From Sphingomonadales bacterium (lineage in GTDB: Bacteria; Pseudomonadota; Alphaproteobacteria; Sphingomonadales; Sphingomonadaceae), in contig JAIXUQ010000091.1 in NCBI GenBank assembly GCA_027483465.1, forward strand, positions 1 to 42,331: a DNA stretch of 42,331 bases. The letters are read 5' to 3'. Each line of letters begins with the position of its first letter. Positions within the stretch are counted from its first letter, which is position 1. A model generated the notes under the pieces. That model did not search any database and had not been told where the DNA came from. It worked only from the letters and a program-made list of their open reading frames with translations. The translations under genes and the position numbers were made by a program. Shown one piece after another: positions 1 to 42,331 of this stretch.

Positions 1-4
1 AAGG

Positions 5-78
5 TGGAGGCCCGAGCCGGAATCGAACCGGCGTGCACGGATTTGCAGTCCGCTGCGTCACCACTCCGCCATCGGGCC
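5..78 (-). tRNA. tRNA-Cys (anticodon GCA)
   Basis: Read on the minus strand, the sequence folds as a complete tRNA. The acceptor stem GGCCCGA (78-72) pairs with TCGGGCC (15-9), followed by discriminator T and an encoded CCA (7-5). The anticodon loop reads CTGCAAA, giving GCA for cysteine, and the T-arm carries GGTTCGATTCC. The 74-nt length includes the CCA. A promoter-like pair lies just upstream on the same strand. The gene is divergent from the methyltransferase gene at 199. Confidence 0.95.
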
Positions 79-96
79 TCGGAGCATGGGAGGGTG

Positions 97-125
97 CCAC
101 TAGCAGGGCGGGCCAACCGGGGCAA
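97..125 (-). promoter_or_regulatory. putative promoter of tRNA-Cys
   Basis: On the minus strand TTGCCC (125-120) is separated by exactly 17 bp from TAGTGG (102-97), which ends 18 bp upstream of the mature tRNA 5' end. The arrangement matches other TTGC / TAG pairs in this window (radA, atpH). Positions are seen in the sequence; promoter function is inferred. Confidence 0.45.
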
Positions 126-198
126 TGGCCAACACGGCGGCTGCCGCAGCGCAACATGGCCATTGCGCGACAAGCCGCCGCAGGGCAAAGACAGGGCC

Positions 199-840
199 AT
201 GATCAGAACCGCGCCGCTCACCCCCCGCCAGACGATGGTGGACAGCCAGTTGAAGACCGTGGGTGTCACCGATGCCGCCGTGCTTACGGCCTTCGCCGAA
301 CTGCCGCGGGAAGCCTATCTGCCCCCGGCATTGGCCACGCTGGCCTATGCCGATGCCGCGCACCAGGTTGCCCCCGGCCGGCGGCTGCTGCCGCCGCTGG
401 TGCTGGCCCTGCTGTTGCAGCATGCGGCAGTGCAGCCGGGTGAGCGGGCGCTGGTGGTGGGCAGTGCCACCGGGCTTTCGGCGGCGCTGCTGGCGCGGCT
501 GGGCGCCAGGGTGACGGCGCTGGAAAGTGATGCCGCGTTGATCGCCATGGCCGAAGCCGCCGGCGTGGCGAGTGTGGCCGGCCCGCTGGCTGAAGGCTGG
601 GCCGCCAATGCCCCGTATGACGTGATCCTGTTTGAAGGCGCCATCGGGGCGGTTCCGCCGGCGATCGCCGCGCAGCTGGCGCCCGGTGGCCGCATCGCCG
701 CCGTGCTGCGCGAGGCCGGGGTGGGCCGCGCCGTGGTCGGCCCGTTGCGCGCCGATGGCACCCCGGCGGCGCTGCCGTTTCTGGACGTGTCAGCCCCCGA
801 TCTGCCAGGCTTTGCCGCTAGCCGTGCCTTTGCCTTCTGA
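199..840 (+). CDS. protein-L-isoaspartate O-methyltransferase family protein
   Basis: A 213-residue cytoplasmic SAM-dependent methyltransferase of the PCMT family, which in its classical form repairs isoaspartyl residues. The N-terminus carries the family start RQTMVDSQL, and a glycine-rich SAM-binding loop (VVGSATGLSAALL) sits near residues 84-96, followed by an acidic residue in VTALESD. The sequence upstream of ATG 199 is open in frame but runs through the tRNA, so this start is preferred. Several classical PCMT catalytic-pocket motifs are weak, as in the divergent alphaproteobacterial copies, so repair activity is not certain. It precedes popZ and valS on the same strand; many sphingomonads have a tolC gene between this gene and popZ, absent here. 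Confidence 0.8.
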   Translation: MIRTAPLTPRQTMVDSQLKTVGVTDAAVLTAFAELPREAYLPPALATLAYADAAHQVAPGRRLLPPLVLALLLQHAAVQPGERALVVGSATGLSAALLARLGARVTALESDAALIAMAEAAGVASVAGPLAEGWAANAPYDVILFEGAIGAVPPAIAAQLAPGGRIAAVLREAGVGRAVVGPLRADGTPAALPFLDVSAPDLPGFAASRAFAF

Positions 841-879
841 GGCTGGCGATTCGGCCGCTGATGCCGTAACACGTCGGTC

Positions 880-1179
880 ATGAGTGAGCCGCCCGGTTCC
901 ATCGATGCCATATTGGCCTCCATCCGCGCACGGGTGAACGGGGCCGAACCGGATGCCGCCGTGGCCGAACCGCCACCGCCGCCCGTGGCCGAGCACCCTG
1001 CCCCGCCACCGCTGGACCAGGTGATCCTTTCCCCCGCGGCCGGTGGCATCACGCTGGATGCGCTGATCCGCTCGCTGCTGGCCGATCAGATCAAGGCCTG
1101 GCTGGATGCCCATATGCCGGAAATCGTCGAGAAGCTGGCGCGCGAGGAAATCCGCCGGCTCACCGGCCGCCTGCCCTGA
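880..1179 (+). CDS. short PopZ / DUF2497 family polar organizing protein
   Basis: A 99-residue protein with the layout of PopZ, the alphaproteobacterial pole-organizing scaffold: an N-terminal helix (IDAILASIRARV, residues 8-19), an acidic and proline-rich linker (about 20-48) and a conserved C-terminal oligomerization region (IRSLLADQIKAWLDAHMPEI and KLAREEIRRL). In Caulobacter PopZ the N-terminal helix binds client proteins and the C-terminal helices assemble the scaffold; the Caulobacter protein is about 177 residues, so the linker here is much shorter. It lies between the methyltransferase gene (39 bp upstream) and valS, the usual neighbour of DUF2497 genes in Sphingomonadales. Family assignment is firm; polar localization is inferred. 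Confidence 0.8.
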   Translation: MSEPPGSIDAILASIRARVNGAEPDAAVAEPPPPPVAEHPAPPPLDQVILSPAAGGITLDALIRSLLADQIKAWLDAHMPEIVEKLAREEIRRLTGRLP

Positions 1180-1222
1180 TCGCGGCGCCACCACCACCGC
1201 GCTGATCATCGGGGAATGGGCT

Positions 1223-1250
1223 TTGCGCCGGCCGGCCCAGCGGCTATGCG
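1223..1250 (+). promoter_or_regulatory. putative promoter of valS
   Basis: TTGCGC (1223-1228) and TATGCG (1245-1250) are separated by 16 bp. The -10 box ends 6 nt before the valS ATG at 1257, which would place the transcription start at or next to the A of the start codon. No Shine-Dalgarno is seen between the box and the ATG. Inferred from sequence only. Confidence 0.3.
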
Positions 1251-1256
1251 GCGCGG

Positions 1257-3977
1257 ATGATCGACAAGATTTTTGATCCGGCCAGTTTCGAGCAGCGCTG
1301 GTATGCGCATTGGGAAACGAGCGGCGCCTTTCGCCCGGCGCGCCCGCAGGCGCAGCCCTTCACCATCGTCATCCCGCCGCCCAACGTCACCGGCTCCCTG
1401 CACATCGGCCACGCGCTCGACAACACGTTGCAGGATGTGCTGATCCGCTGGCACCGGCTGAACGGGCGCGATGCGCGCTGGGTGGTGGGCACCGATCATG
1501 CCGGCATCGCCACACAGATGGTGGTGGAACGCCGCCTGGCCGAAGCGCAAGCGCCCAGCCGCACCGCCATGGGCCGCGAAGCGTTCGAAGCCAAAGTGTG
1601 GGAATGGAAGGCCGAAAGCGGCGGCACCATCACCCGCCAGTTGCGCCGGCTGGGTGCCAGCTGTGACTGGCAAAACGAACGCTTCACCATGGATGAGGGC
1701 TTCAACCGCGCCGTCATCAAGGTGTTCGTCGAGCTGTACAACCAGAAGCTGCTCTATCGCGACAAACGGCTGGTGAACTGGGACCCGAAGCTGAAGACCG
1801 CCATTTCCGATCTGGAAGTGGAAACCCGCGAGGTGGCCGGCAGTTTCACCCACATCCGCTATCCGCTGGCCGATGGTTCGGGCCATGTGATCGTGGCCAC
1901 CACGCGCCCCGAAACCATGCTGGGCGATACCTGCGTGGCGGTGCATCCGGAGGATGCGCGCTACACCGCCATGGTGGGCAAGATGATCGCTCACCCGATC
2001 ACCGGGCGGCAGATCCCGATCATCGCCGATGAATGGGCCGATCCCGAATTGGGCAGCGGCGCGGTGAAGATCACGCCGGCGCATGATTTCAACGATTGGG
2101 CCGTGTTTGAACGGCACCGGCACATCGGCTGGATCAACATCCTGGATGCCGAGGCGCGCATCTGCGCCGCAGATGGCGTGCCGGCGGATTATGTCGGCCT
2201 CAGCCGCGAGGATGCGCGCAAGAAGGTTGTGGCCGATCTCGACTCCCTCGGCCTCATCGAGCGCATCGAGCAGAAGACCATCCAGATGCCCTTTGGTGAC
2301 CGTTCGGGCGTGGTGATCGAGCCGTGGCTGACCGATCAATGGTATGTGAACGCCGGCGAGTTGGCAAAGCAGGCGCTGGCTGCCGTGCAGGATGGCCGCA
2401 CCCAGTTCGTGCCAAAGACCTGGGAGAAGACCTATTTCAACTGGATGGAGAATATCCAGCCCTGGTGCGTGAGCCGGCAATTGTGGTGGGGGCACCGGAT
2501 TCCGGCCTGGTATGCCGCCGATGGCCGCGTGTTCGTGGCGGAGACCGAGGCCGAGGCGCAGGCCGAGGCCGGCGATGTGCCGCTGACCCGCGACGAGGAC
2601 GTGCTCGACACCTGGTTCTCGTCCGCCCTCTGGCCGTTCGGCACGCTGGGCTGGCCGGATGCCACGCCCGATCTGGCCCGCCATTATCCCGGCGACGTGC
2701 TGGTCACGGGCTTTGACATCATCTTCTTCTGGGTGGCCCGCATGATGATGCAGGGGCTGCATTTCATGGACGAGGTGCCGTTCCGCACTGTCTACTGCCA
2801 TGGCCTGGTGCGCGACGCCAAGGGCCAGAAGATGAGCAAATCCAAGGGGAACACCGTCGATCCCCTGGGCCTCATCGACAAATATGGCGCCGACGCGCTG
2901 CGCTTCACATTGACCGCGATGGAAACGCAGGGGCGTGACATCAAGCTGAACGAGAGCCGCATCGAAGGCTATCGCAACTTTGCCACCAAGCTGTGGAACG
3001 CCGCGCGCTTCTGCCAGGCCAATGGCATCGAGGGCAGCACATCGCCGCTGCCGCCCGCCGCCGGCCAGGCGGTGAACCGCTGGATCATCGGCGAGGTGAA
3101 GGCGACCGCGCGCGCGCTGGAGCAGGCGATCGCCGATTATCGCTTTGATGCCTATGCCGATGCCATCTACCGGCTGGTGTGGAACCGGTTCTGCGACTGG
3201 TATCTGGAACTGATCAAGCCGCTGCTTGGCGCCAAGGAAAATGATGGGGGCGCCGATGCCGCCGTGGCCGCCGAAACCCGCGCCGTGGCCGGCTGGGCGC
3301 TGGATCAGTTGCTGGTGATGCTGCACCCGGTGATGCCCTTCCTCACCGAGGAATTGTGGCACCAACTGGCCATCCGTGATGATCTGATCCTGGCGCAATG
3401 GGTGAACAGCGCGGCGCTGCCCGAAGATGCCGGGGCGAGTGCGGACATTGATTGGCTGATCGGCCTGATTTCCGAAGTGCGCTCGGCCAGAACCGAGCTC
3501 AATGTGCCAACATCAGCAAAACTGACCATGATATCCATTCAGGAGACTGATGAATTCTTCAATCGGTTTCATACATTCAAAGGCCAGATTTCTCGGCTTG
3601 CCGGTATAAGTCATTTCGGCTTCTCAAACAGGGGATGGGGAACGGCGATAAATGCATCAGGGGTAGAATTTGATGCAGGTGATATGGTTGCTGCTCGTGG
3701 CGGTCAATTTAATGGAGTAAGTATTCAGATCGTATACTCAGATACGACCTTTGCACTCCCACTTGACGGTGTGATCGACATTGCCGCCGAGAAGGCGCGG
3801 CTGGAAAAGGCGCTGGCGGCTGCCGCCAAGGAGCGGGACGCGCTGGCCGGGCGGCTGAACAACCCCGGCTTCACCGAAAAGGCCAAGCCCGAGGCGGTGG
3901 ACAAGGCGCGCGAGGACCATGCCGCCCGCAGCGCCGAAGCCGAACGACTGGCGGCGGCGCTGGCGCGGTTGGGCTAG
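1257..3977 (+). CDS. valS: valine--tRNA ligase
   Basis: Cytoplasmic class I aminoacyl-tRNA synthetase charging tRNA-Val; 906 residues, usual for the family. HIGH is at residues 49-52 and KMSKS at 525-529. The editing (CP1) domain lies between them, the anticodon-binding domain follows (about 620-745), and the C-terminus is the typical coiled coil (about 840-906, rich in A, E, K, R) ending in [11 protein letters not shown]. Oddity: residues about 745-838 (3488-3770) are encoded by DNA of sharply lower G+C with codons rare elsewhere here (ATA, GTA, GGA, TCA), while the frame stays open and flanking blocks ([23 protein letters not shown]) remain normal. This looks like a replaced or recombined segment. 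A short GGGCG/CGCCC hairpin follows the stop codon. Confidence 0.97.
3488..3770 (+). other. low-G+C patch inside valS
   Basis: From about 3488 to 3770 the composition changes abruptly: positions 3541-3780 contain 110 G+C of 240 by hand count (46%), against roughly 65% or more in flanking valS. Codons used here include ATA (three), GTA (three), GGA (three), TCA (four), AGG and AAA. The reading frame is uninterrupted. The encoded residues (about 745-838) lie between the anticodon-binding domain and the C-terminal coiled coil, and this section appears some 20 residues longer than I expect for the family. Confidence 0.85.
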
Positions 3978-3992
3978 GGCGCGCACGCCCCC

Positions 3993-4020
3993 TTGGCCGG
4001 GCGGCGGAACCTGCTAGCCT
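3993..4020 (+). promoter_or_regulatory. putative promoter of serine hydrolase gene
   Basis: TTGGCC (3993-3998) and TAGCCT (4015-4020) with a 16-bp spacer, in the 70-bp gap after valS. The start codon is 27 nt downstream, leaving room for the GGGGGA ribosome-binding site at about 4036. It matches the TTGSMM / TAG pattern seen elsewhere in the window. Confidence 0.35.
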
Positions 4021-4047
4021 TCCCCGGTCAATTCGGGGGACCCTGCC

Positions 4048-5490
4048 ATGCTTCACCGCGCCATTGCCCTTGCCCTGCTGCTGGCCAGCCCGGCCGTGGC
4101 ACAGGCCCCGCCGCCGGCGGCCGCGCTGGCCGAAAATCCCGATGTGCAGGCCGCCACCCGCCTGTTCAGCGCCTGGATGAACGGGCAGATCGCCTATCGC
4201 GGCTTGCCCGGCGTGGCGGTGGGCGTGGTGCACGATCAACAATTGGTATGGGCGCAAGGCTTTGGCTATGCCGATCTGGCCAGCAAACGGCCGATGACGG
4301 CGGAGACCCGCTTTCGCATCGCGTCCAATTCCAAGCTGTTTGCCGCCATCGCCATCCTGCAACTGCGCGAAGCCGGCAAGCTGCGGCTGGATGATCCGGT
4401 CGTGAAGCATCTGCCCTGGTTCCGCATGCAGCCGGCCGGGCCAGATGATGGCCCGATCACCATCGAGCAACTTCTGTCCCATTCATCGGGGGTGCAGCGC
4501 GAGGCCGGTGACCATTGGGCCAGCTATGATTTTCCCACCGAAGCCCAGTTGAAGGCCCTGATGGCCGGGCGCCAGGCTGCCTTCCCGCCGCAGACGCGGT
4601 GGAAATATTCCAACCTGGCCTTTGGCATCGCCGGGCTGATCGTGGAGCAGGTAACGGGGCAGCGCTGGGCCGAATATGTCGCCGCCAACATCCTGAAACC
4701 GCTCAACCTGAACGCCACCAGCATCGACAAGCCCGATCCGGGCCTTGCCACCCCCTATGGCGTGCGCACCCCCGATGGCACCCGCCGCGTGCTGTCGTTC
4801 GTGGATGCGCGCGGCATGGCGGCGGCCACCGGCATGACCTCTACGGTCAATGATCTGGCGCGCTTCATTTCGGCCCAGTTCCGCCGCGCGCCCAAGGCCG
4901 GGGGCGACAATGTGCTTTCGGCCGGCAGCTGGCGCGAGGCGCTCAGGGTGCGCAGCGTGGACGAGAATTGGGAAAGCGGTTCGGGCCTGGGCTTTGACCA
5001 TGTCCGCGTGAAAGGCCGGACGTTTGTGGGCCATGGCGGCGGCTATCCCGGCAACACCACCATGACCCGCGTGCAGCTGGACGACAAGGTGGGCGTGATC
5101 GTGCTGACCAACACCAATGATTCGGGCCCCGGCGACATCGCCAACCAGCTGCTGGCCACGGTGGGCGAGGCCGTGGCCCGCGCCGCCCGGCCCAAGCCGG
5201 TGATGGCCTGGGATCCGGCCTGGGCGCGCTTTGCCGGGCGCTACCGGGGCGGCGATGATGGCGTCATGCAGGTGGTGCTGCTCAACCAGCAACTGGTGCT
5301 GCTGCCCGACAATGGCAGCGCCGCCGAAACCCGCACCGTGCTGGAGCCGCTGGGCGATGGCCGTTTCCGCCTGATGGCGCCGGGCGGCGGCAACAGCATC
5401 GGCGAAGTGGTGCGGTTCGAGGAACGGGACGGGATGGTCACCCGGATGTTCACCGGCGACACATGGAGCCGGCGCATCACGGATTGGTGA
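4048..5490 (+). CDS. secreted serine hydrolase, class C beta-lactamase family
   Basis: A 480-residue exported hydrolase of the penicillin-binding / class C beta-lactamase superfamily (COG1680). The N-terminus is a classical signal peptide with likely cleavage after AVAQA near residue 20. Active-site motifs are present in order: SxxK as S93-N-S-K96, the Tyr motif Y187-S-N189, and an HGG triad at 329-331 in place of KTG. The last hundred residues form a beta-rich C-terminal domain of the kind found in esterase/peptidase members. Relatives act as esterases, D-aminopeptidases or amidases, so the substrate cannot be read from sequence. It appears to be transcribed alone, with its own promoter-like boxes and a GGGGGA ribosome-binding site. 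Confidence 0.85.
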   Translation: MLHRAIALALLLASPAVAQAPPPAAALAENPDVQAATRLFSAWMNGQIAYRGLPGVAVGVVHDQQLVWAQGFGYADLASKRPMTAETRFRIASNSKLFAAIAILQLREAGKLRLDDPVVKHLPWFRMQPAGPDDGPITIEQLLSHSSGVQREAGDHWASYDFPTEAQLKALMAGRQAAFPPQTRWKYSNLAFGIAGLIVEQVTGQRWAEYVAANILKPLNLNATSIDKPDPGLATPYGVRTPDGTRRVLSFVDARGMAAATGMTSTVNDLARFISAQFRRAPKAGGDNVLSAGSWREALRVRSVDENWESGSGLGFDHVRVKGRTFVGHGGGYPGNTTMTRVQLDDKVGVIVLTNTNDSGPGDIANQLLATVGEAVARAARPKPVMAWDPAWARFAGRYRGGDDGVMQVVLLNQQLVLLPDNGSAAETRTVLEPLGDGRFRLMAPGGGNSIGEVVRFEERDGMVTRMFTGDTWSRRITDW

Positions 5491-5499
5491 CGCAGCCCC

Positions 5500-5528
5500 T
5501 TCCCTCACCCCGGCGAGGCGACTAGAAG
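5500..5528 (+). promoter_or_regulatory. possible promoter of the ccm group
   Basis: TAGAAG (5523-5528) lies 7 nt before the GTG start of ccmC, with TTCCCT (5500-5505) 17 bp upstream. The -35 is poor, but the same TTYCCC / TAGAA combination occurs before the gene at 35500. A weak GGCGGG could also act as ribosome-binding site. Low confidence. Confidence 0.25.
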
Positions 5529-5535
5529 GCGGGCC

Positions 5536-6264
5536 GTGCACCGTTATGCAAACCCGCTGCGATTCCTGAAAATCGCCCGCGTGGCGACGCCCATCGTCGC
5601 CCTGCTTGGTCTTGCGCTCACCGCCGCCGGGCTGTGGATCGGCCTGTTTGCCAGCCCGCCCGATTATCAGCAGGGCGAAAGCGTGCGCATCATGTATGTG
5701 CATGTGCCGGCGGCCTGGCTGGGCGCGGGCGGCTATCTTTCGCTGGCCATCGCATCGGCCACCGCGCTGATCTGGCGGCACCCGCTGGCCACGATCGCGG
5801 CGCGCGCCATCGCGCCGGCCGGTGCGGCCTTCACTGCCATCTGCCTGGTTTCCGGCGCGCTGTGGGGCAAGCCCACATGGGGCACCTATTGGGTGTGGGA
5901 TGCCCGCCTCACCTCGATGCTGGTGCTGCTGTTCCTCTATCTCGGCTATCTGGCGCTGGCCGCTTCCGAGGCCGAACGCGGCGGCGAGCAGCGCGGCGCT
6001 GCCATATTGGCGCTGGTGGGCGTGATCAACCTGCCGATCATCAAATATTCGGTGGAATGGTGGAACACGCTGCACCAGGGCAGTTCGATCTCGGTGGTCA
6101 ACGCCTCCTCCAAGATCGCGCCGGAACTACTCACGCCGCTGCTGCTCTCGGTCGCCGGGTTCAGCTTCCTGTTTGCCGCCATCGTGTTGATGCGGATGCG
6201 CGCCATGCTGGCCCAGCAGCGCATCGATGCGCGCAGCCGGCGGCTGGCAGAGGCTTTGGCATGA
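5536..6264 (+). CDS. ccmC: heme export/handling protein CcmC, cytochrome c maturation
   Basis: Inner-membrane protein of system I cytochrome c maturation; with CcmD it loads heme onto the chaperone CcmE at the periplasmic face. The 242 residues form six predicted membrane helices and include the tryptophan-rich WWD motif (WGTYWVWDARLTSML, around residue 115) plus the conserved WWNTLHQGSS segment (about 175). The start is GTG at 5536, giving the family-typical N-terminus MHRYANPLRFLKIARV. It is first of a group ccmC-ccmD-ccmE-bioY; ccmF, ccmG and ccmH do not follow here. Confidence 0.95.
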   Translation: MHRYANPLRFLKIARVATPIVALLGLALTAAGLWIGLFASPPDYQQGESVRIMYVHVPAAWLGAGGYLSLAIASATALIWRHPLATIAARAIAPAGAAFTAICLVSGALWGKPTWGTYWVWDARLTSMLVLLFLYLGYLALAASEAERGGEQRGAAILALVGVINLPIIKYSVEWWNTLHQGSSISVVNASSKIAPELLTPLLLSVAGFSFLFAAIVLMRMRAMLAQQRIDARSRRLAEALA

Positions 6265-6277
6265 GGATTGCGGCCTG

Positions 6278-6430
6278 ATGGACGGCGTCGTCTCCCGCCC
6301 CGATCTGTGGGCCAATTTCATCTGGCCAGCCTATGGCCTGACGCTTGTTGGCCTCATCGGGCTGCTGCTGTGGGCGTTTGTCTCGATGCGCGCGGCCGAG
6401 AAGAAGGCAGACGAGGTGAAGCGGCGATGA
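6278..6430 (+). CDS. ccmD: heme exporter protein CcmD
   Basis: A 50-residue, single-helix inner-membrane protein that stabilizes CcmC and CcmE in heme transfer. It has one hydrophobic segment (FIWPAYGLTLVGLIGLLLWAF) preceded by WANF and followed by a charged tail (RAAEKKADEVKRR), the standard CcmD layout. ATG 6278 is 13 nt after the ccmC stop; the stop codon overlaps the ccmE start as ATGA, implying translational coupling. Identification rests on position and topology, since CcmD sequences are poorly conserved. Confidence 0.88.
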   Translation: MDGVVSRPDLWANFIWPAYGLTLVGLIGLLLWAFVSMRAAEKKADEVKRR

Positions 6431-6861
6431 AGGCCAAACATCAACGCCTGTGGCTGGTGGTTGGCGCGCTTGGTGCCCTGGGCGGCGCCGGTGCGCTGGC
6501 CTTTTCCACGCTGGGCGAGAAGGCAACCTATTTCTATGCCCCGTCCGATCTGAAAAAGGGCCCGGCGCCCACCGCGGCCATCCGGCTGGGCGGCATGGTG
6601 GCAAAAGGCTCGATCCAGCGCGATGGCGCCACCGTGCGCTTCATCGTCACCGACATGGCGCAGACCGTGCCGGTCACCTACACCGGCATCTTGCCCGATC
6701 TGTTCCGCGAGGGGCAGGGCGTGATCGCCGAAGGCAAGATCGATCCGGCCACCGGCCAGTTCCGCGCCGAAACCATCCTGGCCAAGCATGACGAATCCTA
6801 TATGCCGCCCGAAGTGGCCGGGGCGATGAAGAAGACCGGCAGCGTTTCGGCCGGCCCTTGA
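6427..6861 (+). CDS. ccmE: heme chaperone CcmE
   Basis: Periplasmic, membrane-anchored heme chaperone that binds heme covalently and passes it to the cytochrome c ligase. The 144 residues show an N-terminal anchor (about 8-27), an OB-fold beta barrel (LGGMVAKGSI, VPVTYTGILPDLFREGQGVI) and the heme-attachment motif LAKHDESYMPPEV, with the heme-binding His at 121 and Tyr at 125. ATG 6427 overlaps the ccmD stop, and the ccmE TGA (6859-6861) shares its A with the next ATG, so the cistrons are coupled on both sides. Confidence 0.96.
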   Translation: MKAKHQRLWLVVGALGALGGAGALAFSTLGEKATYFYAPSDLKKGPAPTAAIRLGGMVAKGSIQRDGATVRFIVTDMAQTVPVTYTGILPDLFREGQGVIAEGKIDPATGQFRAETILAKHDESYMPPEVAGAMKKTGSVSAGP

Positions 6862-7349
6862 TGCGCCGCCCGCTGCCGCCGCTGATTGGCGGCGTGCTGG
6901 CCACCGCCGCCCTGTGCGCGGCGGCGCCGCTGGCGCTGCCGGTGGGGCCGGTGCCGGTCACCCTGCAATCATTGATCGTCTGTCTGGCCGGAGCGCTGGC
7001 CGGCGGCACCGGCGTGCTGGGCGTGCTGGGCTGGCTGGGGCTGGCGGCGGCGGGCTTGCCCGTGCTGGCCGGGATGAAGGGCGGGCTGGCGGTGATGGCC
7101 GGCAGCAGCGCGGGTTTCCTGATCGGCCTGCCGTTGGCCGCAGTGCTGGCCATGCGCTGGCAGCCATCAGGGGGTTGGCGGCCGACGCTGCTGCTGATGC
7201 TGGCCGCACACGGCCTGCTGCTGCTGATCGGCGGCAGCGTGATTGCCTGGCGCGGCGGCGATGCGGCGGCGCTGGCAATGCTGCTGCCGGGGGCGGGGGT
7301 GAAGGCGGTGGTGGCCAGCCTGATCCTGGGCTGGGCCGGCCGGCGCTAG
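6861..7349 (+). CDS. bioY: biotin transporter BioY
   Basis: A 162-residue integral membrane protein of the BioY family, the substrate-binding S component of ECF biotin transporters, able in some bacteria to import biotin without the energizing module. About six hydrophobic helices are visible, and the conserved block PVGPVPVTLQSLIVCLAGAL follows the first helix, with AAGLPVLAGMKGG after it. It begins by a one-base overlap with the ccmE stop (TGATG), so its translation is probably tied to the ccm genes. No BioMN energizing genes and no biotin-regulator site are seen nearby. This coupling to cytochrome c maturation is not functionally obvious. Confidence 0.88.
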   Translation: MRRPLPPLIGGVLATAALCAAAPLALPVGPVPVTLQSLIVCLAGALAGGTGVLGVLGWLGLAAAGLPVLAGMKGGLAVMAGSSAGFLIGLPLAAVLAMRWQPSGGWRPTLLLMLAAHGLLLLIGGSVIAWRGGDAAALAMLLPGAGVKAVVASLILGWAGRR

Positions 7350-7533
7350 AGCATTTTCCGACCAATCGGGATCGGCGGCACGGCGCGAAATTTGGTTCGT
7401 GGCAGGAGCGAGGCGGGCGCGATGGAGCCGCCATCGCAACCGACGAGCGACGCTGCCACGGGCCGAAGTCCGCCCGCCCCGCAGGGGTCGCCGGAACGGC
7501 GATGACGCTGATTCAGATTGCTCGGGAAGTGCG
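7350..7533. repeat. palindrome-rich intergenic element, possibly a dispersed repeat
   Basis: This 184-bp spacer between two convergent genes begins with AGCATTTTCC, a string reminiscent of alphaproteobacterial intergenic repeats. It contains a nested palindrome: outer arms CGTGGCAG (7398-7405) and CTGCCACG (7453-7460), inner arms GCGATGG (7419-7425) and CCATCGC (7431-7437). A third hairpin has TCGCCG (7488-7493) and CGGCGA (7497-7502). No T-run suggests a terminator. The dyads are seen directly; repeat status cannot be tested in one copy. Confidence 0.4.
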
Positions 7534-7962
7534 CTAGGCCTGGTCGTGGCTGGGCACCCGCATGGTCGCCCAGGCCTCGCCGATATCCTCCAGCACCAGA
7601 TCGATCACCTCCACCCGCGCGCGGATGGCGATGCCACCGGCGCAGGTGATCACCAACCAATCGCCATCCTGGGCCAGCGAGAGGATCGCCGTCACCGCTT
7701 CGGGCGCATCCGGCCAGCCGGCGCGCTGCACGGCCGCCACGGTTTCGATGCGCAGGGCGCAGCGGATGCGGCTGGGTGCCGCCGCCTCACGGCGATAGCG
7801 GTTGATGAGCAGCGCCAGCCGCCGCGCCTTGCGATCAAAGCCCACATCGGCCAGCCGCAGCGTGGCATCCTGCAGCAAGGCCGAAAATGTCTGGATATCG
7901 CCCTGTTCCTGGCCCAGCAGGGCAAGGCGACCTGGCCCGGGCGGTGATCCGGGTTCAGCCAT
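7534..7962 (-). CDS. DUF2948 family protein
   Basis: A 142-residue soluble protein of unknown function belonging to DUF2948, which in alphaproteobacteria is typically encoded directly after murA. Visible blocks are [23 protein letters not shown] at the N-terminus, a central [18 protein letters not shown] stretch and a C-terminal [23 protein letters not shown] 7962 overlaps the end of murA by 8 nt and gives the conserved N-terminus; longer in-frame starts would lie inside murA. It is the last gene of the operon that starts with the hydrolase at 12333. No function can be assigned. Confidence 0.8.
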
Positions 7963-9238
7963 CGCCCAATCGCTCGATATCGGCGCCCACAGCCTGCAAT
8001 TTTTCTTCCAGCCGCTCATAACCGCGATCGAGGTGATAGATGCGGCTCACTGTGGTTTCGCCTTCCGCCGCCAAACCGGCCAGCACCAGGCTCATCGATG
8101 CGCGCAGATCGGTTGCCATCACCGGCGCACCGTTCAGCCGGGGCACGCCGCGCACCACGGCGCTGCGGCCGCGCACGGTGATATCCGCCCCCATGCGCGC
8201 CAGTTCGGGCACGTGCATGAAGCGGTTTTCAAAGATCGTCTCGGTCAGCAGCGACGCACCGTCAGCCACGGTGAGCATGGCCATGAACTGGGCCTGCATG
8301 TCGGTGGCAAAGCCGGGATAGGGCGCGGTGGAAACATTGATGCCCTTCATCACCCCGGTGCGGCGCACGATGATACCATCGGCGGTGTCTTCGGTGGTCA
8401 CGCCGGCTTCGTGCAGCGATTCCAGCGTGGCGCCCAGATCGCTGGCCGATGCGCCCACCAATTCCACCTCGCCACCGGTGATGGCGGCGGCACAGGCATA
8501 GGAACCAGCCTCGATGCGGTCGGGCATCACGGCATAGGTGGCGCCATGCAGCTGCTTCACGCCGGTGATGGTCAATTTCTCGCTGCCGATGCCGGCGATC
8601 TTGGCGCCCATCGCCACCAGGCAGTTGCACAGATCGACAATCTCCGGCTCCCGCGCGACATTTTCCAGCACGGAAACGCCCTTGGCCAGCACGGCGGCCA
8701 TCACGGCGTTTTCGGTTGCCCCCACCGATACGATCGGGAACACATAACGCCCACCAGGCAGGCCGCCCGGTGGCGCCGTGGCCTTCACATAGCCGGCGGC
8801 CAGTTCGATCCGGGCGCCCAGATGCTCAAGGGCCTTCAGGTGCAGATCGATCGGCCGGTTGCCGATGGCGCAGCCACCGGGCAGCGACACCGTGGCTTCA
8901 CCGGCGCGCGCCAGCAGCGGGCCCAGCACCAGGATGGAGGCGCGCATCTTGCGCACGATATCATAGGGTGCCAGCGTCGAGGTGATGCGGTTGGCGCGGA
9001 TGGTCATCACCCGTCCGAATTCATCCGGGCTGGTGCCTTCGATGGTGGTGGACAGGCCGTGATTGTTGAGCAGATGGCCGAACGTGTCGATATCGGCCAG
9101 CCGCGGCAGATTCCTGAGGGTGAGCAGCTCGTCGGTCAGCAACGCGCACGGCATCAGCGTGAGGGCGGCATTCTTGGCGCCGGAAATCTGGATGCGGCCT
9201 TTGAGCGGGCGGCCACCCCGGATGACGATCTTGTCCAT
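7955..9238 (-). CDS. murA: UDP-N-acetylglucosamine 1-carboxyvinyltransferase
   Basis: Cytoplasmic enzyme of the first committed peptidoglycan step, transferring enolpyruvate from PEP to UDP-GlcNAc. Length is 427 residues, as usual. Substrate-binding Lys22 and Asn23 lie in SGAKNAAL, and the catalytic Cys123 sits in [15 protein letters not shown], the residue attacked by fosfomycin. The C-terminus ends [21 protein letters not shown]. It follows rarD after a 9-nt gap and overlaps the DUF2948 gene by 8 nt. Confidence 0.97.
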
Positions 9239-9247
9239 GTTGGCGCT

Positions 9248-10135
9248 TTAGCGTGTTGCCGGGCTTTGCGCCACTGGCCGCAGCGACCAGGAATAGAGCG
9301 CGAGGCCGGCCCAGATGCAGGCAAAGGCCGCCAGCCGCGGCGGGCTGAGCGTCTCGCCAAACAGGGTCACCGCCTCGATCATCACCAGCGTGGGCGACAG
9401 ATACTGCAACAGGCCCAGGGTGGACAGCGGCAGCACCCGCGCCGCCCGGCCAAACAGCAGCAGCGGCGTGGCCGTTACCACCCCGCTGGCTGCCAGCACC
9501 GCCAATTGCCAGCCGGGCAGATCCGCCAGGCCATAGGGCCGGGTGGCCAGCCAGCCCAGCGCCAGCGGCGCCAGCAGCAGGGTTTCGACGAACAGGCCGC
9601 TGAGCCCGTCCACCGCCGCCTTCTTGCGGAACAGGCCATACAGCCCGAACGACACCGCCAGCGACAGGCTGATCCACGGCAGATAGCCCAGCGCGATGGT
9701 TTGCACCGCCACCCCGGCCGCCGCCAGCGCCACCGCCGCCCATTGCAGCCGGGTGAGCCGTTCGCCCAGCAGCGCCACGCCAAACAGCACGTTGAGCAGC
9801 GGATTGATGAAATAGCCCAGCGACGTATCGAGCGCATGGCCGGCCAGGATCGCCCAGGTGTAAACCAGCCAGTTGACACCGATCGCCACGGCCGAGGCCA
9901 GCAACAGCAGCAGCAGGCGGCGATTGGCCAGGATCGGCCGCAGCCGCTGCCAGCCGCGCGATGCCGCCAGCACCAGCGAGAGCACCAGCAGCGACCAGGC
10001 AATGCGGTGGCCCAGCACATCGCCGGCCGGCACACCCTGCATCAGCCGCAGGTAAAGTGGCATCAGCCCCCAGATCACATAGGCACCCAGGCCGGCGATC
10101 AGGCCATCGCGTGTGGTGGGTGCCGGCGCGGTCAT
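9248..10135 (-). CDS. rarD: EamA-family transporter RarD
   Basis: A 295-residue inner-membrane protein of the drug/metabolite transporter superfamily, RarD type. It opens with the family signature GLGAYVIWGLMPLYLRLM and has about ten hydrophobic helices in two EamA repeats, with VGVNWLVYTWAI-like sequence (IGVNWLVYTWAILAGHALDT) and SLGYFINPLLNVLFG between the halves. RarD proteins are annotated as chloramphenicol-sensitivity permeases, but physiological substrates are unknown. It is embedded in a cell-wall and nucleotide metabolism operon, 58 bp after dcd and 9 bp before murA. Confidence 0.88.
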   Translation of the reverse strand: MTAPAPTTRDGLIAGLGAYVIWGLMPLYLRLMQGVPAGDVLGHRIAWSLLVLSLVLAASRGWQRLRPILANRRLLLLLLASAVAIGVNWLVYTWAILAGHALDTSLGYFINPLLNVLFGVALLGERLTRLQWAAVALAAAGVAVQTIALGYLPWISLSLAVSFGLYGLFRKKAAVDGLSGLFVETLLLAPLALGWLATRPYGLADLPGWQLAVLAASGVVTATPLLLFGRAARVLPLSTLGLLQYLSPTLVMIEAVTLFGETLSPPRLAAFACIWAGLALYSWSLRPVAQSPATR

Positions 10136-10193
10136 GCGGCGGCGTTAGACCGCCAGGCGCAGCCCCGCCACCCCCTGTGCGGTTATGGCTGCC

Positions 10194-10748
10194 CTACAGC
10201 CGCGGCAATGTCACGCCGCGCTGGCCCATGTATTTCCCGGCGCGGTCGGCATAGCTCACCTCGCAGGGTTCGTTGCCCTTCAGGAACAGGAATTGGCAAG
10301 CGCCTTCATTGGCATAGATTTTCGCCGGCAGCGGCGTGGTGTTGGAAAATTCCAGCGTGACATGGCCCTCCCAGCCCGGTTCCAGCGGCGTCACGTTCAC
10401 GATGATGCCGCAGCGGGCATAGGTGGACTTGCCCAGGCAGATGACCAGCACATCGCGCGGGATGCGGAAATATTCCACCGTGCGGGCCAGGGCAAAACTG
10501 TTGGGCGGGATCACGCAGACATCGGTCTTGCGGTCGACAAAGCTGTTGGCCTGGAAATCCTTGGGATCGACCACGGCCGAATCGACATTGGTGAAGATCT
10601 TGAACTCGTCCGCCACCCGCGCGTCATAGCCATAGCTGGACAGGCCATAGCTGATGCAGCCACCGCGCGTCTGCCGCTCCACAAAGGGCTCGATCATGCC
10701 AGTGGCCTGCGCCTGTTCGCGGATCCAGCGGTCGGAGAGAACGGACAT
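10194..10748 (-). CDS. dcd: dCTP deaminase
   Basis: A 184-residue cytoplasmic enzyme converting dCTP to dUTP for thymidylate synthesis. The trimeric dUTPase-like fold is recognizable from [20 protein letters not shown] and [22 protein letters not shown], with the likely catalytic Glu133 in TLEFSN. The phosphate-binding GKSTYARCG motif is at residues 106-114. It starts on the last base of the UPF0262 stop codon (TGATG), so the two are probably translated together. The family includes bifunctional deaminase/dUTPases; this one resembles the monofunctional proteobacterial type. Confidence 0.96.
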
Positions 10749-11233
10749 CAGTGCCCCTTGATGTGCAGCACGCAGATCAGCGTGAACAGCCGCCGCGCGG
10801 TGTCGAAATCCACCACGGCGCGCGGTTCCAGCCGCTCCTTGAGCAATTCGGCGGCGTCGTTGTGGATGCCGCGCCGCGCCATGTCGATGGTCTCGATCTG
10901 CTGCGGGCTGGATTGGCGGATGGCCTGGTAATAGCTGTCGCAGATCGCGAAATATTCACGGATCGTGCGGCGAAACGGCGACAGCGCAAGCTGGAACTGG
11001 TCCACCGGCCGATCACCGCTGTCGGAAACGGTCACATCCAGCCGGCCATCCTCCACGCCCAGCAGCAGCTTGTAGGGGCCGTTGTGCCCGGCCTCCACCG
11101 CTGCCACCGGCCGGAAGACATTGCCTTCCAGCAGATCGAAGATGGCCACCCGCCGCTCCTGCTCGATATCGGCGTTGCGCCACAGGATGGTGCGTTCGTC
11201 CAGCTTGATGTCGATCAGGCGATGGTCGCTCAT
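10748..11233 (-). CDS. UPF0262 family protein
   Basis: A 161-residue soluble protein of the UPF0262 family, restricted largely to alphaproteobacteria and functionally uncharacterized. Conserved blocks are RLIDIKLDE near the N-terminus, [34 protein letters not shown] in the middle and [20 protein letters not shown] at the end. The start overlaps the stop of the upstream hydrolase gene (ATGA), and its stop overlaps the dcd start, which suggests strict co-expression with dcd. The family is often near nucleotide or histidine biosynthesis genes; no activity can be inferred from sequence. Confidence 0.88.
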
Positions 11234-12333
11234 GGTGCCACCGCCGGAAAGCTGCCCACCAGCCGCGCCAGGCCGTCGCGCACCGGCTGCAGGCCATCAT
11301 CCTGGGTCTTGCCCAGCCGCACCACCACCAGGCGTTTGGAAGGCACCACGATCACATATTGGCCCAGATGGCCGATGGCGGCAAAGGCATCGGCCGGGCC
11401 GGCGCGCCAGAACAGCGCCCGGTCATCCCCACCCACCGGCCGGCGGTTCAGCCAGAATTGCCCGCCATAGCCGGCATTGGTGGGCGACGGCGTTGCCACA
11501 AAGCGCACCCAATCGGGCCGCACCACCTGCACCCCGGCCACCACGCCCTGATCCAGATAGAGCTGGCCAAAGGCCGCCCAGTCCCGCGCGGTGGCATGGC
11601 AGAGCGAGCCGCCATAAAAATTGCCGGCCGGATCAAATTCGCACAGCAGCGATGGCATGCCGGCCGGGCCTGACAGGCGTTCGGCGATGAACTGGCGCAT
11701 GCGCGCCTTGCGGGTGGCAGGATCGGCCCGCGGCGCCACCGCATCGGCGACGATACGGGCCAGGATATGGCTGGTCAGCGTATTATATTCAAAACGCGTG
11801 CCCGGCGGCACCTCGGCCGGTTCGGCCACCGCCGCCTTGTAGATATCGGCCGATGTGTCGGCAAACAGCGCCCGGTTGGTGTCGGCCCGTTCCGGCGCCG
11901 GCCCGGCTTCCAGATGCTTCACGCCCGAGGCCATGTGCAGCAGTTGGCGCAGCGTGGTCTTGCCGCGGGCATCGGCCCGCCATTCCGGCACCGGGGCTGG
12001 CACGTCCAGCTCCAGCTTGCCATCGCCCACCAGTTCACCGATCAGGGTGGCGGTGATGGATTTCGCCATCGACCAGCTGATCAGCCGCGTGCCCGGCCCG
12101 ATGCCGCGGCCATAGCGTTCATACACACGCTGGCCATCCCTCAGCACGATCAGCGCCCGCGTTTCGCCCAGCGCCGGATCGGTGAAGAAGGCATCGGCGG
12201 CCGGCAGGGCCGAAGCCGGCGCAACCGCCGGGATGCGCGCCGGCCGCGCCGCGGGGGCAGCCAGCGCCGCGCCCGCCATCATCGCGAGCAACAGGCTTGC
12301 CAGTCCGCCGGTCTTTGCGCACCTTGTCATCAT
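11230..12333 (-). CDS. exported serine hydrolase, class C beta-lactamase family
   Basis: A COG1680 serine hydrolase of about 367 residues with an N-terminal signal peptide (cleavage near ALAAPA, around residue 26). The catalytic SxxK reads SMAK at about residues 88-91 within ISWSMAKSITATLIG, the spacing and context of the 6-aminohexanoate-oligomer-hydrolase-like branch; a YNT motif (FEYNTLTSHIL) provides the tyrosine. Three close starts exist: GTG 12339, ATG 12333 and ATG 12330. GTG 12339 overlaps the predicted -10 box, so an ATG is favoured. It leads the operon to UPF0262-dcd-rarD-murA. The neighbouring divergent gene at 12358 looks like the N-terminal domain usually fused to this hydrolase type. 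Confidence 0.8.
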   Translation of the reverse strand: MMTRCAKTGGLASLLLAMMAGAALAAPAARPARIPAVAPASALPAADAFFTDPALGETRALIVLRDGQRVYERYGRGIGPGTRLISWSMAKSITATLIGELVGDGKLELDVPAPVPEWRADARGKTTLRQLLHMASGVKHLEAGPAPERADTNRALFADTSADIYKAAVAEPAEVPPGTRFEYNTLTSHILARIVADAVAPRADPATRKARMRQFIAERLSGPAGMPSLLCEFDPAGNFYGGSLCHATARDWAAFGQLYLDQGVVAGVQVVRPDWVRFVATPSPTNAGYGGQFWLNRRPVGGDDRALFWRAGPADAFAAIGHLGQYVIVVPSKRLVVVRLGKTQDDGLQPVRDGLARLVGSFPAVAP

Positions 12334-12337
12334 CCGC

Positions 12338-12367
12338 ACGCTAGAGGCCCTGCCCCCATGCTGGCAA
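12338..12367 (-). promoter_or_regulatory. putative promoter of the hydrolase-dcd-murA operon
   Basis: On the minus strand TTGCCA (12367-12362) is followed after 18 bp by TAGCGT (12343-12338). The expected start site, about 12331, coincides with the ATGs at 12333/12330, so the message may be leaderless. The -35 lies inside the first codons of the divergent gene that begins at 12358. Confidence 0.4.
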
Positions 12368-12714
12368 GTGAGACGTCATCACCCGCCCCCGCACCACGCC
12401 GCCGCCGCTGGCTGCTGTGGGCGCCGCTGCTGCTGCTGTGTGCGGCGGCCGGCGGCTGGCTGGGCCTCAAACACTCCAGCACCGGCCGGCAGGCCGAACT
12501 GGCCAGCGGCTATATCGCGCATGTCGTGTGCTCCTGCCGTTATGTGGGCGGGCGCGACATGGCCAGTTGCGAGACCGACCGCGAGCCGGGCACCGAAATC
12601 GTGCAGATCGAGGACGACACCAGCAAACGCACCATCACTGCCCGTGCGCCGCTGCTCAGCCGCCGGATCGCCCGCTTTGATCCGGAATTTGGCTGCACGC
12701 TCGATCCGCCCTGA
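12358..12714 (+). CDS. small membrane-anchored cysteine-containing protein, hydrolase N-domain-like
   Basis: A 118-residue protein of no assigned function. It has a basic, proline-rich N-terminus (about 1-17), one transmembrane helix (WLLWAPLLLLCAAAGGWLGL, about 18-37) and a periplasmic part with four cysteines (C58, C60, C71, C113). The pattern GYIAHVVCSC, then GRD, then FGCTLDPP at the end, resembles the N-terminal domain that precedes the SMxKS hydrolase domain in many proteobacterial COG1680 proteins. Here a hydrolase of that type is encoded divergently, with start codons only about 24 bp apart. AGAGG 10 nt before the ATG may be the ribosome-binding site. The domain resemblance is from memory of the family and needs a profile search. 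Confidence 0.7.
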   Translation: MLASETSSPAPAPRRRRWLLWAPLLLLCAAAGGWLGLKHSSTGRQAELASGYIAHVVCSCRYVGGRDMASCETDREPGTEIVQIEDDTSKRTITARAPLLSRRIARFDPEFGCTLDPP

Positions 12715-12729
12715 TACCCAGAGCCATAC

Positions 12730-13704
12730 TCAGAGCCACCCCCGCCAGCGGAACAGCGCATAGGGCAGGATGGCGGCGGCCAGCATGATGCCCAGCGCCA
12801 TCGGATAGCCCCAGAGCCAGGCCAGTTCCGGCATATGGGCGAAATTCATGCCATAGATGCCGGCCACCAGCGTGGGCGGCAGGAAGATCAGGCTGGCCAC
12901 CGAAAAAATCTTGAACACCGCATTCTGCTCGATGCTGATCAGGCCCAGCGTCGCATCCAGCAGGAAGGTGAGATTGCCGCCGACATAGCTGGCCTGGTCC
13001 GACAGGCTGGCCAGATCGCGCAGCTGGGTCTTGATCTGAGCCGCCAGCCCCGCATCTTTGGGCGCGGCAAATTGCAGGAACGACAGCGCGCGGGTGAGCG
13101 ACACCGATGATTCGCGCGCTTTCGACAGCGCATCCTGCGCCCCGCCCAGCCGGGTGAGCAGCGCCTGCAACGCCAGGTTGGAGCGCCGCTGCTGCCGCCC
13201 CGGTTCGGCCAGATCGGCGCGGCGGAAGGCAGCGCGGGAAATCGCGTCCACCTCGCGGCCGATATGTTCGAACCCGTCGGCCAGCCGGTCAACAATCGTG
13301 TCGATCAGCGCCATCAGCGCCACGCCCGGACCGGCGCACAGATCGGGGCTGCGGGTGGCCTGCGCGGCAAACCGGTCAAAGCTGCGCACCTCGTGATAGC
13401 GCACCGTCACCAGATGGTGGCGGCCCAGCACGAAGCTGACCGCGCAGCTTTCCGGATGTTCGGTGATGATGCCTGTGGCCAGGGTCACGGTCATCACGAT
13501 GGCGCCATTGTCGATATAGAGCCGGCTGGAGGTCTCGATCTCGGCCATGTCATCGGCGGTGGGCACGTCAAAGCCCAGCGCCGTCTCCACCAGCGCTTCC
13601 TCGGCCGCGGTGGGATTGATCAGGTCGATCCACACCGCATCGGCCGGCAAGGCCTCACCCTCGGCCAGTTGCCGGTTGCCGGAAGCAGAGAAAATGCGCA
13701 GCAT
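12730..13704 (-). CDS. CorA-family magnesium/divalent metal transporter
   Basis: A 324-residue inner-membrane channel of the CorA (MIT) family for Mg2+ or related divalent cations. The long N-terminal cytoplasmic domain ends in helices (LLTRLGGAQDALSKARESSVSL), followed by two C-terminal membrane helices. The GMN signature is at residues 285-287 (IYGMNFAHMPEL) and forms the selectivity filter. ATG 13704 gives the normal N-terminus MLRIFSASG; the open frame extends upstream to a GTG at 13791 but that would overlap the divergent gene's start. The gene is convergent with the one at 12358 (15 bp apart). Confidence 0.9.
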   Translation of the reverse strand: MLRIFSASGNRQLAEGEALPADAVWIDLINPTAAEEALVETALGFDVPTADDMAEIETSSRLYIDNGAIVMTVTLATGIITEHPESCAVSFVLGRHHLVTVRYHEVRSFDRFAAQATRSPDLCAGPGVALMALIDTIVDRLADGFEHIGREVDAISRAAFRRADLAEPGRQQRRSNLALQALLTRLGGAQDALSKARESSVSLTRALSFLQFAAPKDAGLAAQIKTQLRDLASLSDQASYVGGNLTFLLDATLGLISIEQNAVFKIFSVASLIFLPPTLVAGIYGMNFAHMPELAWLWGYPMALGIMLAAAILPYALFRWRGWL

Positions 13705-13780
13705 GGGGGCGATGATGGCGAATTTGCCGCGCTGATGTAACCCCTTGGCGCCGCCGCCCGAACTGCGGGAGAGGACAGAT

Positions 13781-14644
13781 ATGGCAAGCACCGCTCCACA
13801 GATTGAAACTGCCCCGCTGCCGGAGCGCCCAGGGCCGCGCCGCGTGCTGCGCCATCACTGGCTGGTGCGGGCCACCCACTGGGCCTATGCGCTGGCGATC
13901 ATCATCCTGATCATGACCGGCCTCAACATTTTCGGCGCCCATCCCAGGCTCTACTGGGGCGATGCCGGCTCGGTGGACGACCGGCGCGGCCAATGGCTGG
14001 CGATCGGTGCCAGCGGGCCGGCGGCGGCGCGCGATGGCTGGCTGGAGCTGAACGGCACCCGCCACACCACCACCGGCCTGCTCGGCGTTTCGGCCGGCCC
14101 GGATGGCCGGCCCAGTCTGGTCGCCTTCCCGCACTGGGCCACATTGCCGGCGATGCGCGATCTGGCCACCGCCCGCACCTGGCATTTCTTCTTCGCCTGG
14201 GTGTTGATCCTCAACGGCCTTGCCTGGCTGGGCCACGCGCTGCTGTCGGGCCGGCTGTGGCGCGAAATCCTGCCCAGCCGCGCCCAGCTCAGCCCTGCCC
14301 ATCTGTGGCATGATGTGATCGAGCATCTGAAACTCAATTTTCCCAAGGGTGAGGCCGCCCTCTCCTATGAAGTGCTGCAACGCCTCGCCTATGCCGGCGT
14401 CACCCTCATCCTCCTCCCCATCGTCATTCTCACCGGGCTGGCGATGTCGCCGGGCATGGATGCGGCCTGGCCTTTCCTCGACGCGCTGTGGGGCGGGCGG
14501 CAATCAGCCCGTTCGGTGCATTTTCTCGCCATGGCCGCGATCACCGGCTTCCTGGCGCTGCATCTTGTGCTGGTGATCCTTTCCGGCCCCATCCGGCAGG
14601 TGGGCGCGATGATCACCGGCCGCCTTGCGATCGGGGGCCAATGA
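13781..14644 (+). CDS. cytochrome b561-type membrane protein
   Basis: A 287-residue integral membrane cytochrome b/b6-domain protein. Four main hydrophobic helices carry histidines suited to heme b ligation: RATHWAYALAIIILIMTG (first), TWHFFFAWVLILNG (second), and VHFLAMAAITGFLALHLVLV (last, with two His). A soluble loop of about 80 residues separates helices one and two. The start is ATG 13781 behind a good GGGAGAGGA ribosome-binding site. The stop overlaps the next ATG (ATGA), coupling it to a molybdopterin oxidoreductase; it probably passes electrons between the quinone pool and that enzyme. Confidence 0.88.
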   Translation: MASTAPQIETAPLPERPGPRRVLRHHWLVRATHWAYALAIIILIMTGLNIFGAHPRLYWGDAGSVDDRRGQWLAIGASGPAAARDGWLELNGTRHTTTGLLGVSAGPDGRPSLVAFPHWATLPAMRDLATARTWHFFFAWVLILNGLAWLGHALLSGRLWREILPSRAQLSPAHLWHDVIEHLKLNFPKGEAALSYEVLQRLAYAGVTLILLPIVILTGLAMSPGMDAAWPFLDALWGGRQSARSVHFLAMAAITGFLALHLVLVILSGPIRQVGAMITGRLAIGGQ

Positions 14645-15417
14645 TGATCCTCAAGCGCCGCCAGTTGCTCACCGCCCTGCCCGCCGGCCTGATGCTGTCG
14701 GGCTGCGATGCGCTCACCCGCAATCCCGGCGCCAAGGCCATCGTCAGCGCCGGCGAACAGGCCACCTACCGCTGGCACCGGCTGGTTGGCCGCGATGGCC
14801 TGGCCCGGGAATTCGGCGCCGCCGATATCTCGCCGGTGTTCAAGGTGAACGGCACCCATGAGCCGACCAACCCGGAATGGCAGGCCCTGGCGGCCGGCGG
14901 CTTTGCCGATTGGCGGCTGAAGGTGAGCGGGCTGGTTTCCCGCGAACTTGCCATGTCGCTGGCCGATCTGCATCGGCTGCCGCAGCGCACCCAGATCACC
15001 CGCCATGATTGCGTGGAGGGCTGGAGCGCCATTGGCCAGTGGACCGGGCCGCAACTGGCCCCCATCCTCAAGGCCGCCGGCCTGCGGGATGGCGCCCGTT
15101 ACATCGTGTTCCTGTGCGCCGATGATTATGGCGGCGAAGCCAGCAAGGGCGGCCTGCAATCAACCAGCCGTTATTATGAGAGCGTGGACCTGGTCGACGC
15201 CTTTCATCCCCAGACCATCCTCGCCCACAGCCTCAACGGCGCACCACTTTCTGCTGGCAACGGTGCCCCGGTGCGGCTGCGGGTGGAACGCCAACTGGGC
15301 TACAAACAGGCCAAATATCTGATGCACATCGTGGTGGCCGAAAGCCTCGCCCCCTTCGGCAGCGGCAAGGGGGGCTATTGGCCGGACCGCGGCTATGAAT
15401 GGTACGCCGGCACCTGA
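14641..15417 (+). CDS. sulfite oxidase-like molybdopterin oxidoreductase, probable lipoprotein
   Basis: A 258-residue periplasmic molybdenum-cofactor protein of the sulfite oxidase / MsrP superfamily. The Mo-coordinating Cys is C124 in ITRHDCVEGWSAIGQW, and DDYGGEASKGG and HPQTILAHSLNG are further family segments. The N-terminus combines an RR pair (KRRQLLTALPAG) with a lipobox LSGC, lipidated Cys at residue 22, so it may be a Tat-exported lipoprotein. Substrate unknown: methionine sulfoxide reductases and sulfite dehydrogenases share this fold. ATG 14641 overlaps the cytochrome gene stop; ATG 14644 is an equally possible start. Confidence 0.86.
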   Translation: MMILKRRQLLTALPAGLMLSGCDALTRNPGAKAIVSAGEQATYRWHRLVGRDGLAREFGAADISPVFKVNGTHEPTNPEWQALAAGGFADWRLKVSGLVSRELAMSLADLHRLPQRTQITRHDCVEGWSAIGQWTGPQLAPILKAAGLRDGARYIVFLCADDYGGEASKGGLQSTSRYYESVDLVDAFHPQTILAHSLNGAPLSAGNGAPVRLRVERQLGYKQAKYLMHIVVAESLAPFGSGKGGYWPDRGYEWYAGT

Positions 15418-15530
15418 CGGGGGGCGCGGGCCCAGCATCGCCCCTGTCCTGCACGGCCGGCTTCTGCCATGATCGCAAGCCTGCGCCTTTGGGGCCGGCG
15501 GCCGGCAGATGCGCGTTTGGGGCAGCCAGC

Positions 15531-16904
15531 ATGAACCATCCTCCGCAACCGGCCACCGCTTCGCCCGCAGAGCGGCGCGCCGCCATGCTGCGATCAGGCC
15601 CGGTGCTGCCCACCCTGTTGCGGCTGACCCTGCCCAATCTGGTCGCCCTGGGCTCGGCCGCCGTGGTCTCGATTGCGGAGACGGCCTATGTCGGCCGGAT
15701 CGGCGTCGCCGCGCTGGGCGGCATCGCGCTGGCCTTCCCGCTGTTCATGCTGATGCAGATGCTGTCGGCCGGGGCCATGGGGGGCACGATTTCCGGCGCC
15801 ATCAGCCGCGCCATGGGCGCCGGCAACCGCCCGCTGGCACAGGCGCTGGCCCTTGCCGGCTTTGCCATCGCCGTGGTGTTTGGCCTTGCCCTGGCGGTGA
15901 TGGTGCGCGCGTTCGGGCGGGATCTGTTTGCGGCGCTGGGCGGCAGCGGCCCGGTGCTTGAACAGGCATTGGCCTTTGCCAACACCGCCGCCTGGGCCAT
16001 TCCCGCCATCTGGCTGGCCAACACGCTGTCCTCGGTGCTCAGAGGATCGGGCAACATGGCCTTGCCGGCCAATATCCTGCTGGTTGCCGGCATCGGGCAG
16101 GTGCTGATCGGCGGGGCGCTGGGGCTTGGGGTGGGGCCGGTGCCGGCGCTGGGCATTGCCGGCGTGGCGCTGGGGCAGGTGGCGGCCTTCTGGGCGGCTG
16201 CGATCATCCTGTTCCTCTGCCTGCGCAGCGGTCGCGCGGCGGTTGGCCTGCACTTTGCCGCCGGGGCGGCGCGGGCCGAACATGTGAAGGCCCTGATGCG
16301 GGTGGGCGGGATCGCCATGTTCTCGCCGCTGCTCTCGGTCGCATCGGTGCTGATGCTCACCCGCATTGTCGCGCGGCTTGGGCCGGATGTGCTGGCCGGC
16401 TATGGCATTGGCGTGCGGCTGGAATTCCTGCTGATCCCGATTGCCTTCTCGGTGGGCGTGGCGGCAGTGCCGATGGTGGGCACCGCCATCGGATCGGGCG
16501 ACATCGCGCGGGCCCGGCGCGTCGCCTGGATTTCGGGCGGGCTGGCCTTTGCCACCGTGGGCAGCATCGGGCTGGTGGCGTTGATCAGCCCGGGACTGTG
16601 GGTCAATCTGTTCACCGATGTGATCCCGGTGCGGGCGGCGGCCTATGCCTATTTCTCGGTCGCCGGCTATGGCTATGGCCTGTTCGGGCTGGGGCTGTGC
16701 CTTTATTTCGCTTCGCAGGGGGCTGGCAGGGTGGGCGGTGTGATCATGGCGCAGGCGCTGCGCACGGCGATCATCTTTGGCGGCGGCATGCTGCTGATCG
16801 GCCCGTCCGCTTCGGCCGGGCAGGTGTTTCTTCTGTCAACCACCGCCATGGCGGCGATGGGGATCGGCACCGCCCTGGTGGTGAAGCTGAGCCGCTGGCA
16901 ATGA
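15531..16904 (+). CDS. MATE family efflux transporter
   Basis: A 457-residue inner-membrane exporter with about twelve hydrophobic helices in two homologous halves, belonging to the multidrug and toxic compound extrusion (MATE) family, which uses Na+ or H+ gradients. Family features are the early LRLTLPNLVALGSAAVVSIAETAYVGRIG segment, GNMALPANILLV in the middle, and LEFLLIPIAFSVGVAAVPMVGTAIG in the second half. ATG 15531 is chosen over upstream in-frame starts because it begins just before the first conserved helix. It stands alone, 113 bp after the molybdoprotein, and is convergent with the antiporter gene at 16974. Substrate cannot be inferred. Confidence 0.9.
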   Translation: MNHPPQPATASPAERRAAMLRSGPVLPTLLRLTLPNLVALGSAAVVSIAETAYVGRIGVAALGGIALAFPLFMLMQMLSAGAMGGTISGAISRAMGAGNRPLAQALALAGFAIAVVFGLALAVMVRAFGRDLFAALGGSGPVLEQALAFANTAAWAIPAIWLANTLSSVLRGSGNMALPANILLVAGIGQVLIGGALGLGVGPVPALGIAGVALGQVAAFWAAAIILFLCLRSGRAAVGLHFAAGAARAEHVKALMRVGGIAMFSPLLSVASVLMLTRIVARLGPDVLAGYGIGVRLEFLLIPIAFSVGVAAVPMVGTAIGSGDIARARRVAWISGGLAFATVGSIGLVALISPGLWVNLFTDVIPVRAAAYAYFSVAGYGYGLFGLGLCLYFASQGAGRVGGVIMAQALRTAIIFGGGMLLIGPSASAGQVFLLSTTAMAAMGIGTALVVKLSRWQ

Positions 16905-16973
16905 TGGGCTTGGGATGGGGCGAACCGCCAGAACCGAACCGAATCGTCAAATCTGCCAAAACCCGGGCGGCGT

Positions 16974-18773
16974 TCAGGCCGGGGGAATTTCGCCCAGCGA
17001 GGCCGGATCGGGGGCGTTCAGGTCCAGCGCGCTGCGGATGATATTGTCGGCGCCGGTCATCATGTCGCCGCTGATCACCTGCAGATCGAGCCGTTCCAGA
17101 TCGCGGCGGCGATATTCGGCCTCGATGGCGTCGATCAGGCTTTCCGGGGTCCCCAGCGTGGCCAGCACATCACGGCCGATCAGCACGGCGCTTTCCAGGG
17201 TTTCGCGGGTGACATGGTCCAACCCGGCCTGGCGCAGTGCGATGGCATGGGTGCGGTCATAGGCCCGGGCGATGATCGGCAGTTCGGGCCATTCGGCCTG
17301 GATCGGTTCCAGCACGGCCTTCGGGTCCCACTGGCCATCCTGGGCAAACACCAAGGCGGCGGCGCTCTTGATCCCGGCGGTGCGCAGGATGTCAAGGCGG
17401 GTGCCGTCGCCCCAGAACACCTGGTTGCCAAAGCGGGCGGTGACATCGATGAGTTCGGCATCCAGATCAATGGCGGTGAGCGCGACGCCGCGTGCCCTGA
17501 GCATTTGGCTGACCACCTGCCCCACCCGGCCGGCGCCCACCAGCACGACATGGCCGCCATGGCCTTCAGCGCCGGCGCTTTCCGGCCCGTCGCGGCTGCC
17601 GGCCACCTCGGGGCGTTCAAACAGCCGCATGCCAAAACGGAACACCAGCGGCGTGAGCGCCATCGAACAGGTCACCACCGCGCCGAACAACTGGGCGGCC
17701 GAATGGCTGATCAACAGGCCGCGTTCGGCCTCGCCAAACAGCACGAAGCCGAATTCGCCGCCCTGGGCCAGCAGCAGCCCCATTTCGCCGGCGCGCCGCC
17801 AATCGGTGCCAAAGCCGCGGGCCAGCGCCGCGATCATCGCGGTTTTCACTGCCATCACGCCGGCCACCAGCAAGGCGATCAGCCCCAGATTGTCGCGCAT
17901 CACCGTCAGATCAAGGCTCATGCCGATGGCGATGAAAAACAGGCCGAGCATCAGGCCGCGGAACGGTTCGATATCGGTTTCCAATGCGTGGCGATACGGC
18001 GATTCGGCCAGCATCACCCCGGCCACGAACGCGCCCAGCGCCATCGAAAGCCCCAGGCTGGCCATCAGCAGCGCGCTGCCGAGCACACTCAGCAGGGCGG
18101 CGGCGACAAAGGCTTCGCGGGCCCCCAGCGTGCCGATGATGCGGAACAGCCGCGGCAGCACCCAGCGGCCGATGGCCACCAGAAAGGCCAGCGCACCCAG
18201 AGTTTTGGCGGCCATCAGCCAACCCGGTTCGGGATTGGCCACCGGCGCGCGGGACAGGGCGCCCACCACGGTGAGCAGCGGGACAATGGCCAGATCCTGG
18301 AACAGCAGCATGGCAAAGCTGCGTTCCCCGAAAGCCGTGGCGGCCAGTTGGCGTTCGCCCAGCAACTGCATCACCAGCGCGGTGGAAGACAGGCCAAGCG
18401 GCAGGCCAACGACCAGCGCCGCCTGCCAGGTGAGGCCGGTGACCAGCAGCAACAGCCCGGTGAGCGCCAGCCCGCACAGGATCACCTGCGCCGCGCCCAG
18501 GCCGAAAATGTCGCGCCGCAGCGCCCACAGCCGCGACGGCTGCAATTCCAGCCCGATCACGAACAGCAGCAGCACCACGCCGAATTCGGCAAAATGCAGC
18601 GTCTGCTCGGCGTTGGCCACAAGGCCAAGCAGCGATGGCCCGATCAGGATGCCGGCCGCCAGATAGCCCAGCACCGCGCCCAGCCGGAAGCGCACGAACA
18701 GCGGCACCAGCAGCACGGCCGCCGCCAGATAGACGACCGCATCGCGCAGCAGATTGGGGGCGGCTTCGGCCAT
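16974..18773 (-). CDS. CPA2-family cation:proton antiporter with TrkA-N domain
   Basis: A 599-residue inner-membrane antiporter of the monovalent cation:proton antiporter-2 family (KefB/KefC-like). About twelve hydrophobic helices fill residues 1-385, including FAEFGVVLLLFVIGLELQPSRLW near residue 60. A cytoplasmic NAD(P)-binding TrkA-N domain starts near residue 405 with GHVVLVGAGRVGQVV, then IDLDAELIDV, and runs to about 525. The stop codon of the NifU-like gene directly abuts its ATG (TGAATG), so the two are cotranscribed. The usual ion is K+, regulated by electrophiles and glutathione in Kef proteins; no KefF/KefG partner is seen here. Confidence 0.92.
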   Translation of the reverse strand: MAEAAPNLLRDAVVYLAAAVLLVPLFVRFRLGAVLGYLAAGILIGPSLLGLVANAEQTLHFAEFGVVLLLFVIGLELQPSRLWALRRDIFGLGAAQVILCGLALTGLLLLVTGLTWQAALVVGLPLGLSSTALVMQLLGERQLAATAFGERSFAMLLFQDLAIVPLLTVVGALSRAPVANPEPGWLMAAKTLGALAFLVAIGRWVLPRLFRIIGTLGAREAFVAAALLSVLGSALLMASLGLSMALGAFVAGVMLAESPYRHALETDIEPFRGLMLGLFFIAIGMSLDLTVMRDNLGLIALLVAGVMAVKTAMIAALARGFGTDWRRAGEMGLLLAQGGEFGFVLFGEAERGLLISHSAAQLFGAVVTCSMALTPLVFRFGMRLFERPEVAGSRDGPESAGAEGHGGHVVLVGAGRVGQVVSQMLRARGVALTAIDLDAELIDVTARFGNQVFWGDGTRLDILRTAGIKSAAALVFAQDGQWDPKAVLEPIQAEWPELPIIARAYDRTHAIALRQAGLDHVTRETLESAVLIGRDVLATLGTPESLIDAIEAEYRRRDLERLDLQVISGDMMTGADNIIRSALDLNAPDPASLGEIPPA

Positions 18774-19190
18774 TCAGCCAGCCTGGGCCAGCGCCGCCAT
18801 CAGCGCATCCAGTGGCAGCAGGATGGAGGGATGGCGGGCGCGGTGGGGGCGGGCGGGGGCAAAAATCTCCCAGCCCGGCGGCGCGGCATCGGCCCGGCTG
18901 GCGAGAAAATCGGCCAACGCGGCGCGGGTGGCGGAGAGGCTGGCGGCATCGGCGCCGATGGCCTGCCCGGCCGCCAGCGCGGCGGCCGCCTGGCCCAGCG
19001 TGCAGGCCCGGCTGGCATCAAGCGCGGCGGCGGCCACCCGGCCATCGGCAGCCACGACATCGGCGATCACCTTGCTGCCGCACACCGGCGAGACCCGGGT
19101 GGCGCTGGCGGTGGGGGCGGGCAGGCGATGCGCGCCCTCCCCGGCCAGCTTCAGGCGCAGGATCGCGGCAGAGTAGAGCGGTTCGGCCAT
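18774..19190 (-). CDS. NifU/IscU-like iron-sulfur cluster assembly scaffold family protein
   Basis: A 138-residue cytoplasmic protein related to the U-type Fe-S scaffolds. Two of the three classical cysteines are visible: C37 in SPVCGSKV and C63 in RACTLGQ; no third Cys follows, so it belongs to the divergent alphaproteobacterial branch or is not a full scaffold. The C-terminal block WEIFAPARPHRARHPSILLPLDAL is typical of that branch. A strong AAAGGGGG ribosome-binding site precedes ATG 19190. It directly abuts the CPA2 antiporter gene, a pairing I recognize from other sphingomonads. Confidence 0.75.
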   Translation of the reverse strand: MAEPLYSAAILRLKLAGEGAHRLPAPTASATRVSPVCGSKVIADVVAADGRVAAAALDASRACTLGQAAAALAAGQAIGADAASLSATRAALADFLASRADAAPPGWEIFAPARPHRARHPSILLPLDALMAALAQAG

Positions 19191-19251
19191 ACGCCCCCTT
19201 TAACCACTGCCGGGCCGATCGGGATAGCGGCGAAAGTGCAGCGGGGCGGTT

Positions 19252-20604
19252 CTATGCCCGCCGCCACGTGGTACCGGCCGGCCCATCTTCCAGCATGATG
19301 CCTTCGGCGGCCAGCAGATCGCGAATCCGATCCGATTCGGCCCAGTTGCGCGCCTTGCGCGCCGCCGTGCGTTCGGCGACCAGCGCATCAAAACGCGCCG
19401 CATCGGGATCGCTGCCGCTGCCCCGCACATCGGCGGCGGTGCGGCTGCGTTCCGGCCCCAGCGAGGGCAGGCCCAGAAAGGCCAATGCACCAAGCAGTGC
19501 CTCGCGGTCATGCTCGATCCCGGCGATGGCGGCCAGCGCCGCCGGCGTGTTGAGATCATCCGACAGCGCCTCGACCACGGCCGGCGGCGGCGGCGGGCGC
19601 ACGCCCCTGGGCACATCGCCCAGCTTGCGCAGCCATTTGTCCAGCCGGCCGCGCATCTGGCCCAGCAAGGCCTCGTCCCAGGTCAGCGGCTGGCGATACT
19701 GGGCGCTGATCAGACCCAGGCGCAGCTCATCGCCGCTCCAGCCGGCCTCCAGCAGTTCGCCCACGCTCAGCACATTGCCAAGCGACTTCGACATCTTCTC
19801 CCCGCCGCCGAAATTCAGGAAGCCGTTGTGCATCCAGATATTGGCCAGCGGCGCGCCATCATGGGCGCAGGCGCTCTGGGCGCATTCATTCTCGTGGTGC
19901 GGGAAGGTCAGATCGATGCCGCCGCCGTGAATGTCGATGGTTTGCCCCAGGCTTTCGGCGATCATCGCGGAGCATTCGATATGCCAGCCCGGCCGGCCGC
20001 GGCCCCAGGGGCTCGGCCAGCCGGCCTGATCCCGGGCCGAGGGCTTCCACAGCACGAAATCGGCCGGATTCTTCTTGTAGGGGGCGACCTCCACCCGGGC
20101 GCCGGCGATCATCTCGTCCAGCGGCCGGCGCGAAAGCTGGCCATAATCGCCATGGCTGGCCACATCGAACAGCACATGGCCCTCAGCCGCATAGGCATGG
20201 CCCTTGGCCACCAGCACGCCGATCATCTCGATCATCGCCGGGATGCTGGTTGTGGCATGGGGGTGAAGATCGGGCCGCTCCACGCCCAGGGCCGCGGCAT
20301 CTTCCAGATAGAGCGCCTCATAGCGCTGGGTGATCACCTCGATGTCCACGCCCTCGGCACGGGCCTTGTCCATGATCTTGTCGTCAATGTCGGTGATGTT
20401 GCGGGCATAGACCAGCTTGTCCGGGCCATAGACATGGCGCAGCAGCCGTTGCAGCACATCAAACACCACCGCCGGCCGGAAATTGCCGATATGGGCGCGG
20501 CCATACACGGTGGGGCCGCAGACATACATCGTCAGCCGATCGGGATTGATCGGTTGCAGCACCTGCTTGGCGCGCGTGGCGGTGTTGTACAGCCGGATCG
20601 TCAT
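19252..20604 (-). CDS. cysS: cysteine--tRNA ligase
   Basis: Class I aminoacyl-tRNA synthetase charging tRNA-Cys; 450 residues, near the usual 460. The HIGH-type motif is HIGN at 38-41, KMSKS is at 270-274, and zinc ligands include C29 (YVCGPTVY), the Cys of HIECSAMI and HHENECAQS. The C-terminal part carries the DALR-type helical domain and a tail ending in GTTWRRA. ATG 20604 overlaps the stop of cvpA (ATGA). A tRNA-Cys gene is present at the window start but is not linked. Confidence 0.97.
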   Translation of the reverse strand: MTIRLYNTATRAKQVLQPINPDRLTMYVCGPTVYGRAHIGNFRPAVVFDVLQRLLRHVYGPDKLVYARNITDIDDKIMDKARAEGVDIEVITQRYEALYLEDAAALGVERPDLHPHATTSIPAMIEMIGVLVAKGHAYAAEGHVLFDVASHGDYGQLSRRPLDEMIAGARVEVAPYKKNPADFVLWKPSARDQAGWPSPWGRGRPGWHIECSAMIAESLGQTIDIHGGGIDLTFPHHENECAQSACAHDGAPLANIWMHNGFLNFGGGEKMSKSLGNVLSVGELLEAGWSGDELRLGLISAQYRQPLTWDEALLGQMRGRLDKWLRKLGDVPRGVRPPPPPAVVEALSDDLNTPAALAAIAGIEHDREALLGALAFLGLPSLGPERSRTAADVRGSGSDPDAARFDALVAERTAARKARNWAESDRIRDLLAAEGIMLEDGPAGTTWRRA

Positions 20605-21275
20605 ATCGGGGTGGAAGGCGACTTTTTTTCCGCGTCGTCAAGCAATCTGTCGAGCGCGCTGCGGTCCTTGCGCTGGTAGCCCGCATCATCGGCTGGCGCC
20701 CCCTCGCCGCCAAAACCGGGCAGGCCGGCATGCGGATCATCATCAGGCGTGATCAGCGGCTGCTGCTGTTTCCACGCTTCCCCCACCCAGCCGACCATGG
20801 CGCTGGCCACCAGCGCCAACGTGGGCGTGGTGCGTGCCCGTGCCAGCCATTCCGGGCGGCCGCCATCGCCCGGCACGATGCGCAGCGCCAGCGTGATCAG
20901 CAGGAACAGCAGACTGGCGCCGAGCACACCCTTCAACAGGCCGAAGCCGAGCCCCAGAACGCGATCCAGCGCGCCGATGGCGCTGCCGCGGGCCGAGCCC
21001 GACAGCGCGCTGCCGATCAGCCGCACGCCCAGCATCACGAGCAGGAACGGCGCCAGCACCGCCAGCACCGCGCCCAGCATATCGCTGCCGGTGGCGCTGG
21101 CGAAGATGGCCTTGGCCGGCGTGTGCAGCAGGCGCACCGCAGCAAAACCGGCCAGCCAACCAACCAGGCTGGCCACTTCGGCGATGAAACCGCGCATCAG
21201 GCCAAAGCCCGCCGCCGTGCCGACGATCAGGACAACAAGCCAGTCAAAGCCGGCCAGGGAGGAGATCAGGTCCAT
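20601..21275 (-). CDS. CvpA family inner-membrane protein
   Basis: A 224-residue integral membrane protein of the CvpA family, named for colicin V production in E. coli but of unclear biochemical role. Four hydrophobic helices cover residues about 10-130 (LVVLIVGTAAGFGLMRGFI, then VASLVGWLAGFAAVRLL and two more), followed by a cytoplasmic charged tail (about 160-224). The family-typical start MDLISSLAGFDWLV is kept. It follows radA by 37 bp and overlaps cysS by 4 bp, so the three are probably one transcript. Confidence 0.88.
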   Translation of the reverse strand: MDLISSLAGFDWLVVLIVGTAAGFGLMRGFIAEVASLVGWLAGFAAVRLLHTPAKAIFASATGSDMLGAVLAVLAPFLLVMLGVRLIGSALSGSARGSAIGALDRVLGLGFGLLKGVLGASLLFLLITLALRIVPGDGGRPEWLARARTTPTLALVASAMVGWVGEAWKQQQPLITPDDDPHAGLPGFGGEGAPADDAGYQRKDRSALDRLLDDAEKKSPSTPI

Positions 21276-21312
21276 GGCCTGCGCCTAACCCGGCATTGCT
21301 GTGTTGCCAACC

Positions 21313-22692
21313 TCAATCAGGCCGGCCCAGCGTGTCGACCAGCTGGTTGAGGGTGCGAAACATCGCCACCTGCATGGGCCCGCCGCCGCCGGTGCCATCA
21401 GGCACCCAGGCGCGGCCAAAGCCCAGCTTGGCCGCTTCCTTCAGGCGCAGGGCGGCCAGCCCCGCCCCGCGCAACTCGCCCGACAAGGCCACCTCGCCAA
21501 AGGCAACGCCATCGGCCGGCAGCGGCCGATCGGTGAGGGCGGAGACCAGCGCACAGGCCACGGCCAAATCGGCGGCCGGATCGGCAATGCGCAGGCCGCC
21601 AGCGACGTTCAGATAGACTTCATGGCCGCCAAAGCCGAGGCCGCAGCGCGCCTCCAGCACGGCCAGCAGCATCGCCAGCCGCCCACTGTCCCACCCCACC
21701 ACGGCCCGGCGCGGGGTGGCGCCCGATGGCACCCGCACCACCAGCGCCTGGATTTCGCACAGCACCGGCCGCGTGCCTTCCAGCGCCGGGAACACCACCG
21801 CGCCGGTCACGCTGGCGCCGTCCTGCCGGTTGGTCAGGAACAGGCTCGACGGGTTGGGCACCTCCTCCAGCCCGTCGGCGCCCATGGCAAACACGCCAAT
21901 CTCGTCGGTGCCGCCAAAGCGGTTCTTCACCGCGCGCAGGATGCGATACTGATGGCTGCGCTCGCCTTCAAAATAGAGCACCGTATCGACCATATGTTCC
22001 AGCACGCGCGGCCCGGCCAGTTGGCCATCCTTGGTCACATGCCCGACGATCACCAGCGCACAGCCCGACAATTTGGCAAAGCGGATCAGCTCCTGTGCTG
22101 ACGCCCTGACCTGGCTGACCGTGCCGGGCGCGCCCTCCAGCGTGTCGCTGTGCATGGTCTGGATCGAATCGATCACCAGCAGCGCCGGACCGGTCGGCTG
22201 GCTGCCCAGCGTCGTCAGGATGTCGCGCACATTGGTCTCGGCGGCCAGCGCCACATCGGCCTTGGCCAACCCCAGCCGGCGGGCGCGCAGCCGCACCTGG
22301 TCAGCCGCCTCCTCGCCCGACACATAGGCCACGGCCTTGCCGCCACGCGCCATGCGCCCGGCCGCCTGCAGCAGCAGGGTGGACTTGCCGATGCCGGGAT
22401 CGCCGCCGATCAGCGTGACACTGCCCGGCACCAGCCCGCCGCCCAGCGCCCGGTCAAGCTCGGCAATGCCGGTGGACAGCCGCGGCGGCAGCGCCACATC
22501 ATCGGCCAGGCTTTCCATGGCGATGCGGCGGCCGCCCGTTTGCAGCGACTGCTTGGCGGCAAAGGGGGTGAACACCGGGGCGGCCTCTTCGGCCAGCGTG
22601 TTCCACTCCTTGCATTCGGCGCACTGGCCGGCCCAGCGTGCCGCCACCGCGCCACAGGCCTGGCACACATAGCGGGTCTTGCCTTTCGCCAT
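21313..22692 (-). CDS. radA: DNA repair protein RadA
   Basis: A 459-residue cytoplasmic RecA-like helicase that promotes branch migration during recombination. In order: C4 zinc finger (C10, C13, C24, C27), Walker A GGDPGIGKST (97-105), the RadA-specific KNRFG (256-260), and a C-terminal Lon-protease-like domain ending at TLGRPD. Two ATGs are adjacent; 22692 is preferred because GGAAGG lies at proper spacing and the N-terminus MAKGKTRYVCQACG matches the family (22695 adds one Met). A TTGCAA / TAGTGT promoter pair lies upstream. Confidence 0.96.
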   Translation of the reverse strand: MAKGKTRYVCQACGAVAARWAGQCAECKEWNTLAEEAAPVFTPFAAKQSLQTGGRRIAMESLADDVALPPRLSTGIAELDRALGGGLVPGSVTLIGGDPGIGKSTLLLQAAGRMARGGKAVAYVSGEEAADQVRLRARRLGLAKADVALAAETNVRDILTTLGSQPTGPALLVIDSIQTMHSDTLEGAPGTVSQVRASAQELIRFAKLSGCALVIVGHVTKDGQLAGPRVLEHMVDTVLYFEGERSHQYRILRAVKNRFGGTDEIGVFAMGADGLEEVPNPSSLFLTNRQDGASVTGAVVFPALEGTRPVLCEIQALVVRVPSGATPRRAVVGWDSGRLAMLLAVLEARCGLGFGGHEVYLNVAGGLRIADPAADLAVACALVSALTDRPLPADGVAFGEVALSGELRGAGLAALRLKEAAKLGFGRAWVPDGTGGGGPMQVAMFRTLNQLVDTLGRPD

Positions 22693-22719
22693 CATCGCCT
22701 TCCGCAGAACATTGCTGGA

Positions 22720-22748
22720 ACACTAGGCCGGCCAGCCGGCTCTTGCAA
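22720..22748 (-). promoter_or_regulatory. putative promoter of radA operon
   Basis: On the minus strand TTGCAA (22748-22743) and TAGTGT (22725-22720) are exactly 17 bp apart, about 28 nt upstream of the radA start, leaving room for GGAAGG. TTGCAA is its own reverse complement, so the same hexamer could serve a divergent promoter toward the peptidase gene. Inferred from sequence. Confidence 0.5.
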
Positions 22749-22777
22749 GCACGCGGCCCGGCGTGCCACATGCCGTC

Positions 22778-24016
22778 ATGCACCGCATCTTCCTGATCGC
22801 CGCCGCCTTCGTGGCCGGCCCCGCCCTCGCCCAGGCCCCCAATCTGAAGGCTGCCCACGCGAAGATCGCCGCCGATTATGACACGACCATCGCCGAGGTG
22901 ATCGAACTGACCGAAATCCCGGCGCCGCCGTTCCGCGAGACCGCCCGGGCCCAGCGCATGGCCGAAAAATTCAAGGCGGTCGGTCTGGCCGATGTGCATA
23001 TCGATGCCATCGGCAACGTGATCGGCACGCGGCCGGGCAAGGACCGCGCCGCCAAGGCGCTGATGGTCGCCGCCCATCTCGACACGGTGTTTCCGCCCGA
23101 TGTGGCCATCAAGGTGCGCCGCGAGGGGGACACGCTGCACGCGCCGGGCATTGGGGACACCACGGTCACGCTCGCCGCGCTGCTGGCCTTCAACCGGGCG
23201 CTCACCGCCGGCAACATCACCCCGGCGCGGGACATCATCTTTGTCGCCAATGTCGGCGAGGAAGGCCAGGGCGACCTGCGCGGGGTGCGCCACCTGTTTT
23301 CGGCCAGCCCGCTCAAGGCGCGCATCGGCGATTTCATCAGCTTTGATGGCAGCAATGTCGCCCGCATCGTCAATGGCGCGGTCGGCTCGCGCCGCTATAG
23401 GGTGGCGTTCAAGGGGCCGGGCGGCCACAGCTATGGCGCATTCGGCATCGTCAACCCGATGGCGGCGATGGCGGGCGCGGTGCAGGGGCTGTACCGGATC
23501 GTGCCGCCCACCGATGTGAAGACCACCTTTGCCGCCTCGACCATCGCCGGCGGCACCTCGGTCAACTCCATCCCCAATCTGATCCTGGCGGAGTTCGACA
23601 TGCGTTCGGCCTCCACCGCCAATCTCAAGGCGCTGGAAACGCAATTCCTCAAGATCATCGAGGATGCGGTGGCCGCCGAGAATGCGGCGCGCGATACCCG
23701 CTATGGCAAGATCAGCGCGGTGCCCGAACTGATCGGGGACCGGCCGGCCGGCACCACCCCGTCCAGCGATCCGCTGGTGCAGACAGCGGCCCGCATCCTC
23801 ACCGCCGGCGGCTATGATGCCGAGCAGATGCCGAGTTCAACCGACAGCAACATCCCGATCAGCCTGGGCATCCCCGCCATCACGCTGGGCGCCGGCGGCG
23901 GCGGTTTCCGCGCCCATGCGCTGGATGAATATGTCAATGTCGAGCGGACAAGCTTCGTGAAGGGCATCACCACCGCGTTCGACATCGTGGTGGCCGCTGC
24001 CGCGATCAAGCGCTGA
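22778..24016 (+). CDS. exported M20 family metallopeptidase
   Basis: A 412-residue zinc peptidase of the M20 family (carboxypeptidase/aminoacylase type). An N-terminal signal peptide is clear (MHRIFLIAAAFVAGPALAQA, cleavage near residue 20), so it acts in the periplasm. Metal-site motifs are AAHLDTVF (His and Asp), GIGDTTVTLAA (bridging Asp), NVGEEGQGD (catalytic Glu pair) and FRAHALDE near the C-terminus; the lid/dimerization domain lies between (GGHSYGAFG). ATG 22778 is chosen over an in-frame GTG at 22763 because it begins the signal peptide. It is divergent from radA and convergent with the DSD1 gene (10 bp gap). Confidence 0.88.
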   Translation: MHRIFLIAAAFVAGPALAQAPNLKAAHAKIAADYDTTIAEVIELTEIPAPPFRETARAQRMAEKFKAVGLADVHIDAIGNVIGTRPGKDRAAKALMVAAHLDTVFPPDVAIKVRREGDTLHAPGIGDTTVTLAALLAFNRALTAGNITPARDIIFVANVGEEGQGDLRGVRHLFSASPLKARIGDFISFDGSNVARIVNGAVGSRRYRVAFKGPGGHSYGAFGIVNPMAAMAGAVQGLYRIVPPTDVKTTFAASTIAGGTSVNSIPNLILAEFDMRSASTANLKALETQFLKIIEDAVAAENAARDTRYGKISAVPELIGDRPAGTTPSSDPLVQTAARILTAGGYDAEQMPSSTDSNIPISLGIPAITLGAGGGGFRAHALDEYVNVERTSFVKGITTAFDIVVAAAAIKR

Positions 24017-24026
24017 ACCCGGCCGG

Positions 24027-25184
24027 TCACCAACCGCTGATGCGCGGCCAGTGGCCAATGATGCCGTTTTCATCCACCACCACATAATGGCCGTGCTGGG
24101 CGGCGGTGGCGCAGGCGTGGTTGGGCAGGATGCGCAACTGGGTGCCGACGGGAAAATGCGCCGGCGCCAGGCCTGCGCCGGGGGTGCGGTAGCCCACGAT
24201 GCCATGTTCCTGGTTGCATTCCCGCACGATCACATCGGCCAGCACATGGCCCTGCGCATCGCAGACCAGGCCATAGCCCTGATCCACCGCCTGGCTGGCG
24301 GTGCCGCGATCGCGTGACAGGGCCATCCAGCCGGCATCGGTGATCAGCAGGCCCTTTTCGGCCTGATGGCCGATCACCGTGGCCAGCACGCTGATGGCAA
24401 TCTGCTGGGGTTCCGCCACGCCCAGCCCAGCCATCACCAGATCGAAGAAACTATACACACCGGCCCGCACCTCGGTCACGCCGGCCAGATCAACCGGGGT
24501 CAGGGCGGTTGGGGTCGAACCGATCGAGACGATCTCGCACGCCAGCCCCGCCGCGCGGATGCGGGCCGCGGCTTCCACGATCCGCGTGGCCTCGTTGCGG
24601 GCCGCCGCCGTCCGGTCCGCCAGGCTGGCGCTGCCATAGGAGCCGCCGGCATGGGTCATGACGCCGGCCAGTTGCAACCCCGGCTCGGTGGCGATGAAGC
24701 GGGCCAATGGCACCAGTTCATCGGCATCGGGCCGGATGCCGGCGCGATGGCCGTCAACATCAATCTCGATCACCAGCGGCAGCACCACCTGCTCGGCGCG
24801 GGCGGCGGCTGCCACTGCACCGGCCTGGCCGGGATCATCCACCACCAGCATCAGCCGCGCCCCTGCCCGCAGCAGCCTGGCGGCGCGGGCGATCTTGGCA
24901 GGCGCGATGCCCACGGCATACAGGATGTCGGTGGCGCCATGGGCAAAGAAATGCTCGGCCTCCGCCAGGGTGGAGACGGTGATGCCGCGTGTGCCGCCAG
25001 CGGCCACAATCTCCTGCCACACCGCCACCGATTTGTGCGTCTTGACATGGGGGCGCAGCATCACCCCCCGGCTGCCCACCGCCGCGGCCATCTGCCGGGC
25101 ATTGCGGCGCAATTTTTCCCGGTCCAGCACCAGCGCCGGGGTCTCCACCGCGGCCAGAGCGTTGGCGACAGCCTCCGTGCTCAT
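24027..25184 (-). CDS. DSD1 family PLP-dependent D-amino acid lyase/deaminase
   Basis: A 385-residue PLP enzyme with an alanine racemase-like barrel, of the D-threonine aldolase / D-serine dehydratase (DSD1) family. The PLP lysine is K48 in RPHVKTHKS. The C-terminal zinc site of the family is represented by H356 and C358 in PNHACATA. Substrates of relatives are D-serine, D-threonine or 3-hydroxy-D-aspartate. Its ATG overlaps the stop of a RidA gene (ATGA), which fits a dehydratase that releases 2-aminoacrylate, the enamine RidA hydrolyses. The exact substrate is open. Confidence 0.87.
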   Translation of the reverse strand: MSTEAVANALAAVETPALVLDREKLRRNARQMAAAVGSRGVMLRPHVKTHKSVAVWQEIVAAGGTRGITVSTLAEAEHFFAHGATDILYAVGIAPAKIARAARLLRAGARLMLVVDDPGQAGAVAAAARAEQVVLPLVIEIDVDGHRAGIRPDADELVPLARFIATEPGLQLAGVMTHAGGSYGSASLADRTAAARNEATRIVEAAARIRAAGLACEIVSIGSTPTALTPVDLAGVTEVRAGVYSFFDLVMAGLGVAEPQQIAISVLATVIGHQAEKGLLITDAGWMALSRDRGTASQAVDQGYGLVCDAQGHVLADVIVRECNQEHGIVGYRTPGAGLAPAHFPVGTQLRILPNHACATAAQHGHYVVVDENGIIGHWPRISGW

Positions 25185-25555
25185 GCCAGGGCGATCCCGT
25201 CGATCTCGATCAGGAAACCGTGGTGCAGCTGGGGCACCGGGATCACGGCGCGGGCCGGGCGGCAGGCGCCCATGTGCCCGGCATAGATCTGGTCAAACGC
25301 CGGCCAATGGGCGATGTCGACGATATAGACATTCACCTTGAGCAGCTTTTCCGGCCCGGAACCGGCGGCAGCCAGCGCAGCCAGAAGATTGGCGATGGCA
25401 CGATGCGCCTGATCGGCGAAGCCCGCCTCGTTCAGCCGGCGGCCCTGCGGATCAATCGGCAACTGGCCTGAAACAAACACCAGCCCGGCCCCGGTGGTGG
25501 CGTGGGCATAATGGCCGCCCGGCGGGGCAAGCGCGGGCACGTCGATCTGCGCCAT
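25181..25555 (-). CDS. RidA family enamine/imine deaminase
   Basis: A 124-residue YjgF/YER057c/UK114-family protein. RidA members hydrolyse reactive enamines and imines such as 2-aminoacrylate to keto acids and ammonia. The signature region is ARAVIPVPQL with the catalytic arginine at 102 and the acidic residue E117 in FLIEIDGIA. ATG 25555 gives the standard N-terminus; a longer in-frame start at 25600 adds 15 unconserved residues. It is first of a two-gene operon with the DSD1 enzyme and is divergent from the patatin-like gene. Confidence 0.9.
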   Translation of the reverse strand: MAQIDVPALAPPGGHYAHATTGAGLVFVSGQLPIDPQGRRLNEAGFADQAHRAIANLLAALAAAGSGPEKLLKVNVYIVDIAHWPAFDQIYAGHMGACRPARAVIPVPQLHHGFLIEIDGIALA

Positions 25556-25639
25556 CCTCTCAACCTCCCTGCCGCGCCCGCCTTGGAGCCGGCCCGTCAT
25601 AGCCAGAGGCCGGCGCGGGCGTCCAGCCCGGCTTGCCTC

Positions 25640-25667
25640 TTGTGGTGCGGAGCCGCGCCATTACAGT
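25640..25667 (+). promoter_or_regulatory. possible promoter of the patatin-like gene
   Basis: TTGTGG (25640-25645) and TACAGT (25662-25667) with a 16-bp spacer. The predicted start near 25674 lies upstream of the GTG at 25689 and would exclude the in-frame GTG at 25668. Low confidence. Confidence 0.25.
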
Positions 25668-25688
25668 GTGGCAAGAGAGGACGCCGCC

Positions 25689-28007
25689 GTGCAGAGTAAG
25701 GAGCTTCGCCTCGCGCTCGTCTGTTATGGCGGGGTCAGTCTGGCCGTCTATATGCACGGCCTTACGAAAGAGGTGTGGAAGCTGGTCCGCGCCTCCATGC
25801 GCCGGCATGATTGCAGCGGCCGCCTGCCGCCGGCGCGGGACAGCGAGATCGTCTACCAGGCCCTGCTCGATGCCATCCCCGGCCTTGATCTGCGGGTGGT
25901 GTGCGATGTGGTCGCCGGTGCCTCGGCCGGCGGCATCAATGGCGTGCTGCTGGCCCGCGCGCTGGTGGAAGGCCATGATCTGGATGCCATCCGCAGCCTG
26001 TGGCTGGACGGGGCTGACAGTGATGTGCTGCTTGATCCCGCCGCCGCCTCGCGCAGCTTTTCCAAACTCTGGGCGATCCCGCTGGTGTGGTGGGTGCTGG
26101 GCCGCGGGCTGGAGGATGAAGACAAGGCCGAAGTGGCCGCCCACGGCGAGGTGAAGCGCAAATTGTCCCGCTTCATGCGCAGCCGCTGGTTCAAGCCGCC
26201 CTTTTCCGGGACTGCCTTCTCCGGTTTGCTGGCCGATGCGCTGGCCACGATGGCCCGCGGCGAACGCACCCCGCCGCTGGTGCCGCCGCTGCACCCGTTT
26301 GATCTGTTTGTCACCGTCACCGATTATCACGGCACGCCATCGGCCCTGCGGCTCAACAGCCCGCGCGAGGTGATCGAGCCCGAACACCGGCTGGTGATCG
26401 GCATCGGCTGCCCCGGCGATGGCGATGCGCGGCATCTGGGCGATGATCCGGCGCTGGTGCTGGCGGCGCGCGCCACGGCCAGCTTCCCTGGCGCCTTCCC
26501 GCCGGCCCGCGCCGCCGAAGTGGCGGCGCTTTTTCAGCAGCGCGGGCCGGGCTGGCCCGGCCAGGCCGAATTTCTCGCCAGCATCCTGCCCGGCCGCAGC
26601 GCGCCCGAAACGATCGACCTGATCGATGGCGCCGTGCTCGACAATCGGCCCTTCGGCCCGGCGCTGGCCGCGCTCAGCCGCCGCCCCGCCCACCGCGAGG
26701 TTGATCGCCGGCTGGTCTATCTGGATCCCAAGCCCGGCATGCAGGCACCGGCGCCGCTGCCCGGCCAGCAGCCGGGATTCTTCGCCACCATCCTGCGCAG
26801 CCTGGCCGCGCTGCCACGCCAGCAGCCGATCCGCGACAACCTGGCCGCGATCGAGGCGCTTTCGGGCCGGTCGCGCCGGCTGCGCCACATCGTGGAGGGC
26901 ATGAACCCCCAGGTGGATGCCGCCATCGATGCCGCCATCGGCTTTCGCCTGCTGCTGCTGCGGCCCACGCTGGAACGGCTGGCCGATTGGCGCAGCCGCA
27001 TGAACAGCGCCGCCGCCCGCCAAGCCGGCTTTGCCTTTGGTGCCTATGGCCGGCTGAAATTCGCGCTGGTGGTGGAACGGCTGGCGGCCGAGATTGCCCG
27101 CATCGGCGGCCAGCCGGCCGATGCTGTGCGCACCGGCCTGTGGCGGCATCTGGGCGCGGCCAACCAGCCGGAAGAGGCCCTCACCAAGGCCGGGGCCAGC
27201 AGTGACTTCGTGCTGTTCCTGCGCCGCTTCGATCTGGATTTCCGCATCCGCCGCCTGCGCTTCATGATCCGTCGCATCAATGCCGCGATGGCCGGGGCCG
27301 ACGAGGCAACGGCAGCCGTGCTGGGCAGCATCAAGGCCGGCTTGCACCAGATCCTCGGCCCGCATCTCACCGTCTGGGGGCGGGTGGGCGCTGATCCGGC
27401 CGTGCAGGCCGCCTGCCGCGGCGGCGACCCGGCCGCCGCGCTGGCTGCGCTGGAAGCCGCGCTTGGCCTCAAGGCGCTAGACAGTGCCAGCGATGCGGCA
27501 CTGGTGGCCCTGCTGGCCGAAACCATGCCCCGCCGCCTGCGCCGCGATCTCCTGTCCGCCTATCTGGGTTTTCCCTTCTTCGATATCGCCATCCTGCCGC
27601 TGATCGCCGATGGCGGCCTTGATGAGCTGGATGAAATCAAGGTGGACCGCATCAGCCCGGATGATTGCATGGCCCTGGGCACCGCCGGCGGCCAGCGGCT
27701 GAAGGGCGCGCTGTTCAATGCCTTTGGCGCCTTTTTCAGCCGTGCCTATCGCGAGCATGATTATCTGTGGGGCCGGCTGCACGGGGCGGAACGGATGATC
27801 GATCTGGTTGTGTCCAGCCTGCCCGCCAGCCAGCGGCCCACGCCGGCCGATCTGGCCGGCATCCGCGCCGAGGCCTTCCGCGCCATCATCGCCGCCGAAC
27901 GCCCGCACCTGCGCGCCATTGATGACCAGTTCGCCGAACTGGCGGCCGCCCTCACTCGGCCGGCTGGGCCCGGCGCGCCGGGCGATACTGGCGCAGATAA
28001 TGGATGA
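25689..28007 (+). CDS. large patatin-like phospholipase domain protein
   Basis: A 772-residue protein with an N-terminal patatin-type acyl hydrolase domain, matching the patatin-related family with the opening ELRLALVCYGGVSLAVYMHG. The oxyanion glycines are G14-G15, the nucleophile is S79 in GASAG (77-81), and the catalytic dyad Asp is D313 in DGA. The remaining ~450 residues are mostly helical with no motif I recognize. No signal peptide is seen. GTG 25689 is preferred, with GAGAGG 8 nt upstream; GTG 25668 would add seven residues. The 3' end overlaps the convergent membrane-protein gene by 56 bp. Likely a lipid hydrolase; partner and substrate unknown. Confidence 0.85.
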   Translation: MQSKELRLALVCYGGVSLAVYMHGLTKEVWKLVRASMRRHDCSGRLPPARDSEIVYQALLDAIPGLDLRVVCDVVAGASAGGINGVLLARALVEGHDLDAIRSLWLDGADSDVLLDPAAASRSFSKLWAIPLVWWVLGRGLEDEDKAEVAAHGEVKRKLSRFMRSRWFKPPFSGTAFSGLLADALATMARGERTPPLVPPLHPFDLFVTVTDYHGTPSALRLNSPREVIEPEHRLVIGIGCPGDGDARHLGDDPALVLAARATASFPGAFPPARAAEVAALFQQRGPGWPGQAEFLASILPGRSAPETIDLIDGAVLDNRPFGPALAALSRRPAHREVDRRLVYLDPKPGMQAPAPLPGQQPGFFATILRSLAALPRQQPIRDNLAAIEALSGRSRRLRHIVEGMNPQVDAAIDAAIGFRLLLLRPTLERLADWRSRMNSAAARQAGFAFGAYGRLKFALVVERLAAEIARIGGQPADAVRTGLWRHLGAANQPEEALTKAGASSDFVLFLRRFDLDFRIRRLRFMIRRINAAMAGADEATAAVLGSIKAGLHQILGPHLTVWGRVGADPAVQAACRGGDPAAALAALEAALGLKALDSASDAALVALLAETMPRRLRRDLLSAYLGFPFFDIAILPLIADGGLDELDEIKVDRISPDDCMALGTAGGQRLKGALFNAFGAFFSRAYREHDYLWGRLHGAERMIDLVVSSLPASQRPTPADLAGIRAEAFRAIIAAERPHLRAIDDQFAELAAALTRPAGPGAPGDTGADNG

Positions 28008-28692
28008 TGATCATCATGCCGATCACGCTGGGAATGGCCCAGATCGCCGGGTTGAAGGCATGGGCCGGCACCAGTTCGATCAGGCCCACCGATAGAAAGG
28101 CCGTATAGGCCGCGATGCCGGTGGCCACCATCGCCTTGAAATGTTCGGGGATATAGGCCCGCGGGCTGGATGGGCTGCCCAGGATGTAGCGGAAATAGGT
28201 GATGCTGGTGCCAAAGCCCAGCAGCGAGACCATCACCATCAGCACCGGTTCCATCACCGGCCCGTTGCGATTGAGCAGATAGAGGCCGTGGGCCAGGCAC
28301 ACGCCGGCCGCCGCCATCGTCACCCCCTGTACCGCCAGCATCGACCAGTGGCGGTTGCCGGGATGGTTGCGCCGGTTGGCCACCATCACCAGCCCATAGC
28401 GCGTCATCGAGATGGCCAGCAGCCCCAGATAGACCATCATGGTGCCGAACATGCCGCGATAGAGCACGGCATCGGAAAGCTGCGGGTGCATGGCCAGCGG
28501 CCAGACGAGAGACAAGGCGCCCATGCCCAGCGCCTGCGCCGCTGCCGTGTAGATGGCGGCGGAAAACACGAACCCCCACCAGCGGTGCGCCGGCCCGCCC
28601 TTGCGGGTGAGCACCGCGCCCCAGAAACTGGTGAGCGCCACCACACCGGCGCCGATGTGGATGGCCAGAAACAGGTTGAACAGCCAGGGCAT
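27952..28692 (-). CDS. integral membrane protein, DUF2306-like
   Basis: A 246-residue protein with about seven hydrophobic helices and little else. The N-terminal block HIGAGVVALTSFWGAVLTRKGGPAHRWWG, with two conserved-looking histidines, resembles DUF2306-type membrane proteins, whose function is unknown. The first helix starts at once after ATG 28692; an upstream ATG at 28734 is in frame but lacks a ribosome-binding site. The last 56 bp of the gene are antisense to the end of the patatin-like gene. It is divergent from the lipoprotein gene at 28977 across a 284-bp spacer. Confidence 0.72.
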   Translation of the reverse strand: MPWLFNLFLAIHIGAGVVALTSFWGAVLTRKGGPAHRWWGFVFSAAIYTAAAQALGMGALSLVWPLAMHPQLSDAVLYRGMFGTMMVYLGLLAISMTRYGLVMVANRRNHPGNRHWSMLAVQGVTMAAAGVCLAHGLYLLNRNGPVMEPVLMVMVSLLGFGTSITYFRYILGSPSSPRAYIPEHFKAMVATGIAAYTAFLSVGLIELVPAHAFNPAIWAIPSVIGMMIIIHYLRQYRPARRAQPAE

Positions 28693-28887
28693 CGGCAGGC
28701 GGCTTTCCAAACTCTCCTTGCGCCCGCCCCCCATGGCCACAAGCCGCCGCGAAGGGCAAGGGGCGAGGCCGATGATGTGCCGACGGCCGCCGGGTTTTGA
28801 CAGTTTTGACGAGCTTGCCGTGGCAACAGCATTTGCGGCGAGACGGCAACCGGGGGTGACAACCATGGCCGGCACCATAACCCGTCT

Positions 28888-28910
28888 GCCGGCCTGTAGG
28901 ACAGACCGGC
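28888..28910. promoter_or_regulatory. operator-like dyad in the divergent spacer
   Basis: An inverted repeat with arms GCCGGCCTGT (28888-28897) and ACAGACCGGC (28901-28910), one mismatch and an AGG centre, within the 284-bp spacer 28693-28976. The spacer also has the direct repeat TTTTGACA / TTTTGACG (28795-28811). No gene was found in it. A regulator-binding or transcript-hairpin role is possible; the dyad itself is seen directly. Confidence 0.35.
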
Positions 28911-28926
28911 CCGGCACGCGTTGCTG

Positions 28927-28956
28927 TTGCAGCGGCACCGGTCTTGCCGCTAAACC
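28927..28956 (+). promoter_or_regulatory. putative promoter of the lipoprotein gene
   Basis: TTGCAG (28927-28932) and TAAACC (28951-28956), spacer 18 bp, 20 nt before the ATG at 28977, with GGGGCAGG as ribosome-binding site in between. Fits the TTGC-type -35 seen at radA and atpH. Confidence 0.35.
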
Positions 28957-28976
28957 GCAGTCGGGGCAGGTCAACC

Positions 28977-30257
28977 ATGGGGACAGCCAAAGTGAACCGC
29001 AGCATCGCCGTGCTCGCATCATGCTGGCTGTTGGCCGGCTGCGTGTTTCCGCGCACGATGGCCAATATCGCGCTGGATCAGAACCAGCTGGTCGCCATGT
29101 CCACCGATCGGATGACCTTTCTCAACATCCTGCGCGCCAAGGATGACCGGCCGCTGCACTTCACCTCGATCACCCGGCTGGGCGGCAACATCAGCTCGTC
29201 CTTTGCGGCCGGCACCTCGGTTTCGGCACAGCTGGATGGCGGCCGCTTTGCCAGCATCGCCCCCAATGTCGGCCCGGCGATCTCGTCCAACCCCAATTTC
29301 GATCTCACCGTCTACGACAGCCAGGCCTTTCAGCAGGGCATCCTGCAGCCGCTGGAGCCGCGCATCCTCAACTATTATCTGCGCACCGGCTGGCGGCCGG
29401 ATCTGCTCACGCTGCTCACCGTCCAGAAGATCGAATTTGTCGCCAGCCGCCGGGTGGAGTTGCCGGCGGCCGCCGATGGCGAAGCGCTGGTGGCCGAAGC
29501 CGGGGAGGTGGTGGCCAGCCTGATGAACAGCCCATCCGATCCGGCGCAGGCCGCCCGCTTCATGGCCTTTGCCAGCTGCTTCACCCTGGCGGCCGCCCGC
29601 CGGGTCGATGCCGCCACCCCGCTGCGCCGCGCCGCCGACGTGCCGGTGGCCGGCCTTGCCGATCTGGCCCGGCTGGATGGCAGCGGGCTGGACATCGCGC
29701 CGGCTGGTGAACGCAGCGAGCCCTGGGTGGTGCGCCCCGGCAGCCGCAGCGAAACCGTGGGGCTGGCCCGCGATCACGGCCGCGACGGCACTGATGGCGG
29801 GCAGCGCTGCACCGCGCTGGCCGTGGAACTGGCCGGGCGCAGCGGCGCCACCGCCAGCGCCCGGCTCAGCCTCAGCCGCAGCGGCGCCGGCACTGCGGTG
29901 ATCCGTTTCGGCAGCGGCAATGCCGAACAACAGGTGGAAACCAAGGTGGACATCACCCTGCGGTCGGTGGACGGCGTGATCTATTTCCTCGGCGAATATG
30001 CCCGCCGCATCGTCGATGATCCCGCCCCCGTCTACACCATTGCCAACCGGGGGGCGCTGGAACCACTGCTGGTGGTGCGGCGCGGCAAGGGCAGCCGCCA
30101 TGATCTGAATGCCGAACTCAACGGCTTTGATTATCATATCCCGCGCGATGGCGCCGGGCGCAGTTACGAGGTGCTCACACTGGTGGAGCAGCTGTTCAAT
30201 CTCAACAAGGCCGGCCAGGCCGCCCCCCTGAGCGCGGCGGTGCGCGTGGTCAACTGA
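28977..30257 (+). CDS. hypothetical lipoprotein
   Basis: A 426-residue protein exported by a lipoprotein signal: basic start MGTAKVNRS, hydrophobic core, and lipobox LAGC with the lipidated Cys near residue 25. After it comes a conserved-looking stretch (NQLVAMSTDRMTFLNILRAK, then LHFTSITRLGGNISS) that I associate with proteobacterial proteins of unknown function. The middle is alanine-rich; the C-terminal third (ITLRSVDGVIYFLGEYARRI, SYEVLTLVEQLFNLNK) looks like a second conserved module. ATG 28977 follows GGGGCAGG. It precedes the atp operon on the same strand by 158 bp, but the atp promoter suggests separate transcription. Confidence 0.7.
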   Translation: MGTAKVNRSIAVLASCWLLAGCVFPRTMANIALDQNQLVAMSTDRMTFLNILRAKDDRPLHFTSITRLGGNISSSFAAGTSVSAQLDGGRFASIAPNVGPAISSNPNFDLTVYDSQAFQQGILQPLEPRILNYYLRTGWRPDLLTLLTVQKIEFVASRRVELPAAADGEALVAEAGEVVASLMNSPSDPAQAARFMAFASCFTLAAARRVDAATPLRRAADVPVAGLADLARLDGSGLDIAPAGERSEPWVVRPGSRSETVGLARDHGRDGTDGGQRCTALAVELAGRSGATASARLSLSRSGAGTAVIRFGSGNAEQQVETKVDITLRSVDGVIYFLGEYARRIVDDPAPVYTIANRGALEPLLVVRRGKGSRHDLNAELNGFDYHIPRDGAGRSYEVLTLVEQLFNLNKAGQAAPLSAAVRVVN

Positions 30258-30320
30258 GCGGCCGGCCCCCCGCTTGCCGCCTGACCCTCATCCCAAAGGC
30301 CAACAGCCGGCAATGCTGCC

Positions 30321-30349
30321 TTGCAACATCGCCGGGCCCATGCTAGCCG
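30321..30349 (+). promoter_or_regulatory. putative promoter of the atp operon
   Basis: TTGCAA (30321-30326) and TAGCCG (30344-30349) with a 17-bp spacer in the 158-bp gap before atpH. The expected start is about 30356, giving a 60-nt leader to the TTG at 30416. The -35 is identical to that of radA. Inferred. Confidence 0.4.
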
Positions 30350-30415
30350 CGCGGCGCCGGTGGCGGGCATCGCCTGCCGCACCCTTTGTCATATCCGATT
30401 CTGCGGGGCATCGCC

Positions 30416-30976
30416 TTGGACGCACAGATTTCTCAGCAAGTGGCCACCGGCCTTTCCGGTCGCTATGCCCGCGCGCTTTTCGCCCTGGCGATCGAAGGCA
30501 AGGCGCTTTCCGCCGTGGAGGCCAGCCTGACCAGCCTGAGGCAGGCGCTGGCCGAATCGGCTGACCTCAAGTCGCTGATCGGTTCGCCGCTGGTCGGGCG
30601 GGGTGCCGCCGGTGCCGCCGTCACCGCCGTGGCCGATGGGCTGGGCGTTGATGGCCTCACCCGCAACTTCCTCGGCGTGCTCGCCGCCAACCGCCGGCTG
30701 GCGCTGCTGCCCGCCGTCATCCGCGATTTTGCCGCGCTCAACGCCCACCGCAAGGGCGAGGTGACTGCCGATGTCACCGCCGCCCATGCCCTCACCGATG
30801 CGCAGCGGCAGGCGCTGGCCGCCAAGCTGAAGGCCGGCATCGGCCGCGACTTGGCGCTGAATGTGACTGTTGATCCGGCGATCCTGGGCGGCCTGGTGGT
30901 GCGCGTGGGCAGCCGCATGATCGATTCCTCGTTGAAGACCCGGCTCGAAAATCTCGGCCAGGCGCTGAAAGCTTAA
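30416..30976 (+). CDS. atpH: F0F1 ATP synthase subunit delta
   Basis: A 186-residue peripheral stalk subunit linking F1 to F0. Family landmarks are LSGRYARALFALAIEG near the N-terminus and the C-terminal VTVDPAILGGLVVRVGSRMIDSSLKTRLENL. I place the start at TTG 30416, which has GCGGGG at a suitable distance and yields the usual length; another TTG at 30386 has no ribosome-binding site. It opens the operon atpHAGDC; genes for the F0 subunits (a, b, b', c) are not here, as is usual in alphaproteobacteria where they form a separate locus. Confidence 0.92.
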   Translation: MDAQISQQVATGLSGRYARALFALAIEGKALSAVEASLTSLRQALAESADLKSLIGSPLVGRGAAGAAVTAVADGLGVDGLTRNFLGVLAANRRLALLPAVIRDFAALNAHRKGEVTADVTAAHALTDAQRQALAAKLKAGIGRDLALNVTVDPAILGGLVVRVGSRMIDSSLKTRLENLGQALKA

Positions 30977-32521
<1,545 letters not shown>

Positions 32522-32535
32522 AACGGACCAGTCAT

Positions 32536-32556
32536 CCCGCCGGCCTGACCGGCGGG
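32536..32556 (+). other. intercistronic hairpin between atpA and atpG
   Basis: Perfect 8-bp stem, CCCGCCGG (32536-32543) and CCGGCGGG (32549-32556), loop CCTGA, followed by only TTTG. The short T-run makes full termination unlikely; a partial attenuator, RNA stabilizer or processing site is more likely since atpG must be expressed from the same transcript. Confidence 0.6.
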
Positions 32557-32585
32557 TTTGACCGCAAAGGAAGACAGACCGGCCA

Positions 32586-33458
32586 ATGCCCAGTCTCAAG
32601 TCCCTGAAAACCCGCATCACCTCGGTGAAATCGACCCAGAAGATCACCAAGGCGATGAAGATGGTGGCGGCTGCCAAGCTGCGCCGCGCGCAGGAAGCCG
32701 CCGAGGCCGCCCGCCCCTATTCGGAGCGGATGGCCGCCGTGATGGCTTCGCTGGCCAGCCGCGTGACGGTGGGCCCGGAAAGCCCGCGCCTGCTCGCCGG
32801 CACCGGCAAGGACCAGGTGCACCTGCTGGTGATCTGCTCGTCGGAGCGCGGCCTCGCTGGCGGCTTCAACAGCAACATCGCCAAGCTGGCCCGCCGCACG
32901 CTGGAAGAGCTGCTGGCCCAGGGCAAGACGGTGAAGCTGCTGTTTGTCGGCAAGAAGGCGCGCGCGCCCTTTGCCCGCACCCACAAGGAGCTGATCGTCG
33001 GCACGGTGGACATGAGCCACATCAAGCAGGTGGGCTTTGCCGATGCCAAGGCGGTGGCCGACGACGTGGTCGCCCGCTTCGAGGCCGGCGAATTCGATGT
33101 CGCCCACCTGTTCTTTTCCACCTTCCGTTCGGCGCTGAACCAGGAGCCGACCCGGCTGCAGATCATCCCGGCCGCACTGGGCAGCGGCAGCAGCGGCACC
33201 GATGCCGCCGTGGAGTATGAGCCCGGTGAGGACGCCATTCTGGAAGACCTGCTGCCGCGCAACCTTGCCGTGCAGGTGTTCCGCGCCCTGCTGGAAAATG
33301 CCGCGTCCGAACAGGGCAGCCGCATGACCGCGATGGACAACGCCACCCGCAACGCCGGCGACATGATCAACCGGCTCACCATCACCTACAACCGCACGAG
33401 ACAGGCCGCGATCACCAAGGAACTGATCGAGATCATCTCGGGCGCCGAAGCGCTTTAA
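32586..33458 (+). CDS. atpG: F0F1 ATP synthase subunit gamma
   Basis: A 290-residue rotor shaft of F1. The N-terminal helix [36 protein letters not shown] and the C-terminal helix with [20 protein letters not shown] and [20 protein letters not shown] are the family's coiled-coil shaft. Central segments [19 protein letters not shown] complete the identification. It is followed 12 nt later by atpD. Confidence 0.97.
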
Positions 33459-34919
<1,461 letters not shown>

Positions 34920-34926
34920 CCCGCAA

Positions 34927-34943
34927 TCTCCCCTGCGGGGAGA
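34927..34943 (+). other. intercistronic hairpin between atpD and atpC
   Basis: Perfect 7-bp stem TCTCCCC (34927-34933) and GGGGAGA (34937-34943) with a TGC loop, in the 42-nt gap. No T-run follows; AGAGGAAG before the atpC start comes immediately after. May tune epsilon subunit levels by affecting stability or ribosome access. Confidence 0.5.
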
Positions 34944-34961
34944 GGGGCCAAGAGGAAGACC

Positions 34962-35339
34962 ATGGCTGAATTGCTCGATTTCGAACTCGTCTCGCCGGAA
35001 CGCCGCCTGGCCCGCGCCACGGTGGCAATGGTGGTGGTGCCCGGCAGCGAAGGCGATTTTGGTGTGCTGCCCGGCCATGCGCCGATGATGAGCACCATCC
35101 GCCCTGGCGCCATCCACATCCACGAAACGGATGGCGGCCCCGCCACCATGCGCTTCTTCGTTGACGGCGGCTTTGCCGAAGTCACCGAAACCGGCCTGAC
35201 CATCCTGGCCGAAAAGGCCACACCGGTGGCCGAGATTGACGTGGCCGCCGTGGCCAGCCAGCTGGCCGCCGCGCGCACGGCCGGTGACGATGCCGCCATC
35301 GCCCGGTTGGAGGCGATGCAGGCGGCCGCCACCAACTGA
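34962..35339 (+). CDS. atpC: F0F1 ATP synthase subunit epsilon
   Basis: A 125-residue regulatory subunit of F1. The beta-sandwich domain has LLDFELVSPERRLARATVAMVVVPGSEGDFGVLPGHAPMMS-type sequence at residues 3-43, containing the family motif GDFGVLPGHAP. The C-terminal helical part is short (VAAVASQLAAARTAGDDAAI onward), as in many alphaproteobacteria, where epsilon inhibition is weak and a zeta protein may take over. It ends the operon; a strong terminator follows 25 nt later. Confidence 0.96.
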   Translation: MAELLDFELVSPERRLARATVAMVVVPGSEGDFGVLPGHAPMMSTIRPGAIHIHETDGGPATMRFFVDGGFAEVTETGLTILAEKATPVAEIDVAAVASQLAAARTAGDDAAIARLEAMQAAATN

Positions 35340-35364
35340 TCGCCGGCAACGGCCAATTGATGCA

Positions 35365-35393
35365 CCCCGCCGGGCCATCCCGGCGGGGTTTTT
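35365..35393 (+). terminator. rho-independent terminator of the atp operon
   Basis: Perfect 10-bp stem CCCCGCCGGG (35365-35374) and CCCGGCGGGG (35379-35388) with a CCAT loop, directly followed by TTTTT (35389-35393). It lies 25 nt after the atpC stop. This is the clearest intrinsic terminator in the window. Confidence 0.92.
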
Positions 35394-35441
35394 CATGCCC
35401 GTTCAGCCACGCGACAGGCACATCGGCCCACGCTTTCGCAG

Positions 35442-35470
35442 TTTCCCCCGCTGGCAAATCCGCCTAGAAT
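35442..35470 (+). promoter_or_regulatory. putative promoter of the secreted protein gene
   Basis: TAGAAT (35465-35470) is a strong -10-like box with TTTCCC (35442-35447) 17 bp upstream, 29 nt before the ATG at 35500. The leader contains GGAG as ribosome-binding site. Similar boxes precede ccmC. Confidence 0.4.
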
Positions 35471-35499
35471 AAGTTTCTGATTTCCGGAGCCCCCGCGCA

Positions 35500-35970
35500 A
35501 TGCGCCTGCCTGTTGCCTTCCTCGCGTTGATCGCCGCCACGCCCGCCCTGGCGCAGGAACCGCCCGCCAACCCGACAACGGCGGCGCCCCGGCCCAGCAT
35601 CCTCAAGCCGGCCGACATCCCGGCCGGAGACGGCACCCAGCCGCGCCAGCGCCTCGTCACCGTGTTTGGCAACGAGGCCTGCCCCAAGCCGCGTTCGGCC
35701 GATGAGGTGGTGGTGTGCGCCCGCCTGCCCGAATCGGAAGTCTATCGCATTCCCGAGCCGCTGCGCCGCGCCGAGAACCGCCAGAGCGTGCTGACGCAAA
35801 ACCGGGCCCTGCTGCTGGGCGATAGCGCCGGTGGCGCCGGGGGCAGCATCGGCAGTTGCAGCGCCGTGGGCGCCGCTGGCTTCACTGGCTGTGATCGCCG
35901 CCAGATCGAAGCCTGGGCGCAGGACCGCACCAACCGCATGGGCTATAACGAACCCACGCCGCGGCAGTGA
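35500..35970 (+). CDS. hypothetical secreted protein
   Basis: A 156-residue protein with a clear signal peptide (MRLPVAFLALIAATPALAQE, cleavage near residue 19). Then a proline-rich linker, followed by a conserved-looking module CPKPRSADEVVVCARLPESEVYRIPEPLR and a glycine-rich tail ending with SCSAVGAAGFTGCDRRQIEAW. Four cysteines (around 66, 77, 110 and 121) could pair in the periplasm. The EVVVCAR...YRIPEPLR block recurs in sphingomonad proteins of unknown function that I recall. It appears monocistronic, and is convergent with the tiny gene at 35980, 9 bp apart. Confidence 0.68.
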   Translation: MRLPVAFLALIAATPALAQEPPANPTTAAPRPSILKPADIPAGDGTQPRQRLVTVFGNEACPKPRSADEVVVCARLPESEVYRIPEPLRRAENRQSVLTQNRALLLGDSAGGAGGSIGSCSAVGAAGFTGCDRRQIEAWAQDRTNRMGYNEPTPRQ

Positions 35971-35979
35971 GACCGGGCG

Positions 35980-36078
35980 TTACTTGCCCTTCTTCTTCTT
36001 CTGATTGGCGGCATAAAGCACCAGCGCAAACATCGTCAGGCTGATGAACACCGCGCCAAGCGCAATCCAGACGGCCAT
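35980..36078 (-). CDS. 32-residue single-span membrane protein
   Basis: A very short frame encoding one hydrophobic helix (AVWIALGAVFISLTMFALVL) followed by a lysine cluster (QKKKKGK), so the positive tail should stay in the cytoplasm. GGGAG lies 6-10 nt before ATG 36078. The sequence has normal high-GC codon use. Similar tiny membrane proteins exist in sphingomonads, but I cannot name a family. Supported by start, ribosome-binding site, topology and the lack of any other gene here; expression is inferred. Confidence 0.6.
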   Translation of the reverse strand: MAVWIALGAVFISLTMFALVLYAANQKKKKGK

Positions 36079-36127
36079 GCCCCACTCCCTTTCGTGGCCG
36101 GCATAGCCCGTTTGCCGCCCAACGCAA

Positions 36128-36161
36128 GCGGGGCGCGTTGCCCAATGGCAACGCGCCCCGC
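36128..36161 (-). terminator. terminator-like hairpin after the DUF4136 gene
   Basis: Perfect 15-bp inverted repeat: GCGGGGCGCGTTGCC (36128-36142) and GGCAACGCGCCCCGC (36147-36161), loop CAAT. It is 23 bp beyond the DUF4136 stop. On the minus strand it is followed by TTGCGTTGGG, a poor T-run, so it may act as a weak or factor-assisted terminator. Confidence 0.55.
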
Positions 36162-36184
36162 CTGATCGGCCGGATCAGCGATGC

Positions 36185-36871
36185 TTACTGCAGCGGCTTC
36201 ACCGTCGGCGCCACGCCGGGCTTGGCCGGATCAAAGCGCACGCGCACCGTCTCGCCGCTGTTGCCGGGGAAATTGGTGAAGATCGCCGTCACCAGATTGG
36301 GCACCAGCCGGGTGAGATTGTTGCTGTTGGACACGGTTTCGGCGCGGCCTTCAAACACGCTCTGCTTGTCGGCGGTGCGATTGATGCGCATGGCCAGCGA
36401 GGTGTTGTACTGCGTCACGCTGTAGACGTCGTTGCCACCCCAGCCGCCGCCCCAGCCGCCGAAACCGGGGCCCCAGCCGCCCCAGCCGCCCCAGCCGCCG
36501 CCCCAATAGGGGCCCCAGCCAAAACCGCCCCAGCCAGCGCCAAAGCCCAGGCCGGGCCGGCTCTGCACCTTCTCGCGCGGCGCCGTCACATGATAATCCA
36601 GCTGCACCGTCAGCGCCGCGGTCGCCGGGCTGCTGGCTTCCTGGAAGCCGGCGGCGATCAGCTTCTGCTTCACCAGATTGGCATAGGTGGCAAATTCCAG
36701 CCCGCCCTGCAGTTCCTTGTCGCGCGGTTCGATCACGAAGCTGTTCCCCTGCGCGGACGGCAATTGCTGGAAGCGCGCCACCCGGGCTTCGAAACCGGTG
36801 GTGCACGCCGAAAGCGCCAGCGCCGCCACCAGCGGAAGCGCCACCCGGGCCGCGTGAGAAATGCTGCTCAT
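36185..36871 (-). CDS. DUF4136 family lipoprotein with Gly/Trp-rich segment
   Basis: A 228-residue envelope lipoprotein. The signal peptide ends in lipobox LSAC, with the lipidated Cys near residue 22, and ATG 36871 starts it with MSSISHAARVALPLVAALAL. The DUF4136 core follows: FVIEPRDKELQGGLEFATYANLVKQKLIAAGF, then a beta-rich LTVQLDYHVTAPREK. A low-complexity insert of glycine, tryptophan and phenylalanine (about residues 117-150) is encoded by CCCCAGCCGC-type repeats, and the final part has VSNSNNLTRLVPNLVTAIF. The family is unstudied beyond being an outer-membrane-linked lipoprotein of Bacteroidetes and Proteobacteria. Followed by a long hairpin. Confidence 0.82.
   Translation of the reverse strand: MSSISHAARVALPLVAALALSACTTGFEARVARFQQLPSAQGNSFVIEPRDKELQGGLEFATYANLVKQKLIAAGFQEASSPATAALTVQLDYHVTAPREKVQSRPGLGFGAGWGGFGWGPYWGGGWGGWGGWGPGFGGWGGGWGGNDVYSVTQYNTSLAMRINRTADKQSVFEGRAETVSNSNNLTRLVPNLVTAIFTNFPGNSGETVRVRFDPAKPGVAPTVKPLQ
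36435..36540. repeat. short tandem repeats within the DUF4136 gene
   Basis: Degenerate repeats of a 9-10 nt unit related to CCCCAGCCGC fill this interval and encode the GGWGG/GFGGWG run. Such tracts can change copy number by slippage; all units here keep the frame. Confidence 0.7.
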
Positions 36872-36959
36872 CGATTCGGACTCCACATGAACTTTCTGCA
36901 ATGAATGACGCGAAGCGTAGCCGGCCGCAAGTGTCTGGACGATGAACAACCGCGCAAGC

Positions 36960-37955
36960 TCACGCCCGGAAGCCAACGGCGCGGTGCACTTCGGCCAGCA
37001 CCGGCTCGGCAATGGCGCGGGCGCGTTCGGCGCCGCGCGCGCAGATCGCCTCGATCGCCACATCGTCATCCTTCAATTCGTTGAACCGGCCGGTGATCGG
37101 CGCGAGCTTGGCCACCATCACCTCGGCCAGCGCCGGCTTGAAGGTGCCAAAGCCCTTGCCGCCAAATTCGGCCAGCACTTGCGAAATGCTGCGATCGGTC
37201 AGCGCCGCCATCAGGTTGACCAGATTGGCCGCTTCCGGCCGCCCGGCAAGGCCCGCCGCTTCGGAGGGCAGGGCATCCGGATCGGTCTTGGCGCGCTTGA
37301 TCTTGGCGGCGATCGTGTCGGCATCGTCGGTCAGGTTGATGCGGCTCTGGTCGCTGGGATCGCTCTTGGACATCTTGGCGCTGCCGTCCCGCAGGCTCAT
37401 CACGCGGGTGGCGGGCCCCTCGATCACCGGTTCGGGCGGCGGAAACAGCTCAACGCCCATGTCGTTGTTGAACTTGATGGCGATGTCGCGCGCCAGTTCC
37501 AGATGCTGTTTCTGGTCTTCGCCCACCGGCACATGCGTGGCCTTGTAGGCCAGGATGTCGGCCGCCTGCAGCACTGGATAGGTGTACAACCCCACCGAGG
37601 CGCCCTCGCGGTCCTTACCGCTCTTTTCCTTGAACTGGGTCATGCGGTTCAGCCAGCCGATGCGCGCCGTGCACATCAGCACCCAGGCCAGTTCGGCATG
37701 CACGCGCACGCGGCTTTGCGGAAACAGGATGCAGCGTTCGGGATCCAGCCCGGCGGCGATCAGCGCGGCGGTCATCTCGTGGATGCCGCGCCGCAGCGTC
37801 GCCGGTTCCTGCGCCACCGTGATGGCGTGCAGATCCACCACCGAGAAGATGCATTCATGTTCATCCTGCATGCGCACCCAATTGCGGATGGCGCCCAGAT
37901 AATTGCCCAGGTGCAGGTTACCGGTGGGCTGGATGCCCGAGAAGATGCGGCTCAT
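36960..37955 (-). CDS. trpS: tryptophan--tRNA ligase
   Basis: Class I aminoacyl-tRNA synthetase, 331 residues. The N-terminus is the family's [23 protein letters not shown] with the HIGH-equivalent HLGN at 15-18, and KMSKS is at 194-198 ([14 protein letters not shown]). ATG 37955 overlaps the murJ stop (ATGA). The frame remains open upstream through murJ but those codons are shadows. TrpRS is often encoded right after murJ in sphingomonads. Confidence 0.97.
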
Positions 37956-39523
37956 GATGGCTTCCGTCGCGCCCGCAGCCGGGCAAAGATGGCAGAAAGG
38001 GTGAACAGGCCCAGCAGGCGGGCCGCTGCCAGATACGCGAGGCCGCCGGCCGATATCAACAGGCCAAGCATCAGCGCCTGGGCCGGCAGCGCCGCTGCCG
38101 GGGCCACCGCCAGCCAGGGTGCCAGCAGCAGCAGGCTGATCACCATGGCCGTGGTGGCCAGCACCAGGCGCGGCAGCAGGCGGCGGGCGCGCTGATCCAG
38201 CGCGAACTGGCCGCGCCGGCGCAGCAGCCACCACAGGGTGAAGGCGTTCATCCACGCCGCGATCGCCGTGCCCACCGCGATGCCGACATGGCCCAGCGGC
38301 CACACCAGCGCCAGATTGGCCACGAGATTGACCAGCATGGAGGCCAGCGCCACCCTGACCGGGGTGCGCGTATCGGACCTTGCATGAAAGCCGGGGGTGA
38401 GCACCTTGATCAGCACATAGGCCGGCAGGCCCAGCGCAAAGCCGGCCAGCGCGGCGGCGGTGGCGGCGGTGTCGGCCGCGCCGAACTGGCCATGTTCGAA
38501 CAGCACGCGGATGATCGGTTCGGCCGCCACCACCAGCCCGGCGGCGGCCGGCAGGGTGAGCAGCAGCACCAGTTCGATGGCGCGGTTCTGCTGGGCAACG
38601 GCGCCGGCTGCATCGCCGCCGCCCAGCAGGCGCGACATGGTGGGCAGCAGCGCGGTGCCCACGCCGATGCCGATGATGCCCAGCGGCAACTGGTTGAGGC
38701 GATCGGCATAATAGAGCCAGCTGACCGCGCCTTCGCCCAGAAAGCGCGCCGCCAGCGCGGTGGAGATCAGCAGATTGACCTGCACCGCCCCCGCCCCCAG
38801 CGCCGCCGGCAGGATCAGCCGCAGCAGCGCCCGCACCTGCGGCGTGAGGCGCGGCGCGCGCAGCCGCAGGCTGACCCCGGCGCGGCTGCACGACCACATC
38901 AGCCAGGCCAGTTGCGCCACACCGCCCAGCGTGACGCACAGCGCCTGCACCCGGGCGGCGGCCACATCATCGCTGCCGCCCGACCACAACAGCCCGGCGA
39001 TCAGCACCAGATTGAGCAGGATCGGCGCCGCCGCATTCACCGAGAAGCGCCCGACCGAATTGAGCAGGCTGCCGAGCAGCGAGGTGAGGCTGATCAGCAT
39101 CAGATAGGGGAAGGTGAGCCGGGTGAAATGCACGGTGAGCGCGAATTTGCCGGCGCTGGCATCGGGGAAACCGCCGGTGAGCGCCCACACCACCGGCGCT
39201 GCTGCCACCACCATCACGGCCGTGAAGGCCAGCAGCACCGGCAGCAGCACCGCCAGCACCTCCTCGGCAAAGGCACGGGCGCCATCCAGCCGGCCGCCAT
39301 CGGCGCCGACCTGGCGGTTGAACATCGGCACGAAGGCGGCGGCAAAGGCGCCTTCGGCAAACAAGGCGCGGAACAGATTGGGCAGGCGCTGGGCGATCAG
39401 GAAGGCATCGGCGGCCAGCCCGGCGCCGATCAGGCTGGCCTGCAACACATCGCGCACAAAGCCGGCGATGCGCGACAGCAGGGTGAGGCTGCCGATGGTG
39501 GCCGTGGCGCGCAGCAGGTTCAT
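37952..39523 (-). CDS. murJ: lipid II flippase MurJ (MviN)
   Basis: A 523-residue inner-membrane protein with about fourteen hydrophobic helices that flips the peptidoglycan precursor lipid II to the periplasmic side. N-terminal [35 protein letters not shown] and the [21 protein letters not shown] motif are hallmarks, as are [34 protein letters not shown] around residue 250-285. The stop overlaps the trpS start. It lies 136 bp after the secB terminator region on the same strand. Confidence 0.95.
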
Positions 39524-39607
39524 CGCCGCGGCCGCCCGTGGAAATCAAAAGCGTTGAACACGCCGCCTTGTCGGTGCGGCGGCACAAAAGTGCAAGGCCC
39601 GGCAACG

Positions 39608-39635
39608 AAAAAGGGCGGCCCACAGGCCGCCCTTT
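39608..39635 (-). terminator. rho-independent terminator after secB
   Basis: Read on the minus strand, an 11-bp stem AAAGGGCGGCC / GGCCGCCCTTT (39635-39625 and 39620-39610) with a TGTG loop (CACA on plus) is extended by T residues to give TTTTT (39612-39608). It lies 25 nt beyond the secB stop and should end the ribosomal-secB transcript before murJ. Confidence 0.85.
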
Positions 39636-39659
39636 CCACCCGTGCGGGCATCAGGGGAG

Positions 39660-40145
39660 TCAGGCGTTGCCCACCTGGCCCTGCTGCTGTTGCGCCATGT
39701 AGAGCGCACCAAAGTCGATCGGGTCCAGCATCAGCGGCGGGAAGCCGCCATCGCGCACCGCGTCCGCAATGATGCGGCGGGCAAACGGGAACAGGATGCG
39801 CGGGCCCTCGATGATGCAGAACGGCTCCAGCGCCTCTTCCGGCACATTCTGCAGGCCGAACAGGCCGGCATAGAGCAGCTCCACCATGAAGGTGGGGGTG
39901 CCATCAACATCGGCCTTGGCGCTGATCTTCAGCTCGACCTCATAGACGTCGTCGGCCGCCTTGCGGGCGTTCACGCCCACGTTCACGTCGATGCGCGGCT
40001 GGGACTGCATCTGCAGGCTGTTGGGCGCGTTCGGATTCTCGAACGAGAGATCCTTCACATACTGGGTGATGATCGCCACCTGCGGCAGCGGCTCATCGCC
40101 AAAGCCATTGTCCGGCGTGGCGCCCAGATCAATCTCGTCAGCCAT
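39660..40145 (-). CDS. secB: protein-export chaperone SecB
   Basis: A 161-residue cytoplasmic tetrameric chaperone that holds preproteins unfolded for SecA. Family motifs: QYVKDLSFENPNAP near the N-terminus, the central KADVDGTPTFMVELLYAGLFGL, and ARRIIADAVRDGGFPPLMLDPIDFGALYM at the end. AAGGAG precedes ATG 40145. It begins only 23 nt after the rplQ stop, so it is probably co-transcribed with rpsK-rpoA-rplQ, and is separated from murJ by a terminator. Confidence 0.96.
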   Translation of the reverse strand: MADEIDLGATPDNGFGDEPLPQVAIITQYVKDLSFENPNAPNSLQMQSQPRIDVNVGVNARKAADDVYEVELKISAKADVDGTPTFMVELLYAGLFGLQNVPEEALEPFCIIEGPRILFPFARRIIADAVRDGGFPPLMLDPIDFGALYMAQQQQGQVGNA

Positions 40146-40168
40146 CGGGCCGCTCCTTCACGAGGGAC

Positions 40169-40579
40169 TTATTCGTCGTCACCGGTCACGACCGGGCCGC
40201 TGTCCTGGCCCTTGGCCGACACGTCACGGTCAACAAATTCGATCACGGCCATCGGCGTGGCGTCGGAACGGCGGATGCCGGCCTTCAGCACGCGGACATA
40301 GCCGCCCTGGCGCTCGGCATAGCGCGCGGCCAGCACGTCGAACAGCTTCACCAGCTGGGCATCATCGCCCAGGCGGGCGTGGGCCAGGCGCCGGTTGGAC
40401 AGGCCGCCATGCTTGGCCAGCGTCACCAGCTTTTCCACGTACGGGCGCAGTTCCTTGGCCTTGGGCAAGGTCGTCTTGATCTGCTCATGCTTGATCAGGC
40501 TGGCGGCCATGTTCTTCAGCATGGCAATGCGGTGGCTGCTGGTGCGGCCGAGTTTGCGATGGGCAACGCCGTGGCGCAT
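40169..40579 (-). CDS. rplQ: 50S ribosomal protein L17
   Basis: A 136-residue large-subunit protein. The opening [20 protein letters not shown] is the L17 signature, with the [15 protein letters not shown] block near residue 45. A basic N-terminal core is followed by an acidic tail ending in GDDE. It is separated from rpoA by a 217-nt spacer with several hairpins, unusually long for this junction. Confidence 0.97.
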
Positions 40580-40796
40580 GGGTCTTCACTCCGTTCGTAT
40601 CGAAGCCGTATCAGGCACTTCGATCCAGGCTGATGATGGGGTCAGCCAGATGCCCCTTGCTTGCTCCGTGGCGGAGCGCCTGTGGCAAAGCCACAGGCTG
40701 ACGTCAGACCGGTTCCGGTTGGCGGCTGATGCCGCCGCCCGGCCCGGCTGGCCGGACTGCGCCGAGTCCGGGCGCGACACGCGCCCGGCCGGCTGG
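40580..40796 (-). other. hairpin-rich spacer between rpoA and rplQ
   Basis: No gene is seen in these 217 nt. Inverted repeats: CCGGGCGCG/CGCGCCCGG (40768-40776 and 40780-40788), GCCTGTGGC/GCCACAGGC (40678-40686 and 40690-40698), and GCTCC/GGAGC around 40662-40676. None is followed by a T-run on the minus strand, so they may stabilize or process the transcript rather than end it. Confidence 0.6.
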
Positions 40797-41858
40797 TCAG
40801 AACTCCTGTTCCAGCTTCTTGGCCATTTCCTCGATATTCTCGGGCGGCCAGCCGGCGATCTCCATGCCAAGCCGCAGGCCCATCTGGGACAGGACTTCCT
40901 TGATCTCGTTCAGCGACTTGCGACCGAAATTCGGCGTGCGCAGCATCTCGCTCTCGGTCTTCTGCACCAGATCGCCGATGTAGATGATATTGTCGTTCTT
41001 CAGGCAGTTGGCCGAACGCACCGACAATTCCAGCTCGTCGACCTTCTTGAGGAGGTAGCGGTTGATGCTGGCGCTGTCGTCCACTTCCACGGTGCCACCG
41101 GTGGCGGCGGCATGGGCCACCGGCGCGGCAACGGTCGCATCCTCGAAGTTCACGAACAGCTGCAACTGATCCTGCAGGATCTTGGCGGCATAGGCCAGCG
41201 CGTCCTCGGGGCTCAGGCTGCCATCGGTTTCCACCGTGATGGTCAGCTTGTCATAGTCCAGTTCCTGGCCAACGCGGGTGTTGTCCACCTTGTAGCTGAC
41301 CTGGCGCACCGGCGAGAACAGCGCATCAACCGGGATCAGGCCGATGGGGGCGTCGGCCGGCCGGTTGGCGCTGGCCGGCACATAGCCCTTGCCGGTTTCC
41401 ACCGTCAGTTCCATGTTCAGCGTGGCGCCGGCATCGAGGTTGCAGATCACCAGATCCTTGTTCATCACCTCCATGTCGCCGGTCACGGCGATCTGGCCGG
41501 CGGTGACCGGGCCGGGGCCGGTGGCGTTCAGGAACACGCGCTTGGCCTGATCACCGGCCATGCGGATCGCCACCTGCTTGATGTTCAGCACGATGTCGGT
41601 CACGTCCTCGCGCACGCCGGGCAGGCTGGAGAATTCGTGCAGCGCGCCGTCCATCTTGATGGCGGTGACGGATGCGCCCTGCAGCGAGGAGAGCAACACC
41701 CGGCGCAGGGCGTTGCCCAGCGTCAGGCCAAAGCCACGCTCCAGCGGTTCGGCGATGAACGCCGCTTTCTGCCTGCCGTCACCGGTGGGGCGCTGCTCCA
41801 GACGGTTCGGCTTCTTCAGTTCGGTCCAGTTCTTGGCGATGACTGCCACGGGGTTCAC
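40797..41858 (-). CDS. rpoA: DNA-directed RNA polymerase subunit alpha
   Basis: A 353-residue alpha subunit; the N-terminal domain (about 1-240) dimerizes and assembles the polymerase core, with [28 protein letters not shown] as its signature, and the C-terminal domain (about 265-330) contacts activators and UP elements, with [23 protein letters not shown]. The order rpsK-rpoA-rplQ is the standard end of the alpha operon. Confidence 0.98.
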
Positions 41859-41974
41859 CTCGATTGTGGGAGGGGTGGATCGTCACCCACCCGTCCCGTT
41901 GGACGATGCCATTGGACGATGAATGCGTTGCACGCTGGGCGCCGATGTCGGAGCCCGGCGCCAGGGCAGAACAA

Positions 41975-42331
41975 TCAGACGCGGCGGCGCTTGGGCGGAC
42001 GCACGCCGTTGTGGGGGATCGGCGTCACGTCGCGGATGGCGGTGATGACAAAGCCAACCGCCTGCAGCGCGCGCAGGGCGGATTCACGGCCCGAACCGGG
42101 GCCGCGCACTTCCACTTCCAGCGTGCGCACACCATGTTCGGCGGCCTTCTTGCCGGCATCCTCGGCTGCCATCTGGGCGGCAAAGGGCGTCGACTTGCGG
42201 CTGCCCTTGAAGCCCATGGTGCCGGCCGACGACCAGGCAATGGCATTGCCCTGCGCGTCGGTGATGGTGATCATGGTGTTGTTGAAGCTGGCGTTCACAT
42301 GCGCGACGCCAGAGGTGATGTTCTTGCGCTC
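41975..42331 (-). CDS. rpsK: 30S ribosomal protein S11 (5' end outside window)
   Basis: Small-subunit protein of the platform. The frame is open from the window edge: [37 protein letters not shown], so the start codon lies beyond 42331 and about ten residues are missing. The C-terminal [15 protein letters not shown] is characteristic. An internal GTG at 42298 must not be taken as the start. Confidence 0.97.

Follow-up and report, generated by a model that had tools for sequence, protein, structure and literature searches.

Mosaic or cassette genes under diversifying selection, such as those with restriction specificity domains, are dispensable defence or surface genes in which a variable block lies between conserved anchors and is recombined across taxa. 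For valine--tRNA ligase (ValRS, encoded by valS), the Vs protein of phage T4 is a phage factor which binds the Escherichia coli enzyme, thereby providing a precedent for a phage product that binds ValRS.

Within ValRS itself, sporadic change about residues 750 or 820, patchy across the species of one phylum, is described in a study on cyanobacteria (PMC4893482). CAAD, a single membrane-anchoring domain that comprises two transmembrane helices, is inserted in the cyanobacterial enzyme near positions 750 and 820, on a face described as lying opposite to the tRNA.

In this study, we analyzed valS in a stretch of 42,331 nucleotides (the window), which is placed by its sequence in the Sandarakinorhabdus/Polymorphobacter group; the nearest named loci are those of Sandarakinorhabdus limnophila, S. 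rubra, and S. oryzae. The altered site is the ValRS subdomain between the anticodon-binding bundle and the coiled-coil arm, for which rare, mostly longer, AT-rich, and highly diverged versions were found. This is also the region in which cyanobacterial ValRS carries CAAD (PMC4893482); in contrast to the one added domain there, however, a short subdomain is replaced here by many versions. Unlike the dispensable mosaic genes, valS encodes an essential tRNA synthetase. The patch is probably a divergent alternative allele of this small alpha/beta subdomain that was recombined in, as one of many such swaps in the Sphingomonadaceae. Among the open-licence papers listed, titles and abstract starts yielded nothing on a hypervariable ValRS segment or on swapped synthetase segments of sphingomonads.

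The AT-rich segment of valS in the window

The ValRS of the window matched NF004349 with 1212 bits (cut-off 704) and TIGR00422 with 1007 bits (cut-off 612), both nearly end to end, and such a full-length match above the curated cut-off identifies the gene as encoding a bacterial valine--tRNA ligase. Pfam assigned PF00133, PF08264, and PF10458. In the genome of the window (G000), one match each was obtained for the patch, searched as DNA, and for the C-terminal part, searched as protein. NF004349 gave eight matches there, and the one examined was that to valS. A 730-aa open frame antisense to valS (1206-3398, minus strand) is likely a by-product of the high G+C content. The features of the gene are listed in Table 1.

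Table 1. Features of valS and its flanking domains; positions refer to the window.
Feature	Position	Strand	Description and basis
valS, valine--tRNA ligase	1257-3977	+	906 aa, single open frame; ORF list
Anticodon-binding domain PF08264, upstream flank	3075-3527	+	residues 607-757; Pfam
Swapped AT-rich segment, codons 745-838	3489-3770	+	synonymous-codon segmentation, GC profile, codon shuffle, alignment with relatives
Extra strands and short helix inside the swapped subdomain (limits approximate)	3624-3719	+	AlphaFold2, window vs resident L277
Coiled-coil tRNA-binding arm PF10458, resident type, downstream flank	3777-3974	+	Pfam; normal G+C, identity to relatives

An initial annotation, made from the sequence, had reported a sharp patch of low G+C at 3488-3770, encoding residues of about 745-838, with the frame preserved. 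The GC profile, shuffles, and segmentation bear this out. For residues 753-836, G+C was 0.44 and GC3 0.37, compared with 0.64 and 0.79 upstream and a G+C of 0.73 downstream. The minimum over 240 bases in the entire 42-kb window was 0.4375 (3499-3738), and all 240-base stretches below 0.55 overlapped the valS patch, which is hence the sole dip of this kind in the window. None of 5000 codon shuffles of valS reached the observed 80-codon minimum. Segmentation by synonymous choice, using a codon table trained on replaced segments from other species, returned codons 745-838, i.e. bases 3489-3770, with a score of 111.7 against a shuffle maximum of 29.5 (2000 shuffles); the limits given in the annotation are thereby reproduced nearly to the base. 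The rare codons ATA, GTA, GGA, and TCA, to which the annotation had also drawn attention, account for 13 of the 85 patch codons and for 0 of the 821 codons elsewhere in valS. The reading frame is intact through both joins.

At the edges of the patch, the conserved ValRS residues RTELNVP and LPLDG are encoded by AT-rich codons, while their codons in relatives are GC-rich; also, the final residues of PF08264 carry foreign codons. Since the foreign codons thus extend to conserved edge residues, a homologous valS segment was probably replaced, and not merely a new piece added. Direct or inverted repeats of at least 12 bases, a threshold above very short target repeats, were not found in 3300-4000, and no promoter- or terminator-like site was found in 3300-4100. 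A search of the whole window with Rfam returned nothing but the tRNA at 8-78, and the patch alone had no match in Pfam.

Within the genus, 21 of 24 genomes (window included) gave a valS match. Eighteen of these genes have resident segments of 56-58 aa with 64-76% G+C. The other three (window, L003, and L004; genomes G000, G009, and G002) have replaced segments of 79-90 aa with 44-50% G+C, which differ from each other; forms intermediate between the three altered and the 18 ordinary genes were not found among the 21. With 84 aa, the segment of the window is indeed longer than usual, as had been noted, but the excess over the 18 resident alleles is 26-28 residues instead of about 20. The annotation had named, as evidence against a foreign patch, close relatives that encode these residues by high-GC codons; none was found in the genus, where the 20 relatives read carry different residues.

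Structures were modeled with AlphaFold2 for residues 682-906 of the window (pLDDT 86.5, pTM 0.72) and for the same part of the resident relative L277 (pLDDT 79.9, pTM 0.58). Both models have in common a strand, a helix, and three strands ahead of the coiled coil. In the window model, another two short strands and one helix follow the second of these strands and precede the final two. The core fold is thus predicted to be kept, with a hairpin and helix of about 28 residues added. In Foldseek, the best match was the Thermus ValRS 1gax (E 7e-7), with a TM-score of only 0.36, and no other domain stood out. A CAAD-containing ValRS was considered and rejected, as the patch has no Pfam match and its model is a small alpha/beta fold.

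Abrupt edges were observed in four cases (window, L299, L317, and L282) in which the valS body of the nearest relative is 0.86-0.90 identical. In blocks of ten residues, DNA identity is mostly 0.7-1.0, falls to 0.2-0.6 around residues 741-760, and recovers around residues 821-850. The 3′ edge varies by case; the gene of Sphingobium terrigena (L317) is resident again earlier, from about residue 827. Less distinct edges were seen for L328, L322, L336, L308, and L268, whose nearest relative is at 0.76-0.86. Two genomes of genus g41, G142 and G583, are 85% identical over the valS body; their coils share 94% identity and their patches 25%. As in a recombining cassette, the segment varies while its flanks are conserved, and the breakpoints lie in these flanks.

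Replaced versions in the Sphingomonadaceae

The C-terminal part of the window protein, used as a query, matched 385 of 397 genomes of the family, and in at least 26 of them (window included), from scattered genera, it aligned near full length in one piece; among these 26, the segments L034, L037, L041, and L043 are ordinary in length and composition. A profile of the replaced versions matched 384 of the 397 genomes, with a span of at least 333 bp in at least 22 of the 384, belonging to at least 17 genera, where resident lengths lead to an expectation of about 297-306 bp; sequences were examined for 18 of these 22 genomes. With one genome per species, frequencies in the family are lower bounds. 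A further 40 family genomes taken from farther down the match list included L088 and L105, which are AT-rich at ordinary length.

Eight of 80 named loci carry a replaced segment. Their G+C differences are all -0.08 or lower, compared with -0.01 or higher in the remaining 72. These eight are from Sphingosinicella soli (L282), strain AAP81b (L268), Sphingobium fluviale (L328), Glacieibacterium frigidum (L322), UBA2369 (L336), Sphingobium terrigena (L317), a Polymorphobacter MAG (L308), and Sphingobium sp. YR768 (L299). The 30 loci of genus g41 were the best scorers of a longer list, a choice that works against replaced alleles.

Length and composition do not always go together. The segments L203 (G246), L206 (G101), L207 (G144), and L210 (G311) combine ordinary length with lowered G+C and an unusual sequence, so that counts based on length only miss some replacements. 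Conversely, L039 (G298) and L240 (G581) have a longer segment without low G+C, that of L039 being host-like at 0.65. These two are perhaps old replacements adapted to the host, or the result of lengthening in place; L039, whose sequence groups it with the set C1 described below, may be an old arrival that has since adapted.

Outside the family, the segment measured 57-66 aa in 68 distinct valS genes of other alphaproteobacterial families, with a difference in G+C to the flanks of -0.055 to 0.107, and a replaced segment was found in none of the 68. In a search of the class, 307 of 385 genomes matched, five of them from the Sphingomonadaceae, and no span above 315 bp occurred among the matches listed outside the family. 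In other alphaproteobacterial families, two valS matches (G430:C1:230407-233412 and G462:C1:8828-11683) are some 250-400 bases longer than most; as the segment under study is of ordinary length in both (L148 and L161), the extra length stems from insertions elsewhere in valS.

For the comparison of versions, 274 sequences were collected as a non-random sample, 262 were kept for good anchors (the 12 dropped were all from other families), and 235 remained without duplicates. BLAST within this set defined two groups of similar versions, C1 with eight members in eight genera (L003, L033, L039, L040, L048, L045, L050, and L049) and C2 with three members in three genera (L088, L210, and L203). Every version of C1 and C2 had its best match in its own group. 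Overall, the best match of 33 replaced versions was another replaced version for 15, a resident allele for 16, and nothing at E 0.01 for two; sharing is therefore shown for part of the versions only.

In the tree of the patch, support was 100/98 for L040/L048, 100/99 for L045/L050, 92/84 for C2, and 89/56 for all eight members of C1. The tree of the valS body rejects a single clade for C1 (p-AU 8e-68) as well as for C2 (p-AU 2e-4), and also rejects L040 and L048 as sisters (p 0.0013). The patch tree, in turn, rejects the placement of L003 with the residents of its genus (p 0.002), of L088 with its Sphingosinicella residents (p 0.0017), and of all seven genus rows together (p 0.0016). Since C1 and C2 were defined by similarity of the patch, only the tests on the body tree are independent of this definition. 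On these sequence comparisons, exchange between lineages is apparent for some versions, namely those of the sets C1 and C2. For the window, placement with the residents of its genus was not rejected by the patch tree (p-AU 0.556), which leaves composition and abrupt edges as the grounds on which import of its version is argued.

Constraint was assessed in three pairs of replaced versions (L040/L048, L045/L050, and L003/L033). In the patch, pN was 0.23, 0.25, and 0.37 with pS of 0.84, 0.80, and 0.81; in the body, pN was 0.17, 0.12, and 0.21 with pS of 0.45, 0.57, and 0.51. Amino acid change is thus held back in the three pairs compared, and the replaced versions may be older than the bodies that carry them, although pS is near saturation. 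In most of the resident pairs tried, the segment is somewhat more diverged than the body (pN 0.11 vs 0.08 and 0.18 vs 0.11 in two of them), and it may evolve faster in general. The G+C of the segment correlated with that of the host flanks in residents of the family (r 0.55, n = 146) and showed next to no correlation in the long versions (r 0.04, n = 23, defined by length).

For an overview of other genes, twenty 20-kb stretches of genome G002 (400 kb, one stretch chosen to hold valS) were surveyed, and 12 dips below 52% G+C over 210 bases were found. In this sample from one genome, valS was the only dip within a recognised housekeeping gene. Seven frames at other dips were searched with Pfam, of which three had a family (trypsin with PEP-CTERM; a TonB-type receptor; PLDc_N/SHOCT) and four had none; the frame L169 9594-12905 stood outside this step, and one dip was without a long frame.

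Origin of the replaced versions

We consider recurrent recombinational swapping in the family very likely, and the version in the window is, in our judgement with good confidence, imported and not evolved in place. The initial annotation had proposed recombination with a low-GC donor or domestication of a segment inserted in frame. The former fits best, but a donor was not found in the collections searched (see below); the latter applies only to the extra part, a hairpin plus a helix with a length of some 28 residues, inside a subdomain that was probably replaced. The picture also differs from that of a single accident, as the change recurs across the family.

Close to the main idea of the annotation, one isolated recombination event by chance, with a low-GC donor of an ordinary kind and without selection on the change, would account for the low G+C, the foreign codons, and the sharp edges of the patch. 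We regard it as unlikely, however, because the same site holds long segments in at least 17 genera and, in the 400 kb of G002, no recognised housekeeping gene other than valS showed a dip of this kind; moreover, the 68 distinct valS genes of other alphaproteobacterial families offer no similar segment, and a plain donor is therefore not in sight. Rather unlikely, too, is fast evolution in place, in which weak constraint in some lineages would be combined with lengthening and with AT drift by mutation bias. The position of the window in the patch tree, the resident alleles as best match of 16 of 33 replaced versions, and the somewhat greater divergence of the segment between residents speak for such a process. 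Against it stand the edges, where the shift occurs within few codons and AT-rich synonyms are found on conserved residues, the crossing of genera by C1 and C2 against the body tree, a pN much lower than pS in each of the three pairs of replaced versions compared, and a genus in which three of 21 genes are altered, 18 are ordinary, and none is intermediate.

In-frame insertion and domestication of a mobile element, a palindromic element, or a domain such as CAAD would explain the greater length, and CAAD is known at about the same positions of cyanobacterial ValRS (PMC4893482). It is nevertheless very unlikely in view of the lack of repeats of 12 or more bases in 3300-4000 and of a Pfam match for the patch alone, the resident core strands and helix kept in the models, and the foreign codons that flank the extra part on both sides. 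Compensation for an altered tRNA-Val would agree with the contact of ValRS with the tRNA elbow, as given in PMC4810234, and with the position of the arm next to the swapped subdomain. Yet a pattern search of the three replaced genomes (G000, G002, and G009) for tRNA-Val cores of 37 bases gave nine, eight of which have an exact counterpart in a relative with a resident allele; the UAC core of G009 differed by one base from that of G023. The eight exact counterparts make compensation less likely, and we give it very little credence. An assembly error or contamination might be suspected in a draft genome of 118 contigs that is 96% complete, but the frame is open through both joins and similar long segments occur in one-contig genomes (e.g. 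G185, G369, and G298), which makes an artefact highly improbable.

We searched genome, viral, plasmid, and phage collections for a donor or a phage or plasmid reservoir, and none was found. Pattern scans of genome_contigs and of viral contigs for the version of the window gave no close relative; these scans rely on exact short peptides, which distant relatives may escape. Likewise, the coil of the window and two other versions gave no hit in viral contigs. Against plasmids, the version of the window had one match (31%) to a Sphingomonas valS, and against phages one weak match (E 0.03) to an unannotated record. The whole ValRS matched 58 plasmid records, the best (among the best 30 of 58) being valS of Sphingomonas parapaucimobilis (62.7%) on an 853-kb record, and 23 phage records, none named for a sphingomonad. 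In S. parapaucimobilis YK209 (L343; NZ_CP155750.1, 425327-437542), valS and a nearby DUF2497 gene lie on this record, which is designated "plasmid"; the location of valS points to a second replicon that resembles a chromosome, or to a chromosome that has been split. With PHROGs, four versions gave no convincing match (best E 0.32 for the version of the window and 0.0068 for another), and with PADLOC the four versions had no match. The AT-richness of the versions suggests that they reside for some time on replicons richer in AT, of which none was found in these collections.

For recombinational swapping, the following course appears most likely. A divergent valS segment would enter by recombination within the conserved sequence on both sides. 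With the frame and the core fold kept, the enzyme would stay active while an exposed surface changes. Swaps would be retained because the altered ValRS surface is bound by a putative antagonist (a phage protein, a toxin, or a product of a mobile element), and under such binding rare versions would be favoured. Local selection is supported by the repeated change of a single site, by the fact that the recognised housekeeping genes sampled had no similar patch, and by the restriction to one family within the sample. The most likely selector would be a factor that binds ValRS there, although the PHROGs and PADLOC searches point to none; that such an antagonist is the cause of the swaps is a tentative proposal. 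More speculative is the broader picture of a horizontally circulating recognition module with many alleles in an essential ValRS, kept diverse through an arms race with a putative phage protein, toxin, or mobile-element factor.

Significance for the family

For housekeeping enzymes, the expectation is slow and largely vertical evolution, and a repeatedly diverged block in an essential synthetase points to strong local selection. The segment names a surface of ValRS and thereby offers a route to finding its binder. Natural allele pairs with resident relatives are available in Sphingobium terrigena, Sphingobium sp. YR768, and Sphingosinicella soli. For phylogeny, caution is advisable, as a single marker gene can hold a foreign block. 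If the proposal is true, these bacteria would have a polymorphic target site within the core translation machinery.
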